Below are positions 1 to 47,954 of a stretch of DNA of 47,954 nucleotides, piece by piece. How positions within the stretch are numbered: the stretch's first letter is position 1; each line of letters begins with the position of its first letter. Under the pieces are notes generated by a model, which saw only the letters and a list, made by a program, of their open reading frames with translations, did not search any database and was not told the origin of the DNA. The stretch lies in the NCBI GenBank assembly GCA_947459175.1, contig CANHCT010000005.1, positions 1 to 47,954 of the forward strand, read 5' to 3'. The translations under genes were made by a program, and so were the position numbers. The stretch is from Hymenobacteraceae bacterium. GTDB lineage: Bacteria > Bacteroidota > Bacteroidia > Cytophagales > Flexibacteraceae.

Positions 1-133
1 CCGGAATTTTCCATTTTGAAACGGGCCGAAAGTTCATTTTCTGTGGCTCGTACTGACCTTGGGCCAGATGAGGCATAGAAAATCCAATCGCCAGGCACAC
101 CCCGCTCAGACACTTGAGCAGGTGCTTTTTCAT
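1..133 (-). CDS. N-terminus of an exported protein, cut by window edge
   Basis: An ATG at 131-133 (minus strand) opens a frame that stays open to base 1, giving 44 residues. The peptide begins MKKHLLK, followed by a hydrophobic stretch (VCLAIGF) and a small-residue region ending HLAQGQ, which reads as a Sec signal peptide with cleavage near residue 25-27. The mature part begins about YEPQKMNF. Nothing in the visible part identifies the function. The start is supported by the signal-peptide layout. The long plus-strand frame over the same bases has no such feature. Confidence 0.65.
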   Translation of the reverse strand, partial: MKKHLLKCLSGVCLAIGFSMPHLAQGQYEPQKMNFRPVSKWKIP

Positions 134-891
134 TTCATAAACAGGATTATGGGGCTTGCGGGCAACTCCTATGAAAACCGGCTTAAAGACAGAGCTTTGA
201 GTTCGGCATTCATGGGGTGTATCTGCTTACCCGATACAAATGTGGCATGTGGTTACGGATTGTTATTCCATGGAATGCAGCAATCCATACTTTTGAATTT
301 TTTGGACTTAAGTGCGGGTTTAAAGCCTGAAAATATCTTGATTTCTTCAATTCATTACTTCAATATTTGGACTCGAGATGTTCTTTTTTTCTGCATAAGG
401 AAATTATTTTTTTCGGGTTAAAAAATTAATAAAGCAATGATCATTAATATTTTATAAGTAATGGTTTTGAATTTTTTCCTCGGGATTTTCATTTTAATAT
501 TTGCCAAAAAAACTTAGATTGTTACATGAAGCCCTTTTGGCCTTAGCAGCAGCATTTTTGCCGGCTATTGGGTTGCTCGTTTCTGCTGTTCTTGCCTAAT
601 GAATCATTCAGCAGGGCAGAGAAAATAAAAAAATTCCATCCATCACCTCGCCTGAGAATCCAATTCCATGGTTGCAGCCGAATGAAATTCAGGGTTCAAA
701 TACCCGAATCAGCGGCGGATTGATTTTTATCCGGTGAAAGGCCCGTATTTTTGCAGGGTAAATCTTTGAGTTGTGGCCGCCTGTTTTAAAAGCCGTTGTA
801 TTCGTCACAATTCAAAAGATGAACAGGTAAAATACGAAGGCAAAGCCCGGTAAAGCAGCAATTCAACAGCAAATTTCCAATACTAAAAATA
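134..891. other. Intergenic region, no gene recognised
   Basis: This 758-base stretch separates the divergent exported-protein and glycosyltransferase genes. It is AT-rich up to about 530. I see no convincing reading frame, RNA gene or strong terminator in it. The only signal I would point to is a TATTTTTG box at 746-753, described separately. The plus-strand frame at 59-421 runs antisense through the signal peptide gene and has no recognisable protein character. Confidence 0.5.
720..753 (+). promoter_or_regulatory. Candidate Bacteroidota promoter of the glycosyltransferase pair
   Basis: A -7 type box TATTTTTG lies at 746-753 and is followed by the typical GCAGGG. A TTG at 720-722 lies 23 bases upstream, slightly longer than usual spacing. 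It would start transcription near 760 and leave a leader of about 130 bases before the GTG at 892. Confidence 0.35.
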
Positions 892-1800
892 GTGCAGCCT
901 GATTTTCCCAAACCTGAAATTTTATTTTTTCCTTCATCCGGAATTGAAGTATTCAATGGGTTTTCCATTCTGATTCCAACATGGAACAACCTGAATATGT
1001 TGAAATTATGCATTGAGGCCATTCAGATGAATTCATTTTTCAGTCACCAGATAATTTTGCACATCAATGAAGGGAGCGACGGCAGTTTGGAATGGGCCAG
1101 GGACAAGGGCTTCGATTATTCTTATTCAAAACAAAATGCAGGTGTTTGCTACGCCATGAATGCTATGGTTTCATTGGCAAAAAACCCGTTTTTGCTTTAT
1201 TTGAATGATGATATGTATGTATGTAAAAACTGGGACAAGCCATTGATGAACAGGGCTTTGCAGTTTGATCACTCCATGTGGTTTATTTCCGGAACCATGA
1301 TTGAACCTTTGCCTTCATCCTCAAAAAATGTAGTTGCCCCCTTTCAATTTGGCCAAACTCCGCTTGATTTTCAGAAAGAGAAACTGGATGCCTTTGCGGC
1401 TCAATTGAAAATTCAGGATTGGTATGGTGCCTCCTGGCCGCCTTCATTGGTTCCCAAGGAAACCTTTCTGGCAGTGGGTGGCTACAGTGAGGAGTTCAGT
1501 CCCGGCATGTATTCAGACCCGGATTTTTCAATGAAATTGTGGAAACTGGGTGTTCGGGATTTTTTGGGTTTGGGAGCATCTCTTGTTTACCATTTTCGTT
1601 CTCACACCACGGGCCGGGTAAAGAAAAACAATGGCAGAAAGCAATTTGCAGCCAAATGGGGTGTGCCTTCATCCTGGTTTTATAAGTCTGTTCTCAAAAT
1701 GGGAACACCGGTAAATCAATATTCACAGCTAAAAAATCCAGGATTGTTTTCCCGTATTTTTGCCGGATTCAGGGCCATTATTATTGCCAAATTGAGTTGA
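892..1800 (+). CDS. Glycosyltransferase family 2 (GT-A fold)
   Basis: A 302-residue cytoplasmic or membrane-associated sugar transferase, probably acting on a surface polysaccharide or glycolipid. After a 25-residue leader come the GT2 opening strand (FSILIPTWNN), the second sheet region (INEGSDGS), NAG near residue 83 and the metal-binding acidic motif LNDDMYV near 103-109. A later GGYSEEFSPGMYSDPDFS segment matches the acceptor-side part of the family. The start is a GTG; no ATG or TTG lies between it and the in-frame stop at 820-822. Its stop overlaps the start of the next GT2 gene, so the two are probably translated together. Donor and acceptor cannot be told from sequence. Confidence 0.8.
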   Translation: MQPDFPKPEILFFPSSGIEVFNGFSILIPTWNNLNMLKLCIEAIQMNSFFSHQIILHINEGSDGSLEWARDKGFDYSYSKQNAGVCYAMNAMVSLAKNPFLLYLNDDMYVCKNWDKPLMNRALQFDHSMWFISGTMIEPLPSSSKNVVAPFQFGQTPLDFQKEKLDAFAAQLKIQDWYGASWPPSLVPKETFLAVGGYSEEFSPGMYSDPDFSMKLWKLGVRDFLGLGASLVYHFRSHTTGRVKKNNGRKQFAAKWGVPSSWFYKSVLKMGTPVNQYSQLKNPGLFSRIFAGFRAIIIAKLS

Positions 1801-2564
1801 GAAAACTAAGTGTTGTCATCATCGCATTTAATGAATCGCATCGGATTGCCCGCTGCATTCGTTCTGTTTTGGATGTGGCAGATGAGATTTTGGTGGTGGA
1901 TTCGTTTTCTGAAGACGATACCTGTGAAATAGCAGAGGCACTTGGGGCAGTTGTAATCAGGGAAAAATTCAGGGGTTATGTAGAACAAAAGAATTTTGCC
2001 ATGTCACGGGCAACCGGAGACCTGATTTTATCCCTTGATGCAGATGAGGCCATAGACCAAAGTCTGCAGGAGGAAATAGATGCAATAAAGATGTCGCAAA
2101 CAGAAGATCTTGTATATCAGATAGATCGCTTCAATTGCTATGCCGGAAAATGGATTTACCACGGAGCCTGGAACCCTGATTATAAAATCAGACTATTTAG
2201 TCCTGAATCCGGCAGGTGGGAAGGACTAAATCCTCACGACAGATTTCAACCGGCAACCGGGATACGAACCAAACAGCTGAAAGGGAAAATTTTGCATTGG
2301 TCTTATGATTCGGTGGCGGCGCATGAAAGTAAAATTCAGAATTTTGCCCGCCTTGGTGCAAATTCATATTTTGTTGCTGGAAAAAGGGCTTTCTGGTGGA
2401 ACCCTTTGATTAGTCCATTATTCCGATTTGTGCGGGATTATTTCTTTAAAGCCGGATTTTTGGATGGTTCAGCCGGATTTACTATCGCTTGGCTGACTGC
2501 AAGGGAAGTTCGGTTGAAGTATCAAATTTTGAGAGACTTGCAGAAGAAATCAGGCATTTCCTGA
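1797..2564 (+). CDS. Glycosyltransferase family 2, WaaE/KdtX-like
   Basis: A 255-residue GT2 enzyme. It shows the N-terminal strand LSVVIIAFNE, the ILVVDSFSEDDT loop that binds the nucleotide, QKNFAMSRATGD and the DXD-type motif LSLDADEA near residues 79-86. The C-terminal half (HGAWNPDYKIRLF, HWSYDS) resembles the KdtX/WaaE group that adds a sugar to the lipopolysaccharide core. That substrate is inferred from family resemblance only. The start codon is a TTG at 1797 overlapping the TGA of the upstream glycosyltransferase, which suggests translational coupling. The next gene is convergent. Confidence 0.8.
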   Translation: MRKLSVVIIAFNESHRIARCIRSVLDVADEILVVDSFSEDDTCEIAEALGAVVIREKFRGYVEQKNFAMSRATGDLILSLDADEAIDQSLQEEIDAIKMSQTEDLVYQIDRFNCYAGKWIYHGAWNPDYKIRLFSPESGRWEGLNPHDRFQPATGIRTKQLKGKILHWSYDSVAAHESKIQNFARLGANSYFVAGKRAFWWNPLISPLFRFVRDYFFKAGFLDGSAGFTIAWLTAREVRLKYQILRDLQKKSGIS

Positions 2565-2671
2565 TTTGAATTTCGGTTTTCTCCATTCCAAACCAAGCAA
2601 ACAAGTAAAAGGGAACTAAGATGCGCTCCAATGGATATGTTGTTCGGGCAAAAGCAATGGATAAGACATTC

Positions 2672-3310
2672 CTACGCAAACACCTCCGGATGCGATGAAG
2701 TACCAATCCGGTCTGCCCCGGCTTCGATGAGTGACAGTGCAAAGTCTTTTGTTTTTATCCCCCCCGATGCCTTGATGTATGCCCGATGACCCACCGTTTT
2801 CCGAATCAGCTCTATGATGGAGACTTTGGCGCCCTCAGGGGCATAGCCGGTGCTGGTTTTGAGGAAATCTACCCCTGCATCCATACACATTTTACTTGCC
2901 GTAATGATTTCTTCTTCAGACAGATAGGCCGTTTCTATTATCACCTTCAGCAATTTTTCTCCTTCATGGCACATGGCGGCCGCTTTGGCAATTTCAGGTT
3001 TTACCCACGAAAGCATGCCCGTCTTGAAAGCAGAAATGTTCATCACAAGATCCACCTCATCGGCCCCGTCTTCCAGCACATCGCTCACTTCTTCCAGTTT
3101 TACATGGCTTTTTTCGTAGCCAAAAGGAAATCCCACCACGGTCACCAAACGGGTTTTTGAAATCCCAAGATGGCGGCGGGCCATTTTTACCCACCAGGGC
3201 GGAAGACAAACGCCGGCCACACTGAAGTCCATCGCCGTATCAACAAGTTTCTCAAAATCAGCCTGATGTGCATTGGGCCTCAGCAAGGTATATTCTATCT
3301 TTTCGAGCAT
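2672..3310 (-). CDS. deoC: Deoxyribose-phosphate aldolase
   Basis: A 212-residue class I aldolase that splits 2-deoxyribose 5-phosphate into glyceraldehyde 3-phosphate and acetaldehyde in deoxynucleoside catabolism. The TIM-barrel strands are clear: VVGFPFG near 58-64, EVDLVMNIS near 85-93 with Asp87, Schiff-base Lys151 in VDFLKTSTG, and second lysine Lys180 in IKASGGI. Length matches the short DeoC branch. The ATG at 3308-3310 directly abuts the T-run of a hairpin that terminates the upstream NYN gene, so deoC is either separately promoted or expressed by read-through. No other deo genes are adjacent. Confidence 0.93.
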   Translation of the reverse strand: MLEKIEYTLLRPNAHQADFEKLVDTAMDFSVAGVCLPPWWVKMARRHLGISKTRLVTVVGFPFGYEKSHVKLEEVSDVLEDGADEVDLVMNISAFKTGMLSWVKPEIAKAAAMCHEGEKLLKVIIETAYLSEEEIITASKMCMDAGVDFLKTSTGYAPEGAKVSIIELIRKTVGHRAYIKASGGIKTKDFALSLIEAGADRIGTSSHPEVFA

Positions 3311-3335
3311 AAAAAAAAGGGGACCTGAATCCCCC
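3311..3335 (-). terminator. Rho-independent terminator after the NYN gene, touching the deoC start codon
   Basis: Read on the minus strand, a GGGGA/TCCCC stem (3330-3334 with 3319-3323, 6-base loop) is followed by eight T residues (3318-3311) and then at once by the deoC ATG. It lies 20 bases after the NYN gene stop. The stem is short, so termination may be partial. Confidence 0.6.
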
Positions 3336-3354
3336 TCAAATGAATGAAAATTTT

Positions 3355-4257
3355 TCAGAGATATTCTGCTTTAGTCAGGAGGCGGACATTTTTGGCTACA
3401 TCGTGGCCCTCTTCGCTTTTCTCCAAATCAAATTCCATTATATCGCCAACATGCAGGTCCTGAAAATCGAGATCTACCAGATTCGAAAAATGAAAAAACA
3501 CATTGTTGGGGGGATATTTGATAAAGCCAAAGCCATTTTTCAGGCTCAGGACCTCGCCACTCTTTCCTGCACCTGCTTCGGCTACCTCGTTGATGGATGG
3601 CTTTCTGGATTCGTTTGCCACAAACAGATTGTTGATGAGCATTTCGTTTCTCTTGGCCCTGTCATCCACGATGTTATGCATCGAGAGGGGATAACTGGCC
3701 TCTTCCATCAGTTCCTGGGATGTGCGGGTAACAATTTTTACATTGTTCTCATTTACATACTCAATGTCCCAGCCCAATACCATCACTTTCACACCCAGTG
3801 AATTGAGTTTTCTTACCAAAGGAACATAGTCGCCGTCGCTGGCAATCAATACCACCACATCCAGTTTCTTCAGGCTGGCAATTTCAAATGCTTCCAATGC
3901 GAGCCAAACATCAATTCCTTTTTCAATTTTTAGCCCTTCCGGATTTAGTTTAATGGGCAGATAATGGGTGGTAACCCCTTCTGCCATAAGAATATCATCA
4001 AAAGCACGGTCCCAGAAGAGGAGATCTCCCCGCTGCGAGGCATCATAGGCATTGAGCCTTCCCCGGAAATAGTGTGAATCCACGATTTTGCAGGATCGAA
4101 CATCCAGCGTCTCCATTTCGGCTACCTGATGGCGAATGAAATCATGAATGCCGGCTACGCTGAGTCTCTTTCTCCGATGGTGCCCGAAAGCATAGTAGTT
4201 GCTGCACTGCAAGAAATAATTTCCATCATAAAAAACACCGATTTTAATAAAATTCAT
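3355..4257 (-). CDS. NYN-domain ribonuclease fused to a cold-shock domain
   Basis: A 300-residue protein of the LabA/DUF88 class. Residues about 1-180 form a PIN-like NYN domain with the expected acidic residues: Asp11 in VFYDGNY, Asp116 in KGIDVWLALE, and Asp141/Asp143 in IASDGDYVPLV. Residues about 233-295 form a cold-shock OB fold, with an RNP1-like NGFGFI and RNP2-like VFFHF. The combination suggests an endoribonuclease with its own single-stranded RNA binding module. The target is unknown. A TACTTTTG box at 4342-4349 lies about 85 bases upstream, and a hairpin plus T-run follows the gene. Family assignment is firm; RNase activity is inferred. Confidence 0.85.
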   Translation of the reverse strand: MNFIKIGVFYDGNYFLQCSNYYAFGHHRRKRLSVAGIHDFIRHQVAEMETLDVRSCKIVDSHYFRGRLNAYDASQRGDLLFWDRAFDDILMAEGVTTHYLPIKLNPEGLKIEKGIDVWLALEAFEIASLKKLDVVVLIASDGDYVPLVRKLNSLGVKVMVLGWDIEYVNENNVKIVTRTSQELMEEASYPLSMHNIVDDRAKRNEMLINNLFVANESRKPSINEVAEAGAGKSGEVLSLKNGFGFIKYPPNNVFFHFSNLVDLDFQDLHVGDIMEFDLEKSEEGHDVAKNVRLLTKAEYL

Positions 4258-4341
4258 AGTATATTATTCTTAATTAATTGTTTCAAATTCAATATATTAA
4301 CTTTTAAATCTCTTTCAAAAGTTATATAAATTTTCAGACCG

Positions 4342-4349
4342 CAAAAGTA
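4342..4349 (-). promoter_or_regulatory. Candidate -7 promoter box of the NYN gene
   Basis: On the minus strand TACTTTTG is followed by CGG, matching TAnnTTTG. It lies 85 bases before the ATG. I see no good TTG at the standard distance upstream, so confidence is limited. Confidence 0.35.
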
Positions 4350-4426
4350 AGCAATTTATCCTTGTTACCGGTTAATGCAGGTTCAATTTCCCTGTAAATC
4401 CTTTTGGACGGGACTCGCCTGAATCT

Positions 4427-5563
4427 TTAGGCCTTTCTAAGGGTCTGACAAATAAACCCGATTTTTTCCTCGTCGAGTTCGGTATGCATCGGCAGCGACA
4501 AAACCCTTTCGCTCAGATGCCCGGATACCGGGAAAGCATCTTCCCGATAGCCCAGATACCGATACCCTTCCTGCATGTGCAGAGGCATAGGGTAATAAAT
4601 CATCGATTGTATTCCATTGATTTCCAGGTGTTTTCTTATCCGGTCACGGTGTTCCCGGTTTTCAGTTTTAATGGTATACTGATGAAATACATGGCCGGAG
4701 CGGGGGTCTCTTTCGGGAATTTCGATGCCGGAAATGCCCTGCAGCTCCCGGTCATAGCCGGCTGCGGCCTTTTGCCTGGCTGCAATAAAATGGTCCAGAT
4801 GCCGGAGTTTCACTTCCAGAATGGCCGCTTGCAGGGTATCGAGCCGGGAGTTGATGCCGATTCTTTCATAACGGTATTTGGTACTCTGTCCGTGGTTGCA
4901 GATTTTCCTTATTGTCTCTGCCAGTTGCGGGTCGGAGCACATCAGCGCACCGCCGTCGCCCATGCAGCCGAGGTTTTTGGATGGGAAGAAACTGGTGGTG
5001 CCTGCATGTCCGATGGTTCCCAGTTTTTTTCCTGCATATTGGCCTGATTTCCAATAAGAACCGATGGCCTGGGCATTGTCTTCAATCACAAACAGACCAT
5101 GCTTTTCTGCAAGCTTCATAATGGCATCCATATCGCAGGATTGCCCAAATAGGTGTACCGGTACGATGGCTTTGGTCGCAGGAGTGATGGCATCTGCTGC
5201 CTTTTCGGGATCGAGGTTGAATGTTCCGGGATGTACATCGGCAAATACCGGCTTCAATCCCATGAGGGCTGCTGCTTCGGCCGCCGCCACATAGTTGAAA
5301 GCTGGCATAATCACCTCATCACCAGGCTTCAGGCCGAGCGCCATGTAGGCTATTTGAAGGGCATCCGTTCCATTCGCACAGGGAATCACTTCCCCGCTGC
5401 CGAGGTATCGGGCCAAATGGAGGGAAAAGGATTTTACCTGGGCTCCCTGAATAAAATTCCCTGCATCAAGCACTTCCTGAATGGCAGCATCTATTTCACT
5501 TTTCAGCCTTTGATACTGACCCTGCAGGTCAACGATGGGCAGATTTTTCTCAAGCAAACTCAA
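4427..5563 (-). CDS. DegT/DnrJ/EryC1-type PLP sugar aminotransferase
   Basis: A 378-residue fold-type I aminotransferase that would transfer an amino group to a nucleotide-linked keto-sugar for surface glycan synthesis. It has the family N-terminus NLPIVDLQGQY, CANGTDALQIA near 62-72, the cofactor-ring Asp in FVIEDNAQAIG (Asp162) and the PLP lysine Lys196 in SFFPSKNLG followed by GDGGAL. Length is typical. It starts 11 bases after the stop of the caspase-like gene, so it may be co-transcribed with it, although the functional link is not obvious. Closest named relatives would be WbpE- or DesV-like enzymes; the sugar cannot be decided here. Confidence 0.88.
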   Translation of the reverse strand: MSLLEKNLPIVDLQGQYQRLKSEIDAAIQEVLDAGNFIQGAQVKSFSLHLARYLGSGEVIPCANGTDALQIAYMALGLKPGDEVIMPAFNYVAAAEAAALMGLKPVFADVHPGTFNLDPEKAADAITPATKAIVPVHLFGQSCDMDAIMKLAEKHGLFVIEDNAQAIGSYWKSGQYAGKKLGTIGHAGTTSFFPSKNLGCMGDGGALMCSDPQLAETIRKICNHGQSTKYRYERIGINSRLDTLQAAILEVKLRHLDHFIAARQKAAAGYDRELQGISGIEIPERDPRSGHVFHQYTIKTENREHRDRIRKHLEINGIQSMIYYPMPLHMQEGYRYLGYREDAFPVSGHLSERVLSLPMHTELDEEKIGFICQTLRKA

Positions 5564-5574
5564 TGGAGTATAAA

Positions 5575-7404
5575 TTAGTAGGTGAACAAAACTCTGGATT
5601 TAGAACCTTGTAAAACAGGCGTTTGTGTAAGTCCGTAAAAGCGCCGGGCATAGTAAGGAACCCCCTCATTGTTGTCGGATACAGCGGCGAAAAGTTCGGA
5701 CAGCGATACCTGCCTGTCTTTGTTGGTATCGGTGCTTTGGTACTCTTTCATCGCTTTCAGCAGGTAGAAAGTAAACAATCCGTGTTTTTCTTCATTGTGC
5801 CAGCAGCTCACCTCTGTTCCGGTGCAGGAATTCATCAGGCTAGTATTTTTCAATCCTTCTTTTACCGGCTCCTTAGATCTGATGACCATAGGACTGATTT
5901 TTTCAAAAACATTGGCGCCCGAAAAGCAGGCATCCGAAAACAAGGTGATGCTTTTGGCCGGAAGTTTTTTCAGATTTTCATATAGAATATCCAGGCAATA
6001 CCCTGCATTTTCCATGTAATTGGGATCGGCTTCCACGGGAACAAAATAGGCTTTATTGTCTTTCAAGCCGGGTGCACCATGTCCGGAATAAAATATCAAT
6101 ACATCCGAAACATTTTGTTTTATTGTATTGAAAAGCCGGCCTTTGGGGTTGGCCCGGGTACCGAATACGGTATTAAATTCTCCCAAAGTCGCGTTTTCGT
6201 AATACAAAATGTTTCCTTCCTTGTAGCCAAGCACATCCGTGAGGTATTTCTTTACCGATCGGGCATCGTTTACGGCAAAATCTACAGGTTTGGTTTTGGT
6301 ATAGGCTGTATTTCCGATTACTACGGCAATGGCGTCCGGGTTGATTTTTTTCAACTTCGGAATGTTGCGGTCAATCTCCGAAACAAAGGCCTCGTCTTTT
6401 TTTATTTCCGGTGTCTGAGGATTTACAGGCGGAGGGCTATTTGCCGGCGTTTCCTGTTGGCGCATTTCTCTCTCTACCCTGAAACCAATTTTGGCCACCT
6501 GACCCTTGGTATCTTTGGCTTTTATTTTAATGTCGTTCGGACCCGGTGCCAGCAAAACATCAGCAAAAAACTCGCCTTTTTGATTGAGAATGGCTTCATT
6601 TTCATTAACAAACACCTCGTAAATTCCTGTTGTTGAACCTATTACGCCCGAAACCCTGATTTTTTTCTCTGTGGTTTTGGCTGTAAAACCTGATTCCCCG
6701 CTCAGTTCCGGCTGGGTAATGACAATCCTTGGCGCCTTGGCCGGCAAGGAAGTTTCGTCTTCTCCTGCTTTGTGGGCATCCTTTTCATTGTGAATCATAT
6801 TTTCATCTGCACCCAAAGTCATCAGGAAAAAGGTGTTAATTTTTCCCATTGCCTTTTTGTATTCCTCATTGTAATCATGCATTTCCTTCGCATTCCGGGT
6901 CTCTTCGTCCTGTTGCTCCTCAAAACCCGGTATCCATCCGGTTTGCCTTTCAGGCTGGGTTGGGAGATTGTTTTTTACCTTTGGTTTTAAAGGCTTCACG
7001 GGTTGGTCCGGACTGGTTTCTGCACCGGGTTCTTCCAGTTGCTTCTTCGGACTTGCTTTTACAAACCGGCTTAACTCGGTTTTTGAACTCGAATAGGAGA
7101 AGCCTGAATTGATCATGAAGTAATTGCTCTGGTCTGAGCAGTGTGAGTAGGCCCACTTGGCAAATTCCAGTTTATCATTTTCAAAACCCAATTTATCCAT
7201 CACCGAACGAATCTGAACGGTACTCAGGCAAATGCCATCCTGCATGGCAATCTCCATTTTATTGGAAGAGAAACTTTCTGCTGAAATGGCTGACAGGTAT
7301 TCTGAGAAATTCTGTCCCGGCATCTGGTTTTTACAATTCTGCGCCCTTACCGAAGAAAAAAACAGACACAACAGACTGAGCGAGAACAGTTTTGGAAATT
7401 TCAT
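5575..7404 (-). CDS. Exported caspase-family (C14) protein with DUF4476 and Ig-like domains
   Basis: I place the start at the ATG 7402-7404, giving 609 residues with signal peptide MKFPKLFSLSLLCLFF...VRA; an in-frame ATG at 7491 would add 29 residues that bury this signal. Domain order: DUF4476 at about 30-115; a charged proline-rich linker; an Ig-like/glucodextranase-B-like domain at about 225-312 (GIYEVFVNENEA, GPNDIKIKAKD); and a caspase p20/p10 domain at about 355-605. The catalytic pair is visible: His442 in YSGHGA and Cys493 in DACFSG. Near the end DTNKDRQVSLSE (559-570) is a 12-position EF-hand loop, suggesting calcium control as in metacaspases. Target and role are unknown. It lies just upstream of the DegT aminotransferase gene. 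Confidence 0.85.
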   Translation of the reverse strand: MKFPKLFSLSLLCLFFSSVRAQNCKNQMPGQNFSEYLSAISAESFSSNKMEIAMQDGICLSTVQIRSVMDKLGFENDKLEFAKWAYSHCSDQSNYFMINSGFSYSSSKTELSRFVKASPKKQLEEPGAETSPDQPVKPLKPKVKNNLPTQPERQTGWIPGFEEQQDEETRNAKEMHDYNEEYKKAMGKINTFFLMTLGADENMIHNEKDAHKAGEDETSLPAKAPRIVITQPELSGESGFTAKTTEKKIRVSGVIGSTTGIYEVFVNENEAILNQKGEFFADVLLAPGPNDIKIKAKDTKGQVAKIGFRVEREMRQQETPANSPPPVNPQTPEIKKDEAFVSEIDRNIPKLKKINPDAIAVVIGNTAYTKTKPVDFAVNDARSVKKYLTDVLGYKEGNILYYENATLGEFNTVFGTRANPKGRLFNTIKQNVSDVLIFYSGHGAPGLKDNKAYFVPVEADPNYMENAGYCLDILYENLKKLPAKSITLFSDACFSGANVFEKISPMVIRSKEPVKEGLKNTSLMNSCTGTEVSCWHNEEKHGLFTFYLLKAMKEYQSTDTNKDRQVSLSELFAAVSDNNEGVPYYARRFYGLTQTPVLQGSKSRVLFTY

Positions 7405-7558
7405 AAAGTGATTATTTGTTGAACTATTTGCGGTGCGCAAATTAGGAATTTCTGCAATGGAGCAGCATGCAGACAAACGGCATTTAATCAACCTTAAGTT
7501 TTATTAACTCCCGGGAAGAATAATTTTTTCCGGGGCATGTAAATTCAATGTGCCCTTG

Positions 7559-8158
7559 TCAGGTTCTTTTATTCAGTTCGTCCCTGATCATGGCCGCTTT
7601 TTCATAGTCTTCATCCCGAAGTGCTTCTTCCAGCAATACCCTGAGCTCTTCAGTTTTCGTATTTTTCACCCAGTCTTTGTCTTTTTTCTCCAAACCGGTT
7701 TCTGCAGAAACTTTTTGCTCCAGACCTTCATCTTCGTCCATAAAATCAGAAAATGCAATACCTGCTTCGCTCATGATTTGCTCCGTGGTGTAGATGCTGG
7801 CTCCAAACCGGAGGCCAATGGGAATGGCATCCGAAGGGCGGGCATCTATTTCCGTTTTTTTGAGGCCATCGCTGCAAATGATTTTGGCAAAGTAGGTTCC
7901 TTCTTTCAGCTCGTAGATAAGGATTTCTTCAACTGTAAAATCAAAAGCGTCTGCAAAAGATTTGAACAAATCATGGGTCATGGGCCGATTGGGAGTGATT
8001 TTTTCGATTTCCATGGCAATGGCCTGTGCTTCATGAAACCCAATAATAATGGGTAACCTGCGGTAGCCGGATTCCTCGCCCAAAACCAAGGCATAGTTGG
8101 AGTTAGGCTTTGGGGAAGAGACCGTCAGACCTAGAATTTCAAGCTTTATTTTCTGCAA
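7559..8158 (-). CDS. Bifunctional nuclease family protein (DUF151) with UVR motif
   Basis: A 199-residue protein. Residues about 1-135 are the DUF151/BFN domain, recognisable by LPIIIGFHEAQAIA, MTHDLF and the signature ARPSDAIPIGLRF. The C-terminus (about 172-198, DEDYEKAAMIRDELN) is a UvrB/UvrC-type coiled-coil motif, a combination common in Bacteroidota. Some family members have been reported to have DNase and RNase activity, but the cellular role is not settled. The gene stands alone between etfA and the caspase gene. The acidic linker (DFMDEDEG) between the two parts is normal. Confidence 0.85.
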   Translation of the reverse strand: MQKIKLEILGLTVSSPKPNSNYALVLGEESGYRRLPIIIGFHEAQAIAMEIEKITPNRPMTHDLFKSFADAFDFTVEEILIYELKEGTYFAKIICSDGLKKTEIDARPSDAIPIGLRFGASIYTTEQIMSEAGIAFSDFMDEDEGLEQKVSAETGLEKKDKDWVKNTKTEELRVLLEEALRDEDYEKAAMIRDELNKRT

Positions 8159-8202
8159 AATCGGATGCTTTTGGTTACAAAGTGGAAATATAAAACAAAG
8201 GA

Positions 8203-8238
8203 TTTTAATTTTCTTTCATGAAAATCAGAAAATTAAAA
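8203..8238. repeat. AT-rich 12-bp inverted repeat
   Basis: TTTTAATTTTCT at 8203-8214 pairs perfectly with AGAAAATTAAAA at 8227-8238 around a 12-base loop, between the end of etfA and the start of the DUF151 gene. Neither strand has a T-run after it, so it could be a weak terminator of etfA, a protein site upstream of the DUF151 gene, or chance in AT-rich DNA. Confidence 0.4.
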
Positions 8239-8255
8239 CATGAATGCAGGAAATA

Positions 8256-9212
8256 TTAAATGTTTTTCAATGCTTCGGTAAGCTGGGGCACTACGGAAAA
8301 TGCATCGCCCACAATACCGTAATTGGCAACTTTGAAAATCGGAGCTTCCGGATCTTTGTTTATGGCCACAATCACCTTAGAACTGCTGATGCCGGCCACA
8401 TGCTGAATGGCACCCGAGATGCCGATGGCGAAATACAGATTGGGACTCACTTTTATTCCGGTTTGGCCCACATGCTCATGATGCGGCCTCCAATGCAAAT
8501 CGGAAACGGGTTTCGAGCAGCCGGTGGCGGCACCCAATACTTTGGCCATATCCGTAATCAGGTTCCAGTTTTCGGGTCCTTTCAGTCCCCTTCCACCGCT
8601 CACTACGATTTCAGCATCGGGAAGCAATACTTCACCTGTTGCCTTTTCGGTAGAAATGGTTTGCAGAGCAAATGCCTTGGCGGAAACCTGCGGTGAAAAA
8701 GCTTTTATCTCTCCCGCTCCTGCATTGGGCACTGCCTCGGCTGCATTTTTCTTAATGGAAATTACCTTGCGCTCAGCGGTAAGTTTTACAAATTCAAAGG
8801 CTTTTCCTGTAAAAATGCTTCTCTTCACTACAAAGCCATTGGAAAAATCCGGGAGAGAAACCACATTGGTTGCGGCACCTGCTTTCCACATTGCAGCGAG
8901 CAGAGCGGCAAAAGAGTCGGTCAGGGCCGACTTGGCGAGTACAACAGTTTTCGATTGGGTTTCGCCTGCAGCTTGCAACAAAGATTCTGCAAATGCCCGT
9001 GCATCGGCTTGCGAAAAACGGGGGTCAGAAATCTGCAAAATCAGGTCGGCACCAAACAGGGCAGCTTCCGAAAGGTTGGAAGGATTGCCTGCCAGAACGG
9101 CGCTTACTTTTCCACCGAGATTTCCGGCTACATGCTTTGCAAAAGCCAGCGCCTCCAAAGAGGATTTTTTAATTTGATTATCAGTAGTTTCCAGTAATAC
9201 AAGGACCGACAT
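8256..9212 (-). CDS. etfA: Electron transfer flavoprotein alpha subunit
   Basis: A 318-residue FAD-binding subunit of ETF, which carries electrons from acyl-CoA and other dehydrogenases to the quinone pool. The N-terminal half has the ETF nucleotide-binding-like fold (MSVLVLLETTDNQIKKSSLEAL). The C-terminal FAD domain (about 205-318) carries VVSGGRGL, the family signature LYFAIGISGAIQH and the ending VGDAFSVVPQL. It follows etfB in the same direction, 37 bases downstream, so the two form the usual operon. No acyl-CoA dehydrogenase or ETF-quinone oxidoreductase gene is in the window. Confidence 0.95.
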   Translation of the reverse strand: MSVLVLLETTDNQIKKSSLEALAFAKHVAGNLGGKVSAVLAGNPSNLSEAALFGADLILQISDPRFSQADARAFAESLLQAAGETQSKTVVLAKSALTDSFAALLAAMWKAGAATNVVSLPDFSNGFVVKRSIFTGKAFEFVKLTAERKVISIKKNAAEAVPNAGAGEIKAFSPQVSAKAFALQTISTEKATGEVLLPDAEIVVSGGRGLKGPENWNLITDMAKVLGAATGCSKPVSDLHWRPHHEHVGQTGIKVSPNLYFAIGISGAIQHVAGISSSKVIVAINKDPEAPIFKVANYGIVGDAFSVVPQLTEALKNI

Positions 9213-9249
9213 ATCTGTAGTTGTTATTCGTTGTGAAACAATTTGGAAA

Positions 9250-9990
9250 TCAGATTACTTTGGCCTCGGTTTTCAAAAGTGAAACGAGTTCGGCCACATT
9301 GGATTCTGCAATCATTTTGCAGCTGGTGCGGGGTGCAGGAAGTTCATACTTCTGAAATTCGAGCCCCGAATCGGTTTCTGCCGGTGCTATCACCTGAAGG
9401 CTCTTGGTCCGGGCACTCATAATTCCCCGCATAGAAGGAATTTTCCACTCGGCAATGGGTTCCTGACAACCCAGAACCAAAGGCAAAATGGCCTTCAGGG
9501 TTTCCTTTCCCCCTTCAATTTCTTTGTCCATCGTGGCCTCTCTTCCGTTTATTTCCAGCCTCATCACAGGCGAAATGGCCGGGATTCCCAAATGTTCTCC
9601 CACCAATCCGTGAACAATACCGGAGTTGTAGTCAATCGATTCACGGCCCATCAGGATGAGGTCAAAGTTTTTGTCCTTTGCATAGGCTGCAATCTGATTT
9701 GCCACAAAAAAACCATCTTTGGCTTTGGAATCTACCCGTACTGCCTCGTCTGCTCCAATGGCAAGGGCTTTCCGTATTACCGCCTCGCTGTCGGCCTCGC
9801 CAACATGAAAAACAGTGATATTTCCGGAACCTGCTGCTTCTTTCAGCTCCACCGCCCTGGCCAATGCATAATCGTCGTAGGGTCCGATGATGTAAGTGAG
9901 GCCGGAAGAGTCAAGCCGGGTATCCTGATCGGTAAAAGAAATTTTGGAGGTAGTATCGGGCACCGAAGAGATGCACACAAGAATGTTCAT
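9250..9990 (-). CDS. etfB: Electron transfer flavoprotein beta subunit
   Basis: A 246-residue partner of EtfA that binds AMP and helps shape the electron-transfer site. I chose the ATG at 9988-9990 because it gives the family N-terminus MNILVCISSVPDTTSKI; an upstream in-frame ATG adds an unrelated nine-residue tail. Family features include GPYDDYALARAVELKE, the nucleotide loop DLILMGRESIDYNSG and the signature region EIEGGKETLKA. It is the first gene of the etfBA operon. Confidence 0.95.
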   Translation of the reverse strand: MNILVCISSVPDTTSKISFTDQDTRLDSSGLTYIIGPYDDYALARAVELKEAAGSGNITVFHVGEADSEAVIRKALAIGADEAVRVDSKAKDGFFVANQIAAYAKDKNFDLILMGRESIDYNSGIVHGLVGEHLGIPAISPVMRLEINGREATMDKEIEGGKETLKAILPLVLGCQEPIAEWKIPSMRGIMSARTKSLQVIAPAETDSGLEFQKYELPAPRTSCKMIAESNVAELVSLLKTEAKVI

Positions 9991-10014
9991 ATCAGCTTTT
10001 TGGAAATGAGGCCG

Positions 10015-10043
10015 CAAAAATCGAAATTTTGACTGAAAGACAA
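10015..10043 (-). promoter_or_regulatory. Candidate promoter of etfBA
   Basis: Minus strand: TTG (10043-10041), 18 bases, GATTTTTG (10022-10015) followed by CGG. This matches the phylum pattern except that the first base of the -7 box is G instead of T. It lies 25 bases before the etfB ATG. Confidence 0.4.
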
Positions 10044-10084
10044 GGTTTCAAAACCTGAATTCATGCAATTTAATACCTCAATAA

Positions 10085-10987
10085 TCAGAAAATGTTTTGG
10101 CCCCAAAATCCGCAGTGACCTCCGTTTTTCCTTATTTCTATGGTTACCAAAGGATTGAGGTTTTCCAGGCCCGGATAATTTCCCCGGGCCAGCATCGGGT
10201 CGTTTTCGGCCAAAATAATTTTTGTCGGAATCCGAATGTCTTTCAGCAAAAAAAGGCTTGAACATTGGCGGTAATAATCGGCGGCATCTTTGAATCCATG
10301 AATCGGTGCCGAGAACTGGTCGTCAAATATCCGGACAGAGTGGCAATCGGATAGTCTGCCCGTGTCGAAAAATTCGGGAAACTGGCTGGATTTCAAGCGA
10401 ATTTTGGATTTGAGGTCTTCTAAAAAACGGTAGGTATAGGGAAGATTGTGCCAATGTTCCAGCTTTTTTGAAGATGCCGCCAGATTCAGGGGAACCGAAA
10501 TGGCCATGCCGCTTTTTACCTTCCTGGATTCCAGCCATTCAAAGGGCATTTTCGCCAAAAATAAAAGGCTGAGATTGCCCCCCAGGCTGAAGCCGACCGG
10601 ACTGATCGCATCGGGCTTGTGGTGCTGGTATATAAAATCAATGACATCGGCGAGATCTTCATAAGCACCTGAATGATATAGTCTTGGATTACGATTCAGC
10701 CGACCGGAGCAGCTCCTGAAGTTCCATCCGAGTACATTTTTTCCCTGAGAGAGGAAATGCTTTGCGGCCGCCCGGATGTATACGGCTTGGGTGCTGCCTT
10801 CCAGGCCATGGGTTAGGATGATCCATTCTTTTCCCCTCCCTGACCAAATTTCGGCATCAAGAAAGTCTCCGTCAGCAGTTGGGATTTCTGCTTTTTCGGA
10901 TTCCGGCAACTGAACCCGACGAAAAAAATAAGGGCCAAGTGTTTCCAAATGGCCCCTGATGGCTTGAAAAACAGAAAGGTTTTTCAA
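10085..10987 (-). CDS. YheT-like alpha/beta hydrolase
   Basis: A 300-residue cytoplasmic hydrolase of the COG0429 group. The fold is clear from ILTHGLEGSTQAVY (oxyanion region, about 57-70) and GWNFRSCSG. The catalytic triad is visible: Ser134 in GFSLGG, Asp263 in AENDPML and His291 in NGGHCGFW. The natural substrate is not known for most bacterial members; an esterase is the safest reading. It starts 9 bases after the stop of alanine dehydrogenase in the same direction and probably shares its transcript. Confidence 0.85.
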   Translation of the reverse strand: MKNLSVFQAIRGHLETLGPYFFRRVQLPESEKAEIPTADGDFLDAEIWSGRGKEWIILTHGLEGSTQAVYIRAAAKHFLSQGKNVLGWNFRSCSGRLNRNPRLYHSGAYEDLADVIDFIYQHHKPDAISPVGFSLGGNLSLLFLAKMPFEWLESRKVKSGMAISVPLNLAASSKKLEHWHNLPYTYRFLEDLKSKIRLKSSQFPEFFDTGRLSDCHSVRIFDDQFSAPIHGFKDAADYYRQCSSLFLLKDIRIPTKIILAENDPMLARGNYPGLENLNPLVTIEIRKNGGHCGFWGQNIF

Positions 10988-10996
10988 AACAAGGAA

Positions 10997-12109
10997 TTAC
11001 AATACATCCTTTACCGGAGTAAAGGGCAGATTCCATGCGTCGGCAACGCCTTTGTACACCACTTTTCCGCCTACCACATTGAGGCCAAGCAGCAGTTCGT
11101 TGTTGTCCCGGCATGCTTGCTTCCAGCCTTTACGGGCCAGTTCCATACCATAGGGTAGGGTGGCATTGGTAAGAGCAAGGGTAGAAGTGTATGGCACTGC
11201 CCCCGGCATGTTGGCCACACAATAGTGTACCACATCGTCGATTATAAAGGTAGGATTTTCGTGGGTGGTTGGCTTGCAGGTCTCTATACATCCGCCCTGG
11301 TCTACGGCGACATCTACCAGTACCGTGCCCGGACGCATCGTTTTCAACATTTCGCGGGTGATGAGATGCGGTGCTTTGGCTCCCGGAATCAACACGGCAC
11401 CAATGATCAGATCCATGTGTTTGATGTACCGACGGATGTTGAAATCGTTGGACATCACCGTATTTACATTGGGCGGCATGATATCCGACAAATGGCGTAA
11501 GCGGGGCAGACTAACATCCATAATCACTACAAATGCGCCCAATCCGGCGGCCATTTTGGCGGCCTGGGTTCCTACGATTCCTCCTCCCAGAATCAGTACA
11601 TTGGCCGGGGGCACACCGGGAACGCCGCCCAGCAAAATGCCCCTGCCTTTCAGGGGTTTTTCCAAATACTTGGCGCCTTCCTGTACGGCCATCCTTCCTG
11701 CTACCTCCGACATGGGTACGAGCAGGGGCAGGGAGCGGTCTGTTTTTTCTACAGTTTCATAAGCCAGACAAACTGCCTTTCGGGCAATCATGGCATGGGT
11801 CAGGGTTTCGGAAGATGCAAAATGGAAATAGGTAAATACCAATTGATTTTCTTTAACCAGTTCATATTCGAGCTCAATCGGCTCCTTTACTTTCACAATC
11901 ATTTCGGCTTTGCCGAAAACAGATGCGATGTCGGGCAAAATTTCTGCTCCTGCCGAACGGTATTCATCATCCCGAAAACCGCTGCTTTCCCCTGCACTTT
12001 CCTGTACATAAAGGGTATGCCCCTGTTTCTTGAACTCGGACACTCCGGCAGGGGTCAGGCCCACCCGGTTTTCGTTGTTTTTTATTTCCTTGGGAACTCC
12101 AATAATCAT
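10997..12109 (-). CDS. ald: Alanine dehydrogenase
   Basis: A 370-residue NAD-dependent enzyme interconverting L-alanine and pyruvate plus ammonia. Family marks: MIIGVPKEIKNNENRVGLTP at the start; the substrate lysine in MIVKVKEP near 75 and His in FTYFHFAS near 96; the Rossmann loop GGGIVGTQAAKMA near 174-186; DVAVDQGGC near 270; and PGAVPYTSTLAL. Length is typical. It has its own promoter-like signal just upstream and is followed closely by the YheT-like hydrolase. Confidence 0.95.
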   Translation of the reverse strand: MIIGVPKEIKNNENRVGLTPAGVSEFKKQGHTLYVQESAGESSGFRDDEYRSAGAEILPDIASVFGKAEMIVKVKEPIELEYELVKENQLVFTYFHFASSETLTHAMIARKAVCLAYETVEKTDRSLPLLVPMSEVAGRMAVQEGAKYLEKPLKGRGILLGGVPGVPPANVLILGGGIVGTQAAKMAAGLGAFVVIMDVSLPRLRHLSDIMPPNVNTVMSNDFNIRRYIKHMDLIIGAVLIPGAKAPHLITREMLKTMRPGTVLVDVAVDQGGCIETCKPTTHENPTFIIDDVVHYCVANMPGAVPYTSTLALTNATLPYGMELARKGWKQACRDNNELLLGLNVVGGKVVYKGVADAWNLPFTPVKDVL

Positions 12110-12140
12110 GGTGTTGCTGCTTGTTTTTTAAAACGGGCCG

Positions 12141-12169
12141 CAAATTACATTTTTGGCTTTTCCTGCCAA
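12141..12169 (-). promoter_or_regulatory. Candidate promoter of ald
   Basis: Minus strand: TTG (12169-12167), 19 bases, TAATTTG (12147-12141) followed by CGG. The -7 box is one base shorter than TAnnTTTG, but spacing and position (32 bases before the ATG) fit. Confidence 0.4.
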
Positions 12170-12250
12170 TAAAAAAAGAAAATTAAGGGTGTTCTGCATT
12201 TGGCTGCAAAGCAGAAAACGGATGGCCGGAAAGTAAAAATGCAGGCCCCG

Positions 12251-12287
12251 AAAAACAAAAAAGCAACCTGATGGTGCAGGCTGCTTT
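12251..12287 (-). terminator. Rho-independent terminator of the PspC operon
   Basis: Read on the minus strand, an 11-bp stem (12287-12277 with 12270-12260, one G-U pair, 6-base loop CACCAT) is followed by TTTTTTGTTTTT. It lies about 126 bases after the stop of the small exported protein and has the form of a strong intrinsic terminator. Confidence 0.75.
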
Positions 12288-12412
12288 GATTGGGTTTGAA
12301 AAGTAAATCAGGAGTAAAGTTCCGGCCGACCCCCTCATGAAAATTTCTGCTGCGGGTTTTGATATCCTGAAAATTCAGCTGAAACTTTTTTGATTCGGAC
12401 CGGGTGCAGGGC

Positions 12413-12625
12413 TTAGATTTCCCTTTGCCGCATGGTCTTCTCCAGCATCCGGTGGTTGAAGAAGGGCCCGATTCCCTGAATGGTTTTCAGTTTGGCTTTT
12501 CGGCGTTGGCCGGCTTTTTCCTTCTTTGCTTTTTGGTTTTTCTCCGGCGCTTTGGCTCCGGCAGGTGCTTGCATCAGCAATCCCAGAGCCAGTATTATGC
12601 TGAGGAAGATGGTTATGCTTTTCAT
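12413..12625 (-). CDS. Small exported lysine-rich protein
   Basis: A 70-residue protein starting at the ATG 12623-12625, five bases after the PspC gene stop. It begins MKSITIFLSIILALGLLMQAPAGA, a clear signal peptide or N-terminal membrane anchor, and continues with a strongly basic stretch (KNQKAKKEKAGQRRKAKLK). The mature part would be about 46 residues. I do not recognise a family. An in-frame ATG 30 bases upstream overlaps the PspC gene and only lengthens the n-region. Its position as last gene of the padR-pspC operon suggests an envelope-related job; this is inference. Confidence 0.65.
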   Translation of the reverse strand: MKSITIFLSIILALGLLMQAPAGAKAPEKNQKAKKEKAGQRRKAKLKTIQGIGPFFNHRMLEKTMRQREI

Positions 12626-12629
12626 GGTA

Positions 12630-14441
12630 TCAGAAGTCTTCGTTATCAGAATCATAGGTCGAGTCGGCTTCTTCCTTGCCCCCTGGCTGTACGGTACAGG
12701 TCAGGCATTTCAGGCCTTTTTCGGTGTACATCCATGTATTTCCCTCTATTTGGCTGGCCTCATAGCCGTAGGGATACAAAGTATTTTGTAAAATTTCGGC
12801 CAGTTCCATGCTCATGGTAAAAGGTTGATTATACGGGATATAGAGGTCCATTTCCAGTCTTTGGGCCCTGTATGGGGTATTGGGTTCAGCCCTCATCATG
12901 GCATCGAATATCAGGCTGGAATCCTGTTGCACTACATCATATTTCACCATTCCGGCATTGGCCTGGGCTTCTTTGTAGGTTGTGCCCTGTGCCTCAAACT
13001 TTCTGTTGAGTTGGAAATAGTTTTCTTTCCACCCGTGCAGTTCCAGTTCTACTGGATATATTTTACCCTCCCGGTTCCCACCTCCTTCTGTCCGCAACAG
13101 GCTCACCAGTTTGTGGGGCATGGCATAGGTTTGCTGCATGGTGAAGCTTCCTTCAGAAGAAAATTTATGCGCCAATGGGCTGATGAAATAGAAAGAGCCA
13201 ATCAAGCCCACAAAAAATATGGCTGTAAATGCCAGAAATACAAGGGGTTTGAACAAATTTCGGTTGAAAATCAGGCTTAGGGAAATGAGCAGAATCACCA
13301 GAACGGGAACCAGTGCGGTGATGCCGGCGAAAACAATCATCCAATGGGTTATTTCGCTGGTAATGAGATCTAAAGGAAAATCGCCTGTCTGGATGAGGTA
13401 GACTTCCGGATCCAGAAATCCAAGTGAGGCACCGGCCAAAACGAAAAGAGCAAACAACAGGATTCCTCCGGTGAAGAGCAGAATAATGGCCAGAAAAATC
13501 CTTACAGCATCAAAAATAAACCGCACTATCGGCCCGAGGGCCTCTGCAATCAGGCTCATGAGTTTTAAGGGGAATGATAATACCTTAACTGCCATATTCT
13601 GTGTTTGCGGGTTCTCAATCTTCAGATTTTTCTTAATCTGGTCTTCGATGGTATTCAGGGTAATCGGATTGCCCTCCATCTGGATTTCGTCTGTAACCGA
13701 TTTGGCTGATGGGGTGATGGCCCAGAGAATGATGTAGGCAATAAGACCTGCACCACCGGCAAACAGAGTCAGTAGAAAAATGATGCGTATAATGGTGGGG
13801 TCGATATTGAGGTATGTGCCTATTCCTCCGGCTACTCCGCTGACCACCTGATTCTTGCGGCTTCGAAAAAACTTCCGGTACCGGATTTTTCCCTGGTCGG
13901 GATTGGCCCGGCCCGGCATGGCAATCCACAGAACCAGATAGCTGATAAACAGGAAAACAGCCATGGCCGGCAGGAGGAAAAATCCAAAGAACAAGGCCAC
14001 AAAAGCCAGCCTCAGCCAAAGGGGATTGATTTCAAAATAAGCTGCAATTCCGGCCAGTACTCCGGCCAGCACAGCGTTGGTTTTGTCGCGGAACAATTTC
14101 TTTTGTCCCTCGCCTGTGGCTTCTTCGGCATCGGTTGCCGAAAATGCGCTTTGCTCTTCTTCAGGTGTTCCGGTGTTTTCGCCGGTCATGTCCGACACCG
14201 TTCCCATCTGCTTTACCAGGGCCTGCACATCTTCCAGAGTTATGGCCTGCTTATATTCGGATATGCGGTCAGAAAATATTTCGGCAATCCGGGCTTCGAT
14301 GTCTGCCATGGTTTCTGCCCCTCCATCGATGCTGTTGAAGTAGGTTCTGATGGAAGAAATGTACTGCTGAAGTACCCCGAAGGCATCTTCTTCAATGTGA
14401 AAAACAACCCCCGAGAGGTTGATGGTGATGGTCTTTTTCAT
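12630..14441 (-). CDS. Membrane protein with two PspC domains
   Basis: A 603-residue inner-membrane protein. Residues about 1-110 are soluble (SGVVFHIEEDAFGVLQQYI, IEARIAEIFSDRI), a module common at the N-terminus of PspC proteins in Bacteroidota. PspC domain 1 spans about 115-175 (TNAVLAGVLAGIAAYFEINP, then YLVLWIAMPG). PspC domain 2 spans about 188-250 (QVVSGVAGGIGTYLNIDP, then AYIILWAITPS). Four or so further membrane segments follow to about residue 430, then a soluble C-terminal region of about 160 residues. PspC proteins are linked to envelope stress responses. The gene overlaps padR by four bases (ATGA), so the regulator and its presumed target are translationally coupled. Confidence 0.88.
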   Translation of the reverse strand: MKKTITINLSGVVFHIEEDAFGVLQQYISSIRTYFNSIDGGAETMADIEARIAEIFSDRISEYKQAITLEDVQALVKQMGTVSDMTGENTGTPEEEQSAFSATDAEEATGEGQKKLFRDKTNAVLAGVLAGIAAYFEINPLWLRLAFVALFFGFFLLPAMAVFLFISYLVLWIAMPGRANPDQGKIRYRKFFRSRKNQVVSGVAGGIGTYLNIDPTIIRIIFLLTLFAGGAGLIAYIILWAITPSAKSVTDEIQMEGNPITLNTIEDQIKKNLKIENPQTQNMAVKVLSFPLKLMSLIAEALGPIVRFIFDAVRIFLAIILLFTGGILLFALFVLAGASLGFLDPEVYLIQTGDFPLDLITSEITHWMIVFAGITALVPVLVILLISLSLIFNRNLFKPLVFLAFTAIFFVGLIGSFYFISPLAHKFSSEGSFTMQQTYAMPHKLVSLLRTEGGGNREGKIYPVELELHGWKENYFQLNRKFEAQGTTYKEAQANAGMVKYDVVQQDSSLIFDAMMRAEPNTPYRAQRLEMDLYIPYNQPFTMSMELAEILQNTLYPYGYEASQIEGNTWMYTEKGLKCLTCTVQPGGKEEADSTYDSDNEDF

Positions 14442-14809
14442 TGTTTTTCAGTTGGAAGGTTGGAAAATTGAGAAAGAGTCTGCGTTTTGTTCATGATTTG
14501 GCTCACCGAAGCTACGAGTTCGAGCCAGGTACTGTCGAGTTCATTGAGAAACAGGCGGCCGCTTTCTGTGAGCATATAGTACTTGCGCGGCGGTCCCGAA
14601 GGCGATTCTACCCATTTGTAATCCAGGAATCCTGAATTTTTGAGGCGGGTAAGCAGGGGATACAGGGTTCCTTCCACCACCATCATTTTGGCCCCGGTAA
14701 GTTCCGAGATCATGTCTGAGGCGTAAACTTCGCCCCGGGAGATGATGTTGAGGATGCACAATTCCAGTATTCCCTTTCTGAGCTGTACCTGAATGTTGTC
14801 TGTGTTCAT
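14438..14809 (-). CDS. PadR-family transcriptional regulator
   Basis: A 123-residue winged-helix repressor. The family pattern is complete: an opening helix (RKGILELCILNII), the turn segment GEVYASDMISEL, the recognition region EGTLYPLLTRLKNSGFLDYKW, the wing PPRKYYMLTESGRLFL and a C-terminal dimerisation helix. It is the first gene of padR-pspC-small exported protein and overlaps pspC by four bases. The TGTAT-N6-ATACA inverted repeat over its own -33 element is a likely operator, so autorepression is probable. The inducer is unknown; the pairing with PspC suggests a membrane-stress signal (inference). Confidence 0.9.
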   Translation of the reverse strand: MNTDNIQVQLRKGILELCILNIISRGEVYASDMISELTGAKMMVVEGTLYPLLTRLKNSGFLDYKWVESPSGPPRKYYMLTESGRLFLNELDSTWLELVASVSQIMNKTQTLSQFSNLPTEKQ

Positions 14810-14838
14810 GGCATCAAGGCTTTTTTAGGTTGATGATG

Positions 14839-14869
14839 CAAAGGTATAGGAAGCTACTATGTATTGCAA
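14839..14869 (-). promoter_or_regulatory. Promoter of the padR-pspC operon
   Basis: Minus strand: TTG (14869-14867), 20 bases, TACCTTTG (14846-14839) followed by CA. This is a full match to the Bacteroidota promoter pattern, 30 bases before the padR ATG. Confidence 0.6.
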
Positions 14870-14875
14870 GATACA
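14860..14875. promoter_or_regulatory. Candidate PadR operator
   Basis: An inverted repeat TGTAT (14860-14864), six bases, ATACA (14871-14875) covers the -33 TTG of the padR promoter. PadR-type repressors bind short dyads of the ATGT/ACAT kind, and overlap with the polymerase site fits autorepression. Confidence 0.5.
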
Positions 14876-15134
14876 AGGTGATAAAATTTTCCTTGTTAAG
14901 TCTGGTACCTTGGTTCCTTTTAAGATTTAAAATATTGTTTTTCAGATGGTTAAAATTTGAAAAATAGAAAGGAAAGGTGGATTGTATATTTTTATTTTTT
15001 GTACAGAAGGCGAATAGGGTATGTGAAAGGAGGTTCAGCGCCCGACTCTGAAAACGGGATTCAGGGCAATAGGTCGTATTTTGGGGCGAGAAAAGCGAAG
15101 GGTATGAAGATTAGGCGCCATTTATACTCCTGAC
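14876..15134. other. Intergenic region between divergent padR and fic
   Basis: About 260 bases with no convincing reading frame. The left half is AT-rich. The right half (15020-15120) is purine-rich and unremarkable. The control elements for padR and fic lie at its two ends and are listed separately. Confidence 0.45.
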
Positions 15135-15178
15135 TGCGGAGAATAATCTGCTTATTCTCCGCAAATTTGCGGAGAATA
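15135..15178. promoter_or_regulatory. Three-half-site palindromic operator in front of fic
   Basis: The element TGCGGAGAATA occurs three times in alternating orientation: plus at 15135-15145, minus at 15153-15163 and plus at 15168-15178. Copies 1 and 2 form 12-bp perfect arms (15135-15146 and 15152-15163) with a 5-base spacer. Copies 2 and 3 form a perfect 26-base palindrome (15153-15178) with no spacer. It ends six bases before the -7 box of fic. It could also fold as a hairpin, but position and symmetry favour a protein-binding site. Confidence 0.7.
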
Positions 15179-15183
15179 GAGAT

Positions 15184-15191
15184 TATATTTG
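15184..15191 (+). promoter_or_regulatory. -7 promoter box of fic
   Basis: TATATTTG followed by CGGCA matches TAnnTTTG exactly. A TTTG at 15166-15169 inside the palindrome is the only nearby -33 candidate, at a short 14-base distance. Transcription would start near 15198, which excludes the TTG at 15189 as the translation start. Confidence 0.5.
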
Positions 15192-15212
15192 CGGCAGCAT
15201 CGCCTTCAGACA

Positions 15213-16322
15213 GTGGCAAAGTACATTTACGAAAATAAGGACTGGACGAATTTCAGGTGGCGGGATGCCGACATCAATGGCGTTTTCGGAGAAGTGCGGT
15301 ACCTACAGGGTAGTATCCTCGGACAGATGAGCACACTGGGCTTCGCTGCCCGGGAGGAGGTAACGCTTAACACCTTAACCCTCGATGTCGTTAAATCCTC
15401 TGAAATTGAAGGAGAAAAACTGGACTACAATCAGGTTCGGTCATCCCTCGCAAGGCGGTTGGGAATCAACATGGCTGGCTTGGTTACAGCAGGAAGACAT
15501 GTGGAAGGGATTGTGGAGATGATGCTCGATGCTTCCCGGAATTACCGGGAGCCGCTTACTGAAAAACGCCTGTTTGGATGGCATTCAGCGCTTTTTCCTG
15601 CGGGGCACAGCGGCATCCATAAAATCGAAACCGGGCAATACCGGACGGGAGAGATGCAAATTGTATCAGGTGCTTTGGGAAAAGAAAAGGTGCATAATGA
15701 AGCCGTGCCTGCAGCCAGGGTGCAGGAAGAAATGGACAGATTTTTAAGTTGGTTTAACGAAAACCAACAAATCGACCCTGTACTGAAATCCGCTATCGCC
15801 CATTTCTGGTTTATCATCATCCACCCCTTTGACGATGGCAACGGCAGAATGGTAAGGGCCATCTCCGATTTAATGCTTGCCCGGGCCGATGGAACAAGCG
15901 AACGGTATTACAGCATGTCAAACCAGATATTGGTGGAACGAAAGCAGTATTACCAGATTTTGCAGAAGGTTCAGCACAGCAGGGATGATATTACCGAATG
16001 GTTGCTCTGGTTTTTGCATTGCCTCAAAAATTCACTTTTGGCCACCGAAGAAACCCTGCAAAAAGTTTTAAGAAAGACCGCTTTCTGGAAAATCCACGAA
16101 AACAGCGGAATCAACCCAAGGCAAAGACTGATTCTGAACAAGCTTTTTGACGGATTTGAAGGAAAACTGAAATCTTCCAAATGGGCAAAAATTGCAGGAT
16201 GTTCTCCTGATACAGCATTGAGAGACATTAAAGATCTGATAGAAAAAGGAATTTTACGGCAGGAGCAGCAAGGCGGAAGAAGCACAAACTACGACCTTTG
16301 TAAATTCTTATGTCAAAAGTGA
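15213..16322 (+). CDS. Fic-family protein AMP-transferase (DUF4172-Fic-wHTH)
   Basis: Fic proteins attach AMP or related groups to target hydroxyls. I place the start at GTG 15213 (MAKYIYENKDWTNFRW), giving 369 residues. A TTG at 15189 adds eight residues but lies inside the likely -7 box. Residues 1-80 match DUF4172 and contain the inhibitory motif Ser62-xxx-Glu66-Gly67 (SSEIEG), making this a class II, self-inhibited Fic. The catalytic motif HPFDDGNGR is intact at 204-212, with His204. The C-terminal 70 residues form a winged helix (WAKIAGCSPDTALRDIKDL), so the protein may also bind DNA. It converges on rpoB across a shared terminator. It looks like a stand-alone gene with an elaborate operator. 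Confidence 0.9.
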   Translation: MAKYIYENKDWTNFRWRDADINGVFGEVRYLQGSILGQMSTLGFAAREEVTLNTLTLDVVKSSEIEGEKLDYNQVRSSLARRLGINMAGLVTAGRHVEGIVEMMLDASRNYREPLTEKRLFGWHSALFPAGHSGIHKIETGQYRTGEMQIVSGALGKEKVHNEAVPAARVQEEMDRFLSWFNENQQIDPVLKSAIAHFWFIIIHPFDDGNGRMVRAISDLMLARADGTSERYYSMSNQILVERKQYYQILQKVQHSRDDITEWLLWFLHCLKNSLLATEETLQKVLRKTAFWKIHENSGINPRQRLILNKLFDGFEGKLKSSKWAKIAGCSPDTALRDIKDLIEKGILRQEQQGGRSTNYDLCKFLCQK

Positions 16323-16392
16323 GCTGCGGAAGAGGTAATACCCTTTCCTAAGACGGAATTTCTGAAAAAAACCCGGCTTGGGGCACACACAA

Positions 16393-16420
16393 AAAAGCCA
16401 CCCCGCAAGAGGTGGCTTTT
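16393..16420. terminator. Bidirectional terminator between fic and rpoB
   Basis: A 10-bp stem AAAAGCCACC (16393-16402) / GGTGGCTTTT (16411-16420) around an 8-base loop gives a T-run on both strands. It ends transcription of fic (+) and rpoB (-). Finding a terminator directly after rpoB means that rpoC is not read from this transcript. Confidence 0.85.
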
Positions 16421-16440
16421 CTGTTTGTATTCGAATCCGG

Positions 16441-19400
16441 TTAGTCCATCGTAATTTCCAGTGCAAGGCCTCTCAGCTCGTGCACCAGTACATTGAATGA
16501 TTCCGGAATATTGGGCTTCGGCATGTTTTCTCCTTTCACAATGGCCTCATAGGCCCTTGCTCTTCCTACTACATCATCCGACTTTACGGTCAGAATTTCC
16601 TGCAGGATGTGGGAGGCACCGAATGCTTCCAAAGCCCAAACCTCCATTTCTCCGAAACGCTGACCACCAAACTGGGCTTTACCTCCCAATGGTTGCTGCG
16701 TAATGAGAGAGTATGGTCCGATGGAACGGGCGTGCATCTTATCGTCTACCAGGTGACCGAGTTTCAGCATGTAGATGATACCCACGGTTACTTTCTGGTC
16801 AAATCTTTCACCGGTCAGGCCGTCATATAGGTAGGTCCTTCCGAAATCCGGCAAACCGGCTTCCTTCAGTTCGCTTACTACCTCTTCTTCGGTGGCACCG
16901 TCGAAGATAGGCGTGGCATATTTTCTGCCAAGCTTTCTTCCTGCCCAGGCCAGTACGGTCTCATAAATCTGACCGATGTTCATCCTTGAAGGTACACCGA
17001 GCGGATTGAGCACGATATCCATCGGCGTGCCGTCCTGAAGGAAAGGCATATCTTCCGGACGCACAATCTTGGCTACCACACCTTTGTTTCCGTGGCGGCC
17101 CGCCATTTTATCGCCCACTTTCAGTTTGCGTTTTTTGGCAATATACACCTTGGCCAGTTTTACAATACCGGTTGGCAATTCGTCACCCACCTCAATGGCA
17201 ACCCTTTCCCGCTTGAAACGGCCCGAAATTTCATTGCGCTTTTTCAGGTAATTCTTTACCAGATCCACCACCATTTTATTCAGGCGGGAATCGTCGGTCC
17301 AGTTTTCGAGCACCAGGTCTGCGATAAGATTGGCTTCTTCCTGTACATTGTAGTTGCTCTCATCACGGTAAGGATTCTTTTCGGGGAACAGGTTCTCAGT
17401 GATGTTTTTCCGGCTGAATTTCACGCCCTTGGACATGATTTCATCGCCAAATTTGTGCTTGATGCCTTTCGAGTTTTTCCCTTCTATCAGAGCGAGAAGC
17501 TTATCGATGGCTTTATTTTTCAGCTCAATCAGATCTTTGGAGTATTTCGATTTCAGAACATCGAGTTCTTTTTTCGAAGCAGCCCGGAGGTCTTTGTCTT
17601 TGCGGGGGCGTGAGAAAAGCTTGGTATCAATGACCACACCTTTCATAGACGGAGGTGCTTTCATCGAAGCATCTTTTACATCTCCGGCTTTGTCACCGAA
17701 AATGGCACGAAGCAGTTTTTCTTCGGGTGTAGGATCGCTTTCTCCTTTCGGGGTTATCTTACCCACAAGGATATCGCCTTCTTTCACCTCGGCACCAACA
17801 CGGATAATGCCATCTTTGTCAAGGTTGCGAACTGCCTCTTCGCTTACATTCGGAATTTCAGAGGTCAGTTCTTCTTCGCCACGCTTGGTTTCTCTTACCT
17901 CCAGTTCAAATTCTTCGATATGCAGAGAGGTGAAAATATCATCCGATACTACCTTTTCCGAAATCACAATGGCATCTTCAAAGTTGTATCCCTGCCAGGG
18001 CATAAAGGCCACCAGCATATTCCGTCCCAGGGCCAGCTCACCACCCTGTGTGGCGTATCCCTCCACCAGAATCTGAGATTTGGCCACCCTGTCACCCTTG
18101 TTTACAATCGGGCGGTGGTTGATGCAGGTATCCTGGTTGGTACGGCGGAATTTGGTCAGGTTGTAAGTGCGGATATCGTTGTCGAACTCCACCATTTTTT
18201 GGTCTTCGGTCTGATCGTATTTTACAACCAGCTTATTCGAATCCACATAAATCACTTCACCATCTCCTTCAGCCGCAATCATGGTTTTGGAGTCTGAAGC
18301 TACCCGCTCCTCCAGGCCGGTTCCCACAATGGGAGCCTCGGGACGAAGCAAAGGTACTGCCTGACGCTGCATGTTTGAACCCATCAGGGCGCGGTTGGCA
18401 TCGTCATGCTCCAAAAACGGAATCAAAGAGGCGGCAATCGAAACAATCTGGTTTGGTGCCACATCCATGTAGGTGAGGTTGGTTGGCTCCACAAAAGGGA
18501 AGTCACCTTCAAACCTTGCTTTTACCCTGTCCTGATGGAATTCACCGGTTTCGGACATTTTGGCTTTTGCCAGGGCTATGTTGTGTCCGTCTTCTTCTTC
18601 GGCGGTAAGGTATTCAACCGGTTGGTCGACCAGAATTTTTCCTTCGCTGATTTTACGATAAGGCGTTTCAATAAAGCCCATACCATTGATTTTGGCATGT
18701 ACACAGAGGGAAGAAATCAAACCGATGTTGGGACCTTCCGGAGTCTCAATGGTGCAAAGACGGCCATAGTGTGTGTAGTGCACATCCCGCACCTCGAATC
18801 CGGCTCTTTCTCTTGAAAGTCCTCCTGGCCCGAGGGCAGAAAGTCTTCTCTTGTGTGTAATCTCAGCCAAGGGATTGGTTTGATCCATAAACTGAGAAAG
18901 CTGATTGGTGCCAAAGAATGAATTGATTACTGAAGACAAAGTCCGGGCATTGATCAGGTCAACGGGTTTGAAATCCTCATTGTCCCGGACATTCATTCTT
19001 TCTTTAATGGTCCGGGCCATACGGGCCAAGCCTACGCCGAACTGGGCATACAATTGCTCTCCTACGGTGCGCACCCTTCTGTTTGAAAGGTGGTCAATAT
19101 CATCCACAACGGCTTTTGAATTGATCAGACCGATGAGGTATTTTACAATCATGATGATGTCTTCCGTGGTCAGTACTTTTACACTGCTTGCGGTAGACAA
19201 TCCCAGTTTTTTGTTGATTCTGTAGCGGCCTACATCTCCCAGGTCATATCTTTTGTCTGAAAAGAACAGGTTTTGGATAATGTCACGGGCGGTCTGCTCA
19301 TCGGGAGCATCTGTATTTCGAAGCTGACGGTAGATTTGCTCAACCGCTTCTTTTTCAGAGTTGGAGGGATCCTTCTGAAGCGTATTGTAGATGATGGTGA

Positions 19401-20316
19401 AATCGGTCGAGTTCACATCCTCCCGGTGTACGATTACAGATTTGGACCCGGAATCCATAATAACTTCCAGGTCAGTATCTGTGATGATGGTATCCCTCTC
19501 GAGCAATACTTCGTTACGGGCAATGGAAACAACCTCGCCGGTATCCTCGTCCACAAAATCTTCTGTCCAGGATTTCAGAACCCTTGCTGCCAGCTTGCGG
19601 CCCAGCAATTTCTTCTGATTGGTTTTGTTTACATTGATTTCCTCCGACAATCCGAAGATGTCCAGAATTTCCTTGTCAGAACCGAATCCTATGGCACGAA
19701 GCAAAGTGGTCACAGGAAATTTCTTTTTCCGGTCGATGTAGGCATACATCACATTGTTTACATCGGTGGCAAACTCAATCCATGAACCTTTAAACGGAAT
19801 GATTCTGGCGGAATACAGTTTGGTTCCGTTGGTGTGTTTGCTCTGCGCAAAAAACACTCCGGGAGAGCGGTGCAACTGAGATACAATCACCCTCTCGGCT
19901 CCGTTGATAACAAAAGAGCCTCTGCGGGTCATGTAGGGGATGTTGCCCAGAAACACCTCCTGTTCAATGGTTTGAAAATCCTCGTTTTCTTTGTCGTTGC
20001 AGGAAAGCCTGAGTTTGGCTTTCAGCGGAACGGAATAGGTGAGGCCCCTGTCGATGCATTCTTCTACGCTGTATTTCGGAGGATCTACATTGTAATCGAT
20101 GAACTCAAGCGTAAAATTTTCTCTCGAATCAGAAATCGGAAAGTTTTCTGAGAAAACCTTGAAAAGGCCTTCGCCGATTCTTTTTTCTACGGGAGTTTCC
20201 AGCTGAAAGAAGTCTTTAAACGACTGAAGCTGAACATCTAAGAAGTCCGGATAATCTATTGCGGGTTTTACCGACGCGAATGAAATCCTGCCGGATTTGG
20301 TTACAGTTTTGCCCAA
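16441..20316 (-). CDS. rpoB: RNA polymerase beta subunit
   Basis: A complete 1291-residue RpoB. Landmarks include the N-terminal lobe ([27 protein letters not shown]), the rifampicin region with [25 protein letters not shown] and [17 protein letters not shown], and the C-terminal switch and clamp segments ([34 protein letters not shown]). The Asp, His and Ser positions usually changed in rifampicin resistance carry the sensitive-type residues. The gene is alone. Upstream is a divergent IscA-type gene rather than rplJ/rplL, and downstream are a terminator and a convergent fic rather than rpoC. Such isolation is rare in bacteria. A promoter candidate lies in the 138-base upstream gap. Confidence 0.98.
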
Positions 20317-20353
20317 TTTACTTGAAATTTTATCCTTTTTAAAAAAGAGGGTG

Positions 20354-20361
20354 CAAAACTA
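20354..20361 (-). promoter_or_regulatory. Candidate -7 box of rpoB
   Basis: Minus strand TAGTTTTG followed by CACC matches TAnnTTTG, 37 bases before the rpoB ATG. A TTG lies 23 bases upstream, slightly far. It supports rpoB having its own promoter. Confidence 0.45.
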
Positions 20362-20398
20362 TAAAAAATTTGGCAAACCGATTTCAATATTTTCAAGA

Positions 20399-20429
20399 TT
20401 TGTGGAATGATTTTTGAAAGTTAATTTTG
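20399..20429 (+). promoter_or_regulatory. Promoter of the IscA-type gene
   Basis: TTTG (20399-20402), 19 bases, TAATTTTG (20422-20429) followed by CA: a full consensus Bacteroidota promoter. It is divergent from the rpoB promoter and would start transcription about 20 bases before the ATG at 20455. Confidence 0.65.
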
Positions 20430-20454
20430 CAACACAATTTCATCCTATTGAACC

Positions 20455-20781
20455 ATGATACAGGTATCTGAAAAAGCAAAAGACAAAATCCTTGAAATAA
20501 AGGTTACGGAAAACCGGAGCGAAAATTTCCATGTACGGGTGGGCGTAAAAGGCGGGGGCTGTTCAGGGCTGATGTATGATCTGGCTTTTGATGAAGAGCT
20601 GCAGCCAACAGATAAACTTATCGAAGACAAAGGCATAAAACTCGTAGTCGACAAAAAGTCGGTGCTTTACCTTGCCGGTACCACACTGGATTTTTCGGAT
20701 GGACTGAACGGCAAAGGTTTTCATTTTGTAAATCCCAATGCCAGCCGCACCTGCGGATGCGGTGAAAGCTTCAGCGTTTGA
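20455..20781 (+). CDS. Iron-sulfur cluster assembly protein, HesB/IscA/SufA family
   Basis: A 108-residue A-type carrier that passes Fe-S clusters to target enzymes. The three ligand cysteines are in place: Cys36 in GGGCSGL, and Cys100 and Cys102 in RTCGCGESF. Length is typical. It has its own consensus promoter divergent from rpoB. No suf or isc genes are adjacent, so I cannot say which system it serves. Confidence 0.93.
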   Translation: MIQVSEKAKDKILEIKVTENRSENFHVRVGVKGGGCSGLMYDLAFDEELQPTDKLIEDKGIKLVVDKKSVLYLAGTTLDFSDGLNGKGFHFVNPNASRTCGCGESFSV

Positions 20782-20955
20782 CGCAAAAAATGCATCCCGG
20801 TTCAATTCGTTCCGAATGCACAACAACTCCCCGTTTGGGATCAAAATAGATTTAGAACTCCGGTAGAAAAGTTAATCAAAAGCGCATGTATCTTTTGAGC
20901 ATCAATTCTCATTAATCCTTTGCCTGCTTGGGTTTTGGAAAAAAACCATCAACTT

Positions 20956-20963
20956 TGTATTTG
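20956..20963 (+). promoter_or_regulatory. Weak promoter candidate before the 71-residue ORF
   Basis: TGTATTTG at 20956-20963 (one mismatch to TAnnTTTG), with a TTTG 18 bases upstream, lies 11 bases before the ATG at 20975. The short distance leaves almost no leader, so this is tentative. Confidence 0.25.
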
Positions 20964-20974
20964 AATTTTCAGAC

Positions 20975-21190
20975 ATGAAGCTAATTGACATTATTCTCAC
21001 CGGTATATTGTCTTCCGTTGGATTGGCGGATAATCCCTTTGGAGCAAAGCTAAAGCAGATTAGAAGGGAATCGAATGAAGAAAAGCTTTCTCAAGACTGG
21101 CTCAAAGCAGCTCGGGATTTCAGAAATGCTTATGAGCGGGAAACAAAACAGATTGCAGAGGCAGGAAAATATGCCTCGGTCAGTTTCTGA
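20975..21190 (+). CDS. Small protein of unknown function upstream of DUF2335
   Basis: A 71-residue frame starting MKLIDIILTGILSSVG, with a modest hydrophobic N-terminal segment followed by a charged helical region (KLSQDWLKAARDFRNAYERETKQIAEAGK). I do not recognise a family. It has protein-like composition and overlaps the start of the DUF2335 frame (ATG 21171) by 20 bases in another frame, so the two may be translationally coupled. A strong hairpin begins 10 bases after its stop. The alternative is one ancestral gene broken by a frameshift, or a +1 recoding event; sequence alone does not decide. Confidence 0.5.
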   Translation: MKLIDIILTGILSSVGLADNPFGAKLKQIRRESNEEKLSQDWLKAARDFRNAYERETKQIAEAGKYASVSF

Positions 21191-21572
21191 GCAGAAACCA
21201 ACGGTGCCACCCAAGAAAGGTGGCACTGTCATTATGACCAATACTTTCCATGGCCCAATGCCACCTCCTGAAATGTTGGCCATGTATGAAAATGTATACC
21301 CTGGTTTTACAGAGCGTTTATTCGCCCAGCAAGAACAGGAAAGTGCCAACAGGCGAAAAATAGAAAGCGACTATTCCTCAGGATTCAAGTGGACCATGTT
21401 GTCCAGTATTTGGTGTGCCACATTGATTTGTCTTGCCCTTATTGGTTTTGCAGCCGTGGCTTTGCTTCACGGCTATGCAGCGGTTGCCATTTCAACCATT
21501 GCATCAGGAGTAGTTGCCTTTGCGGCAGCTTTCTACAAATTAAGGTCCGGTCATAAAGAAGATTCGGAATAA
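21171..21572 (+). CDS. DUF2335 two-helix membrane protein
   Basis: A 133-residue protein from ATG 21171. It carries the DUF2335 core FHGPMPPPEMLAMYENVYPGF near residues 25-45, a charged helix with QEQESANRRKIESDYSSG, then two membrane segments (TLICLALIGFAAVALLHGY, and AISTIASGVVAFAAAFY) and a short charged tail. The frame extends back to an ATG at 21075, but that part reads like out-of-frame translation of the upstream ORF. ATG 21234, just after the hairpin, is a third possible start. The family is predicted membrane protein of unknown role. Confidence 0.75.
   Translation: MPRSVSEQKPTVPPKKGGTVIMTNTFHGPMPPPEMLAMYENVYPGFTERLFAQQEQESANRRKIESDYSSGFKWTMLSSIWCATLICLALIGFAAVALLHGYAAVAISTIASGVVAFAAAFYKLRSGHKEDSE
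21201..21229. repeat. Strong hairpin between the small ORF and the DUF2335 core
   Basis: An 11-bp stem (21201-21211 with 21219-21229, one G-U pair) with a 7-base loop CAAGAAA. It begins 10 bases after the stop of the 71-residue ORF and ends 4 bases before the internal ATG at 21234, inside the DUF2335 frame. No T-run follows, so it is not a typical terminator. It could modulate translation of the second gene. Confidence 0.6.
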
Positions 21573-21785
21573 ATTATCTGGCCTGTATCAGCTTAGAAAA
21601 GATTTGTCCGGATTTCCGGATGGTGTTCTGTCAGGGCAAAAATAAAATTCGAAAGTCGTTTCTGTTATTCCGATTTTCAATCGAAATGTAGAAGAACCAA
21701 ACATTGAAGTAAATTACTTGATTATAAGCAAGATAAAATCCGTCAGCCCGAAAAAATTGTATTACTGAGGTCCTAACCCCAATTA

Positions 21786-23195
21786 TTATTTTCTCAACAC
21801 CATCAAGGCCACATTTTCCACATGGTGGGTATGCGGAAACATGTCAAGCGGATGGATTTCAATCAGTTCGTATTTGGGTAAGAGCATGGCAATGTCACGG
21901 GCCTGGGTGGCCGGATTGCAGCTTACATATATGATTTTCCCCGCTTCCGATGCCAGAACCTGCTGAATGACATCGGGATGCATTCCCGCACGGGGTGGGT
22001 CCGTTATCAGGATATCCGGCTTGCCATGGTTTTCAAAAAAGGTCTGGTTCAGCACTTTGGCCATATCTCCGCTGAAAAACTGAACATTGTCCAGCCGGTT
22101 GATGGCGGCATTTTCCCGGGCATCGGCTACTGCGGCTTCCACATATTCCACACCGACTACCTTTTTTGCTTTTCTGGCCACAAATTGTGCAATGGTTCCT
22201 GTACCGGTGTAGAGGTCGTATACCAGATCGTTTTCACTTGCATTTGCCAGCCTGTTGACCAGTTGATACATAGCAAGTGCCTGAGGACCATTGGTTTGAT
22301 AAAAAGATGTAGGCCCAATCCTGAACCGCAGATTCTCCATTTCTTCCCACACAAATGCCTCTCCCGAAAAGGGTATGGCCTTAAGGTCCTGATAAGAGTC
22401 GTTGCGTTTGGTATTGATGATATACTGCAGGGAGGTAATTTCAGGAAAAGCTTTTTTCATGGCCGAAAGCATGGGCTCTATGATTTCCTCAGCACGATGG
22501 GCGAAAATTACCACCACCATCAGACCACCCGTAGAAGTGGTCCTTATCAACAAGTTTCGCAACTGACCGCTTTGCTCCCGGATATTGAAAAACGAATATC
22601 CCTTTTCTTCAGCAAAATGTCTGGTCCAGTTCCGGATGGCATTGCTGGGATCGGGCTGAAGATAACAATGCTTGATTTCCAGAACTTTATCAAACTTTTT
22701 GGGTATGTGAAAACCCAGGGCATTGTGTGAAAGGCCTTCCGTCTGATGGATTTCATGGGATTCGAGCCAGCGGTGCGACGAAAATGTAAATTCCAGTTTG
22801 TTGCGGTAATACCGGTTTTGGGGCGAGGGCAGAATAGGAAACCACCTGCCTTCTTTCGTCTTGCCTATCCTTTCAAAGGCATCCCTTACTTGTTTTTCCT
22901 TGTACTCCAGTTGTTTTTCATATTCCAGATTTTGCCATTTGCATCCTCCGCAGATGCCGAAATGGCTGCAAAAAGCCTCCTTTCTGTCGGGCGAAGGGCT
23001 TTTCAGGCGATAGACTCTGGCTTCTGCATATGATTTTTTGTCTTTTTCTATCAGTATATCGGCTACATCACCGGGCACACCTCCTTCTACAAAATATACC
23101 TTTTCCTCGATTCTGGCCACGCATTTTCCTTCTGCCGCCATATCGAGCAATCGTACATCTTCTTTCAGTCGGTTTCTGGATTTTCTTCCGGGCAT
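21786..23195 (-). CDS. rlmD: 23S rRNA (uracil-C5)-methyltransferase, RlmD/RumA family
   Basis: A 469-residue SAM-dependent methyltransferase forming 5-methyluridine in 23S rRNA. Residues about 12-65 form the TRAM RNA-binding domain. Cys76, Cys82 and Cys85 (FCSHFGICGGCKWQ) are ligands of the Fe-S cluster. The methyltransferase core has DLYTGTGTIAQF, ITDPPRAGMH and the nucleophile region IYVSCNPATQARD near the end. RlmD versus the related RlmC or TrmA is decided only by overall similarity, so the exact target uridine is not certain. It starts 20 bases after fcl and is probably the last gene of gmd-fcl-rlmD. Confidence 0.88.
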   Translation of the reverse strand: MPGRKSRNRLKEDVRLLDMAAEGKCVARIEEKVYFVEGGVPGDVADILIEKDKKSYAEARVYRLKSPSPDRKEAFCSHFGICGGCKWQNLEYEKQLEYKEKQVRDAFERIGKTKEGRWFPILPSPQNRYYRNKLEFTFSSHRWLESHEIHQTEGLSHNALGFHIPKKFDKVLEIKHCYLQPDPSNAIRNWTRHFAEEKGYSFFNIREQSGQLRNLLIRTTSTGGLMVVVIFAHRAEEIIEPMLSAMKKAFPEITSLQYIINTKRNDSYQDLKAIPFSGEAFVWEEMENLRFRIGPTSFYQTNGPQALAMYQLVNRLANASENDLVYDLYTGTGTIAQFVARKAKKVVGVEYVEAAVADARENAAINRLDNVQFFSGDMAKVLNQTFFENHGKPDILITDPPRAGMHPDVIQQVLASEAGKIIYVSCNPATQARDIAMLLPKYELIEIHPLDMFPHTHHVENVALMVLRK

Positions 23196-23215
23196 TTTTC
23201 CGGCGAATGAAAAAT

Positions 23216-24154
23216 TCAGGCGAATTCTTTTGCCCCTGCTTCCTCGTATACCATGCGGATGCCGGCTCCGAGTTCAATTTTGTGGTGCCAGCCTGCCCGA
23301 TGAAGTTTGCTTACATCCATCAGTTTCCGAGGGGTACCATCAGGTTTGGTGCTGTCCCACACAATTTTTCCTTCAAAACCTGTGATTTCGGCTATCATTT
23401 CAGCCAACTCTTTGATGCTCAGGTCTTCTCCGGTTCCTATATTGATAAGGCCCGGTTCCGAGTAATGCTCCATCAGAAACAGACAGGCATCTGCCAGATC
23501 GTCGGCATGCAGAAATTCCCGCTTGGGTGAGCCGCTTCCCCATACTACTACTTCTTTGAGGCCTGCCACTTTTGCTTCATGGAATTTTCTCAGCAAAGCA
23601 GGCAAAACATGGCTGTTGTTTAAATCATAGTTGTCGTTGGGGCCATACAGGTTGGTTGGCATCACGGAAATAAAATCACAGCCATACTGCAGGCGGTATG
23701 ATTCACACATTTTGATGCCTGCAATTTTGGCTATGGCGTAGGGTTCATTGGTGGGTTCCAGCAAGCCTGTCAGAAGGTATTCTTCCCGAAGTGGCTGGGG
23801 TGCCATTTTGGGATAGATACAGGACGAACCCAAAAAGAGTAATTTTTTCACCTTAGCCATAAAGGATTGGTGGATGACATTGCTCTCAATCATCAGGTTT
23901 TCATAAATGAAATCCGCTCTGTAAATGTTATTTGCCTGAATACCACCCACTTTTGCTGCGGCCAGAAAAACATAATCCGGTTTTTCGGATGCAAAAAAAT
24001 CAGCCGTCGCCTGCTGATTGCGCAAATCCAGTTCGGCGGAGGTACGGGTAATGATGTTGTGGTATCCCCTGTTTTGCAGTGCTCTTACCAGGGCAGAACC
24101 AACCATCCCCCGGTGGCCGGCCACATAAATTGCGGCATTTTTTTCCATTTTCAT
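23216..24154 (-). CDS. fcl: GDP-L-fucose synthase
   Basis: A 312-residue short-chain dehydrogenase/reductase that epimerises and reduces GDP-4-keto-6-deoxymannose to GDP-L-fucose. It has the NADP loop [14 protein letters not shown] near 13-26, the catalytic cluster GSSCIYPK with Ser and Cys, and the Tyr-x-x-x-Lys pair in PYAIAKIAG. Length is typical. It lies 16 bases after gmd, the enzyme making its substrate, so the pair forms a complete GDP-fucose route from GDP-mannose for surface glycans. Confidence 0.95.
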
Positions 24155-24170
24155 TTTATGGCCGGGTAAA

Positions 24171-25286
24171 TCAGAGTTCGTAGTAATTCATCACTTTATG
24201 TCCGCCCTTTTGCAGGTACTTGTCCCGCTTGTAGAGGTTCAGGTCACTGCTCATCATGTCATTCACCAGACCCTTCAGATCGTAGCGGGGTTCCCAGCCG
24301 AGTTTGGTTTTGGCTTTTGTGGGATCGCCAATGAGCAAATCCACTTCTGTGGGGCGGAAATATTTCGGATCCACAGCCACCACCACTTTTCCTTTTTCCA
24401 ATTGATAATCAGGATTATGGCAGGCTTTTATCATACCTTTTTCATTGATTCCGCTGCCGGAAAATTCAAGTTCAACCCCAACTTCAGCGAAAGACATTTT
24501 TACGAAATCCCGGACATAGGTGGTAATGCCGGTGGCAATTACATAATCTTCAGGCTCAGGTTGCTGAAGAATCAGATACATGGCTTCCACATAATCTTTG
24601 GCGTGGCCCCAGTCTCTCTGAGCATCCAGATTGCCCAAATACAGACAATCCTGCAAGCCAAGGGCAATTTTAGATACCGCCCGGGTGATTTTTCGGGTTA
24701 CGAAAGTTTCCCCCCTGATGGGAGATTCGTGGTTGAAGAGAATGCCGTTGCAGGCATACATTCCATAGGCTTCTCTATAGTTTACCGTAATCCAGAAGCC
24801 ATACATTTTGGCCACCGCATAGGGTGAACGCGGATAGAATGGGGTTTTCTCACTCTGCGGCACTTCCTGCACGAGGCCGTACAATTCGGAAGTGGAGGCC
24901 TGATAGATTTTGGTTTTTTCATTCAGACCCAGAATTCGCACTGCTTCCAGAATTCGAAGTGTTCCGATTCCGTCGGCATTGGCGGTATATTCGGGGGTGT
25001 CGAAACTTACCTTTACATGACTCATGGCACCGAGGTTGTAAATTTCATCGGGCTGTACTTCCTGCACAATCCGGATGAGGTTGGTGGAGTCGGTCAGGTC
25101 ACCGTAATGAAGTTTAAAACGAATGTTTTTTTCATGGGGGTCCTGATAGAGATGGTCTATCCTGTCGGTATTGAAAAGTGAGGAACGGCGCTTGATGCCA
25201 TGCACTTCATACCCTTTTGAAAGCAGAAATTCAGCAAGATAGGCACCATCTTGTCCGGTGATACCGGTAACGAGGGCTTTTTTCAT
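24171..25286 (-). CDS. gmd: GDP-mannose 4,6-dehydratase
   Basis: A 371-residue extended SDR that converts GDP-mannose to GDP-4-keto-6-deoxymannose. Start taken at ATG 25284-25286 ([20 protein letters not shown]), since an upstream in-frame ATG adds 11 residues before the Rossmann loop. Family marks: [48 protein letters not shown] with catalytic Tyr/Lys, and [18 protein letters not shown]. It opens the gmd-fcl-rlmD run. The gene is divergent from the DUF2027-Smr gene. Confidence 0.96.
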
Positions 25287-25376
25287 GAGCAAGTTGAGGT
25301 CAACAAAAAATGGCTGCAAAAGTCGGAAAATTCTGCAGAATTAGAAGCAAGGCACAGGATAAAGGACTAAAATCCC

Positions 25377-25384
25377 TAAATTTG
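25377..25384 (+). promoter_or_regulatory. Candidate -7 box of the Smr gene
   Basis: TAAATTTG followed by CATGCC matches TAnnTTTG exactly, 65 bases before the ATG at 25450. I see no clear TTG at the normal upstream distance. Confidence 0.35.
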
Positions 25385-25449
25385 CATGCCGCCGAAATCC
25401 GGTCACTTTCAAATATTTCGATGGTAAATCACTGAAAATAAATTAATTG

Positions 25450-26448
25450 ATGGCACAGGTGGGTATGCTGGTAGGTTCAAAGGTGCGCATGTTGCACGGC
25501 AGAGAGGAAGGAATCGTAACCCGCGTAGACGGGGAAAAAATCAGCGTTTTGCTGGAGCAGGGCCTGGAAATTCCCTTACATAAGAAGGATGTGGTGTTGA
25601 TTTCAGCTGCTGAATCTTACTCAAAGCCTGTTTCTGCTACTTCGCCTTCCGGCAACAAAACAGAACCTTCCAAAGCAGCGCCATCCAGGCTATTTTTTGT
25701 AAAGGATGGGGTTTATTTGGCTGCTTTTCAGGGTTCAGCTATGCTTTCTGATTTTTCCTTGGTCAATTTTACTGATTACCAGGTATTTGTACTGGCATAC
25801 AAACTTGGAAAGCCTTTGAATCATTTTTACGGTCATTATCTCATTGCTCCGAAATCTCATCTGATGTTGCCGGATGCTTTTCCCAATCAGGCAAGCCATC
25901 ATTGGGTAGGAATGCAGTTTCAAATTTTGAAATTCCACGAAAACCAGGGCGATGCCCGGCCATGCAAGGAATTCAGGCTTTCGTTTTCAGACCCTGCATG
26001 GAAGAAAAGCAAAACCATGGTACCTCTTTTGGAGAAAGAAGGTTTTCTTATTCAAATGGATGGTGATTTTCAGGCGGTAAGTTCAGAGGAGCTGAAAAAC
26101 AGCTTGTTAACTCCAAAAGAGATGCCTGCAGCCGGCCGCTCTCCTGTTTCGGAGAAAAAACTGGAATGGCGGGAAGTAGACATTCATATCGAGAAATTGC
26201 ATGCAGACCCCGGAAGCCTGCCTGCCTCCGAAATATTGGGAATTCAGATTCAGGCATTTGAAAAGGCTTTGGACCGGGCAATTGCTGAAGGAATCGGCTC
26301 ACTGATTGTGATTCATGGAGTTGGTAATGGCATCCTGAAAAATGAGGTGCACAAAAAAGTTTCAGGCCATCCGCATGTGGAATTTTTCAGGGAAGGCCGG
26401 AAAGAGAAGTTTGGCTATGGGGCTACGGAGATAAAATTCAAAGGCTGA
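25450..26448 (+). CDS. DUF2027 and Smr domain protein (MutS2-like Smr)
   Basis: A 332-residue protein common in Bacteroidota. Residues about 5-55 form a KOW/SH3-like segment (VGSKVRMLHGREEGIVTRVDG). About 75-200 is the DUF2027 beta-rich region. About 245-332 is an Smr domain with VDIHIEKLH and the active-site-like HGVGNGILKNEVHK. Smr domains of MutS2 and related proteins cut DNA or RNA; activity in this family is not established. The start is ATG 25450, although a TTG lies in frame one codon before. It converges with murI across 62 bases. Confidence 0.85.
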   Translation: MAQVGMLVGSKVRMLHGREEGIVTRVDGEKISVLLEQGLEIPLHKKDVVLISAAESYSKPVSATSPSGNKTEPSKAAPSRLFFVKDGVYLAAFQGSAMLSDFSLVNFTDYQVFVLAYKLGKPLNHFYGHYLIAPKSHLMLPDAFPNQASHHWVGMQFQILKFHENQGDARPCKEFRLSFSDPAWKKSKTMVPLLEKEGFLIQMDGDFQAVSSEELKNSLLTPKEMPAAGRSPVSEKKLEWREVDIHIEKLHADPGSLPASEILGIQIQAFEKALDRAIAEGIGSLIVIHGVGNGILKNEVHKKVSGHPHVEFFREGRKEKFGYGATEIKFKG

Positions 26449-26510
26449 TTTTACTGGCAGCCCGCAGGCAGAAGGGCCCCTATTTCCACATCGGTTTCAG
26501 GAAAGATTCA

Positions 26511-27332
26511 CTATTCCCAAAGCGGGTAGTGCCGCAGATTCACCTTATTCTGAAAAAATATCTGGGTGGCGTTTTCGAAAGAAACGGTGTAATCCGATAC
26601 ATAAAATGTGCGGCTGACCGGGTGTTCCAGATTCAACAGGTGGTTTTTGCTCAATTCTTTTTCTACATGTGCTGCCACCAACTCTGATGAGTCGATTACC
26701 TCTACGCTGCCCCTGTAGTAATTTTCAATTTGTTTGGCGATGAGAGGATAATGCGTACAGCCCAAAATCAGGGCTTCAATTCCGTGAAGTTCAGGATTTC
26801 CCAGGTATGCTTCAATAACTTCATGGCTGATTTTGTTGTTGAAAAATCCTTCTTCAATCATGGGTGCCAACAGGGGTGTGGCCAGAGATTTTAGTTCAAT
26901 CGAGCGTTGCGCAGCATCAATTTTTCTTTTGAAAATATTGGAATTCACGGTTTGCTTGGTGCCAATGAGCCCTATGGTTTTGCCTGGATATTTTTCCAGA
27001 ACATAATCTACAACAGGGTCTATAACATTGAAAACCATAGCTTTGGATGCTACATATTCCTTTACCAGATCGAAAGCAGCAGCAGATGCGGAATTGCAGG
27101 CTATCAAAATGGCCTTGACATTCTGGCTCAGCAAAACATTGCAAATTTTTACCGAATAGGCCTGAATCGCGGCAGTAGATTTATCGCCGTAAGGCAAATG
27201 GGCGGTATCGCCGAAATAAATCAGGTCTTCGGAAGGCAGAAGCCTGGCAATTTGATGGGCCACGGTGAGTCCCCCGATGCCCGAGTCAAAAATACCGATG
27301 GGTTTTTGGAATGCTGCAATTTGATTTTCCAT
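26511..27332 (-). CDS. murI: Glutamate racemase
   Basis: A 273-residue cofactor-independent racemase that makes D-glutamate for peptidoglycan. I chose ATG 27330-27332 (MENQIAAFQKPIGIFDSGIGG). An in-frame ATG 75 bases upstream adds a hydrophobic, Cys-containing tail not seen in cytoplasmic MurI. The two catalytic cysteines are present: Cys79 in IACNSASA and the second in LGCTHYPL near 190. Asp16 in FDSGIGG and YFGDTAHLPYG also fit. It is transcribed alone on this strand. Confidence 0.94.
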   Translation of the reverse strand: MENQIAAFQKPIGIFDSGIGGLTVAHQIARLLPSEDLIYFGDTAHLPYGDKSTAAIQAYSVKICNVLLSQNVKAILIACNSASAAAFDLVKEYVASKAMVFNVIDPVVDYVLEKYPGKTIGLIGTKQTVNSNIFKRKIDAAQRSIELKSLATPLLAPMIEEGFFNNKISHEVIEAYLGNPELHGIEALILGCTHYPLIAKQIENYYRGSVEVIDSSELVAAHVEKELSKNHLLNLEHPVSRTFYVSDYTVSFENATQIFFQNKVNLRHYPLWE

Positions 27333-27409
27333 CTGTCTGCAATTACAGGCCAATAGTGTGGAGGTAGAAAAGGGTGAAAGAAAAAAAGAGAAAATTAAGG
27401 AAATCAATC

Positions 27410-27439
27410 TTTGTAACTCTGAACAAAATTTTACCTTTG
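27410..27439 (+). promoter_or_regulatory. Distal promoter candidate P1 before the 95-residue gene
   Basis: TTTG (27410-27413), 18 bases, TACCTTTG (27432-27439) followed by CCCC: a full consensus match. It would give a leader of about 148 bases before the ATG at 27594. Confidence 0.5.
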
Positions 27440-27544
27440 CCCCCGAAATCGTTGAAAAAAAAGAATCAGAGGCATTTTTCGAAAGTTCACTTGTTTTTCT
27501 AAAGGAAATTCACCCTGTTTTCTGAAATAATTTTTGATGTAATT

Positions 27545-27575
27545 TTTGACATTCTTTCCACAATAATTTACTTTG
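27545..27575 (+). promoter_or_regulatory. Proximal promoter candidate P2 before the 95-residue gene
   Basis: TTTG (27545-27548), 19 bases, TTACTTTG (27568-27575); one mismatch in the -7 box. It lies 18 bases before the ATG at 27594. Confidence 0.45.
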
Positions 27576-27593
27576 TCTTTCTTAAGTTAAATC

Positions 27594-27881
27594 ATGACGC
27601 ACCCCATTCCAGAGGACAAACTCAGACTCATTACCGAGATGGATAAAAAAATCGGAGAGTTTATGCAGAAAAGGGCCGATGTGGTGAACAGAATTATCTA
27701 TGATTCAGCGGTTCTCAAGACGGGTGATTTTGTAAAAATCTATGATGGTGAAGAGTATCTGTGCTCCGGTTCAATTGTTCAGCCCCTCTTCCTGAAGCGT
27801 GAAGGAATCATAACCTACAGGGTCAAAAAAGAGGACGGTGAGGTTTTTACCAATGAAATATTCAGACTGGTTAAAATTTAA
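27594..27881 (+). CDS. Conserved-looking small protein of unknown function
   Basis: A 95-residue soluble protein. The N-terminal 35 residues are helical and charged (EDKLRLITEMDKKIGEFMQKRADVV). The remainder looks beta-rich (KTGDFVKIYDGEEYLCSGSI, GIITYRVKKEDGEVFTNEIFRL), possibly a small SH3-like barrel. No signal peptide or membrane segment. I do not recognise a family. It has two promoter candidates of its own, and its end overlaps the start I favour for the barrel gene downstream by 29 bases. Confidence 0.65.
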   Translation: MTHPIPEDKLRLITEMDKKIGEFMQKRADVVNRIIYDSAVLKTGDFVKIYDGEEYLCSGSIVQPLFLKREGIITYRVKKEDGEVFTNEIFRLVKI

Positions 27882-28944
27882 AGCTATTATTTCTATACCC
27901 CGGAAAGCCATCTTGCCTGTGCAGATGGCTTTATTTTTTTTATGCCTGTTGCCGGCAAGGGGGCAGTTTCGCTCCGGTCGGAGCTTGTTGCAAACCGGCT
28001 TTGTTCAGATTTTTCCCTCAGAACTGAAAAAGACCAATGATTCTTTTTCCCAGAGTCAATATTCTTTTCATTTTTCTCTTCCGCTGTGGCAAAAAGCCCT
28101 GAAGAAAGAAAAGGGAATTCATCATTTTCAGTTGGGAATTCAAAGTCAGAACCTATTGGAAAACAATTCTTTAAGCTTGATTTCCGGTTCTTTGTTTTGT
28201 TTTCAAGCCGGTATCGGAGCCAATGGCTTTTGGCGTACAGCCGGTGGTCATTTTTTGGTAAGCCGCATGTCTTTGGGTGTTTTTGGAGATGTCCGCAATT
28301 CGGGTTCCCGCTTCCTCAGGCCCACCGGCAACCTGTTTTATGGCTACAGGCTCAATCCTAAATGGAACCTGATTGGCGGATTTTCATATAATTTCCTTTT
28401 TGGTTCGGGCTTTGCCTTGCCGGTATTGGGCTTCAATTTTCGTCCCAATCCCAAGACCCGGCTCATGGTTTTGCTCCCGCTTTCGGTGCGATTTATCAAG
28501 GTTCATTCCCGCCATTTCATGAGCCAAATCGGTTTGAGGCCCAATGGCGGCATTAGTGTTTTCGGCTCCGATGCCTTTGCCAATGCCGGTCAAAAACAAA
28601 CCCTCATTCTCCGTAACCGGGCATTTTCCCTTTTTGGTAATTTGATGTACATACCTGCCCCCAATTGGAGAATTGGTTTGGGGGCCGGACTGCTGAGCAG
28701 GCGTAAAATATGGATTTCGGAAGGGATTCCGGGTTCATTTTCTAGTGAACAAAATTTGCTGGCCGACAACCTGAAAAATGGATGGCAAATTCAATTCAGC
28801 CTGGCGTACAGGTTTTCAAATAACAGGAAGACGAAGAATGATGTGCCGGCACAAATGCCTGATATTGAGCTCACAGAAGATGAAATCCGGAATTTAGAAA
28901 TAGAAAATCCCGATTTATTTTTTGATTCCTACGATCTGCCGTGA
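27853..28944 (+). CDS. Predicted outer-membrane beta-barrel protein
   Basis: About 363 residues from ATG 27853. A signal peptide with hydrophobic core MALFFLCLLPARGQF ends near residue 38. The rest is rich in alternating aromatic/polar strands (YSFHFSLPLWQ, GGFSYNFLFGSGF, WQIQFSLAYRFS), as expected for a barrel, followed by an acidic tail (PDIELTEDEIRNLEIENPD). The start is uncertain: GTG 27838 and ATG 27925 are alternatives, and ATG 27925 would avoid the overlap with the upstream gene but leave no basic n-region. The next gene starts at its stop codon. Family not recognised. Confidence 0.6.
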   Translation: MKYSDWLKFKAIISIPRKAILPVQMALFFLCLLPARGQFRSGRSLLQTGFVQIFPSELKKTNDSFSQSQYSFHFSLPLWQKALKKEKGIHHFQLGIQSQNLLENNSLSLISGSLFCFQAGIGANGFWRTAGGHFLVSRMSLGVFGDVRNSGSRFLRPTGNLFYGYRLNPKWNLIGGFSYNFLFGSGFALPVLGFNFRPNPKTRLMVLLPLSVRFIKVHSRHFMSQIGLRPNGGISVFGSDAFANAGQKQTLILRNRAFSLFGNLMYIPAPNWRIGLGAGLLSRRKIWISEGIPGSFSSEQNLLADNLKNGWQIQFSLAYRFSNNRKTKNDVPAQMPDIELTEDEIRNLEIENPDLFFDSYDLP

Positions 28945-29402
28945 AAATTCTTTTGCCCAAAAATCCCTATTCGCTCCGGTCCTGGACTTTGGTCGGAATA
29001 CAGGCAGCCAGTTTGCTGTATCTTTCCCTGTCAGCGCCCATGCGCACCATTCGGATTGATTTGCAAGTTTGGCAATTGTCGGGCTTATTTTTGGCTCTGG
29101 CTGGTTTGGTTCGGTTCAACCGCCATACTTTCAGTATTTTCCCTGAGCCCAAACCTACCGGCATTCTGATTACTTCGGGAATTTACTCCTATATCCGTCA
29201 CCCGATATATGCCGGTTTACTTGTCCTCTACGGTACTCTTTTGATTCAATTTTTTTCATGGCCAAGGCTGCTGATTTTATTGGTTTTGGCCACAGTGTTT
29301 GTTTTGAAGATTCTGATGGAAGAAGAACTTTTGAAAGGAAAATTTCCTGAATATCTTGATTATCAACGAAAAACCAACAGATTGGTACCCTTTTTATGGT
29401 AA
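28941..29402 (+). CDS. ICMT/PEMT-like membrane methyltransferase
   Basis: A 153-residue integral-membrane protein of the isoprenylcysteine carboxyl methyltransferase / phospholipid methyltransferase superfamily. Features: three to four membrane segments; the family motif GIYSYIRHPIYAGLLVL near 73-89; and the C-terminal cofactor segment EEELLKGKFPEYLDYQRKTNRL. Substrate unknown; bacterial members act on lipids or small hydrophobic acceptors. The GTG start at 28941 overlaps the previous stop by four bases, and the end overlaps the next gene, so it lies inside a coupled operon. Confidence 0.8.
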   Translation: MKILLPKNPYSLRSWTLVGIQAASLLYLSLSAPMRTIRIDLQVWQLSGLFLALAGLVRFNRHTFSIFPEPKPTGILITSGIYSYIRHPIYAGLLVLYGTLLIQFFSWPRLLILLVLATVFVLKILMEEELLKGKFPEYLDYQRKTNRLVPFLW

Positions 29403-29764
29403 TGAAGAATTTTGCCTTGATTTTGATATTGCTGGTTTTTGGTTTGCCATTTCTGGTCATCACCGACCTTTTTCCCCTTCACCGGTATGGCATGTTTGCC
29501 CGGATTCCTGAAAATCCGGCTCAGGTGGAACGCTATTCTTTTGAAACCAAAACTTTGGGAAGCAAGTGGCAGAAACTCCAAACCGGAAATCCTTACTTTG
29601 ATGATAGTTATTTGCCCGCTTTGGCAGAAAAAGTATACCACCTGCCCGCCGATTCAGAAAAATGGGTGATGAAACTGCGTTCTGTCCCGAAAGAAAAGCC
29701 GGATTCCATCCGCATCCTGCGCATCTCAGGAAAATCTGTGATAATGAAACCCGTTTTTCCATGA
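29402..29764 (+). CDS. Small membrane-anchored protein, possible partner of the downstream HTTM-like protein
   Basis: A 120-residue protein. The N-terminus (KNFALILILLVFGLPFLVITDLF) is one hydrophobic anchor. It is followed by PLHRYGMFARIPE, which recalls the short aromatic motif after the first helix in small proteins accompanying HTTM-type membrane proteins, and then a soluble domain of about 85 residues. I chose ATG 29402, which overlaps the preceding TAA (TAATG); ATG 29396 is two codons earlier. Its stop overlaps the next start by four bases. Function unknown; the partner idea is inference from context. Confidence 0.65.
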   Translation: MKNFALILILLVFGLPFLVITDLFPLHRYGMFARIPENPAQVERYSFETKTLGSKWQKLQTGNPYFDDSYLPALAEKVYHLPADSEKWVMKLRSVPKEKPDSIRILRISGKSVIMKPVFP

Positions 29765-30813
29765 ACAAACTCAGAGCATCCGGCATTATTATCTTCCTCA
29801 CTGCGGCAGGCTTTTTTCTGATTTGGTTATTGGAATACATGCTGGCGGATTTTGTCACCGGCGGATTGCCCAAAGATGGATTCCTGTATACCCTGTATCC
29901 CGCCTTGCGATTGAAAATGGACATTTGGGGTACCCAGAGCCTGATGGAAATTCTGGCATCAGTCAAGTTCAGGTTTTTGGTTTTGGCAGGCTTTGGTTAT
30001 TATCTTTTTGCCAATTCCGCCCTGGTAGCCGATGCTGATTTTTCGGAGAAAAAAGCGGTATGGCTGGTGAAATTGTTCTTCATTCTCCAATTGTTGTTTG
30101 TTCCCGATTTGCTGAATGAACTTCGCCTCAGGGCCCAGTGGCAGGCTCTTTTTCAACCTTCAGGCTTATCCGTCCTTTGGTTGGGCGACTTCCCGTCGTA
30201 TGCTGTTTTTCAATTTTTGGCCATCCTGTTGTTTGGCATTTCGGCATGGCTGGTTTTGGCCCGCTGGGATGCCGGGTCGGTTTATCCCTTTTTGGCGGCA
30301 TTGGGAACTTTGCTGATATGGACATTTCTGCTTTCCGTTTTTTTTGGATTCGGAAAAACAGACCATACCTATGCCAGCATGTTTTCGGGTATGGCGGGCA
30401 TGGTGGTATTTCTTCATATCTGGCGCTCCAATCCTGCTGAAATCGGATTTGGCTTCCGAATTTTTCAGGCATTTATCTGGTGTTGCTACTTTTTTTCGGG
30501 TTTGGAAAAGGTGTTTTTATCCGGATTCGACTGGGCCGGAAGCGATCATCTTCAGGTTCTTGCAGCGCTTCATCCCGGTTATGCCGCCGATTGGATTTCA
30601 CAGATTCCGTTTAGCGGCATTTTGCTTGGGCTTGGCCTCATTTTTCAGCTTTCGTCCGTTCTGCAATGGAGGTTTCCGAATTGGGGATATATTAATGTTG
30701 CTGGCGGTGTCCTCTTTCATTTCGGGACTTTCTTCTTGCTGGGCATCGGGGGCTATTTCAGTCCATGGTTGGCCATGCTGATTTTTCTTTGGCCACAGCA
30801 GGGGAGGAGGTAA
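29761..30813 (+). CDS. Multi-pass membrane protein, possibly HTTM-like
   Basis: A 350-residue protein starting at ATG 29761 (MNKLRASGIIIFLTAAGFFLIW), overlapping the previous TGA by four bases. A longer in-frame reading from 29662 runs through the upstream gene and looks unreal. About eight to nine hydrophobic segments are visible. The segment FSGLEKVFLSGFDWAGSDHL resembles the part of HTTM (vitamin K-dependent carboxylase-like) proteins between membrane helices, but I cannot confirm the family. It is the last gene of the operon and ends 17 bases before the convergent tsaD. Confidence 0.65.
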   Translation: MNKLRASGIIIFLTAAGFFLIWLLEYMLADFVTGGLPKDGFLYTLYPALRLKMDIWGTQSLMEILASVKFRFLVLAGFGYYLFANSALVADADFSEKKAVWLVKLFFILQLLFVPDLLNELRLRAQWQALFQPSGLSVLWLGDFPSYAVFQFLAILLFGISAWLVLARWDAGSVYPFLAALGTLLIWTFLLSVFFGFGKTDHTYASMFSGMAGMVVFLHIWRSNPAEIGFGFRIFQAFIWCCYFFSGLEKVFLSGFDWAGSDHLQVLAALHPGYAADWISQIPFSGILLGLGLIFQLSSVLQWRFPNWGYINVAGGVLFHFGTFFLLGIGGYFSPWLAMLIFLWPQQGRR

Positions 30814-30830
30814 GCGGGACCTAAACCCGT

Positions 30831-31826
30831 TTAAGTTCCTATTTTCAACCGCGGTTCGGTGGTAATGTTCAGCCTTGAAAAGGCAGCCTGTTCATATTTG
30901 TACATAGCCGCTTTTCCGATCATTCCGGCATTGTCTGTACAATATTGAAAATCAGGCACAAATACCTCGCAATTCATCTCGTTTCCCAATGCAGCCAATT
31001 GCGCACGAAGGGAAGAATTGGCCGCCACTCCGCCAGCCAGGCCTATCTGACGAACACCGGTTTCCGTAATGGCTATTTTCAGTTTTTCAATCAGGGGTTT
31101 CAGCAGGGCTTTCTGAACAGATGCACAGATGTGGTGCAGTTCGTTTTCAATTTCTGTCTTTTCCTGTCCCTGAATAAAATACAGAAAGGCTGTTTTTACG
31201 CCCGAATAAGAAAAATCATAACCCTGCATTTGAGCCACAGGAAAAGCAAACCGGTCGGGGTCTCCATTTTTCGCAAGGTCATCTATTTGCCTTCCGCCCG
31301 GATAACCCAGGCCTAAAATTTTGGCACATTTATCAAAAGCTTCGCCCACAGCATCATCTTTTGTGCTGCCCATAATTTTCATTTTGTTCCAGTTTTCTAC
31401 CAGCACCAGCATGGTATGTCCGCCCGAAACCACAAGGCACAGAAAAGGAAAATCGGGGGAATGGTTGCCAATCAGCAGGGAGAGAATGTGGGCTTCCATG
31501 TGGTTCACGGCAATGAGCGGCACCTGCAGACCCAGGGCAAGGCCCTTGGCAAAACTTGCCCCCACCATCAGGGAACCCGGCAATCCCGGGCCCTGTGTAA
31601 AGGCAATGGCCTGAATATTTTTCAGTTCGATACCGGATGCCTCCAAAGCTGCCCCGGCAACATATACCATATTTTTCTGGTGTTCGCGGGAAGCCATTTC
31701 CGGCACCACACCCCCGAATTGCCGGTGAATGTTTTGGCTTGAGACCAGATTGGATTTTACAATCCCGTTTTCAAGAAGGGCTACTGCGGTATCGTCGCAG
31801 GAAGTTTCTATGGCAAGCATTACCAT
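30831..31826 (-). CDS. tsaD: tRNA N6-adenosine threonylcarbamoyltransferase
   Basis: A 331-residue enzyme of the ASKHA fold that transfers threonylcarbamoyl to A37 of tRNAs reading ANN codons. It shows MLAIETSCDDTAVAL at the N-terminus, GVVPEMASREHQ, the metal-binding histidines in NHMEAHIL near 108-115, VSGGHTML and GLAGGVAANSSLRAQL. Length is typical. The upstream gene ispH ends seven bases before this start, so they form a two-gene run. A second ATG two codons in is equally possible as start. TsaB, TsaC and TsaE are not in the window. Confidence 0.96.
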   Translation of the reverse strand: MVMLAIETSCDDTAVALLENGIVKSNLVSSQNIHRQFGGVVPEMASREHQKNMVYVAGAALEASGIELKNIQAIAFTQGPGLPGSLMVGASFAKGLALGLQVPLIAVNHMEAHILSLLIGNHSPDFPFLCLVVSGGHTMLVLVENWNKMKIMGSTKDDAVGEAFDKCAKILGLGYPGGRQIDDLAKNGDPDRFAFPVAQMQGYDFSYSGVKTAFLYFIQGQEKTEIENELHHICASVQKALLKPLIEKLKIAITETGVRQIGLAGGVAANSSLRAQLAALGNEMNCEVFVPDFQYCTDNAGMIGKAAMYKYEQAAFSRLNITTEPRLKIGT

Positions 31827-31833
31827 AGTTTTA

Positions 31834-32739
31834 TCAGATAGATAATTCCTTTTCTGTACCGGTGATTTGCCTCACCTTTTCTGCAACCTGTTGCATCAGC
31901 CACATGGGGGTGGAAGTGGCCCCGCAAATACCTGCCGAGTCTGCGCCTTCCAGCCACGAGGGGTCTATTTCGTCTTCATTTTCAATGAAATAGCTCTTGT
32001 CGTTCAGGTTTTTACAAACTGTAAACAGGGCTTTTCCGTTGGAGCTTTTCTTTCCGCTCACAAACAATACCACATCAAATTCACGGGCAAAAACCGAAAG
32101 CTGAGGCTCCCGGTTGCTCACCTGCCGACAAATGCTGTCATTGGCATCGAATATTTCTGAAAGCTCCTTTTCCGTTTGGGCTTCCTTAATTTTGGCTTCA
32201 ATCGTGGATTTAATTTTCTGAAATCCGGCGGTGCTTTTGGTGGTCTGACTGAAAAGGGTAATCGGTTTTGAGTAGTCAAGGTTATCCAGTTCTTCCACAG
32301 AAGTAACTACCGTGGCTTTGTTGCCTATTTGGCCGTTCAGACCAATGACTTCTGCGTGGCCTTTTTGACCATAAATCACCATTTGCCCGTCTTTCTTCTC
32401 GAGCCTGTCAAACTCCGTTTTTACTCTGTTCTGAAGCTTCAATACCACAGGGCAGGATGCATCTATCAGGTCGATGTTGTTCTTCAGTGCGGTCTTGTAG
32501 GTTTCCGGAGGTTCGCCATGTGCCCGAATCAGCACCTTGCAATCATGGAGTTCTTCCAGTTTTTCTTTATTGATTACCTTCAGACCCAGAGCAGCCAGGC
32601 GCTTCACTTCCATATCGTTGTGCACGATGTCGCCGAGGCAATACAGGGTTCCGCTCTTTTGAAGCTCATTCTCAGCCATTTCTATGGCATACTCCACTCC
32701 AAAACAATATCCCGAATTTTTATCGATTTCGATCCGCAT
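31834..32739 (-). CDS. ispH: 4-hydroxy-3-methylbut-2-enyl diphosphate reductase
   Basis: The last enzyme of the MEP isoprenoid pathway, 301 residues from ATG 32737-32739. A TTG two codons upstream is in frame but unlikely. The three [4Fe-4S] ligands match the known spacing: Cys12 in SGYCFGV, Cys96 in DASCPVV and Cys204 in DSICRQVSNRE. Glu130 in GHAEVIGL fits the proton-delivery glutamate. Further marks are SGKKSSNGKAL and ICGATSTPMW. It is followed directly by tsaD. Its presence indicates the MEP rather than the mevalonate route. Confidence 0.95.
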   Translation of the reverse strand: MRIEIDKNSGYCFGVEYAIEMAENELQKSGTLYCLGDIVHNDMEVKRLAALGLKVINKEKLEELHDCKVLIRAHGEPPETYKTALKNNIDLIDASCPVVLKLQNRVKTEFDRLEKKDGQMVIYGQKGHAEVIGLNGQIGNKATVVTSVEELDNLDYSKPITLFSQTTKSTAGFQKIKSTIEAKIKEAQTEKELSEIFDANDSICRQVSNREPQLSVFAREFDVVLFVSGKKSSNGKALFTVCKNLNDKSYFIENEDEIDPSWLEGADSAGICGATSTPMWLMQQVAEKVRQITGTEKELSI

Positions 32740-32810
32740 AAGCAAAAAAGTAAACCCTAAAGCCTTTGTCCGAACACCTGCACAGATGCGGAATTGGCAT
32801 CAGGTTTTTA

Positions 32811-34649
32811 TTACTGAATGGCACCTGTAAATGCCGGCTTGGAATAGAAGTTTAAAAACTCCAGGTCGTTTACAGCCTTGCTTTTCAGGTCCGGATTCAG
32901 GGAGACAGCTTTTTTCAGTTTTGCAGCCATTTCGGACTCTTTGTTTTGCCGGGCTGCAGCAATGGCCTGAACATAAAATACCATAGCATTTTTCGAACCG
33001 GTGGCTGCCAGTTCTTCAAGGGTGGCATATCCTGCGGCATATTGCTTTTTCAGAATTAAGGTCAATCCTTTGTTAAACAGGGTATTGGGTTCTTCCAATC
33101 CGTTGTTGAACATATTGAGTGCTGACACATAGTTGCCCCTTCTGGCATCAATGATGCCTTTATTGGAGTTCACAATTCTTTTGGCTTCTGAATTTCCGCT
33201 CAGGCTCTGGCATTTGGCAGAACACTCGTCAATCTTTTCCCTGTTGCCTTTCAACAGATAGGCGGTAGAAAGATTGGCATACACTTCCGGTGTTTCCATT
33301 CTTGCTCTGGCAATTTCCAGATTGGTGATGGCCTTTTCAACGAGGGCCATGCGCTGGTCTCCGCTCGCTTTTTTAGCCATCTCCAATCTCACAGCACCCA
33401 GATTGTTGTGGGCCTGCCAGCTGTCGTTTTTCTTGGTGGCTGCCTGGTAAATGGCTTCTTTTTCGGCCAGAATGGGCGTAAGGGTAGCAGCATAGCTCAA
33501 CTCCTTGTCGCTGAGGGTATCGGTAGGTTTTCCGCCTTCAGAAATGGTTTTCGCCAAAAGAGAAATCTGGGCATTCGTTTTCTTTGGCTTCAGGGTCAAA
33601 ATTTCAGTTTGACCCAATCTCAGTTTCGGATAAATTTTGAAAAGCAGTTTGGGGAAGCAGGGCAATTTCTCCAGTTCTTTTTCCTGTTCCACATAAGTAC
33701 CGGGTCCGTTCAGTACGGCCATTACCGAAGCTTTTTCGTCGGCAGTCAGGTTGGTATCCAATGCCAGGGTGTCTTTCATGGGTACCCAGTTCTGAACCAA
33801 TGACTTGGTCACAAATTCAATAGAATCGGCCTTTTTGCCGTAGTTGAGCCGCTTCATCATGGCCCTGTAGTATTTTTCGATGGCCTTGGCCCGGAGGTCT
33901 GAGAGCATGGTGTTTTTCACTTCCCTTCCTTCAGGAGAGTGCATACCGGTGATGGTCACCGTTCTTGTGGCATTTTTCGAAGCGATGTAGGCATCCAGCG
34001 CCATTTGGTTGGCAGGTTTCTTTACCTCCTTCTTTCCTTTTCCGGATTTCTTTTTCCCCTTTTTTTCCTCGGTAAATCCTTTGACTTTCAGGTCTGCACT
34101 TCCCTGATCAAAGTAAAAGTTCACTGTTACAGGGAAAAACTCCGGTTCCGGGTTGTAACCATGGTTGGCCAGTACTGTAATGTAATCATCCTGAATGAGT
34201 TGAGAAGTAAGTACCAATCCCTTGGCATAATTTATTTCAGGTGAGGACTTTGCTTTGTCGTTCTGATTGGAGGCCGAACCCTGCAAGGTCAGGTCACCTT
34301 TATCCATGGTGGAAGACTTGTAGGCAAACGCAAAAACCTTATTCATTTTTGGGGCCTGTGTTTTTTGCTCAGGAAAATCGAGATAGTTGAATTTCAGCTG
34401 GCCAACAGGAAGCTTCTGATCCGAGTATTTGTAATGAAAATTGAGGGTGTAAGCTTTACCCTTTTTCAGCATTTTGGGAGGGAGCTCGGCTGAAAAATTG
34501 AATTTTACGGAGTCACCGTGAAGTTCAAGCGGGCTGGGTTCGATGGTGAGTTTTTGCTGCTGCGCTTTTTTGAGCATGGAATTGAGCGCACATCCTTCCA
34601 ATAAAAGTGAGGCCATCAAAGCAATGACCGGGAGGTTCTTTTGGATCAT
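32811..34649 (-). CDS. Lipoprotein with OmpA-like and TPR regions
   Basis: A 612-residue lipoprotein from ATG 34647-34649. MIQKNLPVIALMASLLLEGC places the lipid-bearing cysteine at about residue 20. About 35-110 is a beta-rich domain. About 180-290 reads as an OmpA-like peptidoglycan-binding domain (VTVNFYFDQGSADL, VTITGMHSPEGREVKNTMLSDLRAKAI), interrupted by a lysine-rich insert (KKGKKKSGKGKKEVKKP). The C-terminal 220 residues form TPR-like helices (WQAHNNLGAVRLEMAKKA, EVYANLSTAYLLKGNREK). It would tie the outer membrane to peptidoglycan. An in-frame ATG at 34733 adds 28 residues that hide the signal. A TATTTTTG box lies at 34706-34713. Related proteins serve the type IX secretion system and gliding machinery; that link is inference. 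Confidence 0.75.
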   Translation of the reverse strand: MIQKNLPVIALMASLLLEGCALNSMLKKAQQQKLTIEPSPLELHGDSVKFNFSAELPPKMLKKGKAYTLNFHYKYSDQKLPVGQLKFNYLDFPEQKTQAPKMNKVFAFAYKSSTMDKGDLTLQGSASNQNDKAKSSPEINYAKGLVLTSQLIQDDYITVLANHGYNPEPEFFPVTVNFYFDQGSADLKVKGFTEEKKGKKKSGKGKKEVKKPANQMALDAYIASKNATRTVTITGMHSPEGREVKNTMLSDLRAKAIEKYYRAMMKRLNYGKKADSIEFVTKSLVQNWVPMKDTLALDTNLTADEKASVMAVLNGPGTYVEQEKELEKLPCFPKLLFKIYPKLRLGQTEILTLKPKKTNAQISLLAKTISEGGKPTDTLSDKELSYAATLTPILAEKEAIYQAATKKNDSWQAHNNLGAVRLEMAKKASGDQRMALVEKAITNLEIARARMETPEVYANLSTAYLLKGNREKIDECSAKCQSLSGNSEAKRIVNSNKGIIDARRGNYVSALNMFNNGLEEPNTLFNKGLTLILKKQYAAGYATLEELAATGSKNAMVFYVQAIAAARQNKESEMAAKLKKAVSLNPDLKSKAVNDLEFLNFYSKPAFTGAIQ

Positions 34650-34705
34650 AAAATCAGCTTGCTGAATTGAATACCTGATATTATTTTTGAAAAAAAATTG
34701 AGCGG

Positions 34706-34713
34706 CAAAAATA
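34706..34713 (-). promoter_or_regulatory. Candidate -7 box of the OmpA/TPR lipoprotein gene
   Basis: Minus strand TATTTTTG followed by CCG matches TAnnTTTG, 57 bases before the ATG. No clear TTG lies at the standard distance upstream. Confidence 0.35.
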
Positions 34714-34764
34714 GAAAGATTGTAGAAACCCACCTAATATACATTCGGTTAAGATTCAAATAAT

Positions 34765-35001
34765 ATGGAATTTACAAAATGGATAGTTCAGGGCAAAGCA
34801 TTTATTGAGCGTCAGGCCTTTGGGGTTTGTACCTGGCTTGGCGATGCATTGGGTGTAAGCACCAGCAACATCAGACTTTACTTTATTTATACCGCTTTTT
34901 TGACTATCGGCTCCCCGGTTATTTTGTACCTCATTTTGGCTTTCTGGCTCAATATCAGGTCTTACCACCGCCGCAGGGTGAGTCCTTTCTGGGATCAGTA
35001 A
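34765..35001 (+). CDS. Small PspC-domain membrane protein
   Basis: A 78-residue protein that is essentially one PspC domain. FGVCTWLGDALGVSTSNIRLYFIY (residues 20-43) is the PspC signature with its first membrane helix, and FLTIGSPVILYLILAFWLNI is the second, followed by a basic tail (YHRRRVS). Single-domain PspC proteins occur widely in Bacteroidota and may report or buffer membrane stress. It is divergent from the OmpA/TPR lipoprotein gene and independent of the double-PspC operon at 12630-14809. Confidence 0.75.
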   Translation: MEFTKWIVQGKAFIERQAFGVCTWLGDALGVSTSNIRLYFIYTAFLTIGSPVILYLILAFWLNIRSYHRRRVSPFWDQ

Positions 35002-35006
35002 GGTTT

Positions 35007-35041
35007 TGCCCTTCACCTGAGGGCCTGCAGAGCTTCTGCAG
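35007..35041 (+). terminator. Tandem hairpins after the small PspC gene
   Basis: A GCCCT/AGGGC stem at 35007-35023 is followed by a perfect 7-bp stem CTGCAGA/TCTGCAG (35025-35031 and 35035-35041), then CAATTTT. They follow the PspC stop within 40 bases. The T-run is short, so terminator function is tentative. Confidence 0.35.
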
Positions 35042-35117
35042 CAATTTTAATGTCAATTTCAGGATTCTCCCATTTATCCGGCCACCGGGTTCCGGAAAGC
35101 CATGTTGCGGCATCCGA

Positions 35118-35840
35118 CTAATTCAAGTGGTAGGCTTTGGCAATTTTTCCGGGAGCCTGTGAATCCACCTTCAGATTGCCTGCAATTTCCAAAACTTCCC
35201 CGAAGGCCTTCGTTACCGATTCTCTGTTGTTTTCATTTTTCCAAAATGCAGGCTTACAAATCAATACAAATGCGGCCCAGGGTGCGGGTCTTTCGTCTAC
35301 CATTTTTAAAATGCCCTGATCGCAAAGCGGTTTGGTCATCCATTTCTCCCAAAAAAACAAATCTGCTTCCTGTTTTTCCAATGCGAGTCTTGCTCCCTCC
35401 AGGTTTTGTACCGGCAAAAACTGATTTTCTTCCAGTGATTCCCCTCGCAATCCGGCATCGAGGCGGGCCACCAGGTGCGAACCCGAACCGAATCGGGAAA
35501 TGGCATATTTCTTTCCCCGCACAGGCGAAACCTGACGAAGGGGGTTGCCGGCACCTGAAAATATTCCCCAAACGAGGGGAGAAGCCACATATACAGCAAG
35601 TGGTTGAATGTCAATTCCCTGAATTATTGCATTGGCTGCCGATTCAGTTAATACCAATGCCAGATCTGTTTGGTCTTCCAGAAGGGCAGCCAACATGGCG
35701 CCCGAGCCACCCGGAAAATCCTGCCACTTCCATTCTTTACCAAAAGCCCTGTACTGATGGGCCTGCAGCCAGGACAGCCAGGGGAAGTTGAAATGCTCGG
35801 GCACACCGGCCAGGCGGATTGTGTTGAAATTTTTTTCCAT
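35118..35840 (-). CDS. Periplasmic-binding-protein-fold protein without signal peptide
   Basis: A 240-residue protein resembling the substrate-binding part of NMT1/THI5- or sulfonate-type ABC transporters. It shows the opening strand IRLAGVPEHFNFPW, WQDFPGGSGAMLAALLEDQTDLALVL near residues 36-61, RFGSGSHLVARLDA and ALEKQEADLFFWEKWMTKPL. No signal peptide or lipobox is visible from the chosen ATG 35838-35840 or from the ATG seven codons upstream, and no transporter genes are adjacent, so it may work in the cytoplasm, for example as a sensor or enzyme. Ligand unknown. It is divergent from coaX. Confidence 0.65.
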   Translation of the reverse strand: MEKNFNTIRLAGVPEHFNFPWLSWLQAHQYRAFGKEWKWQDFPGGSGAMLAALLEDQTDLALVLTESAANAIIQGIDIQPLAVYVASPLVWGIFSGAGNPLRQVSPVRGKKYAISRFGSGSHLVARLDAGLRGESLEENQFLPVQNLEGARLALEKQEADLFFWEKWMTKPLCDQGILKMVDERPAPWAAFVLICKPAFWKNENNRESVTKAFGEVLEIAGNLKVDSQAPGKIAKAYHLN

Positions 35841-35888
35841 CCTTCTTTTCAGATTGCGCAAATTTGATGCCTTAATTTCTGATTTGGA

Positions 35889-36617
35889 GTGAAAAAATAT
35901 TTGGTTGCCGACCTGGGAAATTCAAGAACCAAAACCGGGTATTTTCAGGATGGTAGCCCGCCTGAATTCCGGATTTTTACTGAATTGGATTCCGATTTCG
36001 GCAATTATTGCCGTAGCCTTTCTCCGGATGCTGTGCTGATTTCTTCTACCGCAAGTGCAGAACAGGAAAAAAAACTGGCAGGTTTTTTTCCGAAAGAGGA
36101 CTTGAATTGGCTGCACCATAAAATGGTCAGCGGGATACAATGGTCCTATCCCGAACCCGAAAAACTGGGGAAAGACCGCCTCGCTTCATTGGCGGCTGCC
36201 AAAGAAAAATGGCCCGGAAGAGTTCTTTGTGTGGCCGATGCCGGCACTTGCCTCACTTTGGATTTTTTGGATGCGGAAGGGAAGCACCTGGGAGGAATCA
36301 TTTCACCCGGTATGGACATGCGTCTGGAAAGCATGCACCGGTTTACAGCCGGCCTTCCGAGGGCGGTTTCTGCGGATTTTGCCGGAATTTTCGGTAAATC
36401 TACCCTCGCTTGCCTTGCCTCAGGAGCAGTTTCGGGAATGGTAGCTGAGATTGAATATCATTTTAAATACTTGAAAATCAATCATTCAGTGGAGTCTGTC
36501 CTGATTTTGACAGGGGGAAATGCTGAATATTTGGCACATCACCTGAATAGTCCCAACTTTGTGGCCCCTCATTTGGTATTGGAGGGATTGTATTTCATAC
36601 TCAGGAGTCTTCGCTGA
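35889..36617 (+). CDS. coaX: Type III pantothenate kinase
   Basis: A 242-residue ASKHA-fold kinase that phosphorylates pantothenate in the first step of coenzyme A synthesis. It has the phosphate loop VADLGNSRTKTGYF with Asp8, GKDRLASLAAAKEKWP, VADAGTCLTLDFLD with the catalytic aspartate, and GGIISPGMDMRLESMH. The start is GTG 35889. Length is typical for type III enzymes. The FadL-like barrel gene begins 10 bases after its stop, an arrangement I would expect in Bacteroidota. Confidence 0.93.
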   Translation: MKKYLVADLGNSRTKTGYFQDGSPPEFRIFTELDSDFGNYCRSLSPDAVLISSTASAEQEKKLAGFFPKEDLNWLHHKMVSGIQWSYPEPEKLGKDRLASLAAAKEKWPGRVLCVADAGTCLTLDFLDAEGKHLGGIISPGMDMRLESMHRFTAGLPRAVSADFAGIFGKSTLACLASGAVSGMVAEIEYHFKYLKINHSVESVLILTGGNAEYLAHHLNSPNFVAPHLVLEGLYFILRSLR

Positions 36618-36627
36618 TAGCCGAAAA

Positions 36628-37908
36628 TTGAATCACCCGTTTCGCCACTTTCTTCTTTCTTTCATTTGGCTGATTTTGCCCTATTGTGTTCATGCACAAA
36701 GCATTATGGGTCATACTCCGATATCCCGCTTTGGTCCGGGAATCCCGTTCGGGAGTGGTATTTCTCGGCTTGAGGGATTGGCCGGTACCAATACCGCTCT
36801 TCCCAATGCCGATCATGCCAATTTTGGCAATCCGGCATTATTGGCAGTCAATGAAAAGGTTCAACTCAATATGGACCTTCGATATGCATACCGGGAACTG
36901 AATGGTCCGGGAGCCGGAAAATACAGGAGTGGCGGTGCAGGGCCGGCCAATATTTCTTTTTTGATTCCGGTTTCCAAAAAGTTCTCCGCAGGCTTTGGGG
37001 CCAGACCCTACACCATCCGGGATTTCATTTTTTTTGAAAAGCAGTTGATCGGGGGTGATTCCATTGGTCTGAGAACCAGAGGGCTCGGGGGAACAAGCCA
37101 GTTCTTTTTTTCACTTGCTTATAAAATCAGTCCCAAGGTTAGGATTGGTTTGGAAAGCAGCTACATCCTGGGCACTTTGGAAGATTCAGTTTCATTTGGT
37201 ATTCTTCCTTCGGATGTCAATTTTAACTTTATATCTGTACGCCAGCGCCGGGTAAGTCAGTTTGTTTTTAAACCCGGATTGCATTTGGTATTTCCCTTAT
37301 CCGGGAGCTCTGGACGGTTTTTAAATTTTGGTGCCACTGCTGACCTCAGCGGCCGGTTAGGCTACCGTGATTTCTCCTTTTTTACTATTAAAGGCCTTGG
37401 AGGTCAGCGTGATACGCTCAGTAACAATGTCAACGGAACCTTTCGGCGGCCGCTCACCTATTCATTTGGAATCAGTTTGCTTTCACAGGAGAGCTGGTCG
37501 GTGGGCTTGGATGCAGATTATCAGGTGGCCCCACCTCAAAACGAGGAAAATCTATTGGTGAAAAATAAGAATGCCTTTTCCGTGCGCCTGGGAGGCGAAT
37601 ACATTATGGGTACTAAAAAATCGACCCGCTATCTTAATGTCATTACCTTCAGAGGAGGCCTGGCTTACAATCAATTGCCGTTTGCTGAAAACGGTAAACA
37701 ACTGACAGACAGGAAAATTACACTCGGTGCTTCATTCCCCATTATACGCAAAGAGGCAAAATTCACCCGACCCCTTATCAATTTGTCTGTTGCATTCGGA
37801 CAAAGAGGGCTGGAAAACAGCTCTGTCGGATTTGAGAATTACTATCAGGTAAATCTTGGCTTTACGCTGAATGATTTTCTGTGGTTCAATCGCTACAAGA
37901 TTGATTGA
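36628..37908 (+). CDS. Outer-membrane beta-barrel protein, FadL/OmpP1-like
   Basis: About 426 residues from a TTG at 36628 (MNHPFRHFLLSFIWLILPYCVHAQS), which gives a clean signal peptide and does not overlap coaX. A longer in-frame reading from 36559 overlaps coaX by 59 bases. After cleavage comes GHTPISRFGPGIPFGSG and a segment ending ANFGNPALL, the N-terminal hatch pattern of the Bacteroidota FadL-like family. The remainder is barrel strands ending in NLGFTLNDFLWFNRYKID. Family members include lipid-uptake channels and secretion-associated barrels; the cargo here is unknown. Likely co-transcribed with coaX. Confidence 0.7.
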   Translation: MNHPFRHFLLSFIWLILPYCVHAQSIMGHTPISRFGPGIPFGSGISRLEGLAGTNTALPNADHANFGNPALLAVNEKVQLNMDLRYAYRELNGPGAGKYRSGGAGPANISFLIPVSKKFSAGFGARPYTIRDFIFFEKQLIGGDSIGLRTRGLGGTSQFFFSLAYKISPKVRIGLESSYILGTLEDSVSFGILPSDVNFNFISVRQRRVSQFVFKPGLHLVFPLSGSSGRFLNFGATADLSGRLGYRDFSFFTIKGLGGQRDTLSNNVNGTFRRPLTYSFGISLLSQESWSVGLDADYQVAPPQNEENLLVKNKNAFSVRLGGEYIMGTKKSTRYLNVITFRGGLAYNQLPFAENGKQLTDRKITLGASFPIIRKEAKFTRPLINLSVAFGQRGLENSSVGFENYYQVNLGFTLNDFLWFNRYKID

Positions 37909-37981
37909 CAACCGGTAGGCTCCAATTCCAAGCAATCCTTTAATTTTCAAGCGAAAGATGCCGGGTTCTTCAGACAGGCCA

Positions 37982-40900
37982 TCAGTATTTGATCCACTTC
38001 AAAACCTTGCGGTCTGAACCGGTTTCAATCAGGATGAGATACATACCGGAATTTAACTTTTCGGTGTTCAAGTCCAGATTTTCTTTGCCCGAGGCTTCTA
38101 CCCGCACATGGCTTTTGCTCTGCGCATCCTGAATCATTATTTTTTCACTTCCGCTCAGGCCGGCAATTTTTAATTTGTTCAGACCCGGATTGGGGAAAAC
38201 CATCACCTGTTTTTCAATCATTTTTCCAACCTGAACCGGAATCTTTCCGAGCAACAGGAAACGATTGGAGGAAAAGGTAGAGGCAGAACCGATTTCAAAA
38301 GGGTAAACAAACGAACTGCTGTTGAGGGGGTAGGAAAATCCGCTTTCCAAATCCTTGAGCACCCATAATTTACCATTGAAAATTTCGTCACCCAGATTGA
38401 TTTCAAAGAAATAATTTCCCGGATTTTCTACGCTGTAACCAAATACCACCGAGTCGGCATCTTCAAAATACCTGCCCTGAATTGAAGTCCGGATGCCTTC
38501 CTGTGTTTTGGAAAAAAGCGTGATTCCTGCGGGTCCGTTTCCAAACTTGGTGGCATCGTATTCCGGCTCATACTGGGCTCCTGCCTGGGCCATCCACCGG
38601 ATGGCTACTTCATCTCTTTGTCCGCTGCTGTTTCTGAGTTTAAAGCGGCCGGCATCGGGCGGGTCCTGGGTAGAAATTCTGATGAAATTGGCACTCACAG
38701 GAACGAGAGGCTTGGCATCTTCGGTAATCTGAAGGGCCGGACTGGCAGCGTTGGCTTTTACAAAAAAGCCCTGACTGGATGCTATGTATTGATTAACCCC
38801 AAAAATTGAAAGTCCTGTGCCGATGGAGTAAGAACCATATGCTTCGTCTTCATGGTTCCAGATGTGAAGTTCTCCTCCGATGTTGGTGCGGCTCAGACTG
38901 TTAAAGTCAATTTCGCAAGGATAGGGATTGGCCAGCAGGTTCCAGCCGCCGCCACCATAACCCATAGGAGAAAAACTGACACCAAAAGATTTGTTACCGG
39001 AAACAATGGGGCCGGTATTGGCAAAAATGGGGCTGCTGTTGAAAAAAGGCTGGTTCAGATAGGCTCTGTATCCTCTTCCTACAGTTACTCCCGGTGGGCT
39101 ATATTCCCAGCCGTTTATTTGAAGGCCATTGTTTAGCGTTCCCCCTTCATTGTGGAGGAATAGGGTGTTGTCGGTAATCGTAAAGTCGTCAGACCAATTG
39201 GATAGGGTCTGATTTTCAACCGGAGTTCCGATTAAAAACCAACCTGGCGTACTCCCGGGAACATGTCTTTGAACGGTAACATCGCCGACCAGGGCAGCAC
39301 TGGGTTCCACCTTTGCGAGCCGGGCCGTTCCGGAGGCGTTGGATACCAATACCAAGTTGCCGTCTGAAATGAGTTGACCGGTCTGTAACTTCAAGGTACC
39401 TGTAAGCAGGGTTTGATCATTGAGGGTGACTCCGGCAGCATTGTCGATGGTGAGATTCCGGATTTTCCCTTTCCATGTTTGGGCGGTTGAGCCTTTCATA
39501 ATCACCGTTCCGGAGATTGCATTTGCCGAAAGATTGGCTCCGTTGCCATACACCTCAATGGCGGAAGATGCCGTGAGCGATTGTCCGGATAAAACGGTCA
39601 GGTCTTTTGCCGTAAACCCTGCACCGTTGTAGGGCCCGTCGATGAAAGCGCTGATGGTGGAATTGGGCGGACCCAAGTCCCATGTGGTGCCGTCCCATAC
39701 GGTAAAGTCCATGGGGTCGTCGTTGAGGCTGGCCACCCGGTTTCTGCCGGTTCCGTCAAAGCCGGTAAACTCCCCTCCAATCAGAAGCTCATCTCCGTTG
39801 TCAATCACTACATTCACCGGGTCATTGGTTCCGGTTCCGGTATTGAAACCAAGATTTTTGGAGCCGCTGGGCTTCAAACGGATAATACCGTTTCTTCCGA
39901 TGCCCTTATTGCCATCGTCAAAATCTCCCGCAACGGTAATCTGGCCGTTTGCCTGATCGGCAAACATATCCCGTACTGGTCCGTCGGTGGAAGCAGATGC
40001 ATCAAATCCGGGATCAATCTGTCCGGTTTGCGACATGCGAAACAGGTTCCGGCGGTTGCCGGCGTTGTATTGGGAGAACAAGCCACCCACCAAAACCTGG
40101 CTGTTGGCCTGAAAAGCAATGGACATTACCTTTCCGCCTGAAGAAACGCCGAAGCCCTGATTGTTGGCTACTTTGAACAAGCCTTTTGCATCCAGTCTGA
40201 CAATTCCGTTTCTGAAAAACCCATTGTAAGAATTGAAATCTCCCCCGACAAAAACGATGCTGTCCTGATAGATTTTAATGGTCCGCACAATGCCGTTGAA
40301 TCCGGAGCCGGTTTGAAAGCCGGGGTCAACCGAACCGTTTGGATTCAGTCTCACAATGCCGTTGGCCTGCACACCGTTGAAGGATGTAAAATCGCCTCCC
40401 ACCAAAATTTTTCCGTTGCTGAAAAGGGCCATGGTCCGGATGGTATCATTGGCTCCCAGACCTATCAAAAAGCCCGGGTCTACTACGCCGGTTGAGTCCA
40501 GCCGCACAATGCTACGCCGGTTAAGGTTGTTGAAACTGTTGAATCGGCCTGCAACCAGAATTTTTTTATCCGACTGTACCAAAACAGCTCTCACGGCTCC
40601 GTTTGCCCCTTTTCCGGGAACAAAACTAGGGTCATTCTGGCCGTTGGGTAACAATTTGGCCACTCCGTTTCTTTTGTTCCAGTTGAAATATCCAAAATCT
40701 CCACCCAGAATAATCCTGCCATTTGGCTGCAGGGCCATAGAGTATACAATGTCATCCACACCGGTATTCTGGTGAAAGGGGAGATCCACAAAACCATTGG
40801 CAGATACCCGGGCTATGTTTCGTCTTTGGGTTTCGTCTATCCTGCGAAAGAACCCGCCAACCACAAATTTTCCCGCCCCGTCGCGGTCAAAGGCCAGAAT

Positions 40901-42022
40901 GGGTCCGTCGCTGGAAGTATCGGTTGCAAAAAGCAAATCCAGATTGCCGTTTGTCAAAACCCTGGCCAGTCTGCCTTTGGGGGTGGTACCTACGGAGGTG
41001 AAGAAACCGGCAGTAACCACATTTCCTCCGGGAATAACCATCAGTTTGGAAATGGCTCCATTGCCGGAAGTGAAGGGGCTGTTGAAAGCAATATCCGGAC
41101 TTCCGTCGGCCAAAAGTCGGGCCAGATTTACCCTGCTGTTTCCCAAAATATCGGAAAAATTTCCTCCGATGAAGATTTGGTTTGAAGGATTCACATCCAA
41201 TGTGTTTACCACACCGGGTTCTCCGAAAGGAACATTGAAGGTGGCATCTTTCTGGCCGTTTGCCAAAAGCCGGATTACAAAATGTGATTTATCCCCGGGA
41301 AGGAGGCTCCCTCCGTTAAAAGACTCTTGGAAATCTCCGTAAATCAGGATTTTACTGTCCGCCAAAACCTTGATGCCCCTGACGCCCAGCCCTGTTCCCG
41401 CACCTCCGGAGCCTGCATCAAAGGAAAGGTCCACTGTACCGTTGGGCATAAGCCGAACAATGCTGGAGCGGGGTGATCCGTTAAATTCATTGAAATTTCC
41501 AGCCAGCAGAATTTTACCGTCAGGCAGAATCTCAACCCCGAAAATAGTGCTGTCGGCTCCGCTTCCGGTCAGAAATCCGAAGTCCTGTGTTCCGTCGGTA
41601 TTCAAGCGCACAATTCTGTTTACTACCGAAGGTCCAAACTGGATGAAAGAACCCGCAACGATGATTTTGCCATCGGGCTGAATGGCGAACTGGCTGATGG
41701 TGCCGCCTGAAACACCGTAGCTGGAAAAGTTTCCGAAAGTAGAATCGAGACCCTGATTGTTGCCTTTTAACCTGGCCAGTCCGAAACGCGGGACTCCGTT
41801 ATACCGGCTGAATGTACCCCCGACCAAAACCTTGCCGTCGGCCTGAAATTTTACGGCTGTGACGGCTCCGTTGAAACCATCGCCAAAGCCGAATCCCCGG
41901 TCTGTGGAATTGAACGCTGTGTTCAGGGTGACCTGTGCATTTGCTGTTATGAAAAAAGTTAATGCAGCGAGGCCGAAAAGAAAAAACCGGGAAATAAAAG
42001 CGAATTTGTATATTTTCACCAT
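37982..42022 (-). CDS. Giant secreted delta-60 repeat protein with type IX sorting domain
   Basis: A 1346-residue protein from ATG 42020-42022; a more upstream in-frame ATG adds five residues. A signal peptide (FFLFGLAALTFFITANAQ) ends near residue 30. About 30-835 holds 14 delta-60 type repeats of roughly 50-60 residues, each with a core like GKILVGGDF followed by IVRLNPNGSVDPGF. The region about 840-1030 has beta-helix-like strands (LTIDNAAGVTLNDQTLLTGTLKL). The last 80 residues are a type IX (Por) sorting domain (QVMVFPNPGLNKLKI ... SGMYLILIETGSDRKVLKWIKY). It would cross the outer membrane by the type IX system and be anchored or released. The repeats probably fold as beta-propellers. Function unknown; adhesion is a guess. 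Confidence 0.9.
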   Translation of the reverse strand: MVKIYKFAFISRFFLFGLAALTFFITANAQVTLNTAFNSTDRGFGFGDGFNGAVTAVKFQADGKVLVGGTFSRYNGVPRFGLARLKGNNQGLDSTFGNFSSYGVSGGTISQFAIQPDGKIIVAGSFIQFGPSVVNRIVRLNTDGTQDFGFLTGSGADSTIFGVEILPDGKILLAGNFNEFNGSPRSSIVRLMPNGTVDLSFDAGSGGAGTGLGVRGIKVLADSKILIYGDFQESFNGGSLLPGDKSHFVIRLLANGQKDATFNVPFGEPGVVNTLDVNPSNQIFIGGNFSDILGNSRVNLARLLADGSPDIAFNSPFTSGNGAISKLMVIPGGNVVTAGFFTSVGTTPKGRLARVLTNGNLDLLFATDTSSDGPILAFDRDGAGKFVVGGFFRRIDETQRRNIARVSANGFVDLPFHQNTGVDDIVYSMALQPNGRIILGGDFGYFNWNKRNGVAKLLPNGQNDPSFVPGKGANGAVRAVLVQSDKKILVAGRFNSFNNLNRRSIVRLDSTGVVDPGFLIGLGANDTIRTMALFSNGKILVGGDFTSFNGVQANGIVRLNPNGSVDPGFQTGSGFNGIVRTIKIYQDSIVFVGGDFNSYNGFFRNGIVRLDAKGLFKVANNQGFGVSSGGKVMSIAFQANSQVLVGGLFSQYNAGNRRNLFRMSQTGQIDPGFDASASTDGPVRDMFADQANGQITVAGDFDDGNKGIGRNGIIRLKPSGSKNLGFNTGTGTNDPVNVVIDNGDELLIGGEFTGFDGTGRNRVASLNDDPMDFTVWDGTTWDLGPPNSTISAFIDGPYNGAGFTAKDLTVLSGQSLTASSAIEVYGNGANLSANAISGTVIMKGSTAQTWKGKIRNLTIDNAAGVTLNDQTLLTGTLKLQTGQLISDGNLVLVSNASGTARLAKVEPSAALVGDVTVQRHVPGSTPGWFLIGTPVENQTLSNWSDDFTITDNTLFLHNEGGTLNNGLQINGWEYSPPGVTVGRGYRAYLNQPFFNSSPIFANTGPIVSGNKSFGVSFSPMGYGGGGWNLLANPYPCEIDFNSLSRTNIGGELHIWNHEDEAYGSYSIGTGLSIFGVNQYIASSQGFFVKANAASPALQITEDAKPLVPVSANFIRISTQDPPDAGRFKLRNSSGQRDEVAIRWMAQAGAQYEPEYDATKFGNGPAGITLFSKTQEGIRTSIQGRYFEDADSVVFGYSVENPGNYFFEINLGDEIFNGKLWVLKDLESGFSYPLNSSSFVYPFEIGSASTFSSNRFLLLGKIPVQVGKMIEKQVMVFPNPGLNKLKIAGLSGSEKIMIQDAQSKSHVRVEASGKENLDLNTEKLNSGMYLILIETGSDRKVLKWIKY

Positions 42023-42200
42023 AGGCAAAAAGGTCATTCAGGAGATGGTAAAATTGAAAAATTAATTTCATTTACGATGTAATTTTTTTTTGATAAAGAA
42101 AGAAATTTTGGCAGAGTTATTAATCGGCTGCTCTCAATGCATTTTTCCAAAGTTCAGGGTCCATTTTTTTTAAGCCGGGCGGAATAGATTTTTCAAAACT

Positions 42201-43565
42201 CTATTCAGGGTGAGAAGCGGATTCAACTCCGGCAAGGAATGCTCCATACCACCTTCCGGATTCTTTAATGATGCGGTTTTGGGTTTCCGGTTCCAGATAG
42301 ACAAGGCCAAAGCGGGGCCTGTATCCCTCGGCCCATTCAAAATTGTCCACAAGGGTCCACACAAAATAGCCCTCCGCTCTTATGCCGTGGTCTATGGCTT
42401 TTTTCACCTGTCCGATATGGTCCTGCAGATATGCTTTCCGAAGCGGGTCAAAAACCAGGGGCTTCCCGTTGTAAAAATCAGGAAAAGCGGCACCATTCTC
42501 CGTAACTACAACCGGTCTTTCGGGATTGTAAGAGGCAAATTGGCGAATCATCTGAAAAAGTGCTTCCGGAAATACCTCCCAAACCATTTCCGTATGCAAA
42601 ACCCTTCTTTTTCTGGCATTTACGAGTTTTGCTCCCAGATAGGGAACAAATCGGGAAGAAGCCACAACCTCCCTCGTGTAATTTTGAACGCCTGTAAAAT
42701 CCAGATTCGCCTTCAGGCCGGATTCGTCCCCGCTTTTCATCCATTTTTCTACTCGCCTGAGGAAAGGAAGATCTTCCAAAGGAAAGCCCAAGCCCGAAGC
42801 CGGCTCGATAAACAAACGGTTAAACAGGGCATCAGCCCGTTTTGAGGCCTTTATGTCGGCCTCCGTTTCGGTAAGGGGAGTTATGTATGAGCAGGAATAA
42901 GCCGATCCTATCCGGACATCTGATTCATAGCTCCGGAGGGTTTTTTCACCAATGCTGGTGCACAAGGCAGCATGCAGCATGGCAGGAATAAAGTTTGAAA
43001 ATCCCTTGCGGCCCGGGGCATGGTATCCCAGAAAATAGCCGGCACCGGTAAAAACCATGGGTTCATTGAGAACAATCCAGTTTTTAACTCCTCTGTGCAT
43101 CAATTCTTTACCGGCTGTATCGGCAAATTCCCCAAATGCTTGGAGGATATCCCTGTTGGTCCAGCCACCCCTGTTTTCCAACGCCTGCGGCAAATCCCAA
43201 TGGTAAAGGGTGACCCATGGATTGATGCCCTGACGGAGCAGGGCATCAATAAGTCGTTTGTAAAAGTCAAGTCCTTTTTGGTTTATTCTGCCCCGCCCTT
43301 CCGGTAAAATTCTTGGCCAGGAAAGCGAAAACCTGAAATTCTCTATGTTCAGATTCTTCAGAATCCGGATGTCTTCGGGATAGCGGTGATAAAAATCACA
43401 GGCTGTTTCGGGATGATGATTCCTGTAGATTTTGCCTTTTCTGGCAGAAAAAGTATCCCAGACAGAAGGCCCTTTTCCGTCTTTGTTCCATGCACCTTCG
43501 ATTTGCAGGGCTGCTGTGGAAACACCCCAACTGAAATTTTCAGGAAAATCGCTCCTTTTTAACAA
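42201..43565 (-). CDS. Glycoside hydrolase family 1 beta-glucosidase
   Basis: A 454-residue (beta/alpha)8 enzyme that hydrolyses beta-linked glucose or related sugars. The family start (FPENFSWGVSTAALQIEGAW) is present. So are TLYHWDLPQALE, the acid/base Glu168 in VLNEPM and the nucleophile Glu356 in VVVTENGAAF, then GYFVWTLVDNFEWAEGYRPRFGLVY. No signal peptide, so cytoplasmic. It begins seven bases after the glycosyltransferase gene, as last member of a three-gene run with a metallophosphoesterase and a glycosyltransferase, which is unusual company for a catabolic enzyme. Confidence 0.94.
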   Translation of the reverse strand: MLKRSDFPENFSWGVSTAALQIEGAWNKDGKGPSVWDTFSARKGKIYRNHHPETACDFYHRYPEDIRILKNLNIENFRFSLSWPRILPEGRGRINQKGLDFYKRLIDALLRQGINPWVTLYHWDLPQALENRGGWTNRDILQAFGEFADTAGKELMHRGVKNWIVLNEPMVFTGAGYFLGYHAPGRKGFSNFIPAMLHAALCTSIGEKTLRSYESDVRIGSAYSCSYITPLTETEADIKASKRADALFNRLFIEPASGLGFPLEDLPFLRRVEKWMKSGDESGLKANLDFTGVQNYTREVVASSRFVPYLGAKLVNARKRRVLHTEMVWEVFPEALFQMIRQFASYNPERPVVVTENGAAFPDFYNGKPLVFDPLRKAYLQDHIGQVKKAIDHGIRAEGYFVWTLVDNFEWAEGYRPRFGLVYLEPETQNRIIKESGRWYGAFLAGVESASHPE

Positions 43566-43571
43566 GAATTT

Positions 43572-44621
43572 TCAGGCAGACAATGGATTTAATCCCGCAG
43601 GCCAGATTATTTCCGACCTGGGTTGTTCAGCTCGCTTTTCCGCACCCTGAAGAACCATTTTTACAATATTATCGGTCTGGTCGGGGTAGTGAACCTGAAC
43701 TGGCCGGTCGTTTTCAAGCCAGTCCTGGATGTGGCCGGCAAATTTTTTCTTCAGACTTTTCATAGTCTTAACTCCCATTTCTGCCAGGGCAGCAGCATTG
43801 CATTGTTGCTCATATTGGTTTTTCATGGGAATTACCATCAGCTTTTTATTTAAAAACATCGCTTCGGCAGGGGTCTCAAAACCGGCACCGCACAGGACCG
43901 CCTTTCCCATTGACATACTCTGAATAAAATCTTCATTGTTCACAGGCCTGATCCGGATATTGCCAAAATGGAAAGCCTTTCTGGTGTGTTTCGAAAATAT
44001 ATGCCAGTTTTCGCCCGGAAAAAAAGAAAGAACTTTTACAATCTTTTCCGTGTCGTAGGCGGGCAGATACACCGTAATATGGTCTCTTTCGTCGGGTTCG
44101 AGCTCCCTGATTTGCTGCCTGATTACCGGAGAAAAAATTCCGCTTCCATATTCACGGAAATGAAATCCATATCCTTTTTGGACCGGGGCATAATTTCCCA
44201 AAACCATCTTACCCAGCCAGTCTGATTTTTCCGGCTTCGGGGCATTCGGATGCATGACCGCAAACTGATGACTTAATGAAATACAAGGGACGCCCCTCAA
44301 TCTTGCCGCCCAGGCCGAAACTGGTTCGAAGTCATTGATTACCAAATCATACTGATTGATTGGCAAGTCTCTTACCTCTCGGATGAAGCGGCGGGTAATG
44401 CATTTTCTGAAAGTTTCAATCAGATCTACATTGCCCTTCTTACCAAAAATAAAACCCATTCCATGAAGCCTGTACCGAACTGCTGCCCCGGGCGAGACAT
44501 CAGACTGAATGCCCGAAATCAGAACATCGGTCCGGGCATGTTGCTGAAAGGCGGGAATGAGGTCCCTGGCACGGGTAATGTGGCCATTTCCTGTTCCCTG
44601 TATGGCATAAAGGATTTTCAT
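43572..44621 (-). CDS. GT-B glycosyltransferase, MurG/UGT-like
   Basis: A 349-residue protein with the N-terminal signature MKILYAIQGTGNGHITRARDL, typical of GT-B enzymes related to MurG and COG1819. The C-terminal donor domain has the UDP-sugar-binding layout: an FPGENWHIFSKHT-type strand; ENFIQ-type turn seen here as NNEDFIQSMSMGKAVLCGAGFETPAEAMF; and the late PMKNQYEQQCNAAAL, which fits the base- and ribose-contacting loop. No membrane segment. Acceptor unknown; the neighbouring LpxH-like gene suggests a lipid-linked product (inference). It follows that gene by 26 bases. Confidence 0.8.
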   Translation of the reverse strand: MKILYAIQGTGNGHITRARDLIPAFQQHARTDVLISGIQSDVSPGAAVRYRLHGMGFIFGKKGNVDLIETFRKCITRRFIREVRDLPINQYDLVINDFEPVSAWAARLRGVPCISLSHQFAVMHPNAPKPEKSDWLGKMVLGNYAPVQKGYGFHFREYGSGIFSPVIRQQIRELEPDERDHITVYLPAYDTEKIVKVLSFFPGENWHIFSKHTRKAFHFGNIRIRPVNNEDFIQSMSMGKAVLCGAGFETPAEAMFLNKKLMVIPMKNQYEQQCNAAALAEMGVKTMKSLKKKFAGHIQDWLENDRPVQVHYPDQTDNIVKMVLQGAEKRAEQPRSEIIWPAGLNPLSA

Positions 44622-44647
44622 TTTTCAGTATTCGGTTTGCATTAAAA

Positions 44648-45493
44648 TCATGAAGCCAGTGATTCCGTCTTAAGCTCCATTTGAAGCATTTTAAAAAGTT
44701 CTGTTTTGTCGGGGATGGGGTCCTCATCTGAGGAAGCCTCCTCATCCTGCGGATGGAGGTACATCGTCCACTCTCCTTTGTGGTATTCGAGTGCACTGAG
44801 ATTTTCTATCCAATCTCCGGAATTAAGGTAGCGAACCAGCTTGCCCCCGAAGTCAAAAACTTTATCTGCGGGCTGATGAATGTGACCACAGACAACGGTG
44901 TCAAATTTCTGGTCGGCAGCAATGCGCCCCACTGTTTCCTCAAATGAATTGATGAATGAGACAGCGGTTTTTACCGAAGCCTTTATTTTTCCGCTGAAAG
45001 AATATCTTTTCTTACCCATTGCTGACAAAATAAAATTCAGAATGGCATTGATAAGAATAAGCAAGTCATAGCCGGTAGCACCCAGTTTTACCAGCCAACG
45101 GGAATGTTCCATGGTAACATCAAATGCATCACCATGAAAAACCCAAACCCGCTCATTTTCAAACTCAAGGACAGCTTTATTTTGGATTCTCAGATTACCA
45201 AATTTCATACCGGAGAACTTTCTGAGCAGTTCGTCGTGGTTGCCCGGTATGTAGATGATTTTGGTTTTTTTACTCAGAAAAGTAAAAAGACGGCGAATGA
45301 TTTTCATATGGCTTTTGGGCCAGTAGCGCCTCGAAAACTGCCACATATCTACTATATCTCCATTGAGAATCAGTGTCTTTGGCTGAATAGATTTGAGATA
45401 ACTCTCCAGTGCCTTGGCCCGGCATCCATAGGTACCCAGATGAACATCTGAAATGATAACCAAATCGGGTTTTCTTTTTTTTCCTTCCTTCAT
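44648..45493 (-). CDS. LpxH-like metallophosphoesterase
   Basis: A 281-residue calcineurin-type phosphoesterase close to the UDP-2,3-diacylglucosamine diphosphatase group. All metal motifs are visible: IISDVHLG near 13-20, LNGDIVDMW, PGNHDELL, VFHGDAFD and VVCGHIHQPAD. A hydrophobic segment (DLLILINAILNFILSAMG) in the middle may touch the membrane. In Bacteroidota several paralogues of this family exist, so lipid A synthesis is only one possibility. It opens the run with a GT-B glycosyltransferase and a GH1 enzyme. Its C-terminus ends in an acidic and helical tail. Confidence 0.83.
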   Translation of the reverse strand: MKEGKKRKPDLVIISDVHLGTYGCRAKALESYLKSIQPKTLILNGDIVDMWQFSRRYWPKSHMKIIRRLFTFLSKKTKIIYIPGNHDELLRKFSGMKFGNLRIQNKAVLEFENERVWVFHGDAFDVTMEHSRWLVKLGATGYDLLILINAILNFILSAMGKKRYSFSGKIKASVKTAVSFINSFEETVGRIAADQKFDTVVCGHIHQPADKVFDFGGKLVRYLNSGDWIENLSALEYHKGEWTMYLHPQDEEASSDEDPIPDKTELFKMLQMELKTESLAS

Positions 45494-45832
45494 TCCTTGT
45501 CAGGTAAATTCAGCGGAAAATATTTTTCTTTCCTAAAAAAAACAGGCAAACAAAATCAAAAAGGTGTCGGATCATCGTACAGATTGAAAGGACAATGTAA
45601 ACCCGTTTTTATCACCACTTTGTGGTGTTATCATTAGCTTTGAATTAACAATTCGGCTGTTTGTTAAGGGAATTTATCCTGAAATTTACTCTTCAGCAAT
45701 TTCAGCTATCAGGGCAGGTGAAAAAAAAGTGAAACTGCCGGATTACATAAGCCGGAAGCCAATGATAAAATGGACAAAGAAATGAATCAAGGGATTGATT
45801 TTCATAGCCTTGAATTTCAAAAATCGATTGAA
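45494..45832. other. Intergenic region with a small perfect dyad
   Basis: About 340 bases between two minus-strand operons. It contains the dyad CACCAC-TTT-GTGGTG at 45613-45627 and, next to it, a plus-strand TAGCTTTG box at 45635-45642 without a good -33 partner. I see no convincing protein frame. The plus-strand frame starting at 45770 runs antisense into the acid phosphatase gene. Confidence 0.45.
45613..45627. repeat. Short perfect inverted repeat, possible operator
   Basis: CACCAC (45613-45618), TTT, GTGGTG (45622-45627). It lies 120 bases upstream of the metallophosphoesterase start and beside a TAnnTTTG box on the other strand. No T-run follows on either strand, so a protein site is more likely than a terminator. 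Confidence 0.35.
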
Positions 45833-46648
45833 TCAGAACATATACCTGTTCAGGTACCGGGTAAGGGCTTCCTGCCATACAGAATCGGCAGTCTGACCGA
45901 ACTTAACTTTCCGGTAACCAAACAAGGCATCCTTCCAGGTTCCGTAAACGGGGTTGGGGAAAATGATGAATTTTTTTCCCCAAAGTTCTTTCCTGTCCAT
46001 TACGGCCTTCATGCGCTCTTCCGGGTTGATTTTTTCTTCCCAAACTCCATCGAAATCGGCCAGATTGTCGCCGAGCAGCATCAGGATTTGTTTGTTTTTT
46101 GAAATGGCATTTCGCCTTTCTACTTTATTTGAAGTATTGGTTTTCAGGAAAATATGTGCCGAATCAGCAAAAGGAAGACCAAGATTTTTCAGATTCAATA
46201 TGGCAGCACCCAAATTCTTCTCCTGCCGGTTGGAGATGTAGAATACCTCAATTCCCATTTGCTGTGCCTTCCTGAAATATTCCACAGCCCCGGGAAAGGC
46301 AGGGGCCCTGGCGGCTTTTTCCCAGTCGCTCCAGTAGTCGGGATAGTCTTTGCCTTCAAGCAAGACTTTGGCAGACCAGGCTGAGTTGTCGAGTACCGTT
46401 TCGTCCAGGTCGGTGATGATGATGGGTTGTAAAGGATTGGCTTTGTTGGATTCCATTTCCCTTTCCAGCTGCATTGCGGCCAATCGGTAGGTTTGGAGAT
46501 AACAGGCCTCTTTTTCGGCCGAAAAGGTAAACCAGGCCACCGACATCAGCCTCGGGTCCTGAGAGATTGCCGGAGCTTTTTCTCCTGGTTGAAAGGCGAG
46601 CAAAAGCAGCAATACGGGTATCCAAAAGGAGGAAAAATGGATTTTCAT
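45833..46648 (-). CDS. Exported acid phosphatase, e(P4)/class B HAD type
   Basis: A 271-residue HAD-superfamily phosphatase. The nucleophile motif is ITDLDETVLDNS with Asp80 and Asp82; later motifs are FYISNRQEK and LGDNLADFDG. This is the 5'-nucleotidase, lipoprotein e(P4) family, which removes phosphate from nucleotides such as NMN outside the cytoplasm. The N-terminus (FWIPVLLLLLAFQ) is a signal peptide, but there is no lipobox cysteine, unlike classical e(P4); the only early Cys is Cys49. The protein is therefore probably periplasmic. It lies 22 bases after the GNAT gene and probably shares its transcript. Confidence 0.85.
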   Translation of the reverse strand: MKIHFSSFWIPVLLLLLAFQPGEKAPAISQDPRLMSVAWFTFSAEKEACYLQTYRLAAMQLEREMESNKANPLQPIIITDLDETVLDNSAWSAKVLLEGKDYPDYWSDWEKAARAPAFPGAVEYFRKAQQMGIEVFYISNRQEKNLGAAILNLKNLGLPFADSAHIFLKTNTSNKVERRNAISKNKQILMLLGDNLADFDGVWEEKINPEERMKAVMDRKELWGKKFIIFPNPVYGTWKDALFGYRKVKFGQTADSVWQEALTRYLNRYMF

Positions 46649-46670
46649 ACGGTAAAGTTATGGCAGATGG

Positions 46671-47234
46671 TTAAGGTATTACATTTCCGGATGCCTTTCT
46701 CCATTCCGGTTCCAAAAGGCGGAATATCAAAGAATCTTCAAAGTGATCTGTGAAAAAATAGTTTTCTCTCAGCAGCCCCTCTTCGGTAAATCCAAACTTA
46801 CGGACCATATGAAGGGAAACATCATTTCGCGGTTCTACCTGTGCCTCGATGCGGTGAAGCCGGAGGGTTTCGAAACCAAACTGAATGATGGGTCCGACGG
46901 CCTCACTCATATAGCCCTTATTTTTGTATTGTTCACCCCTGAGCGAATAGCCCAGTTCGGCTTTGCGGTGATAGGGATGCCAGTTATGAAAACCTGCTGA
47001 ACCTATGGTGCTTCCCGTTTCTTTCAAAACCAATTGAAAATGAGCAAGAAGTCTGAAGAAATACGAATATTGTTCTCTGAAAAGTGACTTCTCTCTTTCG
47101 AGTTCTTCCGGTTCAGAATAGCCGAAGATGCCCATTATTTCTGAATCTGATTTTTCTGAAAACACCAGCCCGTATGAATTCAAATCGTACTTTTTGAGCA
47201 GAAGCCGCGGGGTTTCCAAAATGGGAACTTCCAT
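46671..47234 (-). CDS. GNAT N-acetyltransferase, RimJ/RimL type
   Basis: A 187-residue acetyl-CoA-dependent transferase. The family start (ILETPRLLLKKYDL) is present, then GSAGFHNWHPYHRKAELGYSL, the acetyl-CoA pyrophosphate-binding region RGEQYKNKGYMSEAV near 98-112, and ASN-like NDVSLHMVRKFGFTEEGLLRE. Substrate cannot be told; RimJ/RimL relatives acetylate ribosomal protein N-termini, but many act on small molecules. The gene starts four bases after the hisS stop, so it is probably read from the hisS transcript. Confidence 0.87.
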   Translation of the reverse strand: MEVPILETPRLLLKKYDLNSYGLVFSEKSDSEIMGIFGYSEPEELEREKSLFREQYSYFFRLLAHFQLVLKETGSTIGSAGFHNWHPYHRKAELGYSLRGEQYKNKGYMSEAVGPIIQFGFETLRLHRIEAQVEPRNDVSLHMVRKFGFTEEGLLRENYFFTDHFEDSLIFRLLEPEWRKASGNVIP

Positions 47235-47238
47235 GAAA

Positions 47239-47954
47239 TCACGAATTTATTTTGAGGATGAGTTCTTCAAAGCTGAGTTTTTCCTGTTCTGAAGTGGCCA
47301 GTTTTTTCAGGGTAAGTTTTCCTTCTTTGATTTCATCTTCGCCTGCTACCACCACATAAGGAATCTGTTTGGCATCGGCATAGGCAAATTGTTTTTTTAG
47401 TTTCGCCGCCTCGGGATAGATCTCGCAGGCAATGCCGTTTTTGCGAAGTCCGGCAAGAAGGCCGAGATAAAAAGGCAGCTGATTTTCATCGAATTGTACC
47501 ACCAGCACCTGCGTAGGGGAGGATGGCATTTCGGCCACCTTTCCCAACTCCTGGAGCAAATCGTAAATCCTGTCGATGCCAAAAGAGAAGCCGACACCGG
47601 GGATTCCGTCTACTCCAAAAACAGAGGTCAATTCATCATAGCGGCCGCCTCCGGAAATGCTGCCCACTTTTACGCCCTGCGGCACGACTTCAAAAATGGG
47701 CCCGGTGTAGTAGGAAAGGCCACGGGCCAGGCTCAGATCGAAGCGCATACGGGCCAGTACCTCGGGGAATCCTGCCAAAAGAGAAGCCATTTTGTCCAGG
47801 TCTTCAAAGCCTTTCCGGCAATCTTCATTTTCTGATAAATGGGTCTTAAGATTTTGATAATCAGTAGAATAAAAAGAAAGAAGATCTGTCCGGAAGCCAT
47901 TGAGCTTTTCAATAAAGGCTTCAGAAAATTCTTTTTTTCTCAGTTCATCGGCCA
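47239..47954 (-). CDS. hisS: Histidyl-tRNA synthetase, C-terminal part (N-terminus beyond window)
   Basis: The frame is open from 47239 to the window end, giving 238 residues of the class II enzyme that charges tRNA-His. Visible parts: the histidine-binding signature LARGLSYYTGPIFEV; SGGGRYDELTSVFG; motif 3 PGVGFSFGIDRIYDLL; and the anticodon-binding domain with VLVVQFDENQLPFYLGLLAGLR and FAYADAKQIPYVVVAGEDE. About half of the protein is missing at the edge. An internal Met at 47790 is not the true start, because the preceding 54 codons are open and protein-like. Confidence 0.95.
   Translation of the reverse strand, partial: ADELRKKEFSEAFIEKLNGFRTDLLSFYSTDYQNLKTHLSENEDCRKGFEDLDKMASLLAGFPEVLARMRFDLSLARGLSYYTGPIFEVVPQGVKVGSISGGGRYDELTSVFGVDGIPGVGFSFGIDRIYDLLQELGKVAEMPSSPTQVLVVQFDENQLPFYLGLLAGLRKNGIACEIYPEAAKLKKQFAYADAKQIPYVVVAGEDEIKEGKLTLKKLATSEQEKLSFEELILKINS

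Follow-up and report, generated by a model that had tools for sequence, protein, structure and literature searches.

A rigid array of inverted half-sites upstream of DUF4172-fic genes is a putative autorepression operator

The window, i.e., the whole stretch of 47,954 nucleotides that was analysed, carries a fic gene (Table 1) whose product combines a DUF4172 domain, a Fic domain matched by PF02661, and a winged helix-turn-helix (wHTH). The gene is flanked by a convergent rpoB and by a divergent PadR/PspC pair; no separate antitoxin gene adjoins it, and no small partner was found among the listed neighbours. Residues E66 and G67 of the inhibitory motif are invariant in 22 diverse members of the family. 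The AlphaFold2 model of the protein has a pLDDT of 90.8, and its best fold match is CbFic2 from Coxiella burnetii (PDB 8CIL), with a TM-score of 0.87–0.90 and 40% identity by fold alignment. The window protein shows the features of the DUF4172-Fic-wHTH (CbFic2) family, i.e., DUF4172, the motifs HPFx[D/E]GNGR and [S/T]xxxE[G/N], and a C-terminal wHTH together with the 8CIL fold; the winged helix that the initial annotation had noticed at the C-terminus of Fic is present in the model and in the fold match to CbFic2.

Table 1. Features of the fic locus in the window
Feature	Position	Strand	Remarks
PadR-family regulator, then membrane protein (PspC-like by eye)	12630–14809	-	divergent from fic
Half-site A	15135–15145	+	TGCGGAGAATA, exact; canonical site A of the family array
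Half-site B	15153–15163	-	TATTCTCCGCA (TGCGGAGAATA inverted, exact); starts 18 bp past the start of A
Half-site C	15168–15178	+	TGCGGAGAATA, exact; starts 15 bp past the start of B
Half-site D	15186–15196	-	TATTTGCGGCA, degenerate, 8/11 matches; starts 18 bp past the start of C (canonical spacing)
Dyad I (A+B)	15135–15163		29 bp, 0 mismatches
Dyad II (C+D)	15168–15196		29 bp, 2 mismatches; 33 bp after dyad I
Perfect 26-bp palindrome from B+C	15153–15178		arms of 13
-7 element, Bacteroidota type	15184–15191	+	TATATTTG, largely within half-site D; fits TAnnTTTG
fic gene	15213–16322	+	GTG start, 369 aa, DUF4172 + Fic + C-terminal wHTH
DUF4172 domain	15222–15467	+	N-terminal; PF13776, E 1.7e-29
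Inhibitory motif SSEIEG, residues 62–67	15396–15413	+	class II Fic; aligns with TSAIEG of CbFic2
Fic motif HPFDDGNGR, residues 204–212	15822–15848	+	intact
C-terminal winged helix-turn-helix, residues 300–362	16110–16298	+	alignment, AlphaFold2 model, fold match to 8CIL
Recognition helix, residues 332–344	16206–16244	+	PDTALRDIKDLIE; AlphaFold2 model; 332, 333, 336 and 337 co-vary with the half-site

The region upstream of fic holds four half-sites of 11 bp in alternating orientation. Three of them are exact and had been recognized previously, as had the perfect 26-base palindrome and a second 12-bp dyad (15135–15146/15152–15163) that has one arm in common with it; all these elements were recovered. 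The three-half-site operator of the initial annotation is therefore right as far as the exact sites go, but it overlooked the fourth site, D, which is degenerate and lies at the canonical spacing. In relatives, half-site D is mostly TATTTGCCGCA or TATTTACCGCA, and the window copy differs by one base from the TATATTTGCCGCA of relatives; of the window sites, A and B are closer to the consensus than D. The predicted operator consists of two 29-bp dyads in tandem, offset by 33 bp. The palindrome is the only one in the window with arms of at least 8, and its arm of 13 compares with a longest arm of 11 and a median of 8 in 20 dinucleotide shuffles of the window. Likewise, a template-free score of the four-site geometry was 58 in the window, and none of 1100 shuffled upstream regions scored above 46. 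When the 3-Mb genome was scanned for the 29-bp dyad with up to 3 mismatches, only dyads I and II were found, both at fic, and only dyad I had no mismatch. The same genome gave no sign of a regulon, with no further dyad up to that limit and 3 further single copies of the TGCGGAGAATA 11-mer, which is about the number expected by chance (1.4 by our own estimate, for 3 Mb and both strands).

Bacteroidota promoters read by sigma-ABfr have a -7 element of the form TAnnTTTG and a -33 element, TTG or TTTG, at 19–23 bp. Six bases were originally thought to separate the end of the array from a -7 box; the box exists, but the gap between the third half-site and TATATTTG is five bases, and most of the box falls within half-site D. 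Inspection by eye gave no clear -33 element, the TTTG at 15166–15169 (at the start of half-site C) being only 14 bp upstream of the -7 element. Among the 51 loci with all four sites, TATATT or TATAAT occurs at the edge of site D in 32 and at the edge of site B in 2, and the fifth base of site D drifts from C to T in 59% of them, a drift that is explained by the requirement of the -7 box for T. The distance from the start of site D to the start codon is 26–27 nt in the commonest cases of the family and 27 nt in the window. The array starts 78 nt upstream of the GTG at 15213, and the modal offsets of the family are -78 and -77; since close relatives also have a GTG start at the same place, GTG 15213 is most likely the start codon of fic.

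The conservation of the array was followed in loci taken from whole genomes at the level of phylum, class and order, from a scan of 85,000 species genomes, and from further stretches chosen by place, which together provided 275 usable, non-identical upstream regions. With a loose half-site template (TGNNNNGANTA, in which T, G, G, A, T and A are fixed), the same dyad at the exact 18-bp spacing was found in 225 of the 275 regions, versus 1/275 shuffled regions, 0/274 stretches inside the gene and 3/261 downstream, so that the element does recur upstream of DUF4172-Fic genes elsewhere, a check that the initial annotation had itself proposed. At least three sites were present in 250/275 regions with this template, and approximately 18% of the regions lack the canonical dyad. 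Inverted pairs of at least 10/12, searched without a template, occur in 81% of the upstream regions versus 9.8% of the shuffles and 19% of the regions downstream of genes. The steps between successive sites are rigid, with 351 steps of +18- and 269 of -15/16+. Two or more sites were detected in 14 phyla (80 loci of named species records), although this is a looser count given that the template can yield two sites by chance. In a held-out set, the dyad was found in 42 of 50 non-redundant loci from viral-contig records; IMG/VR contigs carrying relatives were used for the held-out loci only. The strict four-site geometry, scored without a template, exceeds the 99th percentile of the shuffles in only 49% of the loci, because several groups use three or five to six sites, or have a degenerate site. 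The array is part of a family-wide system. The gene family itself is patchy (48 of 396 genomes of the phylum) and is found on at least 433 plasmid records, and therefore DUF4172-fic behaves as an accessory gene; phage records gave just two distant partial matches. At locus L288 an exact dyad (1501–1529) lies 38 bp downstream of the fic gene, besides the upstream sites.

The half-site is not the same at all loci, and in the alignment its classes follow the recognition helix of the Fic protein. When the 369 columns of the protein were ranked by APC-corrected mutual information with half-site bases 2–6, P332 and L336 came first and second in the group-1 proteins, and P332, L336 and D333 occupied the first three positions in the whole set. 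Among the loci with four or more sites D333 is first and is followed by non-helix columns; this blurred ranking reflects a deep split between subfamilies, so that the argument is carried by direct tables of residues against bases, made from 147 loci with at least four sites. In these tables, residue 333 and base 3 agree in 146/146 loci (D333 with C3 in 118/118, A333 with A3 in 26/26, and M333 with T3 in 2/2). Residue 337 pairs with base 2 (R337 with G2 in 141/143, N337 with T2 in 4/4), although the statistics of base 2 lean on the site template, which prefers G there, whereas bases 3–6 are free of it. K332 goes with C6 in 27/27, Q332 and P332 mostly with A6, and T332, S332 and N332 mostly with T6. 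The R337N change (N337) is confined to a single clade, and A333 nearly so. In the held-out loci, residue 333 predicted base 3 correctly in 41/41 (36 by majority rule) and residue 332 predicted base 5 in 39/42 (37 by majority rule); the rule for base 6 generalises weakly, residue 332 being right in 19/42 versus 11 for the majority rule.

On a tree built from the rest of the protein, parsimony indicated that His332 arose about four times; H332 occurs with T5 in 4/4 loci versus 2/158 of the others (Fisher p 5e-7, a value that ignores relatedness). A comparison of neighbour pairs in the phylogeny across all protein columns gave a weak ranking, as expected from the few independent changes; P332 was the best column for base 5, with 7/7 changes, and its p of 0.002 among 2534 tests is not significant alone. 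Sign tests on supported branches were underpowered. Nevertheless, the co-variation of the half-site letters with residues 332, 333, 336 and 337 indicates that the wHTH of Fic is the likely reader of the half-sites, and it supports the earlier proposal that Fic may bind here and control its own gene.

The closest functional precedent is CccR from Yersinia pseudotuberculosis, a Fic-wHTH toxin and autorepressor for which binding and repression were demonstrated by footprint, EMSA, ITC, mutants and lacZ fusions (PMC9755527). Both proteins are Fic enzymes with a C-terminal HTH, and both genes have inverted half-sites at their own promoter, near -35 and -10 in the case of CccR and overlapping the promoter in the window. 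The CccR site, however, is one pair of 10-bp boxes, AGATAATCAT-N26-ATGATAATCT, whereas the array described here has four 11-bp half-sites with 18/15/18 spacing; a site of the CccR type was not found in the window, which has TGCGGAGAATA-N7-TATTCTCCGCA, repeated after 33 bp, and the half-site sequence differs. CccR is also a T6SS effector, with a reported low sequence similarity to CbFic2 (PMC9755527).

CbFic2 (CBU_0822) is the nearest relative of known structure; it binds DNA via its wHTH and dimerises through its N-terminal domain (PMC10628234). It shares with the window Fic the DUF4172-Fic-wHTH order, the class II inhibitory motif and the fold. The coupling of AMP transfer to DNA binding has been published for this protein, in work that used random DNA only, the specific sequence being still to be found in 2023 (PMC10628234). 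The recognition helix reads SRTTAYREL in CbFic2 and SPDTALRDI in the window Fic, and therefore the half-site of CbFic2 should differ from that of the window. The Fic proteins of loci L379 and L380 have the helix SRATAYRE, which resembles SRTTAYRE of CbFic2, and their half-site, TGAAGCGATTA, is a lead for the CbFic2 site.

SoFic-type proteins (Fic_N, PF13784) also have Fic fused to a C-terminal wHTH, and inverted half-sites lie upstream of the sampled genes; they differ in that DUF4172 is absent by Pfam and in that both word and geometry change from locus to locus. In SoFic-type genes of the same order (L399–L428), inverted pairs of at least 11/12 were found in 62% versus 10% of the shuffles. 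DNA binding by SoFic is reported as not demonstrated (PMC10628234). The fact that each of these loci carries its own word suggests that private operators may be common among Fic-wHTH proteins. In type II toxin-antitoxin systems such as phd-doc, a toxin of the Fic/Doc fold is controlled via operator palindromes; the window locus differs in that the enzyme and the putative DNA binder are one protein. Autoregulation by HTH domains fused to Fic was suspected already in 2009 (PMC2686095).

The array is very probably an autorepression operator of the adjacent Fic. In the proposed mechanism, Fic dimers would grip pairs of inverted half-sites, spaced 18 bp from start to start, through their C-terminal wHTHs, and bases 2–6 of TGCGGAGAATA would be read by residues 332–337, at the N-terminal end of the recognition helix. 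The two dyads stand in tandem at 33 bp, i.e., about three helical turns. Autorepression is the likely outcome of Fic on the array given that dyad II occludes the -7 box; Fic bound there would deny RNA polymerase access, and the repression would keep Fic at a low level. The comparison with CbFic2 suggests that a dimer on the operator may be in a deAMPylating or silent state, which would link the level of the enzyme to its activity. What the sequences show is the array with its geometry, conservation, promoter overlap, uniqueness in the genome and co-variation with the helix; that Fic binds there, that its dimers pair the half-sites, that the gene is repressed and that catalysis is coupled to this are inferences.

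It could also be proposed that Fic binds the array but mainly activates its gene, or that it does both, as an activator at low level with dyad I filled first and as a repressor at high level. The two dyads are separately placed, only dyad II overlaps the -7 box, and in the window sites A and B are nearer to the consensus than D, all of which would suit activation; nevertheless, all arrays extend into the promoter or in the direction of the start codon, and CccR, the Fic-wHTH relative that has been tested, represses (PMC9755527), which makes activation unlikely. Much less probable is control of fic through binding of the array by another transcription factor, such as the PadR protein encoded next door or some global regulator. 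The PadR-family gene does adjoin fic divergently, and PadR proteins also bind inverted repeats; however, PadR and PspC are missing at all other sampled fic loci (many of these flanks cover just 1–2.5 kb), and PadR was discarded as the regulator on this ground. A factor other than Fic is also at odds with a dyad that occurs only at fic in its own genome, with half-site letters that track the recognition helix of Fic, and with an array that accompanies fic through 14 phyla.

Still more remote is a reading of the palindromes as a REP- or MITE-like mobile repeat, or as a hairpin or terminator in the RNA. Arrays away from fic (L297, L301, L302, L303, L306 and L316) are what a mobile repeat might leave, but in the own genome the array is present in just one place, its position is fixed relative to the start codon and the -7 box, its letter changes co-vary with the Fic protein, and one such orphan, at L291, retains a remnant of the fic wHTH, which suggests scars of gene loss; as for a hairpin, transcription is expected to start downstream of most of the array, so that this part would be outside the RNA. 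As for a palindrome arisen by chance, single 11-mers do recur, but the statistics of the window and the family contradict this reading and conservation refutes it, so that its probability is practically negligible.

Autorepression by a Fic-wHTH protein was already known from CccR; what is new here is the array with its rigid spacing, how widely it is spread, and the recognition code. No description of the array was found in the open-access literature searched (subscription journals were outside the search). The array provides a defined candidate DNA ligand for the DUF4172 family, whose specific site was open in the study of CbFic2; the residue-to-base predictions make swapping experiments direct, and they offer a way to predict the operators of Fic-wHTH genes from sequence. 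Autorepression would also suggest why solitary Fic enzymes persist without an antitoxin gene, their expression being capped by the enzyme itself. More tentatively, and with a likelihood well below that of the operator itself, DUF4172-Fic proteins might be one-gene, self-titrating AMPylation switches in which Fic would use the array as its site of repression and also as an allosteric ligand: with rising amounts of Fic, dimers would form on the array, the gene would be turned off and catalysis would flip from AMPylation to deAMPylation, while the residue-to-base code would prevent cross-regulation of co-resident Fics, a logic that could extend, with private words, to other Fic-wHTH families.

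Canonical arrays were also found away from any DUF4172-fic, at L291 (1374–1528) and, near position 1500, at L297, L301, L302, L303, L306 and L316. Most of these orphan arrays are in genomes without DUF4172-fic, and the L291 genome has fic elsewhere. At L291 the remnant of the fic wHTH lies beside the dyad, and on account of this fragment the orphan arrays probably mark places from which a fic gene has been lost. L291 also contains (approx. 1600–1690) another kind of Fic gene, in which the wHTH is N-terminal; upstream of it a word of its own, TGAGCGATAA, recurs in both orientations. The genome of the window has two further Fic genes of the Fic_N type (C129:5130-5366 and C195:3594-3839); since several Fic-wHTH proteins thus coexist in it, distinct operators would be needed. 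Three of the orphan arrays (L291, L301 and L306) lie shortly downstream of AbiEii-like nucleotidyltransferase genes.

Follow-up and report, generated by a model that had tools for sequence, protein, structure and literature searches.

In the genome described here, the RNA polymerase gene rpoB lies apart from rpoC and from rplKAJL, on a contig of its own. In bacteria, rpoB and rpoC are almost always adjacent in one operon, and co-transcription is a natural explanation of the equal supply of the beta and beta-prime subunits. Our data show that the two genes are genuinely separated, with faulty assembly excluded as the cause, and that this is a trait of whole families and not a peculiarity of this genome. 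Breakage of the operon was very probably rescued by a separate sigma-A-type promoter for each gene; the balance of the subunits would then depend on how strong each promoter is, on translation and on turnover.

The window, the whole stretch of DNA that was analysed, is 47,954 bp long and makes up all of contig C5 of a 3.01-Mb Bacteroidota MAG of 243 contigs (G000). The features around rpoB are as follows.

15189..16322, plus strand: Fic/DUF4172 gene (Pfam), convergent with rpoB
16393..16420, no strand assigned: strong hairpin resembling a terminator, located where rpoB and fic converge, with its U tract on the rpoB transcript
16441..20316, minus strand: rpoB, RNA polymerase beta subunit, complete 1291-aa ORF with a TTG start at 20316
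20354..20361, minus strand: presumed -7 box of the rpoB promoter, TAGTTTTG, 45 nt before the start codon
20399..20429, plus strand: promoter-like TTTG-N19-TAATTTTG of the iscA-type gene (direct reading of the sequence; consensus from PMC6847099)
20455..20781, plus strand: IscA/Fe-S biosynthesis-type gene, divergent from rpoB (Pfam PF01521; synteny)

The RpoB protein (1291 aa) is full length, matches all six RNA_pol_Rpb2 Pfam models and is 91-92% identical over its full length to RpoB of G001-G003. A profile search found it to be the sole PF00562 match in the genome, and rpoB is therefore single-copy. The original prediction, made from the DNA letters, had placed rpoB between a bidirectional terminator with a convergent fic gene on one side and a divergent IscA-type gene with its own promoter on the other, and this arrangement was borne out. 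The hairpin is strong (RNA fold -28.4 kcal/mol, z -4.0, more exactly -3.96), both flanking genes were identified by Pfam, and the promoter-like sequence of the iscA-type gene is of the Bacteroidota type (TTTG at 20399-20402, a gap of 19 nt and TAATTTTG at 20422-20429). In the synteny comparison, the fic gene was unmatched among the ORFs flanking rpoB in relatives. Because the window is the entire contig C5, rpoC is missing on both sides of rpoB, as predicted.

The sole PF04997 match in the genome is a single-copy rpoC of 1448 aa at C6:32241. It lies mid-contig, 32 kb and ~11 kb from the ends of the 47.6-kb contig C6, and is followed by DUF3467, an E1 dehydrogenase gene and a TPR gene. rplJ and rplL are present in one copy each at 16.5-17.4 kb of the 41.5-kb contig C10. 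The order on C10 is tRNA-Tyr, tRNA-Gly, tRNA-Thr, tuf, tRNA-Trp, secE, nusG, rplK, rplA, rplJ, rplL and tmRNA, where tuf, secE, nusG, rplK and rplA were named by position and size. Thus rpoB, rpoC and rplKAJL are on three contigs, every locus mid-contig, and rpoB has neither a same-strand rpoC directly 3' of it nor rplJ/rplL 5' of it. Since rpoC keeps DUF3467 and rplKAJL keeps tuf-secE-nusG, the canonical neighbourhood is intact in two pieces, without rpoB. The separation of rpoB from rpoC and from rplJ/rplL was therefore correctly foreseen, and the search across the genome and its relatives that had been proposed for rpoC, rplJ and rplL gave three loci here and a split that recurs in relatives. 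A second complete rpoBC operon is excluded, since both genes are single-copy.

In the window's genus (G000, G003 and G004), the tmRNA gene directly after rplL takes the canonical place of rpoB (L006 9527-9859; L187 6714-7045; L188 8282-8613). A tmRNA gene beside rplL was not found in the other family members examined.

Foreign contigs or misjoined reads could part genes that are neighbours in the living organism, and a MAG of 243 contigs with 2.9% contamination gives some room for this. Such an assembly or binning artefact is nevertheless extremely improbable. The three loci all lie mid-contig, and rpoB and rpoC are both preceded by the same genus-level -7 boxes. Identical junctions are present in independent sister MAGs. 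Three further species of the genus (G001, G002 and G003) share the divergent iscA-rpoB junction, G001 has the order rpoC, DUF3467, E1 gene, G004 has rpoC followed by the E1 gene, and G003 and G004 have the rplL-tmRNA junction. The small DUF3467 ORF of G004 was not picked up by the ORF picker, and in G002 and G003 the contig that carries rpoC stops inside that gene. In G005, which belongs to another genus, iscA lies ~0.8 kb from rpoB. The split is also present in G053, a single contig of 4,919,337 bp (4.9 Mb) with rpoB at 0.85 Mb and rpoC at 2.70 Mb, and in the few-contig genomes G030, G090, G063, G050 and G173. Distances between the two genes on the same contig are 2.4 Mb in G030, 2.2 Mb in G090, 1.4 Mb in G173 and 1.0 Mb in G063. 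Because the junctions and the split recur in independent genomes, the artefact reading is refuted, and the misassembly against which the original prediction had warned is excluded.

Separation of rpoB from rpoC was scored in 36 genomes from five families of the window's order (f1, nine; f2, seven; f4, ten; f18, eight; f20, two). Among the 11 genomes of the window's family, f1, the two genes occupy separate contigs or widely spaced positions in every genus but g6, a sister genus whose genome G009 keeps the tuf region-rplKAJL-rpoB-rpoC-DUF3467 order. G004, from whose assembly rpoB is missing, was counted as split because other genes sit upstream of its rpoC, and G010 was not scorable. In G006, the two genes are 37 kb apart on one contig with rpoC upstream. 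G101 (f2) is probably split as well and stands outside the 36, its rpoC being near a contig end. Three genomes of f20 are unsplit, including G077 and G100 with adjacent rpoB and rpoC; in G065 (f20) the break between the genes falls exactly at contig ends, and they are most likely adjacent. The genes are together in the remaining scorable families of the order and in 69 of 69 genomes outside it (72 were drawn across the phylum). Named relatives are mostly unsplit, and one outside the order is split: in Flavihumibacter stibioxidans (Chitinophagales), rpoC is 47 kb from rpoB.

Other arrangements were also seen. A Saprospiraceae MAG has two ORFs of 252 and 334 aa between rpoB and rpoC (L030 9524-11283), which by eye are methyltransferase-like and glycosyltransferase-like, and this insertion is a possible intermediate of operon break-up. 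At four loci (L034, L039, L041 and L070), rpoB and rpoC are together and rplKAJL was not found upstream; in Niabella (L041), a separate contig carries rplL, and rpoB is just 0.8 kb from the locus edge.

The split is derived, because the sister genus represented by G009 retains the full canonical operon. A quick IQ-TREE run on concatenated RpoB and RpoC (54 rows), with which FastTree agrees in outline, requires four changes between split and unsplit, three of them forced by starred branches; when the labels were shuffled, the mean was 17. The tree had been expected to prove several origins, but the AU test does not reject a single clade that unites the order's split rows (p 0.30). Several origins are therefore claimed from taxonomy, breakpoints and promoter sequence, and at least by taxonomy operon breakage is recurrent. 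The GTDB families f1 and f20 each contain unsplit members, and the Flavihumibacter split sits outside the window's order. The breakpoints also differ. In G029 (f20) rplKAJL-rpoB is intact and only rpoC is gone, in G027 (f18) ~6.6 kb lies between rplL and rpoB, and in f1 rplKAJL, rpoB and rpoC are all three apart. The sequence 3' of the rpoC -7 box varies by group, with TTTGCAGGCT in f1 and TTTGCGGTCTTC in f20, while f4 and some members of f2 and f18 mostly have a TTTGC-N-GGTTCAA-like sequence. A single ancient split at, or close to, the root of a large Cytophagales-like clade, with the operon re-assembled in G009 and the unsplit f20 genomes, would agree with the AU result for one clade and with a grouping of f1 with f2/f4/f18, which was likewise not rejected (p 0.58). 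It would, however, require the full canonical gene order to be re-created in G009, and it conflicts with the unsplit members that GTDB places within f1 and f20 and with the different breakpoints of f20, f18 and f1. We consider a single split very unlikely.

The promoter consensus of Bacteroidota is TTTG/TAnnTTTG (PMC6847099). TAnnTTTG was sought within 200 nt upstream of each gene, some stretches being shorter than 200 nt, and the expectation was taken from shuffles. A -7 box precedes rpoB in 19 of 23 split genomes (shuffle expectation 3.0) versus 1 of 31 unsplit genomes (4.0), and rpoC in 21 of 23 (2.4) versus 1 of 32 (2.9); part of this contrast reflects coding against intergenic sequence, because in unsplit genomes a good deal of the stretch is coding, and coding DNA is in itself unfavourable to promoter motifs. 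TTTGCAGGCT is located 5' of rpoC in 9/9 split genomes of the window's family. In the window's genome, rpoC is preceded by TTTTG-N20-TACTTTTG ~137 nt before its ATG. At the rpoB box, four species of the genus (G000, G001, G002 and G003) share the sequence TAGTTTTGCACCCT without change. In F. johnsoniae promoters the -7 box is TAHHTTTG, and the rpoB box TAGTTTTG has a G at a position where G is almost never found there (PMC6847099). A -33 element ~19-21 nt upstream is present for iscA and rpoC and weak for rpoB. The assignment of the rpoB box is therefore less certain than that of rpoC. In the split f20 genomes (G029 and G052), rpoB is without a box and a TATATTTG box is present 5' of rpoC; together with the position of rpoB beside rplL in G029, this is the pattern to be predicted if rpoC alone had to gain a promoter. 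An E. coli-type promoter scan was set aside as not relevant to the window's phylum. Judged from sequence, both genes, and not rpoB alone, carry a genus-conserved Bacteroidota -7 box that is lacking in nearly all unsplit relatives. The flanking promoter and terminator signals are consistent with the separate rpoB and rpoC transcripts of the original prediction.

We propose that an ancestral tuf-secE-nusG-rplKAJL-rpoB-rpoC-DUF3467 operon was broken in an ancestor of most of the window's family. rplKAJL would have remained after tuf-secE-nusG, where in the window's genus the tmRNA gene now follows rplL, while rpoC would have departed with DUF3467 and rpoB would have relocated elsewhere. Each of rpoB and rpoC would be transcribed from its own sigma-A-type (Bacteroidota -33/-7) promoter, with predicted leaders in the window's genus of roughly 120 nt for rpoC and about 35 nt for rpoB, and the rpoB transcript would be closed by its own terminator. 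As rpoB and rpoC are apart, each with a promoter-like sequence, the cell must balance the subunits without a shared message. Loss of coupling may be tolerated because the output of beta and beta-prime is matched by promoter strength and translation, and surplus subunits are probably removed. Among sampled relatives with an assignable start codon, most use TTG for rpoB, whether or not the operon is split, whereas rpoC starts at ATG. TTG is possibly a tuned weak start codon, and its presence in both groups means that the tuning of beta at the level of translation may be older than the split. In the unsplit genomes, the rpoB-rpoC spacers contain a strong hairpin in 21/30 cases (z <= -2.5 against mononucleotide shuffles; for example L170, L171, L183, L008 and L011), with varying, unrelated sequences. 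These hairpins suggest an element of intercistronic control or processing, and as a lead only, transcription of rpoB and rpoC may already be partly uncoupled in unsplit genomes.

Other means of balancing were considered. Equal gene dosage is not supported as the means in G053, because rpoB is ~0.85 Mb and rpoC ~2.2 Mb from dnaA, distances that differ more than twofold. It is unlikely that the several families which lost beta/beta-prime coupling maintain balance by dedicated trans-acting or leader-based control acquired with the new promoters. A dedicated device, either autogenous control or one factor that regulates the two separated genes together, is quite unlikely. The conserved ATCGTCTCnnAnCGA just before the rpoC start (L002 8190-8204), present in 5/5 species of the genus examined, and the rpoC leader of the predicted length would suit such a device. 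Yet ATCGTCTCnnAnCGA was not seen outside the window's genus, inspection revealed no obvious element common to the rpoB and rpoC leaders, and an Rfam search of both loci found no leader family. We favor separate promoters, with balance probably through promoter strength, translation and turnover.

The rplL-rpoB-rpoC operon has been described as conserved across most bacterial genomes (PMC2584045). The split genomes have the same single-copy genes, proteins and neighbours as the canonical rplKAJL-rpoBC operon (tuf-secE-nusG before rplK and DUF3467 after rpoC), but the operon is broken at rplL/rpoB and rpoB/rpoC into three loci, each presumably transcribed on its own. This is similar to gyrA and gyrB in Salmonella and many other bacteria, where the genes of equimolar subunits lie at distant sites, are controlled separately and differ in their distance from the origin (PMC8359277). 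rpoB and rpoC here are likewise two subunits needed equally and encoded apart, although the split state is common for gyrA/gyrB and the exception for rpoB/rpoC. Cyanobacteria and plastids, with split rpoC1/rpoC2 (PMC2758279), also depart from the simple rpoB-rpoC layout. In that case the beta-prime polypeptide itself is cut in two, whereas the split seen here leaves both proteins whole and removes only their linkage. No published description of a clade-wide separation of rpoB and rpoC was found in the open-access literature searched, a result that does not prove there is none.

Methods that presume rpoBC adjacency, such as amplicon, synteny and contig-quality checks, will fail in the split families. 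The -7 boxes that are present in split and absent in unsplit genomes give predictions open to test. A split clade beside unsplit sisters offers a direct test of the role of the operon in the stoichiometry, assembly and regulation of RNA polymerase.
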